Assembly (NCBI GenBank): GCA_025352825.1
Contig: JANXSG010000217.1
Coordinates: 1-42,226, forward strand
Length of the DNA stretch: 42,226 bases
Direction: 5' to 3'
Source: Chthonomonadaceae bacterium
GTDB lineage: Bacteria > Armatimonadota > Chthonomonadetes > Chthonomonadales > Chthonomonadaceae
Positions 1 through 42,226 of the stretch are shown in pieces. The notes beneath the pieces are model-generated. The model searched no databases and had not been told where the DNA came from. It saw only the letters and a list, made by a program, of their open reading frames with translations. The first letter of the stretch is position 1; every line of letters begins with the position of its first letter. The position numbers and the translations under genes were made by a program.

Positions 1-1
1 T

Positions 2-1069
2 GTTGGGGATATTAGTCAAATTGCTCGTATAAAACCATATCGCCTTATCGAAGGTAGAGAAGATGGCGTGCTTGCTGTGGATGTGACTACAGGGAGCGGC
101 CTCGATTTCACCATTCTTCCCAGCAGGGGCATGGATATCTCCTCTGCCAGCTACTGTGGACGTTCGATGGCGTGGAGATCGGCCACTTCAGATACACATC
201 CAGCCTATTTCGATCACGAAGGGGAAAATGGTCGAGGATGGCTTCGCGCGTTCTATGGCGGTCTGGTAGTGACTTGCGGCCTGACATGGGCGGGAGCGAA
301 CGGCGAAGAAAACGGGCAGAAGTTTGGACTGCACGGACGAATCAGTAATCTGCAGGCATCCAATGTATCGTGGGGCGGAGCCTGGAGTGGCGATGAGTAT
401 ATATTGACGGTGAGCGGTAAGATGAGGGAAGCGACCGTCTTCGGGGAAAATCTCGAACTAACCCGTACGATAACTACTAAGCTGGGTTCCAAAGAGTTTA
501 CCATTCAAGACATAGTCGAGAATATGGGCTACAAAACCACAGAACATATGATGCTGTATCATATTAATATCGGTTTTCCCGCCGTAAACGATAACGCGCG
601 ACTTATTGCTCCAACCACAAAATCTACCCCGCGAGATGCCGATGCCATCGAAAAACAGAACGCATACACCAGAATGCAGCCACCCGAAACTGGTTACAGA
701 GAGACCGTATACTTCCATGAGTTCGCAATCGATATCGATGGCAAAGTGACCACGGCTGTGGTTGACGATGAGACATCTTCAGGAGATGGCAAGGGATTTG
801 GAGTATTCTGCACCTACAATACGAAAGAACTTCCGAGATTTATCGAATGGAAGATGATGGATTCCGGGGCATATGTACTCGGGATGGAACCAGCGAACTG
901 CCTTGTAATGGGCCGCTCTCATGACAGGCAGGCAGGTACACTCAAGTTTCTTGAGCCTGGCGAAAAGAGCCAGTATCATCTCGAAATAGGAGTACTCTCT
1001 GGAGCCGCCGAGATTGCTGAGTTAGATAAGCGCACTCAAAAACTCGTCCAGGGAAAACAAGCAGGATGA
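2..1069 (+). CDS. DUF4432 family protein, aldose 1-epimerase-like (5' end outside window)
   Basis: The frame is open to the left edge of the window, and residues upstream of the first GTG (position 68) still match the family (GDISQIA followed by GVLAVDV), so the gene starts before base 1 and about 355 residues are visible. The LPSRGMDI stretch, the LHGRIS motif and the GMEPANC motif near the C terminus are typical of DUF4432, which has the galactose mutarotase beta-sandwich fold. Family members are thought to act on sugars, probably as epimerases, but the substrate is unknown. No membrane segment is seen in the visible part, so it is probably cytoplasmic. The stop codon overlaps the start of the next gene by 4 bases (ATGA), so the two are very likely co-transcribed. 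The family call is firm and the function is inferred. Confidence 0.85.
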   Translation, partial: VGDISQIARIKPYRLIEGREDGVLAVDVTTGSGLDFTILPSRGMDISSASYCGRSMAWRSATSDTHPAYFDHEGENGRGWLRAFYGGLVVTCGLTWAGANGEENGQKFGLHGRISNLQASNVSWGGAWSGDEYILTVSGKMREATVFGENLELTRTITTKLGSKEFTIQDIVENMGYKTTEHMMLYHINIGFPAVNDNARLIAPTTKSTPRDADAIEKQNAYTRMQPPETGYRETVYFHEFAIDIDGKVTTAVVDDETSSGDGKGFGVFCTYNTKELPRFIEWKMMDSGAYVLGMEPANCLVMGRSHDRQAGTLKFLEPGEKSQYHLEIGVLSGAAEIAELDKRTQKLVQGKQAG

Positions 1070-2826
1070 CGTTGTCGGGAAAAGCAGAGAGCCCCAGTGA
1101 ATCTACACAAGAGAAATCTTCCTACCGGTGGCCTGTAGTTATCTCTGCTTTTACGATGCTGCTGACGTTGATTCCCTATCTCATTGGGCAGAGTTTTGCT
1201 GATACTCGGAAATTCATGTGGCTCAGTTACAATCTGGATGATAGCTGTGTCTATCTTTCCTGGATGCGGCAGGCGGCGGATGGTTCCTGGAAGGCGTTGA
1301 ATCTCTTCACGACAGACAGTCAAAAAGGGATGTTGATCAACCCCCTTTTTCTGCTGCTCGGCAAGTTTGCTGCATTGACGCACATCCCCTTGATCGGAGT
1401 TTATCATGGCTCCCGAATACTATTTGGTTTCGTTCTTCTGTTATCGGTTTGGTCACTTCTGAGTGCCGTCATTCAGGACGATAGAACTAGAAAACTCGCT
1501 TTCTTATTCGTCTGTTTCTCCTCTGGTCTGGGGTGGATCCCATCCTTGTGGGAGATTCCAGCAATTCAAGCCCCCATAGATACCTGGCAGCCCGAGGCGA
1601 TCACTTTCCTTTCACTCTATCTCAGCCCTCTGTTTGCCTTTTCGCTCGCGCTTCAAGTTAATATATTACGGCTCCTTCTCGAAGCAGACCGAACCCATTC
1701 CTATCGACCTGCTGTGGCCGCAGGAATGTTCGGTTCGCTTCTTGGGCTAACTCATTCTTACGATATACTCTCGCTATTTGCCGTACGGGGCTGTTATATA
1801 CTTTTCCAGTTTATCAGCCAGAAGGATAAAAAAGCGGTTCTTAGCAGTCTCTATCGAGGAATTGTATTCGGCCTGCTTACGCTGCCTTCCGTGCTCTATA
1901 TGTATCTACAATTTCAGAATGACCCGGTCTTCAGGGCGAGAGCGAATGTTCCAACCCTTGCTCCACACATTACGTGGGTTCTACTGGGATATGGCGTTAC
2001 GATGATCCTTGCAATCACGGTTGTGGTCTTGGTCAGCAGGAAAAGAGCAGGAGATAATATAGAAGAAATCACTCTGACAACAAAGAATAGCTTTAAGTTT
2101 CTATGCATCTGGATGGTGGTAAATATTCTGGTATCTTATCTTCCGCACGCCGCTTTCCAGCGAAAACTGATGCAGGGGGCACATTTCCCAGTCGCTATAC
2201 TGGCAGGCGTCGGGGCATCGCTTCTGTTCAACAGGATCAAAGCGCTCTCATCAGCGCGCATGTTTTGGATAGCAGCGTCAGTGTTAACGCTGTTTCTGAG
2301 TATAACGAACTTTCGATTTGTACTGCGTGATATTCAAAACTACGTCTCGAATAGATCTCAGACCCTGCAACAGAGACCTTATCTACTACCAGGAGAGATC
2401 GAAGCGCTGGACTGGATACATGACAATACACCTGCCAACACGGCGATACAGCCAATGCCATATATGACCAAGGTGGAAGTGGAGCCAGGCAAATTCATAT
2501 CTTATGCATCCGATTTCAGTATCGCTTGTTTTACTCCGGGGTTAATCCATCGGGCGGTCTACTGCGGGCACTGGGGAGAAACCCCTGATTATCGCGTAAA
2601 GAGGAAGGAAATCTCAAGTATCGGAAGCGCAAGAATGTCCGATTTCGACCGGTTAGAGCTTCTGAAAAAAATGAAAGTGAAGTACCTCGTTTTTTCGCAG
2701 AAGTCCGCTTCGGATGAATCTGCTGATGACTTGATGCCCCTTTTTCGTGGAAGACTTCCCTTGCCGTCGTATTTAAAACTTATCCACAGCAACACCGATG
2801 CCGACGTTTATGAGATAGTTTTATAA
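1066..2826 (+). CDS. Multi-pass membrane protein, GT-C glycosyltransferase-like
   Basis: 586 residues with about ten hydrophobic membrane segments between residues 20 and 420 and a soluble C-terminal domain. The first extracytoplasmic loop has an acidic pair (NLDDSCVYLSW), placed like the metal-binding aspartates of GT-C transferases, which use lipid-linked sugar donors. The C-terminal part (LPGEIEALDWIHDNTP, then GHWGETPDYRVKR and KVKYLVFS) is the pattern seen after the membrane part in such proteins. I infer transfer of a sugar to a protein or glycan on the outer face of the membrane, but no close characterised relative is recognised. It starts inside the stop of the DUF4432 gene (4-base overlap), which hints at a shared sugar-related role. 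The coding end is followed immediately by an inverted-repeat element. Confidence 0.7.
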   Translation: MTLSGKAESPSESTQEKSSYRWPVVISAFTMLLTLIPYLIGQSFADTRKFMWLSYNLDDSCVYLSWMRQAADGSWKALNLFTTDSQKGMLINPLFLLLGKFAALTHIPLIGVYHGSRILFGFVLLLSVWSLLSAVIQDDRTRKLAFLFVCFSSGLGWIPSLWEIPAIQAPIDTWQPEAITFLSLYLSPLFAFSLALQVNILRLLLEADRTHSYRPAVAAGMFGSLLGLTHSYDILSLFAVRGCYILFQFISQKDKKAVLSSLYRGIVFGLLTLPSVLYMYLQFQNDPVFRARANVPTLAPHITWVLLGYGVTMILAITVVVLVSRKRAGDNIEEITLTTKNSFKFLCIWMVVNILVSYLPHAAFQRKLMQGAHFPVAILAGVGASLLFNRIKALSSARMFWIAASVLTLFLSITNFRFVLRDIQNYVSNRSQTLQQRPYLLPGEIEALDWIHDNTPANTAIQPMPYMTKVEVEPGKFISYASDFSIACFTPGLIHRAVYCGHWGETPDYRVKRKEISSIGSARMSDFDRLELLKKMKVKYLVFSQKSASDESADDLMPLFRGRLPLPSYLKLIHSNTDADVYEIVL

Positions 2827-2833
2827 GATTCTT

Positions 2834-2970
2834 ACCACGGAATACACGGAACACACGGAAAAAGCTTGAGCGATTGAAGTGTGTTATCAATCATAACAAT
2901 AAACATCGGATTTCCATTTTCGTTATAAATTATAAGCTTGAATTTCCGTGTGTTCCGTGTATTCCGTGGT
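2834..2970. repeat. Palindromic element with 28-bp perfect terminal arms
   Basis: The arms at 2834-2861 and 2943-2970 are exact reverse complements (core ACCACGGAATACACGG). They enclose about 80 AT-rich bases, which contain HindIII-like AAGCTT sequences just inside each arm. The element fills the gap between two plus-strand genes and has no open frame. It looks like a small non-autonomous (MITE- or REP-like) dispersed element. It could also fold as a long RNA hairpin that attenuates read-through into the next gene. Confidence 0.8.
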
Positions 2971-3031
2971 TATAATTACGAAAAGGGAGTCTGATTCTAT
3001 CGCGTCGAGATTACGGAGGAGAACCCTAATT

Positions 3032-5386
3032 ATGCCGAGAAGGAATAAATCCCATCTGTGGTGCTGCCATTTCGAACTTCTCTTTATGGCAGTTCTAATA
3101 TCAATCAGTTCAGCTCTTAGTGTTCTGGCAGATCCCGGAGATCACGCCGCTCATCTCTGGAAACCGGTCCCCGATGACCCCTATCTCCAGGAGGTTGGGG
3201 AGAAAGTACCGACGGATAAGCCGGTCACAACGGTAGCTGTCTATCATAAGGCTGTATATGCAGTGATGGGTGAATCGTTATCTGTACTGAAGAACGGAAT
3301 ACTTGAAGAGATCAGAGATGCCCCGAAAAATGTCCATCATTTGAAAACCCTCGCGGACTCGCTCTGGGCAATCACGGACAGCGGTGTCTATCGTTTTACA
3401 GGAGGCGATTGGAAACAGATAGATAGACACTCCTTTAGAGATTTGTGCTTGCATCTTGGTCAAGTATACGGCGCCACCAGTAATGAGCTATACCGTTTTG
3501 ATGTAGACAAATTCGTGAGCGCGAAACCAGCAGGCGGTTATCTTTCTAGCGACAGCACGATGCTGATGGAGGATTTCAGCCAGACGCTGGCAGACCCGGT
3601 GCAGATCGGACCTATCTCGCAGATCGCATCCTACAGCGGGACACTCTATATTCTTGGCCCGACCGGTCTTGCCCTGTTGGATGGAAAGATCCTCCAATCC
3701 AATCCTGTGGACTGGGGACATCTGACGTCACCCGTCGTCCGTACTTTTTTGGCGCAGGGCAGCCGCCTCTATCTCGCCACTGATCGCGGACTGGGCATAC
3801 TGCGAGGAATGGCGATTACGTCGATTCGCGGGGAAGACGGGCTTCCTTGTGAAGATACGACCTGTTTGGCAGAAGGCTTTGATAGTGACCTGTGGATAGG
3901 CACCACGCGCGGAGCTGTTCGCAAAATAGGCAGCGATTTCCACTATTTTGGGGCGGATAACTGGCTTCCCAATGAGAATGTTAGAGATATCGCCGTAAGT
4001 GACCATACCGTATACATCGCCACCGATGGCGGACTTGCAGTCATTCGATACGAGCCGTATACCTTGCGTAAAAAGGCTGTATACTTCGAGAGCGAGATGG
4101 ATTCATGGGGCTTTAAGCGCCTCGGATTTGTACATTCTCTCTATTGGAGCGGCGAGAAAGATGGCTGGCTTCGTGAGATAAGCGATAACGATGGAGGCAA
4201 CACTGCCCACTATCTGGCTGCGATGTCGTTCAAGTATGCAGCGACCGGTGATGAAAAAGCCCGAGAGGAAGCGGTAAAAACCTTTAATGCGATAGCCTGG
4301 CTTGGAGATATCACAACAAAACCAGGTTTCATCGCACGTTCTATATGGTCGGTTAAAAGCGATAAAGGTAATCGTGCCACCCGTGGATCCGGAGGGCTGC
4401 CGGCAAAATGGGTTCCGACCAAAGATGGACTCTGGATATGGAAAGGCGATACTTCAAGCGATGAAGTGGATGGGCACTTCTACGGAGTATCACTGTTCCA
4501 CGATCTTGCTGCCAAAGGAGTGGAGAAAACACGGGCACGAGATCATCTCATTCGAATCGCTGCCCATATTATTGATAATGGCTGGGTGCTTCGAGATGTG
4601 GATGGTAAGCCAACACGCTGGGGACGCTGGGACCCTGAGTATCTGGATCGCCCGTATGGCTTCGATTCGCGAGGGCTAAATGGCATGGAAGCACTTTCGT
4701 TTATGCACACAGCAATTGCATACACAGGTGATCCAAAGTTCGAGAATGGACTTCAGCAGCTTCTGAAATGGCGCTACCACACCCATGTGCTTCGCCAAAA
4801 ACTGACATTCCCACCAGATATTATGGTAACCTGGGATGATGAACTCGCGTTCAGAAGTTATGTACCGCTGCTTCGTTATTCGAAAGATCCTGGACTAAGA
4901 TCGATCTATTTGCGAAGTCTTGCACGAAGCTGGGAAGTACTGCGGATTCAAAGACTGCCGTTTTTTAACTTTATCTATGGTGCGCTCACAGGCAACGACT
5001 GTGAGGCGCCAGAGGCAGTCCAGAGTTTGCGCGAGTGGTCACTAGATCTTGTGAGTCATAGTTACAAGAACTCACACAGAAGTGATCTTGCTCCTCGAAA
5101 AGAGTACGTGCCCTATGGTGTTGGTACGCGCGGCCTTTCGCCCAGAGAGACAGGTGCAAGCTGGGAAAGTGGTTCCACACTTCAGTACGATGGCGGGAAC
5201 GATGGCAAGTCTGTTACTCCTCCAATGGCTTGGCTGGAAGACTACTGGATGGGGAGATATTACGGGTTCATTCTCCCCCCAACGACAAAGGAAATAGCGC
5301 TCATTTCACCAGATTCACACGTGATAAATCGTCGAGTTGCTGATCCTTATTCTGGACCACCTGCACCAGTTGTTCATTTAAAATAA
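3032..5386 (+). CDS. Secreted protein with beta-propeller and C-terminal helical (alpha/alpha-barrel-like) domain
   Basis: 784 residues from the ATG at 3032, which has a GGAGGA ribosome site 11 bases upstream. An earlier in-frame GTG at 2948 lies inside the inverted repeat and is rejected. A hydrophobic stretch (LLFMAVLISISSALSVLA) followed by ADPGD looks like a signal peptide. Residues ~40-350 hold repeated blades of the two-component-regulator propeller type (DSLWAITDSGVYRF, DLWIGTTRGAVRKI, TVYIATDGGLAVI). Residues ~370-750 are helical, with aromatic-rich segments (GGNTAHYLAAMSFKYAATGD, GLNGMEALSFMHTAIAYTGD) that recall alpha/alpha-barrel glycosidases or lyases. There is no kinase domain, so this is not a classical hybrid sensor. 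A role in recognising or degrading an external polysaccharide is inference. Confidence 0.7.
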   Translation: MPRRNKSHLWCCHFELLFMAVLISISSALSVLADPGDHAAHLWKPVPDDPYLQEVGEKVPTDKPVTTVAVYHKAVYAVMGESLSVLKNGILEEIRDAPKNVHHLKTLADSLWAITDSGVYRFTGGDWKQIDRHSFRDLCLHLGQVYGATSNELYRFDVDKFVSAKPAGGYLSSDSTMLMEDFSQTLADPVQIGPISQIASYSGTLYILGPTGLALLDGKILQSNPVDWGHLTSPVVRTFLAQGSRLYLATDRGLGILRGMAITSIRGEDGLPCEDTTCLAEGFDSDLWIGTTRGAVRKIGSDFHYFGADNWLPNENVRDIAVSDHTVYIATDGGLAVIRYEPYTLRKKAVYFESEMDSWGFKRLGFVHSLYWSGEKDGWLREISDNDGGNTAHYLAAMSFKYAATGDEKAREEAVKTFNAIAWLGDITTKPGFIARSIWSVKSDKGNRATRGSGGLPAKWVPTKDGLWIWKGDTSSDEVDGHFYGVSLFHDLAAKGVEKTRARDHLIRIAAHIIDNGWVLRDVDGKPTRWGRWDPEYLDRPYGFDSRGLNGMEALSFMHTAIAYTGDPKFENGLQQLLKWRYHTHVLRQKLTFPPDIMVTWDDELAFRSYVPLLRYSKDPGLRSIYLRSLARSWEVLRIQRLPFFNFIYGALTGNDCEAPEAVQSLREWSLDLVSHSYKNSHRSDLAPRKEYVPYGVGTRGLSPRETGASWESGSTLQYDGGNDGKSVTPPMAWLEDYWMGRYYGFILPPTTKEIALISPDSHVINRRVADPYSGPPAPVVHLK

Positions 5387-5452
5387 CACGGGGCAATACT
5401 GGCCTGAGCCTGCCTAGGAATTAGAATTAAGCTGAAGATCATGAAATCCCCG

Positions 5453-5461
5453 TGGTATAAT
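5453..5461 (+). promoter_or_regulatory. Extended -10 promoter for the toxin-antitoxin pair
   Basis: TGGTATAAT: a perfect -10 hexamer (5456-5461) with the TG extension. It lies about 80 bases before the antitoxin start. No good -35 hexamer is visible, which is usual for extended -10 promoters. Confidence 0.55.
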
Positions 5462-5539
5462 ATTATTATCGAGTGCGGATGATAAGCAATACTATGTGCA
5501 ACGAATTGTAATATAGGAAGTTTGATAAGAGGCAGAAAA

Positions 5540-5890
5540 ATGAGTGTGACACTGACAAGAGAGCAGGAAGCGAAATTAACACGAAAAGCTGAGCGGTTGG
5601 GAAAGCCTGTCGAAGTCGTTCTTGTTGAATTGCTTGAGGAACGAGAATCACAAGTATACACCGCTCGTCAACTGCTCTCCTTGTCGCAAAGTGAGCGAAC
5701 CCGAATCTTGCAGGCACAGGCAGAATTAGCGGCTAAAGAGTATGAAAGTGATCTCGTGCTTCCCGTAGCAGAACGTGAACTGACTGCATTCACTGCACTG
5801 GATGATGAATCTATTTATGATTATTCTCCAGAGATAACAAAGCATGTATGTGCCCCCGAAACAAGGAGAGTTATGGCGTGTTCGGCTTGA
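5540..5890 (+). CDS. Putative antitoxin of a type II toxin-antitoxin pair
   Basis: 116 residues from the ATG at 5540, with AAGAGG upstream; a TTG at 5522 is in frame but less likely. The N-terminal part (TLTREQEAKLTRKAERLGK) is a short helical segment like those of small DNA-binding antitoxins. The middle (LLSLSQSERTRILQAQAEL) and the acidic tail (ELTAFTALDDESIYDY) match a family of antitoxin-like proteins that accompany nuclease toxins. Its last 47 bases overlap the MazF-like gene in another frame, so translation is coupled. I infer that it neutralises the toxin and represses the operon. No solved family member is recognised. Confidence 0.7.
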   Translation: MSVTLTREQEAKLTRKAERLGKPVEVVLVELLEERESQVYTARQLLSLSQSERTRILQAQAELAAKEYESDLVLPVAERELTAFTALDDESIYDYSPEITKHVCAPETRRVMACSA

Positions 5891-6200
5891 TCCAGGTACA
5901 AGAGCAGAGATAGGTAAGACACGTGCCTGCATAGTTCTTTCTTCGCCGACTATTGGATATCTTCCATTATGTATTATTGTTCCGTTAACAGATTGGAAAG
6001 AATCTCTCTTATCCTATTCTTGGATGACTCGACTAGATCCGAATGATGAAAACGGACTAAGTAAGCCATCTGGAGCAGATGGTTTTCAGGTACGTAGTGT
6101 TTCACCAATCCGATTCGTAGAAAAGTTGGGAACCGTCAAACTCCATACTCTAAAAGAGATACAAGCAACAGTATTGATTTCCATTGAAGTGCCTGAATAG
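5844..6200 (+). CDS. PemK/MazF-type toxin (mRNA interferase)
   Basis: 118 residues, the usual size for MazF toxins. The N terminus (PPKQGELWRVRLDP) is the signature first strand of the PemK/MazF SH3-like barrel. It is followed by GKTRACIVLSS and CIIVPLTDW, and the conserved region with a C-terminal helix (KLGTVKLHTLKEIQATV) is present. The family cleaves single-stranded RNA, often at short sequences, and stops translation. The arginine after the VRLDPGT loop is conserved in position. The gene starts within the antitoxin gene; a GTG at 5850 is an alternative start. The downstream 378 bases are non-coding. Confidence 0.85.
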   Translation: MYVPPKQGELWRVRLDPGTRAEIGKTRACIVLSSPTIGYLPLCIIVPLTDWKESLLSYSWMTRLDPNDENGLSKPSGADGFQVRSVSPIRFVEKLGTVKLHTLKEIQATVLISIEVPE

Positions 6201-6579
6201 TCGTCTACATTCGTATAATCTTTTTCCTTTCAGTTTGATCCTCATTTATAACATTCAATTTCAAACACGTTTCTAAAGCATTCAATTATTTGGAATTTCC
6301 GAGATTATTCTAATCCTTTAAACATTTTTGGGACAACAATGTATATGTAGGACTCTTATTATTAGCTTTTTCCATCTAATTTATTGAACTATTCCTCTCG
6401 ACTGAAGACACGTTGAACCGGAGAAACCTGTATTGTTAATGGACTGAAATGCATCACTATACAAAGTCATTCTGGAACATCTACAAGAATTCGGACGTCT
6501 CCTCTGTAAGTCAGCAAGCAGACCACTCAAGATATATGGTTTGCATATAACTTGCGTTCATTACATATGAGGTGTCAAT
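6201..6579. other. Intergenic stretch, 379 bases
   Basis: AT-rich, with no credible open frame, repeat or hairpin terminator seen. It probably carries the promoter of the membrane-fusion lipoprotein gene, but no convincing -10/-35 pair could be picked out. Confidence 0.6.
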
Positions 6580-7806
6580 ATGTCACATAATCCTATCTCC
6601 CACCATCAGTCGTGGATTTATCCATCAGTTAGGTTCGGTTGGAACAGACGATTGCTCAGTGTTCCAGCGCTATTAGGAACATTACTCATTACAGCGGGAT
6701 GTAACGGCAGTAATCCTCCGCTAAATCCAGCCAATACCGCCACAAACGCTTCAGCAACGATTGCTTCCCCGCCGCAGCCTGCCACCGTTACTCGTCGCGA
6801 TCTAGTGGGGCAAGTAGTTATGAATGGTCAAATCATAGTACCACCATCTGCGCGTGCCGATCTATATCCTCCATTCCACGCACTCGTCAATAAAGTGAAT
6901 AAGAGCGTTGGTTCAAGTGTGGATAAGGGCGACGTACTTGTGGAACTAGCTATGCCAACCGCAGAAGCCTATCATGAACAGACGAAGCAGGCTCTACATG
7001 ATGCGGAAATCGCGTATTCAAATGCTAAACAGCAGTACCAAGCGCCTGTAGACGCTGCACGAACACGATTATCTGCTGCCCGTTCAGCGGCAAAGAATTC
7101 AGGTCTTTCAGGAGATACACAGGCGGATAATAATCAGGATCCTAATGAGCAAGCTGACGCTGATCAGGCGTTGCTTCAAGCAAAATCCGACCAAGAAGTG
7201 CAGATGCTTCCCTACAAACAGCAGCTTGATCAAGTGCGGGCTGCTAATCAACAGGCGCGGGCCAGTGAGAAACAGGGATACATACGCTCTTCGATTTCAG
7301 GCAAAGTGATTTCACTGAATGCCCAGCCTGGTAAAGAGGTTGTGCCTGATATTAGGACGCCAGTCGCAACGGTTATTAATTTGAACGCTCTTCTGATCCA
7401 GTCTGCCATGACACCACAACAGGCGGGTTACATCAAGACGGGCCAGAAGGTAGATGTGAATGTCGATGAGATTCCTGACAAAACATTTGAGGGAACTGTC
7501 TCACGGATGACCTCATTGGCGAAGAACCGTGGATATGTGGCGATTATCGAGTTCAAGAATTCTGACACTAAGATTAAGCCTGACATGAAGCTGCACGTCG
7601 CCATCAGAAGCGGTAAGTCGGTGAAAGGTGCTTTGGTTGTCCCAAGCATAACAGTGCGTGTAGACAGCACAGGCAAGCCTGTCGTAACAGTCATGCGTGA
7701 TGGTAAGTGGCAGACAGTCCCTGTCAATCCGGGAATTAGTGACATGCAGTTCACCGAGATCAAATCAGGATTAAAGCTAGACGAGACGGTACAAGTTCAA
7801 CCTTAG
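6580..7806 (+). CDS. HlyD/RND-type membrane-fusion (periplasmic adaptor) lipoprotein
   Basis: 408 residues from an ATG preceded by GAGGTG. The N terminus has a hydrophobic segment ending in the lipobox LITAGC, so Cys41 should be lipid-anchored. The order is as in adaptor proteins: a biotinyl/lipoyl-like half (KVNKSVGSSVDKGDVLVEL, ~107-125), a long alanine/glutamine-rich coiled coil (~130-235), the second lipoyl half (IRSSISGKVISLNAQPGKEV), a beta-barrel (ALLIQSAMTPQQAGYIKTGQ) and a membrane-proximal domain. Such proteins link an inner-membrane pump to an outer-membrane channel. The gene stands alone: no RND or ABC pump or TolC is adjacent, and a strong terminator follows. The partner must be encoded elsewhere or the protein has another role. 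Confidence 0.85.
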   Translation: MSHNPISHHQSWIYPSVRFGWNRRLLSVPALLGTLLITAGCNGSNPPLNPANTATNASATIASPPQPATVTRRDLVGQVVMNGQIIVPPSARADLYPPFHALVNKVNKSVGSSVDKGDVLVELAMPTAEAYHEQTKQALHDAEIAYSNAKQQYQAPVDAARTRLSAARSAAKNSGLSGDTQADNNQDPNEQADADQALLQAKSDQEVQMLPYKQQLDQVRAANQQARASEKQGYIRSSISGKVISLNAQPGKEVVPDIRTPVATVINLNALLIQSAMTPQQAGYIKTGQKVDVNVDEIPDKTFEGTVSRMTSLAKNRGYVAIIEFKNSDTKIKPDMKLHVAIRSGKSVKGALVVPSITVRVDSTGKPVVTVMRDGKWQTVPVNPGISDMQFTEIKSGLKLDETVQVQP

Positions 7807-7927
7807 CCGACTGCGATATTGATTTATTTACACTGTGGTGGGGTGTAATTGAAACGACAAGTAGTTAAGAACGACTAGACTAAGAGTTACAATCATTTGT
7901 GGCTCTTCGCTGATGTATTGAATTGAA

Positions 7928-7963
7928 AAAATCCCCTCGCTTTATTTAATGCGAGGGGATTTT
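7928..7963. terminator. Bidirectional terminator
   Basis: A perfect 13-bp stem (AAAATCCCCTCGC, loop of 10, then its complement) with A/T tracts on both sides. It lies between the convergent adaptor gene and the pseudopilin gene and can serve both. Confidence 0.9.
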
Positions 7964-8015
7964 ACTGAAGGAATGACATTCCTATCAACTCTCGGAAGCG
8001 CCAAGTGTTGGGATC

Positions 8016-8768
8016 TCAGTAGGGTTCAGTATCCCATGCTGCGGCAATAACATTACTGAATTTTGCATGCCCATCTACGTAAGAAAGGTTCACAGATCGA
8101 CGGAATGAGAGATTTTCACCATTTAGCATATAGGTTCGCGTTCCGGAAAAATAGGATATATCCTCGCTGCCATGTACACCTGGCCATGCGTCGGCGAACA
8201 TCCAGTTTTGAGCAGGTGCTGATATCGCTCCCATCGCAGTTCCTTGTACTGGTGAGGAAGCCTTACCTACAATTTGCTGATACGAAAGAGCCACCCCTCC
8301 ATTATGCTCCAACATAGGTTTACCCGTGTTGTCTCCATAATATACACGTTTGATGATGTTGTTTCCATTGCCAAGGGGATTTCCGTTAAATTGGTACGAG
8401 AGGCCAAATAGTTTGCCTGAGCGCAGACGCAGTTTCGCAAGTTCAGTATCGGAAGGACAGATAAATATATCGTAGTTCTTTGCATAAGGCTGCAATAGAT
8501 TACGGCATGATGAACCAAAAGACCAGTTCGGTGGAAAAGCAGATGGCCCTATCCACTGGCAGTTAGGCATAGTCTCATCAAAATCTTGAACGTACATGAT
8601 GATCGACAAAGTCAGCTGTTTGGTGTTGCTGAGGCACACGGTCTTGCGTGCCTGTTCCCTCGCTCGTGCGAAAACAGGAAATAGGATCGCTGCCAGTATG
8701 GAGATAATAGCAATGACAACTAACAACTCGATCAGTGTAAAACCATGGCAAAGTCGAACTCTTTTCAT
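8016..8768 (-). CDS. Type II/IV pseudopilin-like protein with N-terminal methylation motif
   Basis: 250 residues, with AAGGAGCA upstream of the ATG. A short basic leader ends at Gly9 and is followed by [19 protein letters not shown], the prepilin peptidase site with Glu14 (position 5 of the mature protein). The following [15 protein letters not shown] is the hallmark of the many pseudopilin-like proteins in Armatimonadota. The C-terminal part ends with the aspartate-glycine motif ([11 protein letters not shown]) seen in the H-X9-DG class of these proteins. After cleavage it should sit in the inner membrane and enter a pseudopilus or the envelope. These proteins occur in tens of copies per genome, so the specific role is unknown. 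No pilus assembly genes are nearby. Confidence 0.9.
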
Positions 8769-8953
8769 AGCGTGCTCCTTTTGGATGCCTATATTTTGAA
8801 AGATAGAGAATTCTTAACACTTATATAGTGGATAAGATTATCCTTATATCTAATATAATACCCCTTTTGCAGGCTAATCAATAGATTAAAATGAATTATT
8901 TTTATAATCTTTTTTTATGAACAGCGTAAAATCGAAATTCATGAGTAAAAAGG

Positions 8954-10408
8954 TCAGTAGGAGTTAGTTTTGAGAGGCTCCCCTGTACGCAGAGAGTAAA
9001 GATCGGCATCTTTGAGATAAAATCGAAATCGGACGGGCTTGCCGATGTAAGCTGAAAGATTTCCTCCCTTCTTCCACAATATCGACGCATCTAACTCATT
9101 CCCAAAGAGTGGAGACATATCGGCCATACTGTATCCAGGTATCGGTTTCCCTGAACTATCCTGCAGTTCAACCTGAATTGAACCGGCAGTAGAAGTAGCG
9201 TAGTTCAAATAGAGATTCTTTCCAGTAAAGATAAGCGAGCGCGTTGTAAATTCGCCTCCCTGAACCCCACAGTGCACAGCGGCAAATCCGTTCGGGCGCA
9301 TGGTAAGTCTCCGAAGTCGGTTATCTGGCCACTCATAGTGCTCACTGATATACATTGAGAGCTCATACGGGTCCGTTTGCACAATTCCTGTAGCCGGCAT
9401 ATTGCTCCTTTGAGTCCAGTTGTGCATATCCAAATCTGGTCGTACCCATGCCTCCAGGAATGTACGATCCCAGTTCACACCATCTCTGCTGCTCATAAAC
9501 ATCGCATCCGAAATTCCTCGCTCTTTGTATCCTGAAAGTTTGGTACGTTCTGGCTGAAATCTTTTAGGAAAGGCGAGTAAAATGTGCGGCGCCCCAGGGC
9601 AAGGTGTTGTGGAGCTCGTGTAGAAATGCTCTTTGGGTATGCCGGCGGCATATATGTTGGGTACTGGCACCGACCAGTGGATAAAGTCTCTCGACGTACA
9701 GCTCTGAATTGCTCGTACATCATCCCCATAGTACCGTGAATAGCATCTATAGAGCCCCACTTCCTCGTCCCAGAAACCGAGATTGAGTGAGTCGAAAGCG
9801 CCTTTAGTGATGACTGGCTGCTCCTGCATTTTAGCCCAATGGATACCGTCCGGTGATCTAAATGCGTAAAGTTTACCATTGATGCCAGCCAATGCTTTAT
9901 ACCGCTGATCCGAAGGTGAGTTGGGATTAGAATCCAGGAACGGAGCGAAGTTATGCGACTCCACACCTCTATGCACAATATTATTTTGACTTGAGCCATT
10001 GAAGCTGTACATACCAAGGTTCGGTCGTGAAAAATGAACTCCATCTGTGCTCTCTGCCATACAGGTTACCTGCTTTTCAGATGCGTCTTCCGGACAAAAA
10101 CCACGGTAGTATAGGCGAATATTTTTACCATCCTGAATGACAGAGTAGTAAGCGCTGTCCACCCCTTCCCAGGCTTTATCTGTTACCAATACTACTTCAC
10201 GTTTTATGGGAGCAGACATCTGATGCGTAACTCCCGATTTCCTCTCAATCAACCATTCATCCACAAAAAGTTCCGTTCTATTCCCAATCGAAACAGTAGG
10301 TTTATTAACTAGATTTACTTCAAGGCAGTACAATTTTGGCTGACGATGCATCACAAAGAAAAATCCCAGAAGGATGGAAAACATGTATTTCAAGTTTTTA
10401 CTAAGCAT
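8954..10408 (-). CDS. Secreted glycoside-hydrolase-like five-bladed propeller protein
   Basis: 484 residues with a signal-like hydrophobic segment (MFSILLGFFFVMH). After it, NRTELFVDEWLIE opens a sequence resembling GH32/GH43-type propeller proteins common in Planctomycetes and Armatimonadota. Blade-like repeats such as VIQDGKNIRLYYRGF, MAESTDGVHFSRPNLG and AFRSPDGIHWAKM are spread along it. The C-terminal ~100 residues (FTGKNLYLNYATSTAGSIQVEL...) form a beta-sandwich module usual in this group. Catalytic acids cannot be assigned with confidence. It probably binds or hydrolyses a sugar polymer outside the cytoplasm. It is monocistronic, separated from the pseudopilin gene by about 185 bases. 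Confidence 0.7.
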   Translation of the reverse strand: MLSKNLKYMFSILLGFFFVMHRQPKLYCLEVNLVNKPTVSIGNRTELFVDEWLIERKSGVTHQMSAPIKREVVLVTDKAWEGVDSAYYSVIQDGKNIRLYYRGFCPEDASEKQVTCMAESTDGVHFSRPNLGMYSFNGSSQNNIVHRGVESHNFAPFLDSNPNSPSDQRYKALAGINGKLYAFRSPDGIHWAKMQEQPVITKGAFDSLNLGFWDEEVGLYRCYSRYYGDDVRAIQSCTSRDFIHWSVPVPNIYAAGIPKEHFYTSSTTPCPGAPHILLAFPKRFQPERTKLSGYKERGISDAMFMSSRDGVNWDRTFLEAWVRPDLDMHNWTQRSNMPATGIVQTDPYELSMYISEHYEWPDNRLRRLTMRPNGFAAVHCGVQGGEFTTRSLIFTGKNLYLNYATSTAGSIQVELQDSSGKPIPGYSMADMSPLFGNELDASILWKKGGNLSAYIGKPVRFRFYLKDADLYSLRTGEPLKTNSY

Positions 10409-11001
10409 TAGATTATCCTATTGATATTGATTTAAGTTTCTCCACGAGCTAACTTTGTCAGCCGAGCTTCAGCACCTATAAAATATGCCCCTATTCTCAG
10501 CCAGAAACTAAGAGGACACAGATTCATGCCCATAGACAGCCATTCGATAACGGGTTCTCAATCAGCCAATAAATGTAACCTGACTCTTCTCCCAATTCGC
10601 CTAAGATTCATTTCATTCCTTTAATTAGATTAACGAAAGGTAACTATTCTTCTTAATCTTATAATAGTCACTTGCTTGGGCATTAATATTGAAATATGTA
10701 CTTATGAACAATATAAGCGCGTATTAAATAGCCGATTGGAGTTTACTCTGTCGACATCTTCGATGATTCGAATCTGAAGTACTGTAATATCCGATCTTGG
10801 CGAATAGCCATGCTGAATAGTTACAACGAAAGTTTATTTTGTATGCTTTACAGTTGCGAAACTAATCATGTTCACACATTCATTTCAGAAACAGATATCT
10901 AAGTCAACGACGGGGTAAAATAGAGTTATACTACACATCCTAACAGAACCAAATATCAGCTATAAGACTTCCTATCACAATATCGCAAGATTAAGAACCC
11001 C
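10409..11001. other. Divergent intergenic stretch, 593 bases
   Basis: AT-rich spacer between the propeller gene (minus) and the M61 peptidase (plus). A TATAAT occurs at 10660-10665 without a recognisable -35. No open frame, hairpin or repeat was found that I could support. The upstream regulatory regions of both genes must lie here. Confidence 0.6.
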
Positions 11002-12927
11002 ATGATCAGATCAAAACCAAGCACCATATCTCCGCTCAGCTGCCTAGTAACAACATTCTGTTTAATTATTTTAAGCATTTCAGTATCGAGCGCCAATGCA
11101 CTATCTGATGTACGTAATATTTCTACCCCTAAAATTCATTATCATATCAAAGCAGATGTTGAATTGAACTGTTACCACGTGGCACTGCATGTAGATTCGC
11201 CTGGAACCGATGCAATAGATTTCGCCATCCCCGCGTGGACTCCTGGTTTCTATCAGATACTCAATTATCAGGCGAATATCGATCATGTGGCCGCATCTTG
11301 CTCTTCGAATCCTGTCATCGTCACTCATCCCTCATCCAGAATTTGGGAAGCTGCTTCCACATCCTCCTCTCGCAGCAGTTTGGATATAACCTACGATGTT
11401 CACTGCACCGAAGATGGACACGGATTCTTCTCTGCGATACTAAAACCTGCTGAGAAAGAAGGTTACATCAACGGTGCGGCTGCGTTCATGTACATCGTGG
11501 GGCATAATGAAGAACCTGCCACACTGACGGTAACTCTCCCGCCTGAGTGGAAAATCGCCACTCCTCTTACCCAAACATCCGCAATGAATTCGAGTGGAAC
11601 CGATGAAGTTTCCCAGACTTTTATTGCTGAGAATTACGACGAATTGATCGACTGCCCTTTGCAAATGGGCAGGTTCGACGAAACCATCTTCAAAACGGAT
11701 GGAATACTATTTCGCTGCATTCTCCTGGGAAATCATCAAGCGAACAAAAAGAAATTGAATATCAATCTCGGCAAAATCGCTCATGCGGAGCTTCAGCAGT
11801 TTGGATATTCACCATTTCAAAACTACATCTTCTTCTTCCACTGTGGAGGAGCAGGCTTTTATGGCGGATTAGAACATCGCAGTTCCACAGTAATTCATCT
11901 TTCACGACCAATTAAAGACGCGGGAGATGAAGAGCTGCTTGCTGTGGCTGCGCATGAGTTATTTCATGCCTGGAATGTTAAAAGGCTCCGGCCGCAAGGG
12001 CTTGGGCCATTCGACTACACCCAGCAAGTTCGAACTCGGTCTCTCTGGTGGGCGGAGGGCGTGACAGACTACTTTGCAGAGCTGATGCTTGTTCGCTCAG
12101 GGCTGAGATCCAAGGCATGGTTCCTGGACGAGTTCTCTGCTAGAATTTCAGAATTAGATGCCGAACCAGCGCGTGTACGCATCTCTTTAGAGGAAGCAAG
12201 CCTGAAAGCCTGGGAAGGCAGAAGTGAGGGTTTTGGCGGACTTAGCTACTATTTGAAAGGTAGTCTCGCTGCTCTCTATTTCGATCTAAGAATTCGTGAA
12301 CTTACAAATGCAAAAAAAGGTCTCGAAGACGCCCTGATCTATCTAGAAGCCCAATATGCAGCTGATGGAAATGGATATCCTGAAACAGCACTATTAGAAT
12401 CTCTGAATTTGGTATCTGGGACAAACTTCGACGAAGAATATGCTCAGATAATAGGTAGGACGGACGATATTGATTGGAAAAAATGTCTTTCTTCTGCCGG
12501 AATTGTTTTGAAGCGAGACCACGCTAATATTTTTGGAATAGAACTGGAAGATTCTACATCCCCAAATCCAATTGTACGGCGTATTGAGCCTGGCTTTCCT
12601 GGAGATCGGATGGGTCTTAAACCTGGTGATAAACTCTTGTCGATGGGTGGCAGGCTGGTAGTATCTTCCCAGCTTGCAGAGATGATGTCTCACATGGCAG
12701 AAAACAGTGTCGTTAAGCTTAGAGTAGAGCGGGCAGGCGCTGCTGTGACTCTTGAGGGGCATATTGGCATACAGAACTCCCATGCAAAACTAAGTTTCAT
12801 CCCTGAAAATCAGCTCTCTGATTCTGCTGTTAAAATACTCTCTTCAATTTTTGGCCATAAACCGGACCACCCTATTCGAATGCTATCAAGTCCTGCTGAA
12901 GTGATCTTGGATGAAAAGCTAAAATGA
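11002..12927 (+). CDS. M61 family metallopeptidase with C-terminal PDZ domain
   Basis: 641 residues, close to the usual length for M61 (glycyl aminopeptidase-like). An N-terminal hydrophobic segment (LVTTFCLIILSISVSSANA) is a signal peptide, so it acts outside the cytoplasm. The N-terminal beta domain (~35-250) is followed by the zinc site HELFHAWN (His318, Glu319, His322). The third ligand region is WWAEGVTDYF (Glu352), 30 residues on, exactly as in the family. A PDZ domain lies at ~530-600 (GDRMGLKPGDKLLSMGG). M61 enzymes release N-terminal residues, often Gly or Ala; the PDZ domain may present substrates. No clear ribosome site precedes the ATG. Its stop overlaps the VanZ-like gene by 4 bases. 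Confidence 0.9.
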   Translation: MIRSKPSTISPLSCLVTTFCLIILSISVSSANALSDVRNISTPKIHYHIKADVELNCYHVALHVDSPGTDAIDFAIPAWTPGFYQILNYQANIDHVAASCSSNPVIVTHPSSRIWEAASTSSSRSSLDITYDVHCTEDGHGFFSAILKPAEKEGYINGAAAFMYIVGHNEEPATLTVTLPPEWKIATPLTQTSAMNSSGTDEVSQTFIAENYDELIDCPLQMGRFDETIFKTDGILFRCILLGNHQANKKKLNINLGKIAHAELQQFGYSPFQNYIFFFHCGGAGFYGGLEHRSSTVIHLSRPIKDAGDEELLAVAAHELFHAWNVKRLRPQGLGPFDYTQQVRTRSLWWAEGVTDYFAELMLVRSGLRSKAWFLDEFSARISELDAEPARVRISLEEASLKAWEGRSEGFGGLSYYLKGSLAALYFDLRIRELTNAKKGLEDALIYLEAQYAADGNGYPETALLESLNLVSGTNFDEEYAQIIGRTDDIDWKKCLSSAGIVLKRDHANIFGIELEDSTSPNPIVRRIEPGFPGDRMGLKPGDKLLSMGGRLVVSSQLAEMMSHMAENSVVKLRVERAGAAVTLEGHIGIQNSHAKLSFIPENQLSDSAVKILSSIFGHKPDHPIRMLSSPAEVILDEKLK

Positions 12928-13415
12928 AAAGATCCTATGGCCGCGCACTTTTCTACTTACTTCCGTTAATTATCTGGATGACTCTGATTTTTAGCGCTTC
13001 CACAGGAGCCGGATCGAGTGGACACTCATTTCGACTTGTAATGTTCCTCATCTCCTTCATTCGGGAGCGAGAGATTTCACTCACGTTTGATACTCTCGAC
13101 AGTGTGAACCTCATTCTTCGCAAAGTAGCCCATATTTCCGAATATGCTATTCTCGCCCTACTTGCCGCCCGATACATTCAATTCGGGGCCTCCCAACTCA
13201 AGAGATCCACCATTTTCGGATCATTCGTAATTTGTGTGGTATATGCTTCTATTGATGAGCTGCACCAGAGATTCGTTCCAGGACGTACGGGAGCCGTGCG
13301 CGATGTCCTAATCGACAGCACAGGTGCACTGACCGCCCTCGTGTTGATGGGATGTTGGTTTGTTATAAAATCAATTGAGAAGAATCATCCTGCGAACCAA
13401 GCAGAACCCAATTAG
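12924..13415 (+). CDS. VanZ-like family membrane protein
   Basis: 163 residues with four predicted membrane helices. The family pattern is clear: an N-terminal helix ending in IFSASTGAGS, a KVAHISEYAILALLAARY segment, and the DELHQRFVPGRTGAVRDVLI motif followed by a last helix. VanZ proteins are linked to low-level teicoplanin resistance in enterococci, but most members are uncharacterised envelope proteins. The start overlaps the stop of the M61 peptidase gene (ATGA), so the two are translationally coupled; the partnership suggests an envelope role. It is followed by 264 non-coding bases with a promoter for the next gene. Confidence 0.88.
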   Translation: MKRSYGRALFYLLPLIIWMTLIFSASTGAGSSGHSFRLVMFLISFIREREISLTFDTLDSVNLILRKVAHISEYAILALLAARYIQFGASQLKRSTIFGSFVICVVYASIDELHQRFVPGRTGAVRDVLIDSTGALTALVLMGCWFVIKSIEKNHPANQAEPN

Positions 13416-13476
13416 CAACTCTCGACATTTCTTCACCATACTCAAATAAATGCGACAAATACACGCATGAAATCTA

Positions 13477-13505
13477 TTGCGTAATTTACACATTCACTGT
13501 ATAAT
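13477..13505 (+). promoter_or_regulatory. Candidate sigma-70 promoter of the Ig-repeat protein gene
   Basis: TTGCGT (13477-13482), a 17-base spacer and TATAAT (13500-13505), about 175 bases before the ATG at 13680. The -10 is perfect and the -35 matches three of six bases. Confidence 0.5.
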
Positions 13506-13679
13506 TAAAATCTGCACAATGAATCTGCGCACTTATTAGCTGCTCCGCAGATATCCGGAAGTCTGCTCAGTTTTCATACCGTACCGCTGACGGCAAATAT
13601 CTCCAGTAATCTTATTTTACTGCCTCAGCCACTATCTGTATTGTCACACTTTAAGTTGTAATTTTTTTCAGGGGAATCT

Positions 13680-16600
13680 ATGCGAACTCAATCTCGAGCA
13701 TTCAAAGTTGATCCGAATTCAATTTTCCGCATTGTGGGAGCGATACTTTGTTGTATTTTGACGCACAGCGCCCAAGCAATGGCCAGTGAACAGAAAACGG
13801 GCACACATGGTACTGCAATGAAACACGCAATTGCCAACTTCAGTGCAATGGCAGCTTGGGAAGCAGTAAATCCGCCTTCACCGAATGTCAGAAAGGTGCA
13901 TCATAGGCCTCTTACTCCTCTCCGAAGAGTTTCAAGCGGAAGCCTTGAATTCTCTCAGAGTGAGCCGCCTCCCGCACAGACGCCAGGAGGGCCACTCTCA
14001 CCTGCAACTTTTGTGAACTTCCTCGGCCTTGACGATAACGGGACTTCGATTCCACCGGATACAGATGGGTCAGTTGGTCCGAACCATGTGGTTACGGCTC
14101 TGAACACACAGGTGCGAATCCAGAATAAAATCGGAACTGTAATCAGTACTGTTTCGCTGAATGGATTCTGGAGCCCTGTCCTTGGTAACCGCGGTGCTTT
14201 CGACCCGAGATGCCAATACGACCCCTACGCTAATCGCTGGATTATGACTTCTGCAGCAGATAACAATTCACAAAATTCTGCTATTTTGGTCGCAGTTTCC
14301 CAAACGATTGATCCCACAGGAAACTGGAATTTCTACGCGATCAGTGCAGACCCAACTAACTCTACCTGGGCTGACTACGATCAGTTAGGATTCAGTAAGA
14401 AATGGCTCACAGTAACTGTCAACATGTTCACTTCTGCCGGCAGTTATGTCGGAATGCAGCTCTATGCACTCAACAAGCAGGACTTCTATAACAACGGTAC
14501 AGGGAAATATACACTGCTTACAGACTCTTCGGGATTCGCATTAGCTCCTGCAAGCACTTACGATCCAAATCTGGATACAGCCTACTTTCTTGAAATCTGG
14601 AATGGTAATTTCAATAATCAGGGATATCTTCGGATGAGTTCTATGACCGGCAATGTCGGTTCAGAAACATTAAATCCGGGTATTTTCTTCCCGACTGTGA
14701 ACAGCACCTGGAACGAATTTGACAGTGGTGATTATGCTCCACAGTCCGGCTCGACTAACAAAATTTCCAATGGTGACTGGCGAATGCATAATGTTGTGTA
14801 CAGAAACGGGTCTCTTTGGTGTACGCACAATGTCTTTCTTCCAACAGATAACTCCACGCACACTTCCGTACAATGGTGGCAGATAGATCTATCTGGTAAC
14901 ACGCAGCAGCTTGGGCGAATTGATGATCCAGCCGGAGCGATTTTCCGCGCTTTTCCAAGTATTGCCGTCAACTCTAACAACGATGTCCTCATCGGCTATT
15001 CGCGTTTTTCAGCGTCAACTTTTGCAAGTGGGGCGTACTCGTTCAGATTGGGAACCGACAGCCTAAATACTACGCAATCAGAAAATATTCTGAAGTCTGG
15101 TGAAGCATCCTACTTTAAAACCTTTGGTGGCGCCGAAAATCGATGGGGAGACTATAGCTCGACTGTGGTAGACCCTCTTGATGATCTGAGCATGTGGACT
15201 CTGCAGGAGTATGCTGCACTTCCGTCTGGCGGCCAGGATCGCTTCGGAACCTGGTGGGGTGAAATTTCTGCCGCAGCTAGCCAGACCAGTATCACCATTC
15301 CAAATTTTGGATTTGAAGCTCCTGTTCTTGCTGCCAACTCTTTCCAGTATAAGCCTTCCGGCGCTTCCTGGACATTCGTAGGAGGCTCTGGCATCAGCAC
15401 GAATGCGAGCGCTTTCACTGCAGCGAATCCCAACGCTCCTGAAGGCAAACAAGTGGGTATCCTTCAAGGCGGGGCCAACATTTCTCAGATTCTCAGCGGA
15501 TTCCAGAGCACATCTAACTACAAAGTCACGTTAGCAGCCGCTCAGAGAGGCAGCAACAACGCTACTTCACAGACATTCCAGATCAAGATCGATGATCAAG
15601 TTCTAGGCACTTTCACGCCAGGCAGCAAAAACTACGCCGACTTTACCACCAATCTCTTTACGCCTATCACTGGTAACCACACACTTACAGTACAGGGCAC
15701 AAACCCTAATGGCGGCGATAATACGGCATTCTTAGACAATGTACGAATCACGGGAGTCTCAAATGGCACCTCCCCCATTACTACATCTTATCTGGAAATA
15801 TACTCTGGCTCCGCGATGATAGGGCTCACCGCCAACTTCCGAGCTAAAATGTCGGTATTCCTGGGACAGGCAATTTCGGGAAGATCTATCACCTTTAGTA
15901 TTGATGGGACTAATATCGGATCGTCAACTACGGATGTCAACGGATTTGCGACTCTAGCCTACACTGTTCCTCCCTCCCTGGGAGTTGGTGTTAAGACGAT
16001 CACGGCAACATTTGCAGGCGATGCACAATACTCATCTGGATCTCGAAGTGGATCTTTTACGGTACTGCCCATCATCGATGGTATCGGTCTTGGCCCAGTG
16101 ACTTCCAAAGCCGGCAAGATAATGAATGCTGGGGCAAGGCTGATCACGTACTATGGTGCGGCTATCGCAGGAAGAAACCTCGATTTCTCGATTGATGGAG
16201 TAATTGTTGGATCAGTAATAACCGACTCCAATGGCGGAGCTAGACTAGTATATTTGCTTCCCCAAGAGACTGTGTTTGGGTCGCATAATCTGACAGCTTC
16301 TTTCGCTGGTGACAGTATCTATAAAGTGGTATTAAAAACGGTAATTCTGACGGTTCCACTATCAAATACTTCCCTGACTGTATCCAGCCAGTCGGGATCG
16401 CCCGGCCAGGTGAAAAATCTACAGTGCCGGCTATACAATGAAACTGGCCATGTGGCAGTGAACAGAACTGTAACCTTCAGTGTAAATTCTACAGCTGTTG
16501 GGACTGCAGTCACCGATGCGCTTGGGTATGGCAACCTTGCATATAAAATTCCAGACAACCTGGGAACTGGGCCAAAGACTATCGGGGTAAGTTTTGCTGG

Positions 16601-16943
16601 AGATACCGTCTATAACCCATCCACTGGAACAAATACTCTCACAATAGCGGCTGCGAATTCCTTGCTTTACATGGTAGATACCACTATCAACGCGGGTCAA
16701 TCGCTGCGACTGCCAGTTCGCCTTCTGGGTGCATCCGGAAATTACATCGCCGGACGAACTATTTCACTTACTGTCAATGGTGTCTCAGCAGGAACCACGG
16801 TAACTCAGGCTAATGGAGTCGGTGCCTTCACTTATACAATCCCATCCGGAACTGGCCTCGGACAGTTCACGATTACAGCCAGTTTCGCTGGGGACAGCGC
16901 TTATAACTCCTCTACTTCAAGTAAAACTCTCACTATCAAATAG
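13680..16943 (+). CDS. Large secreted protein with carbohydrate-binding-like module and four Ig-like repeats
   Basis: 1087 residues from an ATG with AGGGGA upstream. A signal-like segment (IVGAILCCILTHSAQA) begins near residue 17. Residues ~105-530 form a conserved domain starting FVNFLGLDDNGTSIPPDTDG with SVGPNHVV, seen in many bacterial exoproteins of unknown activity. Residues ~535-692 are a jelly-roll-like module (FGFEAPVLAANSFQYKPSG ... NGGDNTAFLDNVRI) resembling carbohydrate-binding domains. Four Ig-like (Big_3-type) repeats of ~95 residues follow, at about 703-797, 800-893, 894-991 and 992-1087, each ending near FAGD.xY and a final TLTI strand. It probably works on the cell surface or outside the cell as an adhesin or matrix protein. 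No LPXTG or other sorting signal is present. Confidence 0.85.
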   Translation: MRTQSRAFKVDPNSIFRIVGAILCCILTHSAQAMASEQKTGTHGTAMKHAIANFSAMAAWEAVNPPSPNVRKVHHRPLTPLRRVSSGSLEFSQSEPPPAQTPGGPLSPATFVNFLGLDDNGTSIPPDTDGSVGPNHVVTALNTQVRIQNKIGTVISTVSLNGFWSPVLGNRGAFDPRCQYDPYANRWIMTSAADNNSQNSAILVAVSQTIDPTGNWNFYAISADPTNSTWADYDQLGFSKKWLTVTVNMFTSAGSYVGMQLYALNKQDFYNNGTGKYTLLTDSSGFALAPASTYDPNLDTAYFLEIWNGNFNNQGYLRMSSMTGNVGSETLNPGIFFPTVNSTWNEFDSGDYAPQSGSTNKISNGDWRMHNVVYRNGSLWCTHNVFLPTDNSTHTSVQWWQIDLSGNTQQLGRIDDPAGAIFRAFPSIAVNSNNDVLIGYSRFSASTFASGAYSFRLGTDSLNTTQSENILKSGEASYFKTFGGAENRWGDYSSTVVDPLDDLSMWTLQEYAALPSGGQDRFGTWWGEISAAASQTSITIPNFGFEAPVLAANSFQYKPSGASWTFVGGSGISTNASAFTAANPNAPEGKQVGILQGGANISQILSGFQSTSNYKVTLAAAQRGSNNATSQTFQIKIDDQVLGTFTPGSKNYADFTTNLFTPITGNHTLTVQGTNPNGGDNTAFLDNVRITGVSNGTSPITTSYLEIYSGSAMIGLTANFRAKMSVFLGQAISGRSITFSIDGTNIGSSTTDVNGFATLAYTVPPSLGVGVKTITATFAGDAQYSSGSRSGSFTVLPIIDGIGLGPVTSKAGKIMNAGARLITYYGAAIAGRNLDFSIDGVIVGSVITDSNGGARLVYLLPQETVFGSHNLTASFAGDSIYKVVLKTVILTVPLSNTSLTVSSQSGSPGQVKNLQCRLYNETGHVAVNRTVTFSVNSTAVGTAVTDALGYGNLAYKIPDNLGTGPKTIGVSFAGDTVYNPSTGTNTLTIAAANSLLYMVDTTINAGQSLRLPVRLLGASGNYIAGRTISLTVNGVSAGTTVTQANGVGAFTYTIPSGTGLGQFTITASFAGDSAYNSSTSSKTLTIK

Positions 16944-16957
16944 TGCGTGTGAGCTGT

Positions 16958-17085
16958 ATTTAAAAGTCGGTGAAATTCGCATAATTTGCCCTCACCCCCC
17001 GACCCCCTCTCCCAAAAACAGGAGAGGGGAGCTTTAAATCGTTAGTTTCCTATCTCCCGTTTTGTGAGATATTCGCTTATAATAA
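16958..17085. repeat. Dispersed ~125-bp repeat, copy 1
   Basis: This stretch is the reverse complement, with minor changes, of 37575-37705. Matching blocks include AAAAGTCGG, GCCCTCACCCCCC, the hairpin CCCCTCTCCCAAAAAC with its complement (17004-17029), GAGCTTTAAATCGT and ATATTCGCTTATAATA. The element directly abuts the truncated 5' end of the TIG pseudogene and carries an in-frame stop (17043) relative to it. Confidence 0.85.
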
Positions 17086-18041
17086 GATCAATACCCGTAA
17101 CTATTCAGCATGATCAGATTACAGTTACTTCCAAGGGTATTCAAATCGCAATAAGAGGAGCATCGAACGCTCTGAGCATTGCGATTCAATCGCCTTCAAA
17201 AATTACAGGGCTCACTCCAAACAGTGCACTCCGCGGTGCAAAAGCAACCACGATCACTGTGTCTGGGAGCGGCTTTCAGACAGGTACCAAGGTAAGTTTT
17301 AGTGGCTCTCTGATTGCAACCACTTATGTCTCGGCCACAAAACTGAAAGGATTGATTCCTGCAGCCAGTCTGACAACGGCAGGTCTTTTCGCAGTTCAAA
17401 CTGTAAATACAGTGAATGGGAATTCAATAGCATCCGCTCCGGCAACATTAACTGTCAAATTCCCGCTGCCCGTACTGAAGAAGCTATTACCAGCCACGGC
17501 AGCCATCGGGACATCGTTCACAATGACACTATCGGGAACAGGCTTTGTCCCAGAATCGGTTGTGTTGTGGAACGGAGTTTCCCGACCGGTAACCTATACA
17601 AACAGTACATCTCTTAAGGTTATTGTTACAGGGTCAGATACGAGCCCTGGGAGTATCGCCGTACAGGTAGTTAATCCTGCTCCTGGTGGTTGAAGTTCTA
17701 CAACACTCCATCTACTCGTCGCCAATCCGAGTTTGTCGGTTAGTTATATCATGACCCGTGTGACCGCTACTCAGGTGAAACTGACCTACATTATCAAGAA
17801 TATTGATTCTGTAAGAGTTACGAATCTGAAACAGATTAATGCTTCATTAACGCTCTCGTCTCCAGTGCTCACAGTAGGAGGTACGCCATCTGCGGCAACC
17901 ATTTCCGCCGCATTGGAACCGGGTCTCTCTGTTACAAAGATCGTCACATTCACCAATACCCGACTCACAACAGGAACTTCTGCAAATCTTGCGCTCACCA
18001 TAGCTGCTGATGGTGGGTATTCACATCGGCTGGAGGAGTAG
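17064..18041 (+). pseudogene. Decayed IPT/TIG-domain exoprotein gene, 5' end lost, in-frame TGA
   Basis: Two open stretches, 17064-17693 and 17694-18041, are in the same frame and are separated only by a TGA at 17691-17693. The first holds two IPT/TIG domains (ITGLTPNSALRGAKATTITVSGSGF... and LKKLLPATAAIGTSF...). Both domains end as in this family: the second reads VVNPAPGG, then the stop, then SSTTLHLLV, exactly where a glycine-rich NPAPGGGSS linker is normal. A single GGA-to-TGA change would explain the stop. There is no signal peptide, ribosome site or credible start: upstream the frame runs into the dispersed repeat and a stop at 17043. The second part is a beta-rich tail. It is probably the 3' remnant of a cell-surface gene beside the intact Ig-repeat gene. 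A sequencing error at the TGA is the main alternative for that stop. Confidence 0.8.
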
Positions 18042-18107
18042 TTACGTTACCTTAAACGCCGTAGGGAAAATCTAAATACACTTTACTGCGTGTCTAAATA
18101 AAACATC

Positions 18108-18143
18108 AAAGTTCCAGCAATCTATTTAGATTGCTGGAACTTT
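18108..18143. terminator. Bidirectional terminator with 17-bp perfect stem
   Basis: AAAGTTCCAGCAATCTA, two bases, then its exact complement, followed by ATTT. It lies between the TIG remnant (plus) and the end of the three-gene PLP/ATP-grasp operon (minus). Confidence 0.85.
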
Positions 18144-18206
18144 ATTTGGTTAGCACTGTCCTACAAATTTTGCTAAACTTGATGCATTTGGAATCGCTGA
18201 AATTAT

Positions 18207-19475
18207 CTACTTTGAATTCACTCGGCGCAGCATCATATCGCGAAACTCATGAAAAACTCGCTTCATATGACGCGCCTTATATGGGAAGATTTCTGGCTGA
18301 TCCATGTTATGCACCACCAGCGCATTATCGGCTTCGAAAATGAGCAGTTTGCCATCCAGAGTTTCACCACAGTCAATTCCAAAATATTCCAGATTCAGCA
18401 GATCAGCCATTTTTGAGATAGCCTCCGAGTGTCGTCTCCCAAAATCATCTTCAAAGTTGTTCATAAACTGCTCTTCTTCGGTACGCTTCTCTTCACTTTC
18501 AAGCATACCGGCATTCACATAGTGGATCATCCAGTTATCGGAGATACCCATGTGGCTGGGATATGCTTTTCCCTCTATGACTGCGATTCGGTATTTACGA
18601 AACAGACCATCCACACTCCTGTAGTCGATAAATCTAGAAATAAAGAAGTCGTTTTCCATACGAAGAGAGAGATATTCAGCAAGTTCAAATCTATCATCAA
18701 TTTTTGCAAGGCCATGCCCGGCATGAGAGTCGAAGGGTCGGATAATCAGTGGTAACCCACCTTCAGTTAGTATCAAGGATAACTCTAATTCACTTACAGA
18801 AACTCTATCTAATGTCGATTTATCGGCACGAATGGTGGGCGGGATGAGAATGCTGGATATGGGCTCTAGAATTTTATATAACGCTTCTCGGCCAACCTGT
18901 GGAATAGCTGATGGCAGATTGATGATAGGTTTTTCCCAATCTGACAATATGCGTTCCAGTTCTCGGAAAACCTCGCGAGATTCTTCACACTCGGAAGCCA
19001 AAACAAACGCTAAATCGTGTTCAGGAAGTGGTGGCATCGGCATTCCCGGAACAACATAGACTACATACATCGTGATATCAGAATCTTCTATAAGGAACTC
19101 TATGGGAGTATTCGCGCTTATATTTCCGGCAGCAGCAAAGGCAAGAACTCTCAGTTTAGCATTTGAACTTTGAGCTGGTAACTGATAAAGCCGACACATA
19201 GTAAGCGCATGTTCCTGAAACACCAACCCCCGTTCGGCATTATCGTGCATCTGATCAATTAGGCACATGTCCATCAGTGCAGCCGCATCTGAACTATCTT
19301 TGGCAAAGCGCCCCGTAAGGTACTGCCAGATTGGTGACATATCGACTCCATCAAATCTCAATTTTCCTAGTTTTGCAAGGCCCAAAACAGGAGGGATAAA
19401 AGTATCCATAAGCTGATTTTCGGAAGGTGATTTCAAAGTATTTCCATTCTTAGAATACCTAAGCTGCTTTCTCAT
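18207..19475 (-). CDS. ATP-grasp domain protein, RimK-like ligase
   Basis: 422 residues. Residues ~105-215 form a Rossmann-like preATP-grasp part (LRVLAFAAAGNISANTPIEF; HDLAFVLASE). Residues ~220-415 are the ATP-grasp fold: LPLIIRPFDSHAGHGLAKI (nucleotide loop, Arg246), a substrate region FISRFIDYRSVDGLFRKYRI, and the metal site FGIDCGETLDGKLLIFEADN with Asp368, Glu381 and Asn384 as likely Mg ligands. ATP-grasp enzymes join a carboxylate, activated as acyl phosphate, to an amine or thiol. The N-terminal ~100 residues are helical and may be TPR-like. The start overlaps the preceding PLP gene by 17 bases, and its ribosome site is weak, so translation is likely coupled. Similar ligases with the same unusual N-terminal part occur in rhizobia, from memory; the substrates are unknown. 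Confidence 0.8.
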   Translation of the reverse strand: MRKQLRYSKNGNTLKSPSENQLMDTFIPPVLGLAKLGKLRFDGVDMSPIWQYLTGRFAKDSSDAAALMDMCLIDQMHDNAERGLVFQEHALTMCRLYQLPAQSSNAKLRVLAFAAAGNISANTPIEFLIEDSDITMYVVYVVPGMPMPPLPEHDLAFVLASECEESREVFRELERILSDWEKPIINLPSAIPQVGREALYKILEPISSILIPPTIRADKSTLDRVSVSELELSLILTEGGLPLIIRPFDSHAGHGLAKIDDRFELAEYLSLRMENDFFISRFIDYRSVDGLFRKYRIAVIEGKAYPSHMGISDNWMIHYVNAGMLESEEKRTEEEQFMNNFEDDFGRRHSEAISKMADLLNLEYFGIDCGETLDGKLLIFEADNALVVHNMDQPEIFPYKARHMKRVFHEFRDMMLRRVNSK

Positions 19476-21033
19476 ATTCTCTTGGGAGATGCCGAATCAA
19501 TAGTTCAATTTTATCAAGTAAAGCGCGTATCTCTTCCGCTTCTGGCTCGATATTAACCGACTTAGATCGATTGCTCCGTTTCCAAATAGTCGAAACCGTG
19601 CGCGCGCTCGCGCAGATGCGGAGAGCTCCTGTAGAATCGTATTCTCCTGAAGAAATCGCCACTGGCTGGCCAAGATGATATAATTGAGCAGCTACTGCTT
19701 TTTCTGCACCTGAAATGAACGCTGGAAGTGAGTGAACCATGTTCTGATTGAGAGATTTATAGATGTCAACTGAATCGGCGGCAGATAGTAACTGATTTAC
19801 ATGTCTTAAGAGTATTGGAAAAATCGTTTTGTAGACCATCTCCTCGTCGATGCTATCAGCACTATTGGCATCCTGCCCTGGCATAGGCTGAATGTTGGGA
19901 AAAGACTCACATATCTGGTTCGAAACCATACTTTCAAACTGGGAGAGGGCCTGCACACGAAATTCCAAAGGGACTTCGAAGTACGATCGCATTTCATGCA
20001 GTGCTGCGGACCAACGAAAATACTGCCCTAAGTTATCACCTGGATCGAATTGTGTTCGTATATTTGTCCATGCAATCGGCCAGTCACCCCTTGTCGTGTA
20101 GTCGGTGAGTCTTACTGGCGTATGATTACAAGCGGCAATACGATTGCTAAGCGATTTCGGAACCAGGAGAGCTCCGCTAAAAGGAGGCCCTGTGAAATAT
20201 TTTGAGCCACTAATAAGAACAATATGCTCCTGATCCAGATGCCATTTAAGTCGTGCCCGGCTTAATCGCATCTGACAGGCATCTACTACAACGTGAACTT
20301 CATCACAAAATCGACTCTTTACAACCTGAAGACACTCGTGGCTGGGTGATCTTAATCCAGTTTTTGAACTATCCATCGCCTGAAGAAGTACCTCATGCCC
20401 CGACTTGACGGAACGCGAAACCAAATCACACACTTCCTGATCTAGTTCATCTGCAGATTTCGGATACCCATTCCTGCCGCGAACAGCAATTGGTAAGACA
20501 GATACACCTTCGGATAGTCCACCTATGGGAGCACCCTTTTGCACATCCATCCCGCGTGACGTCACCTTACTGAAATGCCTGCCCAGGAGAGCATTTGGTA
20601 CACCACTCCCAGTCTCATCCGCTGCTAACAAAATACAATCCAGTGGTCTGTTGCCCGCAATCCCCTTAATGATATATAAGGATTGAAGAGTCGAATCCGT
20701 ACCGGATGGAGAGAACACAACCTCATTACCACTTTTTCCAATACCTAATACTTCTAAAAGTTCCTGACGTAAGATTTCGAATGCAGTATCCAAACTGTCT
20801 AGAGCATAAGCACTCGTACGAAGCTTTCTCTGCAAATACTCCAAATGCCGATATGCCTCAAAGGATATGGAACTCGCAGTCGAGGACCCAAAACTATGTG
20901 TGTTTGGGCGAGGTAAAGGGCTGCAGCTAAAACTATTTAATCCAGAATTTTTATCGACAGCAATGCGTGAATCCCCACCACTTATCAATATCTCTTCTGT
21001 AGGCACACACAAAATATCAAGAAATCTGCTCAT
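19459..21033 (-). CDS. Fold-type I PLP enzyme, aminotransferase class V / cysteine-desulfurase-like
   Basis: 524 residues. PLP-binding features are in the order of class V enzymes: a phosphate-binding SPSGTDS (108-114), an aspartate for the pyridine nitrogen in VVVDACQMRLS (Asp251) and the Schiff-base lysine in ISGSKYFTGPPFSGALL (Lys278). The C-terminal domain is longer than in kynureninase or NifS and ends in a helical tail. Reaction type (transamination, C-S or C-C lyase, or desulfuration) cannot be read from the sequence. The start ATG overlaps the stop of the decarboxylase gene (ATGA), with AGGGG just upstream. Being sandwiched between a decarboxylase and an ATP-grasp ligase points to a shared biosynthetic pathway. 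It is clearly a PLP enzyme; the substrate is unknown. Confidence 0.8.
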   Translation of the reverse strand: MSRFLDILCVPTEEILISGGDSRIAVDKNSGLNSFSCSPLPRPNTHSFGSSTASSISFEAYRHLEYLQRKLRTSAYALDSLDTAFEILRQELLEVLGIGKSGNEVVFSPSGTDSTLQSLYIIKGIAGNRPLDCILLAADETGSGVPNALLGRHFSKVTSRGMDVQKGAPIGGLSEGVSVLPIAVRGRNGYPKSADELDQEVCDLVSRSVKSGHEVLLQAMDSSKTGLRSPSHECLQVVKSRFCDEVHVVVDACQMRLSRARLKWHLDQEHIVLISGSKYFTGPPFSGALLVPKSLSNRIAACNHTPVRLTDYTTRGDWPIAWTNIRTQFDPGDNLGQYFRWSAALHEMRSYFEVPLEFRVQALSQFESMVSNQICESFPNIQPMPGQDANSADSIDEEMVYKTIFPILLRHVNQLLSAADSVDIYKSLNQNMVHSLPAFISGAEKAVAAQLYHLGQPVAISSGEYDSTGALRICASARTVSTIWKRSNRSKSVNIEPEAEEIRALLDKIELLIRHLPREYEKAA

Positions 21034-22481
21034 TTGCCCCTCATCTGGTTTCCCAAACGACAGATTTCTTCCACTAGCAGATCAAGATCCTCCGTCATCG
21101 TTCTGTGATTAGTTATCGAGACACGAATGGCAGTGTGTCCCTTAATGGTGGTAGTAGAGGGAGCCGCGATCCCTGAAAGCTGCAGTTCCGTGACGATCCT
21201 GATATTTAGCTGATCAAGCTCAATCTCTGGGACACCTCGGTCATAGTATCGGAAACAAACAATGTTGAGTGTAACTTCTGCCAGAAGCTGAAGACCGCTA
21301 TTGGATTTTACTAATTCACCAAGATATCTGGCCTGATTACAGTTCTGAGTGATAAGCTCAGCAAACCGATCCATTCCATAGGCCTGCATTGTGAACCACA
21401 CTTTGAGAGCTCGAAATCCTCTCGAAAGCTCAGGGCCATATTCACAGAACCAAGGTTCACCACCCGCCAATCCGCAGTCTAGGCCAGCCAGGTATACGCC
21501 TCTGCTGGAAAATGCTTTTCGATGTTCGGCCTCATTTTTTATGAGTACACATCCTGCATCGTAAGGAACATGCATCCACTTGTGGAAATCGAAAGCAATG
21601 GAGTCCGCTAGCGAAATAGCAGTTAACCGCCCATGGAATTCAGGAGCCAAAATAGCCAGCCCGCCAAACGCACCATCAACATGCATCCAGATATCCTGAT
21701 TGTGACAGATATCTGCGATGCGTTTCAGGTCATCTATGGCACCGGTATTGACTGTGCCAGCTGAGGCAATAACTGCAATGGGACACAGCCCATTCATTCT
21801 ATCTTCAGAGATACGGTGTTTCAGCGCTTCAATATCCATTCGATATTCACTATCCACTGGAATTCGGCGCAGTGCATCGTGTCCTAAACCTAGCAGTTCG
21901 AACGCTTTCGCAGCGCTGCAGTGCGCTTCACTGGATGTATACCCAACGAGCCTGGAGGGCATTCCTGCCAAACCAAGTTTTTGAATATCTCCACCTGCGT
22001 GAGTATTCCTGGCTACCTTGAGTGCAATCAGGGTTCCCATAGAAGTTCCTGTAGTGATAATTCCACTGCTCTCAAACGGGAAATTGAAAATGTTTTTGCA
22101 CCAGTTCAAAACCTGCCTTTCGATATACACAGCAGCATGATCACGGCCCCCTGCATTACTGTTCATGAAGGCAGCAAGCATCTCCCCCATCACGCCGGCG
22201 ATATTTCCACTGCCATGCACCCAGCCAAAAAATCGGGGATGTGTATTGCCGTTACTAAATGGAAGAATAGACTCATTAAAAAAACTGTTCAGCTCGTAAA
22301 GCGATCTCTCGCCGGTGGGCACAGGCACATTCTGACGAAGAACTGATTCTTTTGCCACTGGCTGCCATACTGGTCGATTGCGAACCGACTTCATATTGTT
22401 CATACATTGATCCACTGCCTGATGAAAAGCGAAGCCAACTTCGTCCCATTCTTCCGGATCGAGAGTTGTTTCGCTGATCAT
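21030..22481 (-). CDS. Group II PLP-dependent decarboxylase (aromatic-L-amino-acid decarboxylase-like)
   Basis: 483 residues, the family's usual length. Conserved features are present: TTGTSMGTLIALKVAR (cofactor phosphate), SSEAHCSAAKA (His187, stacking on the cofactor), MHVDGAFGG (Asp269) and DSIAFDFHKWMHVPYDAG (Lys301, Schiff base). These enzymes turn an L-amino acid into an amine and CO2; the group includes enzymes for tyrosine, DOPA, tryptophan, histidine, 2,4-diaminobutyrate and glutamate. Which substrate is used here is not visible. It is first in a minus-strand operon of three overlapping genes. The start ATG has only a weak AGGC upstream. The 417-base gap before it is divergent with an ABC transporter operon. 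Confidence 0.88.
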   Translation of the reverse strand: MISETTLDPEEWDEVGFAFHQAVDQCMNNMKSVRNRPVWQPVAKESVLRQNVPVPTGERSLYELNSFFNESILPFSNGNTHPRFFGWVHGSGNIAGVMGEMLAAFMNSNAGGRDHAAVYIERQVLNWCKNIFNFPFESSGIITTGTSMGTLIALKVARNTHAGGDIQKLGLAGMPSRLVGYTSSEAHCSAAKAFELLGLGHDALRRIPVDSEYRMDIEALKHRISEDRMNGLCPIAVIASAGTVNTGAIDDLKRIADICHNQDIWMHVDGAFGGLAILAPEFHGRLTAISLADSIAFDFHKWMHVPYDAGCVLIKNEAEHRKAFSSRGVYLAGLDCGLAGGEPWFCEYGPELSRGFRALKVWFTMQAYGMDRFAELITQNCNQARYLGELVKSNSGLQLLAEVTLNIVCFRYYDRGVPEIELDQLNIRIVTELQLSGIAAPSTTTIKGHTAIRVSITNHRTMTEDLDLLVEEICRLGNQMRGK

Positions 22482-22898
22482 AGCAGTTTGCCTGTGGAGG
22501 AGATAGCTGTGTAGATATGGGGCTTATATTCTTGAAGAGTTCTCACAACCGTAATTGTCGGGAACGCAACATTGGATCTGTAGAGATTTTACTGCGCAGC
22601 ATGGCCCATTGGAGTTAAACTGTGATTTTCATATATTGCAGGGATTTGAAAACTGCCGGCATCAGAACACAACACTATGCCGGGAGTTAAAATCTTCTCA
22701 TCAAAAAACAGGAGTCTTCCAGACGCAATTCCGCCCGCAGGGCGGTTCGCCGGAGGACTTTCAGACGGGTATTTCAGTGCCCCTAACTAGGGATGAGGGT
22801 GGGGCTTTCTGTACATAAATTAAATTCTTACATTATCCTGCTCTTCAGACACCTCCGAGTTCTATGCTATAATTAATTAAGGTGAACGAATCGAATCC
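22482..22898. other. Divergent regulatory region with inverted repeats
   Basis: No credible gene. It holds an inverted repeat CCGGCAT (22656-22662) / ATGCCGG (22677-22683), a tight palindrome CCGCCC-GCA-GGGCGG (22731-22745) and a G-rich stretch (22774-22806) where GCCCC can pair with GGGGC. It separates the PLP/ATP-grasp operon from the ABC transporter genes, so shared control is possible. The GC-rich hairpins may instead be dispersed-repeat debris. Confidence 0.6.
22865..22873 (+). promoter_or_regulatory. Extended -10 promoter for the ABC transporter operon
   Basis: TGCTATAAT, with a perfect -10 hexamer at 22868-22873. The start ATG is only 26 bases downstream of the hexamer, so the leader would be short. 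Confidence 0.55.
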
Positions 22899-23642
22899 AT
22901 GATAGAAGCAATCCAACTCAGTAAAATATTTAAAGATAAGAAACGTGGTGAAGTTCGAGCCGCTGATGGCGTCAGTTTATCGTGTCAGCCAGGAGAAATT
23001 TTTGGTCTTCTTGGGCCAAATGGCGCTGGTAAAACCACCACACTCCGGATGCTGGCAACTATCCTGGAGCCTACGAGTGGCAGCGCAACTATCGCAGGTT
23101 TCGATGTACGCACACAGGGACAGCAGGTACGGCAGAACATAGGTTATCTTTCCGGCTCGACAGCTCTTTATGAACGCCTCACTGCCCGCGAAATGGTCAC
23201 CTATTTTGGTGAACTATACGGTCTTGAATCATCTCAAATCAAAAGTAGGATTGAAGAGGTTTTTACTGAATTAGATATGCATGAGTTTGCCGACCGCCGA
23301 TGTGATAAACTATCCACAGGTCAAAAACAGCGCGTGTCTATAGCAAGGACTATTCTCCATCGCCCTGCCGTACTCTTTTTTGATGAGCCCACCAACGGCC
23401 TGGATGTCGTCACTGCGCGAACTATCATCCGATTTATAAGAAGATGCCGAAATGAAGGTCGTACTGTCGTGTTTTCGACTCATATTATGAGCGAAGTCGA
23501 ATTGCTCTGTGACAGAATAGCGGTTATTTATAACGGCAAAGTTGCAGCCACAGGCACTCTCGAGGAACTGCGTGCACAAACGGGTAAACAGGTCTTCGAG
23601 CAAGTCTTTCTCAAGCTCATAGGCGAGGAGGATGAAGAGTGA
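22899..23642 (+). CDS. ABC transporter ATP-binding protein, NatA-like
   Basis: 247 residues. All ATPase motifs are present: Walker A GPNGAGKTT (39-47), signature LSTGQKQRV (138-146) and Walker B LFFDEPTNGLD with Asp162 and Glu163, then a switch histidine in FSTHIMSEVE. The SGSTALYERLTAREMV region resembles NatA of the Na+ exporter and related ABC-2 systems. It energises the membrane subunit encoded next, whose start overlaps this stop by 4 bases (GTGA). Substrate is not determined by sequence: sodium, a drug, or the product of the divergent biosynthetic operon are all possible. Confidence 0.9.
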   Translation: MIEAIQLSKIFKDKKRGEVRAADGVSLSCQPGEIFGLLGPNGAGKTTTLRMLATILEPTSGSATIAGFDVRTQGQQVRQNIGYLSGSTALYERLTAREMVTYFGELYGLESSQIKSRIEEVFTELDMHEFADRRCDKLSTGQKQRVSIARTILHRPAVLFFDEPTNGLDVVTARTIIRFIRRCRNEGRTVVFSTHIMSEVELLCDRIAVIYNGKVAATGTLEELRAQTGKQVFEQVFLKLIGEEDEE

Positions 23643-24880
23643 GCGACAGTAATTCGACATCCCCCACTCCTTTGATAGACAGCGGCCATCAGAAAAGCAG
23701 AATCTTAACTATACTCAAAAAAGAGTTTAGAGAGATATTTCGCGATAGGCGTACTGTAATGTCGGTTGTGATCTCCCCGCTGATAATCACACCTGCATTG
23801 TTCGCACTGATGGGCACACTCATCAGCGGACAAACAGAAAAGATAAAATCCAAAACCTATTCGGTAGGGATTGTTCGAAGTGAAGAAGCACCCCAGCTCT
23901 ATAAAGCGGTGCAGGCAATACCAAATTTCAAATTTACGACTATAGAAGAAAACAAGGCAGAAAACTGGGTTAAAGATCGCAGAGGCCAGGCTGTCATTAT
24001 TCTACCAGCACAGGCCGATTCTGCTCTTGTACACAGTTCCGTGCCGATTCAAATACTCCAGGATCCCGGAAAAGAGGAATCGCTGGCAGCTTCCAGCCGA
24101 TTGTCACAGGCATTTACTCTCATTGGGCAGCAGTATGTGAAACAGCGATTAATCTCAAGCGGCCTTCCCGGCGATTATGCCACTCCGTTTCATATCACGG
24201 AAAAGCAGATTTCCGAAAGTGGCGGGGCAGGAACATTTATACTCTCCATGATGCTGCCGTATATTCTGGTCGTGTCCGCTTTCAGCGGGGCGATCTACGC
24301 AGCTTTCGATCAGGTGGCAGGAGAAAAAGAACGCGGTACACTTGAAACTCTCTTGGTCTCCCCCGCTTCACGCAGTGACATCGTGATAGGTAAATTCCTG
24401 GCAGTGGTTGGGGTATGCCTGCTTAGCAGCATCCTCTCCATCACAGGCCTAATATTCTCCTTTACCAGTAAAGCAAAATCCTTCGCGTGGCTTTCTCAGG
24501 GTGGGCTTCATCTCAGCTCTGCAGCCATCGGAGTCACACTGCTTGTGATGATTCCACTGGCTGTACTTTTTGCTGGGCTTCTCCTGGCGGTCTCAACTTT
24601 TGCACGCAATCAGAAAGAAGCGCAAACATATCTCGCTCCACTCTTTATTTTCGTGCTGATGCCAGCAATGGCATCTATGTTCATCGGCACTGACGTTGGT
24701 AAATCAATCGCATTGGTCCCAGTTCTGAACGCCTCCATCATCATCAAGCAGGCGCTTAGCGGATCCTACGATCCTGGCTTTATATCCATTGCATTCGCCG
24801 CTTCTGCTGTGTATGCCGGAATTGCACTTTTCATCGCCACCCGGCTGTTCCATAAAGAGAGTGTACTCATCAAAGCATAG
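23639..24880 (+). CDS. ABC-2 type permease, NatB-like
   Basis: 413 residues from a GTG start with a GGAGGATGA ribosome site. It has one N-terminal membrane helix (TVMSVVISPLIITPALFALM) after the conserved KKEFREIFRDRRT stretch, then a ~150-residue extracytoplasmic domain. Five or six helices follow, with the family motif AGEKERGTLETLLVSPASR at the end of the first cytoplasmic loop. This layout is that of NatB and other exporters of the ABC-2 class. With the NatA-like subunit it forms the exporter. The stop is 11 bases before a promoter for korA. Confidence 0.88.
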   Translation: MSDSNSTSPTPLIDSGHQKSRILTILKKEFREIFRDRRTVMSVVISPLIITPALFALMGTLISGQTEKIKSKTYSVGIVRSEEAPQLYKAVQAIPNFKFTTIEENKAENWVKDRRGQAVIILPAQADSALVHSSVPIQILQDPGKEESLAASSRLSQAFTLIGQQYVKQRLISSGLPGDYATPFHITEKQISESGGAGTFILSMMLPYILVVSAFSGAIYAAFDQVAGEKERGTLETLLVSPASRSDIVIGKFLAVVGVCLLSSILSITGLIFSFTSKAKSFAWLSQGGLHLSSAAIGVTLLVMIPLAVLFAGLLLAVSTFARNQKEAQTYLAPLFIFVLMPAMASMFIGTDVGKSIALVPVLNASIIIKQALSGSYDPGFISIAFAASAVYAGIALFIATRLFHKESVLIKA

Positions 24881-24887
24881 ATCGTTG

Positions 24888-24896
24888 TGGTATAAT
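24888..24896 (+). promoter_or_regulatory. Extended -10 promoter of korA
   Basis: TGGTATAAT with a perfect hexamer at 24891-24896, 47 bases before the GTG start. The following bases (AGACTATT) are identical to those at the promoter of the HEAT-repeat gene, giving 14 identical bases. Confidence 0.65.
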
Positions 24897-24943
24897 AGAC
24901 TATTCCGATAAGATAGCTCAGAATTAATAGTTGAGGGAAGCAA

Positions 24944-26791
24944 GTGACTCAAGAAATTAAGGTTAATGAAGCAGTAGAAGTATCAAATTCAACTGATGTG
25001 GTTCTTAGATTAGCAGGTGAATCTGGTGAAGGCGTCGTCAGTCTTGGCGATCTTACCGTCCAGATGCTTGTACAGATGGGGTTGGACATCTACACTTTTC
25101 AAACTTTTCCAGCCGAAATCAAGGGTGGTACGGTCATGTATCAAATCCGTGCCACAGAATCCACCACCCTCTCACATGGGGACGCGGTAGATGTTTTTGT
25201 TGCACTCAATCGTGATGGATTTTCTTTATTCGGAGACAGCCTCAGAGAGAATGGAATTCTGGTATACGATAGTGATGTGTTCACCCCCGATTCAGATGCT
25301 GGCAGAACAGAATATGCCCTGCCAATTTCAACGCTAGCATTAAATGAGAAACAGGCTGTCCGCTCAAGAGTTTCCCCGGAACAACTGAAACGGCTACCAC
25401 CGCCTAAAAATATCGTTGGCCTGGGAGCGCTGCTCAGGTTAGTTAACGCTCCACTGGAACCCGCTGAACAGTACGTCAAGGATCTTTTCGCACGCAAAGG
25501 CGACGCTATTGTCGAAATGAATATATCGGCGCTGCACAGTGGCGCTCGCCATATTTCAGAACAGATTGAGAGCACTGGCAAGCGGGCTCCAAAGGTAACT
25601 CCTCGCTTTGACATGCCAAAACGCCTTACTTTAAATGGCAATCAGATGTTGGCGATGGGCGCAATTTCTGCTGGCTGCAGGTTCTATTCCGGATATCCCA
25701 TCACTCCGGCCACGGAGATTATGGAGTTTCTTGCAAAGGAACTCCCCAGATTTGGCGGTTCGGCAGTGCAGGCAGAGGATGAGATTTCCGCATTGGGAAT
25801 GTGCCTTGGTTCCTCGTACGCTGGCGTCAAAACGATGACAGCATCTTCAGGACCGGGTATCTCACTCATGGTAGAAATGATCAATCTGGCTGGACAATCC
25901 GAGCTCCCCGTGGTTATCGTAGATGTGCAGCGCGGTGGCGCATCAACAGGTATGCCCACTAAAACAAGTCAGGGTGATCTTAATCTGGCGCTGTATGGAG
26001 TGCACAATGAAAGCCCGAGAATTGTCATTGCTCCCACAAGCGTAACAGACTGTTTTTGGACTGCAGTAGATGCATTCAATCTCGCGGAAGCGTATCAGTG
26101 CCCAGTAATACTACTTTCCGATCAAGCACTCGCTACACGGAAAAGCACAATTGAGCATCCCGATCTTACTCAGCTCGAAATAATAGAACGTCTGAAACCG
26201 GAAGCAGAAGATATATTAAAGAATGGATATTTAAGATTCCTTGATACACCTTCCGGGATATCTCCTATGTCTATTCCCGGAATGCCGGGAGCGCAGTATG
26301 TAAACACCGGCATAGAGCACGACGAGGCAGGTGATCCGGGCTATACTCCAGAACTAGCGACTGTATCCAAGGAGAAACGCTTTAGAAAGCTAGAAACATG
26401 CCGCATAGAACAGGGTTCAAAATTTGTTCGATACTTTGTTGGGCGAGATGAAGCGATGATCGAATCCATTCAAGATACCGATGTGGGAGTGATAGCTTTT
26501 GGTTCCACTGAAGGTGTAATACGTGAAGCTTCGCAGCGTGCAATTAATGAAGGGTTCAGTGTCGCGCATATGCATGTGCGGCTTCTAAACCCGCTTCCAA
26601 TCGCACAGATTGAACAGTTCGCTTCAAAATGCAAGACTGTTCTGATTCCTGAACTTAACTTTTCCGGGCAGTTCGCAAATTGGCTGAGGGTGAATACAGA
26701 AATTGAGTTTGAAACGCACCATAAGGATGAAGGGCTTCCATTTATCCCCAATGAAATATACCAGAAAATAACGTCCCTAGCTGTAAGTTAG
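24944..26791 (+). CDS. korA: 2-oxoacid:ferredoxin oxidoreductase, fused gamma-alpha subunit
   Basis: 615 residues from a GTG with GAGGGAAG 3-10 bases upstream. The first ~190 residues are the gamma domain (LAGESGEGVVSLGDLTVQML, FPAEIKGGTVMYQIR). From ~205 on comes the alpha subunit with the pyrimidine-binding domain: SGYPITPATEIMEFL (Gly250-Pro255) and TASSGPGISLMVEMINLA (~299-316). The C-terminal domain II follows (VGVIAFGSTEGVIREA). This fusion is typical of KorA, which with KorB converts 2-oxoglutarate (or a related 2-oxoacid) and CoA to acyl-CoA with reduction of ferredoxin. Specificity between 2-oxoglutarate and pyruvate is not certain from sequence. KorB follows after 76 bases; no ferredoxin gene is nearby. 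Confidence 0.88.
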   Translation: MTQEIKVNEAVEVSNSTDVVLRLAGESGEGVVSLGDLTVQMLVQMGLDIYTFQTFPAEIKGGTVMYQIRATESTTLSHGDAVDVFVALNRDGFSLFGDSLRENGILVYDSDVFTPDSDAGRTEYALPISTLALNEKQAVRSRVSPEQLKRLPPPKNIVGLGALLRLVNAPLEPAEQYVKDLFARKGDAIVEMNISALHSGARHISEQIESTGKRAPKVTPRFDMPKRLTLNGNQMLAMGAISAGCRFYSGYPITPATEIMEFLAKELPRFGGSAVQAEDEISALGMCLGSSYAGVKTMTASSGPGISLMVEMINLAGQSELPVVIVDVQRGGASTGMPTKTSQGDLNLALYGVHNESPRIVIAPTSVTDCFWTAVDAFNLAEAYQCPVILLSDQALATRKSTIEHPDLTQLEIIERLKPEAEDILKNGYLRFLDTPSGISPMSIPGMPGAQYVNTGIEHDEAGDPGYTPELATVSKEKRFRKLETCRIEQGSKFVRYFVGRDEAMIESIQDTDVGVIAFGSTEGVIREASQRAINEGFSVAHMHVRLLNPLPIAQIEQFASKCKTVLIPELNFSGQFANWLRVNTEIEFETHHKDEGLPFIPNEIYQKITSLAVS

Positions 26792-26867
26792 TAGTAGTAT
26801 TCCTATTGTGGAGCAGATCACCAGCATCGATTGCAAGCCGTACGCAGAGTAACAAGGAGAATTGGTA

Positions 26868-27764
26868 ATGGCTCAGGCCGCAGAAATTGTTCAAGTATTT
26901 CAACCCAAAGACTATAAGAGCGATCTCAAACCAATCTGGTGTGCTGGCTGTGGAGATTTTGGAGTTCTAAATGCACTCTATAAAGCAATGGCAGCTTGTA
27001 ATCTAGATCCAAACAATACGGTCGTTGTTTCTGGTATAGGCTGCTCCTCGAGACTGCCAGGCTTTGTCAGTACGTACGGGTTCCATGGCGTACATGGTAG
27101 GGCGCTTCCGATTGCTACCGGCATCAAACTTGCTCGGCCCGAACTCAATGTGATTGTGGTGGGCGGCGATGGTGATGGTTACTCCATTGGTGCGGGACAT
27201 CTGCCGCACTGTGCACGCCGTAATCCGGATATAACGTATCTCATTATGAATAACAATGTGTACGGTCTCACAAAAGGCCAGGTGTCTCCTACTTCAACAA
27301 TTCCGTTGATTTCACTACAGAGCAAGCAGGATCCTAAAAGATGGAAAACTACTCCTTATGGCTCTACCGAAGACCCAATTGATCCTATCGTTCAGGCAAT
27401 TGCGCACGATATTTCCTTTGTTGCCCGAGGTTTTTCGTATAAGCCAAACCAACTCGCCGACCTTCTAACACAGGGTATACGGCATAAAGGATTCGCGCTC
27501 ATAGATGCATTCAGCCCTTGCCCCACCTTTAACCAGGATCAGACCGATGAGTTCTATAAAGAACGCACCTATGATGTCCCCCTGGATCATGATCCCACCA
27601 ACAAGCTGAAAGCGTTTGAGCTCGCTTTGAGTGATGAAGGATTCCCAATCGGATTAATTTACAAAAAAGAGCGTAAAGTGAGTGTACAGGACGAACTCGC
27701 ATTCCTCCGAGAATCAGCAGTGCCCCAGTCTCTTGATCAAATGTTCGCACACTTTATGAGCTAA
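26868..27764 (+). CDS. korB: 2-oxoacid:ferredoxin oxidoreductase beta subunit
   Basis: 298 residues from the ATG at 26868, chosen because AAGGAG lies 8 bases upstream; the in-frame TTG at 26862 is too close to it. TPP-binding signature: GGDGDGYSIGAGH (from Gly99, Asp101) and MNNNVYGLTKGQ (Asn128-130). Cysteines at 25, 28, 59 and 218 (WCAGCGDFG, GIGCSSR, SPCPTF) are placed to hold the [4Fe-4S] cluster of the family. It binds TPP and the cluster and forms the active site with KorA. The pair also occurs in aerobic bacteria, so it does not prove anaerobic life. A hairpin follows at 27789-27828. Confidence 0.9.
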   Translation: MAQAAEIVQVFQPKDYKSDLKPIWCAGCGDFGVLNALYKAMAACNLDPNNTVVVSGIGCSSRLPGFVSTYGFHGVHGRALPIATGIKLARPELNVIVVGGDGDGYSIGAGHLPHCARRNPDITYLIMNNNVYGLTKGQVSPTSTIPLISLQSKQDPKRWKTTPYGSTEDPIDPIVQAIAHDISFVARGFSYKPNQLADLLTQGIRHKGFALIDAFSPCPTFNQDQTDEFYKERTYDVPLDHDPTNKLKAFELALSDEGFPIGLIYKKERKVSVQDELAFLRESAVPQSLDQMFAHFMS

Positions 27765-27788
27765 TTCTCCCTCAGCACAAAAGTCTTA

Positions 27789-27828
27789 CCCTTCTCCCTG
27801 GACACTCGTTCCTCGTTAGGGAGAAGGG
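27789..27828. repeat. Hairpin, 11-bp stem, possible korAB terminator
   Basis: CCCTTCTCCCT and its exact complement AGGGAGAAGGG enclose an 18-base loop. There is no T tract, so it may be repeat debris rather than an intrinsic terminator. Confidence 0.6.
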
Positions 27829-27892
27829 AGAGAATGCAATCATCGTCTTTTCGAATTGAAGTTATTAATCACGAAGTGAAATTTTAATCTAT

Positions 27893-27998
27893 AGCTCCCC
27901 TCTCCTCCGAGCTTGCGAGGGAATTAGAAGGAAAGGGGCTGGGGGTGAGGTTATTATTCCGCCCTCTCCTGTTTTTGGGAGAGGGATTGGGAGTGAGA
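27893..27998. repeat. Cluster of two GC-rich hairpin repeats of the CCCTCTCC family
   Basis: A degenerate unit at 27893-27950 (CCCCTCTCCTCCGAG ... GGGGGTGAGG) is followed by CCCTCTCCTGTTTTTGGG and its closing arm at 27962-27985. The second hairpin has the same loop as the copies at 17004-17029, 37506-37531 and 37630-37655. It ends just before the HEAT-gene promoter. Confidence 0.75.
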
Positions 27999-28007
27999 GT
28001 GAATCAG

Positions 28008-28016
28008 TGATATAAT
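28008..28016 (+). promoter_or_regulatory. Extended -10 promoter of the HEAT-repeat gene
   Basis: TGATATAAT with a perfect hexamer at 28011-28016, 38 bases before the ATG. The 14 bases from the hexamer on (TATAATAGACTATT) equal those at the korA promoter. Confidence 0.6.
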
Positions 28017-28054
28017 AGACTATTGACTATTCTCGGAACCGGCAGGAACGTTCC

Positions 28055-29965
28055 ATGAAATACACTGTTCCTCTCACTACACGTTTAAGCCTTCTTCACG
28101 CCGCACGTCAGACTGCCTCGCAACATCGATCTGTGAGAGAGAGTTCTCTCGCCCTACTCAAGCTCCATACCCCCATAAGTATCTCCATTTTAGAGAATAT
28201 ACTCAATCGCTCGAAAGATACACGACAACAGTTTTTCGCCGCCACCACTTTACATCAGCTCGGGCATTCAAGGGGAATGCAGTTCCTTATGGGATTTCTG
28301 CTATGGAGGCTGCCCGCTAGCCGTGTCGTCTGCGAGAATCTTGAACTGGCAATTTTGGAGATCGGTTTTCCAGAAGCATCCACTGCACTTCTCGACGTAT
28401 GGCCTTCCGTTCCGATTCGTAGTGAAAATGAACAGATATTCCAGATGATCTGCTGGTTGTGCGCTGAGATGAAAGATATCCGTTTACTAGAGACCATCTA
28501 TGGCGCAGCACATCGGCATTCCAATCTGTTTATCGAGACGTGCGAGAGATTTGGAGAACGGTCGCTGCCGTTTATAGAGAAAATGCTCCGAGATGAAGAT
28601 CCGATTCGCCGTCGACTTGCCGTGGAGGCTGCAGGTAAAGTCAATTCCACGTATCTATTCGATCTGCTAGTCCCTGCCTTGCGCGATAATTCTGCCGAAG
28701 TTCGTCAAGCAGTTCCTGCAGCGCTCGCTGCTTGCAGTCGCGGAGCGGATTTTGTAGAAAAGTTAGAGGCTGCACTACAGGAGGGATGGAGCAGTCCTGC
28801 AGCCGTCCATATTTTGCAGAGCAGTAACAAACTAAGTTATGATATTTGCATCACTATTTTAAACCGATGGCCGGCAGATCAAGCTCATCGTAGTGGAGAT
28901 TCCGGTGAGCCTATCATATCAGTTCTCAGTTATCTTTCTCAGCCATCGATAGATTCTGCAGTATACACCGTGATCGGCTTACTATCCAGAGACATCACGG
29001 AGAAAGTTGCATTTGCTGCGTTATCTTACCTTGCCAATAATGTGGATTCTCCAGATATGTTTAGTGAAGCAGTTTTGCGCGCCTTGCTTCCCTGGCTTTC
29101 CTCGATACATCCCAAAATGAGATTAGCGGCTTCCAAAGCTCTTGCAGGATTTGGCTGCAATCTTGGTGCTGAATTCGAACTGCTGCTTAGCAGCCAGCTG
29201 CCAAAAGATTCAATTATGCAGAAGTTTATGACTGTACTAAAGAGTACGCCTCGTCAGTTGAACATGTACATTCCTACGTTAAAAAACAGCAGTTTTGCTC
29301 CTTTACGTTATTCAGAATCGAGGCTGGATACAACTAACATCTGTGAGGGAACAGATCTTTGTAAGCCTATTCTGCTTCTGTTGAGAAGGATTGATGAAGA
29401 AATATCAACCTGCAGAGCAGTTAATAGCCTGGACGACCTTCTCATATCAGGGATTGCTGTACTAAGATCGTGCAGTGCGGTTAATACCCCCGATATGGCT
29501 CCTTATTATAAAGCTTTGCAGAATATCGTCTTACAGGTTGATCCAGTATTTGAAGCAAGAACTCCCTCATCATGGCAAAGCATTGAAACAGCGACAGGTA
29601 TTCTCCGCATTGAGGCCGCAGCGGCCCTTATCCGAATATCAAGACATGCAGGTTTTGTCATCAGTATACAGGCAGCATCACACACGAGGGCCGAGGTTCA
29701 AATCGCAGGAGTGAAAGCACTTGGTCTGATCGGCGACCCGCGTGCAATCTCGCTGCTTCTTTCTTTGCAAGTCTCTGGAGATGAGAGCATAAGAGGATGC
29801 GCTAAATCTGCTGTTCGTGCTATACAACATCAAAACCCAGAAATTGTATCACTCTTGCGAGGATCGGTACGTACAGAATCCAACGAGTATCTATTGAGAA
29901 CGTTGGAGACTGGCGGAAATAGTGAGCCGGGCGAACTCCTTCGCCAGTCTCAAGCGGAAGGTTAA
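28055..29965 (+). CDS. HEAT-repeat (armadillo-like) protein
   Basis: 636 residues, almost all helical. Repeated helix pairs with the HEAT pattern are visible, for example DEDPIRRRLAVEAAGKVNS (~187-205), RDNSAEVRQAVPAALAACS and, near the end, TRAEVQIAGVKALGLIGDPR (~566-585). There is no signal peptide or membrane helix and no catalytic motif. Such proteins usually serve as scaffolds for protein-protein contacts. The gene starts after a promoter sharing 14 bases with that of korA, so it may be co-regulated with korAB, but no biochemical link is known. It ends 21 bases from the convergent nucleoside hydrolase gene, with no terminator between. Confidence 0.75.
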   Translation: MKYTVPLTTRLSLLHAARQTASQHRSVRESSLALLKLHTPISISILENILNRSKDTRQQFFAATTLHQLGHSRGMQFLMGFLLWRLPASRVVCENLELAILEIGFPEASTALLDVWPSVPIRSENEQIFQMICWLCAEMKDIRLLETIYGAAHRHSNLFIETCERFGERSLPFIEKMLRDEDPIRRRLAVEAAGKVNSTYLFDLLVPALRDNSAEVRQAVPAALAACSRGADFVEKLEAALQEGWSSPAAVHILQSSNKLSYDICITILNRWPADQAHRSGDSGEPIISVLSYLSQPSIDSAVYTVIGLLSRDITEKVAFAALSYLANNVDSPDMFSEAVLRALLPWLSSIHPKMRLAASKALAGFGCNLGAEFELLLSSQLPKDSIMQKFMTVLKSTPRQLNMYIPTLKNSSFAPLRYSESRLDTTNICEGTDLCKPILLLLRRIDEEISTCRAVNSLDDLLISGIAVLRSCSAVNTPDMAPYYKALQNIVLQVDPVFEARTPSSWQSIETATGILRIEAAAALIRISRHAGFVISIQAASHTRAEVQIAGVKALGLIGDPRAISLLLSLQVSGDESIRGCAKSAVRAIQHQNPEIVSLLRGSVRTESNEYLLRTLETGGNSEPGELLRQSQAEG

Positions 29966-29986
29966 AATTAGAATGTGTTTTCGACA

Positions 29987-30901
29987 CTACAGCGATAGTA
30001 CTCTGTCAATATAGAAGTTCAGAGCAGATTCTTTATCCACACTCCAGGCAACCCGATGTTTACCCTTAGAATCCTCGATAAAAGTGGTGAAGCCGTAAGT
30101 GGCTTTGCCTTGCAGTTCCACCGAAACATGCCCCTGTTTCCACTGTATCAACTGAGGATGTACCATGGTAGCAATCGCAAGCGGATCAAATAGGGAAGGC
30201 ATCGCACGGCCTCCGGAGCTTTTTCTCCAATATTCGATAGTCTCCACAAGATGCTGTGCCATAGGCCTCTTACTAGACTGCAGACGATCGATATGAGATT
30301 TATCGAAACTGGCTACATGCCCCATCTCCCATGTGGTAACATCCATTGGAATTCCACTCTGGAACACGATCGCTGCCGCTTCTGGGTCGCAGCGAATATT
30401 CCACTCTGCGAATGCGCTTTTTACCTCAGCAGCCATGACAACTATTCGTGGAATCTTTGCGGCGATTTTTCTCTCCTTAGTCAGCGCCACTGCCAGATTT
30501 GTCATAGCGCCTATGGTGACCGGAATGATATCCCCATTCCCCGCCATGATAGTCTCAATAATCAGATCGACTCCGTGGCGAGCATCGAGTTTAGGAAGCC
30601 GAGACTCGGGCAGGCATGATCCATCCTGATTCGGAATGCGATTTTCCAGATAGGCCGCAATACTATCCATTGGTCTTGAACCCAGCCCCGCTCCACAGCC
30701 TGCAGATACTGGAATATTTTTAATATGACCGCCTGCTACAGCGAGTATGCTCCGAGCCTGCTTCGCTCTTGCGACAACATTCCCAAAAACCGTGGAGACG
30801 CCTAGAAGCTCAAGTTCGGGCATGGCACATATCAATGCAAGCGCAAGTGCATCGTCGATATCGTCGCCAATGTCGGTATCCAGTATAATTTTTTGTGGCA
30901 T
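29987..30901 (-). CDS. Nucleoside hydrolase (inosine/uridine-preferring family)
   Basis: 304 residues from the ATG at 30901, with AGGAG six bases upstream; an in-frame TTG just before it is too close to that site. The N-terminal calcium-binding motif ILDTDIGDDIDDALALA (Asp8, Asp10 and following) defines the family. Other conserved parts are VSTVFGNVVARAKQA, the VTIGAMTNLAVAL strand, WNIRCDPEAAAIVF and, near the C terminus, SLFDPLAIATM. The enzyme splits nucleosides to base and ribose in salvage. Nucleobase preference cannot be told. It is second in a minus-strand pair, 32 bases after the thioesterase gene. Confidence 0.88.
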   Translation of the reverse strand: MPQKIILDTDIGDDIDDALALALICAMPELELLGVSTVFGNVVARAKQARSILAVAGGHIKNIPVSAGCGAGLGSRPMDSIAAYLENRIPNQDGSCLPESRLPKLDARHGVDLIIETIMAGNGDIIPVTIGAMTNLAVALTKERKIAAKIPRIVVMAAEVKSAFAEWNIRCDPEAAAIVFQSGIPMDVTTWEMGHVASFDKSHIDRLQSSKRPMAQHLVETIEYWRKSSGGRAMPSLFDPLAIATMVHPQLIQWKQGHVSVELQGKATYGFTTFIEDSKGKHRVAWSVDKESALNFYIDRVLSL

Positions 30902-30933
30902 CAATATCTCCTATAATTTATAATATTCGGCAT

Positions 30934-31356
30934 TTACGCAGCAAGATGCGGGTTTATTCGCTGTCGAAATAGTTCAGACCACGGTATAGGCCGCTTCGTC
31001 TCAAAATCCACCCGCACGAGCACCGTTTTGCCAGAAGCGGAGAGACTTCCATCCGGCAGATATACTTTCTGTTCAAAGGAGAGACTCGTTCGGCCAATTG
31101 TAACCAACTGAATCTGCACGTTCACTTGCAGTGCCGTGTAGATTGGTGAGTGGTAATCAATCTCATTGTGGACTACGAAGAAAGGCCAGTCTGATCCATC
31201 CTCACCAAAAACTATTTTGAGAGCTTTCCAGTATTCCGATCGTGCACGTTCGAAAAGGAGCAAATAAGCCGAGTTATGAAGCATTCCAAGCAGATCAAGC
31301 ATGTCAAAATGAACTTCTTGAGTAGATTGGAACGGGCGAAATGAAACATACTCCAT
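30934..31356 (-). CDS. Hotdog-fold acyl-CoA thioesterase (4HBT-like)
   Basis: 140 residues. The ATG at 31356 is preferred to the one at 31374 because AAGGAG sits 7 bases before it. The sequence has the hotdog pattern of YbgC/4HBT enzymes: an aspartate-containing opening (VHFDMLDLLGMLHNSAYL) followed by FERARSEYW, then FFVVHNEIDYHSPIYTAL and SFEQKVYLPDGSLSASGKTV. These hydrolyse acyl-CoA thioesters in the cytoplasm. Chain-length preference is unknown. It is first in a two-gene unit with the nucleoside hydrolase. The role in fatty-acid turnover would fit the FadN gene 4 kb away, but that is inference. Confidence 0.85.
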   Translation of the reverse strand: MEYVSFRPFQSTQEVHFDMLDLLGMLHNSAYLLLFERARSEYWKALKIVFGEDGSDWPFFVVHNEIDYHSPIYTALQVNVQIQLVTIGRTSLSFEQKVYLPDGSLSASGKTVLVRVDFETKRPIPWSELFRQRINPHLAA

Positions 31357-31392
31357 AAACTCTCCTTGGTGCATATATTGGTTTGAAGTTAA

Positions 31393-31401
31393 ATTTTAGC
31401 A
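31393..31401 (-). promoter_or_regulatory. Extended -10 promoter of the thioesterase-nucleoside hydrolase pair
   Basis: On the minus strand TGCTAAAAT, ending 36 bases before the thioesterase start. It has the TG extension and one mismatch in the hexamer; no -35 was identified. Confidence 0.45.
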
Positions 31402-31465
31402 TAAAGACTGTGATCTAAGCTAGCTAGTTCGGCTTCATATCAGTATCACTACGCGATATTGGCAC

Positions 31466-31500
31466 AAAAAAAACCCGTTCACTGTCCGGGTGAACGGGCT
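31466..31500 (-). terminator. Intrinsic terminator of the BTAD regulator gene
   Basis: On the minus strand CCCGTTCA pairs with TGAACGGG (31474-31481 with 31491-31498) around a short loop and is followed by eight T. It lies about 230 bases after the regulator stop codon. Confidence 0.85.
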
Positions 31501-31732
31501 AGGATGAGTCCGCAACAACCTATTCGGAGGAATTCTATGTGATCCCTCTCGAACTAAACGTGGCATACATGCCACATTGCAATCCACCGTAATCTTCTCG
31601 AAATACTGCAGATTTGATTGCTTAGTAGGATTATACAAAACCATCGTAACAAAAGCGTTTGTTAGCAGCCTAAATCTGTTCAAACAATAAAAATAATTTA
31701 GTGAATATTATCGAGGAAAGTATTGCCACCGT

Positions 31733-34700
31733 CTATGTTTGTACAGGCTCGGTGAATACATAGCTTACTATCTCAGCGGTCGACATATTTCGACCTTTAT
31801 TCCACGTTTCAGTGAAAATTGTGGCTCCTAATTCTATTCGAAGCCGAGAAATCCTGGCATTGTGAGCAGGTAGATCACAAGGCAGCAGACCATCCAAACA
31901 TTTTTCACGAAGTCTGCTGAGAGCGCCTGCCACAAGCACGGCGATTCTATACTGACTGCATGCTACCCAGTGCTCAAGAATCCCTTCCAGAGTATCACAA
32001 ATTCCCACATCATTATTGTGGTTGTTATAGTATTTCAATGCTGAGCGCAGCATCGTCAGCCCTTTCTCAGAATCCCCTAAATAGGCACAAATTCGGCCTA
32101 GATTACGAAAGGTGGCTGAAATTCCTGCTTGATCATTACGCTCTTCTCTCCGTTTAAGGCATTCCTGAAAGCTTTCCCGTGCCGCCTCATATCTCCCCAT
32201 GCGCATGTAGATACTTCCAATCAAATGGTAGGCGTAAGCAGTAACATACTTATCTTCAGCAAGCAGACATATTGAAACAGCGCTTGCGCCTCTGCTCAAT
32301 CCAGATTCGTATTCGCCTAGCAGCATATAGGTAAAAGCGATTTCGCACTCCATATAAGCCACCATGATCGGGTTTTCAGAATCTCTTATCTGTTCGCAGT
32401 AAGATACAAATGAAGTGAGCGCTTCTCTATACGAATTTCGAAGCAGAGCAATCTTCCCCAACACATATTCCGCTTTTATCGGACCAATCTGGCCGAAACT
32501 TTTTCTTGCATCAATTTCCTGCTGATATAGCGAACTAGCCAGCTCGTATTTCCCCACTTCTTTTGCAAGATCACCGGAAATACTCAGGGCGCTTATTTTC
32601 CATTCTGCTTGAACATCTTTGCATAAGTCAAGCAGATTAATCGCCATTTCCAGTGCCGCCACAGCAGACCGGCGAACCGGCCAGAATGGAATTAAAGAGC
32701 ATAGCATTCGAAGCCCGATCTCGGGTGATTTCGATTCAAGTGTCCAATCCATAGCTCCTAAAATATTATCATACTCTATCTCAATGGTATCCAAATGATC
32801 TTTACTGTGCACACCGTGTGAAAGAGGCTCTATTTCTTCGACAAGATCCATGTAGAAATGCGCAAACTGATATCTTACTAAATTTCTTGTAGTTTCATCC
32901 AGCTTCTCATCGCCGAACTCTCTCATGGTCTCCAGCATTCCATATCTCATCTCTTCACCCGTCTCAAACGTTTGAATGAGCGATCTATCGAGGAGTATAG
33001 CGAGCATATCTATAGCTTTTTGATAATTAATTGAATGAAAGCCACCGGTATCATTCACATGATCTTGTGATGATTCCCATCCATCAATGCAGACTTTCTG
33101 AGCAGATTTCACACTCCAGCTTCCTTTAAAAACGGAAAGCTTTATAAAAAACTGCTGTATCTGCTTAGGAAGCAGATCATAGCTCCATTCTACTGTTGCC
33201 AGGAGAGAGCGATGTCGTTCGGGGAATTGAGATCCTGAATTCGCCAGAAACTGATATCGGTGTTCCAACTGAATTAGCATCTGGGCTGGCGTCAACACTT
33301 GAGCACGTGTGGCAGCAAGCTCTATCGCGAGAGGAATTCCTTCAAGCTTTGCACATAAAGCGCTAATAGCGATTGCATTCCGAGTTGTTAATGCAAAATC
33401 AGGCCGCTTAGTACGTGCTCTATCTACAAAAAGCTGTACACTAGGATATGAAATCGCTGAGTTTGTAACGCTGTTTTCAATCGGAAAAGGCAATGGCTGA
33501 ATAGAGAGTTGATGCTCTCCTGGAATGCCTACTAATACACGAGAAGAGATAATACATTTGAGATCTTCGAGCTCCTCCAACAGAAGTTTTAAAATATTAC
33601 GAACGATAGCGGCATCTGTTTCCTGTATCACGAGATGCTCAAAGTTATCGAGGACCAAAAGCGCAGGTCTTCCTCTCAAAGCGCTTACTATACGTGGAAG
33701 CGGTGGCTCTGCTTTGTCCCATTCAAGTCCGATGGCGGTGTGTATGGATTCCAAAATTAGCGATGGATTCTTCAATTCTGCCAGAGGAACAAACCATACA
33801 CCCCCTTCAAAATGTTTGGTAAGACCCTTCGCAGCTTCTATAGCAAGTCTCGTCTTACCCGTCCCGCCTAGCCCGGTAATCGTTAGTACACGAGCATGAT
33901 CTGTAGATATTAAGTTATGTATCTGCTCAATCTCACTTGCGCGGCCAAAAAAGCAGGTGGGTATTGCTGGCAGCCTTGGCTCAAATGTGCTCGTTACTGA
34001 ATTATCAGCCACTCCCGCTGCAGGAACACTTTGTTCTACAATCTTGAGGACAGGATTCTGTTCCGGAGAAAAAATACTTGTCGGAAGGATAGTCTTGTAT
34101 TTCTTCAGAAACTGTTTCAAATACTGGCTGAGATTCTCTGGAGCCCCACTACCGAATTCTTTTTCCAGCAGTGCATTATAATTTCGCAGTTGTTTTTTTG
34201 CGAGGCTTAGTTTACCAATCGCAGAGTAGCATTCCATCAGGATAATGAGAACCTCTTCATTAAATGGATCTACCAGTTGTACTCTTCGAGCATATTCCAG
34301 ACTTACATACCATTCACTTCTAGCCTGGTGATACTGGGATAGGGACTGGAGTGCGAGTAAATACTGTTCGATGCAGGCAGATCTTAAAGGATAAATCCAC
34401 TCTTCAGAATAACCCGCAAGCAGCTCCCCATGGTATTTTTCTACAGCGACACTTAGATGGGCAATCTTCTCTTCCGCTGTCTCAGCACGGGCCGCTAAAT
34501 AGAGTGATTGATTAAAGAGCGTGTAGTCTACATTGACGCTTTCTGGATTGATCTGAATAGTTTGTCTGTCAACAATAAATACTATGCCCTTGTCAAGTTC
34601 AGTAAGCTCAAGCTGATTTCGGAGAGAGTGCAGAGCTACTCTCAGGCTTCCACGCCCAGTTTCGTGATCAGCTTCAGGCCATATTTTATCAACCAGGACT

Positions 34701-34840
34701 TCTCTAGGGATTGGAATCTGAGGATGGCAAAGTAGATATGCAAGTAAAGAACCTGTTTTGCTTGTTCGAAAGCGTGTTACCACACTCTGCTTTTTACGAG
34801 CTGTAAGTTCTCCGAAAAGCTTGAAATCCCACGCTTCCAT
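31733..34840 (-). CDS. BTAD / NB-ARC-type ATPase / TPR transcriptional regulator (SARP/AfsR-like)
   Basis: 1035 residues from the ATG at 34840, with GGAGAG upstream. Residues ~1-100 form an OmpR-like winged helix (FKLFGELTARKK, RFRTSKTGSLLAYLLCH, GRGSLRVALHSLRNQL). Residues ~105-250 are the bacterial transcriptional activation domain with its TPR-like helices. From ~295 comes an NTPase of the AfsR/STAND type: CFFGRASEIEQI, Walker A GLGGTGKT (323-330), PALLVLDNFEHLV (~395) and the downstream GIPLAIELAA. The last ~350 residues are TPR repeats (KYVTAYAYHLIGSIYMRMG, GISATFRNLGRICAYLGD). Such proteins switch on genes when a signal frees the ATPase. It is divergent from fadN, its most likely target. 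Confidence 0.88.
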   Translation of the reverse strand: MEAWDFKLFGELTARKKQSVVTRFRTSKTGSLLAYLLCHPQIPIPREVLVDKIWPEADHETGRGSLRVALHSLRNQLELTELDKGIVFIVDRQTIQINPESVNVDYTLFNQSLYLAARAETAEEKIAHLSVAVEKYHGELLAGYSEEWIYPLRSACIEQYLLALQSLSQYHQARSEWYVSLEYARRVQLVDPFNEEVLIILMECYSAIGKLSLAKKQLRNYNALLEKEFGSGAPENLSQYLKQFLKKYKTILPTSIFSPEQNPVLKIVEQSVPAAGVADNSVTSTFEPRLPAIPTCFFGRASEIEQIHNLISTDHARVLTITGLGGTGKTRLAIEAAKGLTKHFEGGVWFVPLAELKNPSLILESIHTAIGLEWDKAEPPLPRIVSALRGRPALLVLDNFEHLVIQETDAAIVRNILKLLLEELEDLKCIISSRVLVGIPGEHQLSIQPLPFPIENSVTNSAISYPSVQLFVDRARTKRPDFALTTRNAIAISALCAKLEGIPLAIELAATRAQVLTPAQMLIQLEHRYQFLANSGSQFPERHRSLLATVEWSYDLLPKQIQQFFIKLSVFKGSWSVKSAQKVCIDGWESSQDHVNDTGGFHSINYQKAIDMLAILLDRSLIQTFETGEEMRYGMLETMREFGDEKLDETTRNLVRYQFAHFYMDLVEEIEPLSHGVHSKDHLDTIEIEYDNILGAMDWTLESKSPEIGLRMLCSLIPFWPVRRSAVAALEMAINLLDLCKDVQAEWKISALSISGDLAKEVGKYELASSLYQQEIDARKSFGQIGPIKAEYVLGKIALLRNSYREALTSFVSYCEQIRDSENPIMVAYMECEIAFTYMLLGEYESGLSRGASAVSICLLAEDKYVTAYAYHLIGSIYMRMGRYEAARESFQECLKRREERNDQAGISATFRNLGRICAYLGDSEKGLTMLRSALKYYNNHNNDVGICDTLEGILEHWVACSQYRIAVLVAGALSRLREKCLDGLLPCDLPAHNARISRLRIELGATIFTETWNKGRNMSTAEIVSYVFTEPVQT

Positions 34841-35054
34841 CAATTTTGACTCTCCATGAACTCAGATTTTTGGTCGTAAATCTAGCACTAATAATTATTC
34901 TTGCATAAATCATGCCATCTATCATTAATACTTGCTTTCCAAAGAATTCGCAAAATACTTATGAGCATGATTTTAGAATCACACACATCTAATGGTAGGA
35001 AATAGAGAGATGCTTCACGAATTTAATAATAATCAGTGAAGAGGAGTTATCCCT

Positions 35055-37427
35055 ATGCGAAAACTTGGAATTCAGGGAAAAGCAGTTGTCGTAGGCGCCG
35101 GTGTAATGGGTGCACAGATTGCAGCCCATTTGATTAATGCCGGCTGGGAAGTTTCACTTCTTGATATCCCTTTAGAATGTACCCCGTCCGATCTCAAGGT
35201 TCGGAATCAAATGTCGAACCGTGGTTTGGATCGTGCACTCAAAGCTCGTCCGCCAGCTTTTTTCCTACCAGATATGTCTTCGCGTGTTCGAACTGGCAAT
35301 ACAATTGATAATCTAGATTGGCTTAAAAATGCTGATTGGGTAATCGAGGCAGTTGTTGAAAAGCCAGATATCAAGAAAGCGCTGCATTGTATCTTGGATT
35401 CGAATATCGGATCAAACACGCTAATCACAACGAATACGAGCGGACTATCCATCGCAGGTATGGCAGCTGAATGCTCCGCTTCCTATCGATCCCGATTTTT
35501 TGGAACGCACTTTTTCAATCCTCCACGCTACATGAAACTACTGGAAATTATCCGAACGCCAGATACAGATGCTTCAGCGATAGAAGCCTACTTGCCATTC
35601 GCTGAATCTCTTCTTGGAAAGCGAATAGTTTTTGCGCACGATACGCCCGGATTTATTGCGAACAGGCTTGGGATATATGCCTCACTTCATGCTATGCATG
35701 CCACGCTTTCCCACGGACTAAGCGTCGAAGAAGTAGATGCCATTACCGGGCCGATAGTGGGACATCCTAAGAGCGCTACCTATCGATTAAACGACATCGT
35801 TGGGCTCGACATCACTGCGGATGTCGCGAATAATCTTTCTACGCGTCTTCCAGATAATAATCGTCGTGCAATGCTCTCTTTGCCTGATCCTATTAAACAG
35901 CTCCTATCGGAGGGACGCATAGGTGAAAAATCGGGTTCCGGGTTCTATCGGCGTGAGTCGGACAAAACCATTCTTGCCCTCGACTGGGCGAGTATGGAGT
36001 ATCAGCCGCGAAAAAATCCAGTATTCTCCTCATTTGATGCTGTAAAATCCCTTCCTCTAGCAGAACGACTACGTGCTATTACAAAACTCCAGGATCCTGC
36101 AGGGAAATTCCTCTGGGAGACGACTCGAGATATTATCTGTTATGCTGCTGAGATCGCCAATGAGATTGCTGATGATATCACGGCCATTGACGACGCTATC
36201 CGATGGGGCTTTAACTGGGAACTTGGCCCCTTCCAGATATGGGATGCTCTTGGTGTTGCGGAAACGGTGTCCAGAATCGAATACGAAGGACTTCAAGTTC
36301 CGGCTTTAGTTCAATCTCTGTTAAAATCCAATCAATCCTCTTTTTATACAACAGAGAAAGGAGTGACTTCTTTTACTGTACTCAATAGCCCGGGAGAAAA
36401 GCGGAAAAAGGAAGAGAAAAAAGATTTTATAGTTCTGCAGGATCTTAAAAACCGAGGTTCTATCATTAAAGCAACGCCGGATGCAACACTTATTGATCTG
36501 GGTGATGGCGTGAACTGCCTGGAGTTCCATACGAAGATGAATGTTCTGGGACCAGGAATTACTCAGCTTCTGGATTGGAGCCGGCAGGAAACAGAACGAA
36601 ACGGTGTCGCACTGGTAATTGGCAATCAAGGGCAGCACTTCTCGGCAGGATTTAATATCCAGCTTTTCCTTATGAGCATCTACGAACAGGACTGGGATGA
36701 GATGCTCCTCATGACCCAGCAGTTGCAGGAGATCGTTTTACGTCTTAAACGTTCGTCCGTACCGATAGTGACCGCTGTTCAGGGTTATGCACTGGGTGGT
36801 GGGCTGGAGGTGGGGCTGCACTGTTCCGCAATCCAGGCCGCAGCAGAGAGTTATATCGGGCTGCCCGAAGCAGGTATTGGAGTGATTCCAGGCGGCGGCG
36901 GAACCACGGAGATGCTGGTTCGCGCTCAGAATGGCTTTCCTCCAGATGGTGCTACCGATACTTTCCCTTTCATTCATAAAGCCTTCGAAATCATTGGGAT
37001 GGCGAAGGTATCTACCTGTGCAGTGGAGGCGCGTGGATTGGGTTATCTCCGACCGACTGACGGCATCTCAATGAACTCTGACCGGCTGATTTATGAAGCC
37101 AAACAGAAAGCGCTCTCTTTAGCGAATACCTCATTCCGGCCAGACGACCCAGCAAAAATCTGGGCCTTGGGTGAAGATGGCATCGCGCGGTTTGAAGCTG
37201 AACTTCATAATATGCAGCGTTCAAGATTCATCAGCGAACATGACAGACTTATTGGAAGTGAACTCGCGAAGATCATGTGTGGAGGAGAGCTAGTTCATCC
37301 TCAAATCGTAAGCGAAGAGTACGTTCTCGGACTGGAAAGAGAGGCATTCGTTCGCTTATGCAGCACTCCTAAAACCGTCGACCGTATTAAACACATGCTG
37401 GAAACTGGGAAACCATTACGCAATTAA
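35055..37427 (+). CDS. fadN: Bifunctional 3-hydroxyacyl-CoA dehydrogenase / enoyl-CoA hydratase, FadN type
   Basis: 790 residues, near the length of Bacillus FadN. The dehydrogenase comes first: NAD-binding VVVGAGVMGAQIAAH (Gly14, Gly16, Gly19) and GTHFFNPPRYMKLLEI with catalytic His152. Its two C-terminal helical domains reach to ~440 (RIGEKSGSGFYRR and FNWELGPFQIWDA). The crotonase domain (~465-640) has FSAGFNIQLF, ALGGGLEVGL (Glu585) and IGLPEAGIGVIPGGGGTTEM (Glu605), the two hydratase glutamates. It catalyses two steps of fatty-acid beta-oxidation, hydration and NAD-dependent oxidation. The start ATG has GAGGAG upstream. The thiolase partner (FadA) and FadE are not in the window. The regulator gene is divergent, 214 bases away. 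Confidence 0.9.
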   Translation: MRKLGIQGKAVVVGAGVMGAQIAAHLINAGWEVSLLDIPLECTPSDLKVRNQMSNRGLDRALKARPPAFFLPDMSSRVRTGNTIDNLDWLKNADWVIEAVVEKPDIKKALHCILDSNIGSNTLITTNTSGLSIAGMAAECSASYRSRFFGTHFFNPPRYMKLLEIIRTPDTDASAIEAYLPFAESLLGKRIVFAHDTPGFIANRLGIYASLHAMHATLSHGLSVEEVDAITGPIVGHPKSATYRLNDIVGLDITADVANNLSTRLPDNNRRAMLSLPDPIKQLLSEGRIGEKSGSGFYRRESDKTILALDWASMEYQPRKNPVFSSFDAVKSLPLAERLRAITKLQDPAGKFLWETTRDIICYAAEIANEIADDITAIDDAIRWGFNWELGPFQIWDALGVAETVSRIEYEGLQVPALVQSLLKSNQSSFYTTEKGVTSFTVLNSPGEKRKKEEKKDFIVLQDLKNRGSIIKATPDATLIDLGDGVNCLEFHTKMNVLGPGITQLLDWSRQETERNGVALVIGNQGQHFSAGFNIQLFLMSIYEQDWDEMLLMTQQLQEIVLRLKRSSVPIVTAVQGYALGGGLEVGLHCSAIQAAAESYIGLPEAGIGVIPGGGGTTEMLVRAQNGFPPDGATDTFPFIHKAFEIIGMAKVSTCAVEARGLGYLRPTDGISMNSDRLIYEAKQKALSLANTSFRPDDPAKIWALGEDGIARFEAELHNMQRSRFISEHDRLIGSELAKIMCGGELVHPQIVSEEYVLGLEREAFVRLCSTPKTVDRIKHMLETGKPLRN

Positions 37428-37489
37428 GAGATATGCAAACGATAATTGAGCCTCTTGCTATAGTCTGAAAGTAGTTGAATTCTCTCCAT

Positions 37490-37533
37490 GCCCTCACCCC
37501 CCGACCCCCTCTCCCAAAAACAGGAGAGGGGGA
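37490..37533. repeat. CCCTCACCCC hairpin unit, outer arm
   Basis: GCCCTCACCCCCCGAC followed by the CCCCTCTCCC/GGGAGAGGGG-type hairpin at 37506-37531. It is nearly identical to 16989-17029 and is inverted relative to the unit at 37630-37671, about 100 bases on, so the two make a large imperfect palindrome. Confidence 0.85.
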
Positions 37534-37574
37534 GAATTGTGGTTGGGTTTGTCTGTATGATCTTAGGTTATGAT

Positions 37575-37705
37575 ATTATTATAAGCGAATATCCCTTAGC
37601 GGCAGATAGGAAACCGACGATTTAAAGCTCCCCTCTCCTGTTTTTGGGAGAGGGGACCGGGGGGTGAGGGCTGAAATATGCGGTTACACCCGACTTTTGC
37701 AATTA
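37575..37705. repeat. Dispersed ~125-bp repeat, copy 2 (inverted)
   Basis: Reverse-complement copy of the element at 16958-17085: TTATAAGCGAATAT, AGATAGGAAAC, CGATTTAAAGCTCCCC, the 26-base hairpin at 37630-37655, GGGGGGTGAGGGC and CCGACTTTTG all match in order, with about 10 % differences and a few small indels. Confidence 0.85.
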
Positions 37706-37728
37706 CCTCAATATATTGAAAATGCTCA

Positions 37729-39468
37729 TTAAACCATCGAAACCAACTTGGACATGAATTCATGAACATCTTCATGAATCTCATCGGCCGTCATGCTTAT
37801 TGCCACCGCCTCTCGAACAACAGTAATAGGTGGATTACCCTGTCGTAATTGTTGGAATAGAGACATATCATTCTCAAACAGAATTTTTTTTCCGTCTACA
37901 AGACTAAAGATGTTCGCACCAACATTTCGCCATGTACGTCCTGGAGGTAGTAACAAATTTTCCTGCTCAAAAAACAGATTTATTTACTTTTCAACTTCTT
38001 GAGTTAATAGATTTGCTGTTTTATAACCAGCTTCATTTAAAGATGCACGAATCCAGGCATCTGGTACTAACAGGTAGTTTTCTATATTCTTACGTTTCCA
38101 TTCTACCAATGTAGGGTTAGCTTGTTGAGGATGAAATGCCTTTTCGGTAGTATCATAATCGAAGAGCATGAGTCTCTTTACTTCCGGTACAATCGCTTTA
38201 AGGGCATCAAAGTGATTATCTGCTCTTGATTTCATACCTTCTTTATCTCCTCCATCCATTGTTTTAAAGCATATTTTGTCTAATGCATTGGCAGCTCCAC
38301 ACTCTTCTGACCATGCCCTCAATATTCTTTCATCACTCTCTCCTTCTACATATAAAATATATGGAGATGCTTTCAATTGGGCAATTTCTTCGTTTGAAAC
38401 GTCCGCCATGGCTCTCAGCACCGATGGTGTTGAATTGATGCGTGTGGGTTTTTGTCTAAGCAGAGATACTATCTGACTTGCATCGACCCCACGGGCAAAC
38501 TCTTCTGCATGCGTTGCAATAAGAAACTGAACAGAACGTTTTTGTGAAAGGCGCTTAAAAAAATCCAGAATTTCTCGTTGAAGATTTACATGAAGATGGG
38601 CATCCGGTTCATCGAGCAAGATTGTTGTTGGCTGATAGCCGTATATAAATGCTAGTAAAGTTAATGTTTGATGGAAACCGCTCCCACCAGCAATAATGTC
38701 ATAATCTTTTCCGTGCTGATGATACTCAACTGAAATGTAGACATCTTTAGTAGAATCATATTTTGGCTCACTTATCTGAACCGAAAACCATCTTTCGATG
38801 ATTTCCTTTAGTTCTAACCAGTCAACCGGAGGTGAGTAGCTTTTAGACTTACATCCCTCGTTATCCCGTGCTGGTTCTGGACAGACTCGTAAAAGTAAAT
38901 TCCTTAACACACTGCCAGGCTGACCTTTACCCACTTGCTGGCGAATTGGAGAAATATCCAAAGCCCTTTCGGTCGTCTCAAGTCCTGAGAATGGCGGTAT
39001 GTAGGCAATAATCGGTAGATCATTTTGCAGTTCACATTCGCGGAATTTTGCCCAGCTACTTCCAGGGATCGCATAGATGGATTGAGGTGAGTGGTATCGT
39101 AATTCGATTGCAAAAGAGTCTGTATTCCCCGCCGAACAGCGCCATTCGACATCGATACTAATCAAGATATACTGCTGCTTCTATTTCCCATCGATCGTAG
39201 GCCAGTGGCGGTCTGTTTTATCTTTCCACAGCAAGTTGAATTCAGGCACAGGTAATGCCGTGAAATTGGGCAGTACTACTTGTACACCTTTGGAACCTGT
39301 CCGCTTTGATCTCTGAAACTCGTCAATGCAAAATTGCCATATAGCTAATGCTTGAAGTATAGTACTTTTCCCACTGTTGTTGGGTCCGACAAGTAAATCA
39401 AATTGAGAAAACTCGTATTTTTGCTCACCAACATTTTTAAAATTTCGCAACGTCAAGCCAGTTATCAT
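37729..39468 (-). pseudogene. OLD-like AAA ATPase with TOPRIM domain, interrupted by two in-frame stops
   Basis: Three consecutive open stretches share one frame: 95 codons (39468-39184), 398 codons (39180-37987) and 84 codons (37983-37732). They are separated only by TAG (39183-39181) and TAA (37986-37984). Together they give ~579 residues, the usual OLD-family size. The first part has Walker A GPNNSGKS (Gly28-Ser35), the second has Walker B TTILLDEPDAHLH, a nearby THAEEFARG and the TOPRIM glutamate in YILYVEGESDERIL plus LFDYDT. The third, after FFEQENLLLPPG, ends with a typical TOPRIM tail (ISMTADEIHEDVHEFMSKL). Both stops can come from one C-to-T change (CAG, CAA). OLD-like nucleases often act in phage defence. 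The start has AGAAGGAT upstream. The gene is most likely inactive; read-through or sequencing error are alternatives. Confidence 0.85.
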
Positions 39469-39799
39469 TTCATATCCTTCTATATCCGACTTGTCAACTT
39501 ACATATTTTTAATCGCTTTGTAGGAGAATTTTGCACAAGAGGTAACCTCAAAGAGAATAATCTCTCGTTGTAAGTAATGTATGTAAGTATACTATCTATT
39601 TTTGGCTTTGTTCGTAATATCCATCTTCGCCACTTTACGACCAAATCAGAACCTTGGACAAACCGAATTCAGATTCACGAATTAGACGGTATTCTAGTAA
39701 CTACCAGCGAAGTGACTTTGCAAGAATAACTTAGCACACACGAAGAAACAAAAAAAATACATATCCGCCTTCTCAATATTCAATGAAATATCAGATGAT
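39469..39799. other. Intergenic stretch, 331 bases
   Basis: AT-rich and without a gene. It contains short direct repeats of TTACATAC-like sequence at 39575-39590 and a small hairpin CAGATG/CATCTG (39792-39809) at the end of the apbE gene. No convincing promoter for the ATPase gene was found beyond a TTGACA whose spacing would put the -10 on the start codon. Confidence 0.55.
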
Positions 39800-40738
39800 T
39801 CACCATCTGAGTCTTTTATAATCGACCTGCCCCTCGCCATCTTCCAAGACAAGCAGCGCACGGCAATCTGGGAGAATTTCTGCAAGAGTAGGCAGCCAAC
39901 TTTCACCCTGGGTGAGCAGCGCTGTGGAGAGAGCATCCCCCTCTGTGGCAAAGTGTGTGGATATCGCGGAGAGTACCGAATGAGTTTCTGGGCGGCCCGT
40001 TATCGGATTAATCACATGCCCATATTTTTTACCAGTTATTGTAAAACTCTTACCATGAGGGGCGGATACCGAGAGTGTACAGTCTTTAAGCAGCAAGTTG
40101 TTTTCATCAGCATCCACTGAATCGTTATACGGATTTTGAATTGATACACGCCACCCATCTTGATTTGGCGGTGCTCCTATAGCTGCCACGGAGCTAGTAC
40201 CGCCGTGAAGCAAGGCACACTCAATCTCATGTTCTCTCAAGATTTCCGCCGCGCAGTCTATGGCATACCCTTTGCCGATAGATCCAAGATCGATCTGTAC
40301 ACCATCTTTATCGAAGCGGACAGTATATTTTGAATCATTGAGAATCAAATGCTTCCAGCCCACCAGTCTTCGCACTACATCAAGCTCAGCTTCATCTGGA
40401 ATGCGTCCTTCGCCTCCGGCTAGTCCCCAACAGTGCAGCAGCGGGGCTACAGTAATGTCAAATGCTCCTCCTGTCAATTCGCTAAGCTGGACAGCTTTAC
40501 TTAGTAGTCGAAATAGGCGTGGTTCAACAGGTACATCCTCCCAGGCAGCACGCACATTCAAGTCGTTGATATCGCTGTCCTGCCGATAGAAACTGAGCTG
40601 TGCATCCAGCCTCTCTATCTCTAGCAGAGCCTCCTGCCCCGCAGCACGGAGATGATCTTTTTTATCGCCAAACATAACCAGTTCAAAGCGGGTTGCCATC
40701 GCCTGGCAGGCAAGCATAACGGGTTCAGTTTCGGGCAA
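39800..40738 (-). CDS. apbE: FAD:protein FMN transferase (ApbE)
   Basis: 312 residues from the TTG at 40738, which has GAGGTG six bases upstream. A GTG at 40783 is in frame but lies inside the terminator of the preceding gene, so it is rejected. ApbE signatures are present: AMATRFELVMFG, AFDITVAPLLHCWG, IDLGSIGKGYAIDCAAE, HGGTSSVAAIG, KYGHVINPITGRP and STHFATEGDALSTALL (metal-binding acidic residues). It transfers FMN from FAD to a threonine of a target flavoprotein. The usual lipoprotein signal of ApbE is absent in this start model, so it may act in the cytoplasm. No NQR, RNF or other flavin target is encoded nearby. Confidence 0.88.
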   Translation of the reverse strand: MPETEPVMLACQAMATRFELVMFGDKKDHLRAAGQEALLEIERLDAQLSFYRQDSDINDLNVRAAWEDVPVEPRLFRLLSKAVQLSELTGGAFDITVAPLLHCWGLAGGEGRIPDEAELDVVRRLVGWKHLILNDSKYTVRFDKDGVQIDLGSIGKGYAIDCAAEILREHEIECALLHGGTSSVAAIGAPPNQDGWRVSIQNPYNDSVDADENNLLLKDCTLSVSAPHGKSFTITGKKYGHVINPITGRPETHSVLSAISTHFATEGDALSTALLTQGESWLPTLAEILPDCRALLVLEDGEGQVDYKRLRW

Positions 40739-40773
40739 AACATACACCTCGAATTTTGAGAAAAAACAAAATA

Positions 40774-40810
40774 AAACTCCCACCCCATTGCAAGAATGAG
40801 GTGGGAGTTT
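40774..40810 (-). terminator. Intrinsic terminator after the Gfo/Idh/MocA gene
   Basis: Perfect 11-bp stem (AAACTCCCACC, 40774-40784, with GGTGGGAGTTT, 40800-40810). On the minus strand it is followed by the T-rich stretch at 40761-40776. Confidence 0.9.
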
Positions 40811-40824
40811 CGGACGAATTACGA

Positions 40825-42180
40825 TTAACCCCAGGCTTTGCGGGTCTTCGCATCGAAGTGCATCGTCTTGCCTTTGCGGTAAGACATCTCACCCAGTGTG
40901 ATCATGGTCTGTACTCGCACGGCTAGATCGATATTTGCATTTGGAATTTTGCCGTTTCGGATACAGTCCAGGAAGTTCTTCTCATGAATTGCAATGTCTT
41001 CACCAGGGCCGTTGACTGGCTCAGTGCTTCCTTCAACTTCGTCTGAATAGATACGTTCTGGTTTCACTTCCACACCACTGCCGCCAAAATAAAGAGACCC
41101 TTTGTTACCTCGTATCATATCTTGCCAGCCCTCTTCATTGATCACGGAGCCGAGGAGCATCATGGATGAGTCATTCGAAAAATCGACATTGATGTTTGTA
41201 AAATCCGGAACTTCTCGATCCATTTTACCAGTCTCTTTGTTAATTTTCTGAACATAGGTTCCACCCTGCGAAGATACGCGCATCGGGAATCCATCCAAGC
41301 CTTCCTGAGAAAGGTTCATTGCGATCATAAGAGGGTGTAATCGGTGGGGGAACAGGTCTCCCATGATACCGTTGCCATAAGCCCAGTATTTGCGCCATCG
41401 GAAGAACCGATCCGCGTCCCACTCTTTAGGCTCTGTACCCTTGCGGAAAATATCCCAGTTCACATAAGCGTCACCAGTAGCCTGTGGGCCAGCATCTTTA
41501 TCGATAGTATAGTAGTTCCACTCGCCATCTTTAGAGTTTCGGCAGTAGGAACCTTGCGCCATGACCAGATGGCCAATTCGCCCTGATTTAACTACTCTGC
41601 CAGCTACGTGCCACTTCTCATCCGAACAGCCCTGCGAGCCAACTTGAACTAGTTTACCAGTCTTCTTGGCAGTATCGAAGAGCATAAAATTCTCTTCGAG
41701 AGTCTTACACATCGGTTTTTCGATGTACACGTTCTTGCCGGCTTCCATAGCTGCCAGGGCAATCGGAGCGTGCCACTGATCTGAAGTGGTCACCCATACG
41801 GCATCCAGCTCTTTAATTTCTACAAGCTTACGATAATCTTCGAAAGTCTGATTATCTTTTAGGCCCAGATGCTGCTGCCCCGCTTTAAGTCGTTTGCGAT
41901 AGATGTCGCATACAGCAATCTGTTCCGTGTTGTTATTCAGGCTTTTATCAGCGGCGCCGGCATTATCATGAAGGATGCGTACATGGGTCATCCCCTGTCC
42001 GCCAAGTCCTACATGTCCGATTATAATTTTGTCATTAGCGCCTTTAAGTCTGCGCATGCCTTCGGCTGTAGATGGCATGGAGCCCAATGTTGTCGCTGCC
42101 ACACCGGCCGCTGCCGTTTTAACTGCTCCGCTTACGAAATCTCTTCGAGTAGAGAGTGTACTAATTTTTCCATCACTCAT
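40825..42180 (-). CDS. Gfo/Idh/MocA family oxidoreductase with TAT signal
   Basis: 451 residues from the ATG at 42180, preceded by AAAGGAG; an in-frame upstream ATG at 42219 lacks such a site. A twin-arginine signal (STRRDFVSGAVKTAAAGVAA, Arg12-Arg13) sends the folded protein across the membrane. The NAD(P)-binding motif is IIIGHVGLGGQGMTHV, and the conserved EKPM (Glu154-Lys155-Pro156) follows DAVWVTTSDQWHAPIAL. The C-terminal domain has the expected DLFPHRLHPLMIAM active-site helix. Such enzymes oxidise or reduce sugars, inositols or similar, with tightly bound cofactor in exported members. The substrate is unknown. The coding frame ends 15 bases before a strong terminator. Confidence 0.9.
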   Translation of the reverse strand: MSDGKISTLSTRRDFVSGAVKTAAAGVAATTLGSMPSTAEGMRRLKGANDKIIIGHVGLGGQGMTHVRILHDNAGAADKSLNNNTEQIAVCDIYRKRLKAGQQHLGLKDNQTFEDYRKLVEIKELDAVWVTTSDQWHAPIALAAMEAGKNVYIEKPMCKTLEENFMLFDTAKKTGKLVQVGSQGCSDEKWHVAGRVVKSGRIGHLVMAQGSYCRNSKDGEWNYYTIDKDAGPQATGDAYVNWDIFRKGTEPKEWDADRFFRWRKYWAYGNGIMGDLFPHRLHPLMIAMNLSQEGLDGFPMRVSSQGGTYVQKINKETGKMDREVPDFTNINVDFSNDSSMMLLGSVINEEGWQDMIRGNKGSLYFGGSGVEVKPERIYSDEVEGSTEPVNGPGEDIAIHEKNFLDCIRNGKIPNANIDLAVRVQTMITLGEMSYRKGKTMHFDAKTRKAWG

Positions 42181-42226
42181 TAGATTTTGGCTCCTTTGAT
42201 TGGCCTTTGAATTATTCAATACTAGA

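Follow-up and report, generated by a model that had tools for sequence, protein, structure and literature searches.

How might a bacterium use two PLP enzymes and an ATP-grasp ligase that are encoded together in overlapping genes? The question is raised by an operon in a Chthonomonadaceae genome (contig JANXSG010000217.1), within a 42,226-nucleotide stretch of DNA which we analysed whole and refer to as the window. The operon (Table 1) consists of three minus-strand ORFs, coding in turn for a decarboxylase, for what we call the middle protein, and for the ligase. A sequence-only reading had described overlaps of 4 and 17 bases between them, and both lie where it placed them, the longer one hinging on the choice of start codon, as the ligase has an alternative in-frame ATG at residue 23. 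The GC content of the operon is that of the window. Directly downstream, on the opposite strand, are genes for TIG/Ig-like surface proteins (13680-18041), with ORFs of 1087, 209 and 102 aa, the last two of which are possibly one broken gene.

Table 1. Features of the operon, in window positions.
Feature	Position	Strand	Remarks
Group II PLP decarboxylase	21030..22481	-	483 aa; Pfam PF00282
Middle protein, class-V aminotransferase-fold PLP protein	19459..21033	-	524 aa; predicted fold
TPR-ATP-grasp ligase	18207..19475	-	422 aa; alternative start possible at residue 23
TPR-like four-helix module, ligase residues 33-93	19197..19379	-	AF2 helices 33-41, 47-59, 64-76, 80-93
RimK-like ATP-grasp core, ligase residues 105-422	18210..19163	-	structure match
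ATGA stop/start overlap, decarboxylase and middle protein, 4 bases	21030..21033	-	
Overlap of middle protein and ATP-grasp genes, 17 bases, if the first ATG is used	19459..19475	-	
Terminator-like hairpin, 17-bp stem, just 3' of the operon	18107..18144	-	

Three proteins and their predicted folds

By sequence, the decarboxylase belongs clearly to the group II PLP enzymes, as had been proposed: it matches the Pfam family Pyridoxal_deC at 222.6 bits against a cut-off of 27, and the PLP lysine K301 (codon 21579-21581), the cofactor aspartate D269, the stacking histidine H187 and the catalytic-loop tyrosine Y330 are all present. At least 95% of the 38 relatives keep K301, D269, H187, R113 and Y330, the invariant R113 lying in a loop which, in related enzymes, is turned towards the substrate, and the nearest solved relative is the tryptophan decarboxylase of R. 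gnavus (4obu). A close paralog of this enzyme occurs on Ensifer plasmids in a two-gene unit with a CysK/O-ureidoserine-synthase-like enzyme (L205 4847-7455 and L206 3820-6434), which looks like another undescribed amine pathway; by eye, two genes resembling those for the binding proteins of iron/siderophore ABC systems lie close to the L206 unit.

The middle protein matches no Pfam or NCBIfam family. The Aminotran_5 profile (PF00266) has no match to it and only one among 49 relatives (E 0.007), and sequence profiles gave no significant match between the middle protein and either SerC or the decarboxylase. Its AF2 model (pLDDT 92.4) aligns with NifS (Z 22.8, rmsd 3.8, 347 aligned) and, at Z about 22, with AGT, PhnW and C-DES, AGT and PhnW being tied. 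The protein is thereby placed in the class-V aminotransferase fold by comparison of predicted structure only, which supports the earlier call of a class V-like PLP enzyme as a remote assignment and leaves its reaction unspecified. K278 in SGSKYF (codon 20200-20202) is the candidate and probable PLP lysine, accompanied by D251 and Q254 in VDACQ, an Asp-x-x-Gln motif, and by SGTD at 110-113; K278, D251 and Q254 are invariant in the 49 relatives. NRPS clusters provide a second setting for this family: some large NRPS genes on Sinorhizobium and Rhizobium plasmids have a member at their 3' end (L019 9959-11494, L021 7980-9476 and L025 11959-13494), in some cases with genes for a SagB-type dehydrogenase or a 4'-phosphopantetheinyl transferase nearby.

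The ligase, too, matches no Pfam family; its sole match in NCBIfam is to CofF, at 15.9 bits and below the cut-off, and the RimK profile (PF08443) matches 1 of 40 relatives (E 7e-4) and not the window protein. The ATP-grasp assignment is likewise a remote call supported by fold prediction. In the AF2 model (pLDDT 92.3, with about 25 low-confidence residues), the core aligns best with RimK (Z 18.9, rmsd 3.9, 267 aligned), followed by LysX (Z 17.5), ArgX (17.4), glutathione synthetase (16.3) and the D-Ala-D-Ala ligases (Ddl, 15.5), so that, as modelled, it is structurally nearest to the protein-modifying ligases RimK and LysX/ArgX. Candidate Mg ligands are D368, E381 and D383/N384, of which D368 and E381 are conserved. 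The N-terminal part of ~200 residues had been described as unusual; the AF2 model and the family profile resolve it into a TPR-like module and a normal pre-ATP-grasp subdomain. Independently of the model, a search with the family profile hit both consensus TPR proteins and the O-GlcNAc transferase TPRs, and Pfam TPR is matched in some family members. The window protein has only about two repeats, which may be too few for protein binding; much longer arrays are found in the homologues L100 and L105.

The trio as one conserved unit

Is this grouping more than an accident of one contig? A contig scan with the middle protein returned 231 relatives, from which 80 loci were kept for analysis, most of them as mechanical ORFs with profile checks and not as curated gene calls, and many from MAGs with short contigs. 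All three genes are present in 56 of the 80, several of the others being cut by contig ends. A second full trio, in the same order and 57-77% identical, lies on another contig of the window genome, where the middle and ATP-grasp genes do not overlap. As the trio is together in those 56 loci of other genomes and at a second place in its own, chance grouping is excluded. Single-ORF fusions exist in every pairing, joining the middle protein to the ligase (L031, L037, L038), the decarboxylase to the ligase (L084, L109) and the decarboxylase to the middle protein (L100, L105), and pairwise protein distances within 59 trios correlate with r = 0.75-0.88, a figure that includes shared species history. 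The three genes are one conserved, co-diverging functional unit; on this point conserved neighbours, fusions and correlated divergence all bear out the sequence-only reading.

The unit is patchy in its own order, since the ATP-grasp gene was not found in the 30 other genomes of that order searched, but its relatives elsewhere do sit together. The operon reading was to fail if the genes proved to be apart in related genomes, and in the sense meant it is not refuted on that ground. In a concatenated tree, both window-genome copies nest among alphaproteobacterial and Acidobacteriales sequences, a placement consistent with horizontal transfer.

Two further ideas about the operon were set aside. 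The divergent ABC-2 exporter adjoining it (22899-24880) had been suggested to move the product. At 347.9 bits, under the cut-off of 435, its permease is similar to the ABC permease/CPBP family. We reject the link, as the second copy has other neighbours (RND-efflux genes and an AAA ATPase) and no exporter recurs with the trio, and regard this one as a generic transporter that is not tied to it. A role in phage defence was also rejected: PADLOC gave no match for either the ligase or the middle protein and only weak DndA/SspA matches for the decarboxylase, and no phage relatives of the ligase were found.

Flagellar neighbourhoods and variant gene sets

Where, then, does the trio reside? Neighbouring genes were read, the key ones being confirmed with Pfam, and several lineages of Alpha-, Beta- and Gammaproteobacteria repeatedly showed the trio within a flagellar gene cluster. 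In Bradyrhizobium the order is flgE-flgK-flgL-[trio]-flbT-flagellins, in Sulfuriferula and Methylobacter it is trio-flagellin-flaG-fliD, and other flagellar genes accompany the trio in Sideroxydans, Rhodoferax, Nitrosomonadales, Gallionellaceae, Rhizobium BK376 and a Rhodospirillales MAG. When all loci were screened with one shared set of seeds, flagellar genes flanked the full trio at 27 of 56 (17 of 18 in Bradyrhizobium and 10 of 38 elsewhere, L085 being counted only by a weak FlaG match); at the remaining 28 of the 38, the retrieved flanks, in many cases short ones, contain none. Independent seeds from outside these loci confirmed the filament and hook genes near trios. Flagellar genes occurred in 0 of 59 control windows (665 kb) taken from these same genomes, giving a Fisher p of 4e-5 for the non-Bradyrhizobium loci against controls, with kinship among carriers ignored; the controls lie for the most part at contig starts and do not reach the length of the trio loci. 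An FlmG-like TPR-glycosyltransferase is found near some trios.

Flagellin is common among the genomes that carry these genes, being present in 45 of 50, as compared with 172 of 321 genomes in the class of Sulfuriferula and 194 of 291 in the window's own phylum (54-67%); the enrichment has p values of 2e-7 and 3e-4 against the two backgrounds, again ignoring kinship among carriers. Three of the five carriers without flagellin lack a full trio, the other two being full-trio MAGs (L067, L068). The window genome encodes six flagellin-domain proteins. Neither of its operon copies adjoins flagellar genes, and for this reason the flagellar link in this genome rests on its relatives. At one trio locus in a Caulobacteraceae MAG (L106 15640-17942), the adjoining genes are those of Flp pilus assembly (RcpC/CpaB and a secretin), and not flagellar ones.

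Variant loci were sought with the ligase over 321 genomes. Pairs of decarboxylase and ligase without the middle gene are found at L192, L193, L194 and L195/L196, of which the pair at L193 is divergent from flagellin-flaG-flagellin-flaG-fliD. Other ligases are paired with SerC: one such pair (L197) runs with fliT-fliS-flaG-fliD-flagellin, another (L204, in G094), from the window's own phylum, is 4 kb from a flagellin gene, and a third, on a Paraburkholderia plasmid, has no flagellar neighbours. At L198 the ligase is near fliK. Judged by its profile score, the ligase-linked SerC is a SerC or nearly so, and in both G590 and G094 it is an extra copy. The TPR ligase is thus the constant core, and the set of PLP partners varies, as would be expected if the choice of amine for attachment by the ligase lay with the PLP enzymes. 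The SerC variants, together with the CysK-like pairing, give a hint of a small beta-substituted alanine, for example phosphoserine, or of its decarboxylated amine.

A possible role in flagellar modification

We tentatively favour the reading that the trio is a conserved PLP-ligase module modifying flagella, be it flagellin or its glycan, and would place this a little short of an even chance. An amine or amino acid made for the purpose would come from the PLP enzymes; the ligase would activate a carboxylate with ATP and join it to that amine, by analogy with RimK, LysX and ArgX; and its TPR part might dock it onto a protein, much as the TPR domain of Caulobacter FlmG binds flagellins (PMC7591256). 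The acceptor would most often be flagellin and, in the window genome, at least one of the six flagellin-domain proteins would be the target of the duplicated operon. In favour of this reading are the cohesion of the unit, the flagellar settings of trios and variants, the share of carriers with flagellin, the RimK-like core, the TPR module and the FlmG precedent. Against it stand the lack of flagellar genes beside both window-genome copies and in the retrieved flanks of 28 of 38 non-Bradyrhizobium trios, the two full-trio MAGs without flagellin, the middle protein standing alone in rhizobial NRPS settings, the pilus neighbours at L106 and the small number of TPR repeats. A more specific form of this reading is that the TPR-docked, RimK-like ligase makes amides directly between flagellin carboxylates and an amine or amino acid drawn from exchangeable PLP enzymes, as a bacterial protein modification class of its own; this we hold to be possible, if somewhat doubtful.

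Would the ligase have to touch flagellin at all? A small amide, either an amino-acyl amine or an amidated acid, could be loaded onto a sugar and reach the filament within the flagellin glycan, a route that strikes us as rather unlikely. The flagellar context of the trio would suit it, as would the glycosyltransferase-like genes that adjoin the Bradyrhizobium trio, and flagellin sugars decorated with amides are known, such as the N-acetylglutamine-substituted Pse of Campylobacter. There is also a precedent in the sfmABCDE flagellin-modification operon of Shewanella, which includes an ATP-grasp_4 domain protein but differs in its PseI-like, reductase and methyltransferase partners, with no PLP enzymes reported, and makes a nonulosonic-acid glycan (PMC3765264). 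However, we saw no consistent coupling of sugar-nucleotide enzymes to the trio, and the TPR module and RimK/LysX-like core favour a protein acceptor.

The sequence-only reading had proposed a free small amide or dipeptide-like metabolite. Its chemistry, in which the amine from the decarboxylase is joined by the ATP-grasp ligase, remains the best logic for these genes, whilst the recurrent context points away from a free product and towards flagella. We consider it improbable that the product is a signal, a siderophore part or an antibiotic, with the flagellar neighbourhoods being incidental or regulatory. Such a role would account for the absence of flagellar genes beside both window-genome copies and most non-Bradyrhizobium loci, and for the placement of the middle-protein family at the end of rhizobial NRPS genes, but it sits poorly with flagellar clusters in unrelated lineages, the decarboxylase-only and SerC variants included, with the prevalence of flagellin among carriers, and with the want of a conserved exporter. 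Less probable still, to our minds, is that in some hosts this is a protein-modifying module with another surface appendage as its target, such as a Flp pilin or an adhesin, flagellin being one target among them. The L106 trio beside CpaB/RcpC and secretin genes, the large TIG-domain surface-protein genes next to the window operon and the two full-trio genomes without flagellin speak for this possibility; against it, the pilus case is a single one, and nearly all carriers have flagellin.

How would a flagellum-modifying module of this kind compare with what is known? In the methanofuran pathway, the tyrosine decarboxylase MfnA works with MfnD, an ATP-grasp tyramine-glutamate ligase, and the trio is alike in that a group II decarboxylase would supply the amine to an ATP-grasp ligase. 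Nonetheless, the trio ligase has no match to MfnD, a third PLP enzyme and a flagellar link are found on the trio side only, and the decarboxylase reaches 104.9 bits against the MfnA equivalog, far below the cut-off of 299.4, on which ground we rejected a pathway of the methanofuran type. RimK, LysX and ArgX share the core fold of the ligase, and use ATP to link protein carboxylates to amines through an amide bond; they differ in having no TPR and no PLP partner genes, and in their identity of ~15%. FlmG resembles the ligase in its N-terminal TPR and C-terminal transfer or ligation domain, both proteins being cytoplasmic, and many relatives of the ligase, though neither window-genome copy, lie at a flagellar locus, whereas FlmG is a GT-B glycosyltransferase that moves pseudaminic acid (PMC7591256) and the window protein is an ATP-grasp enzyme with PLP partner enzymes. 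The window ligase is not a FlmG; at most, it works like one.

Flagellin modification itself is known in many forms, and the trio appears to be an undescribed module: in the open-access literature we found no described pathway with this gene set, and no flagellin system based on an ATP-grasp enzyme and a decarboxylase. Should the proposed role be true, the flagella of many environmental proteobacteria, and of the window genome, would carry an unrecognised decoration added via an ATP-grasp ligase and not a glycosyltransferase, with interchangeable PLP enzymes selecting the group to be attached; if the ligase were to act on flagellin directly, this could be a new class of protein modification. 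A PLP family that is missing from Pfam would also gain a function, as would the TPR-ATP-grasp family, whose members are now annotated only as a 'tetratricopeptide repeat' or 'RimK-like' protein.

The ligase of Rhizobium tumorigenes (L018 9980-11692) has an extra C-terminal domain of ~140 aa that appears, by eye, to be a cysteine peptidase (C39-like), and the SerC-paired ligase of G094 (L204 9306-11510; L006) bears an N-terminal extension of ~300 aa with a HEFGH metallopeptidase-like motif.
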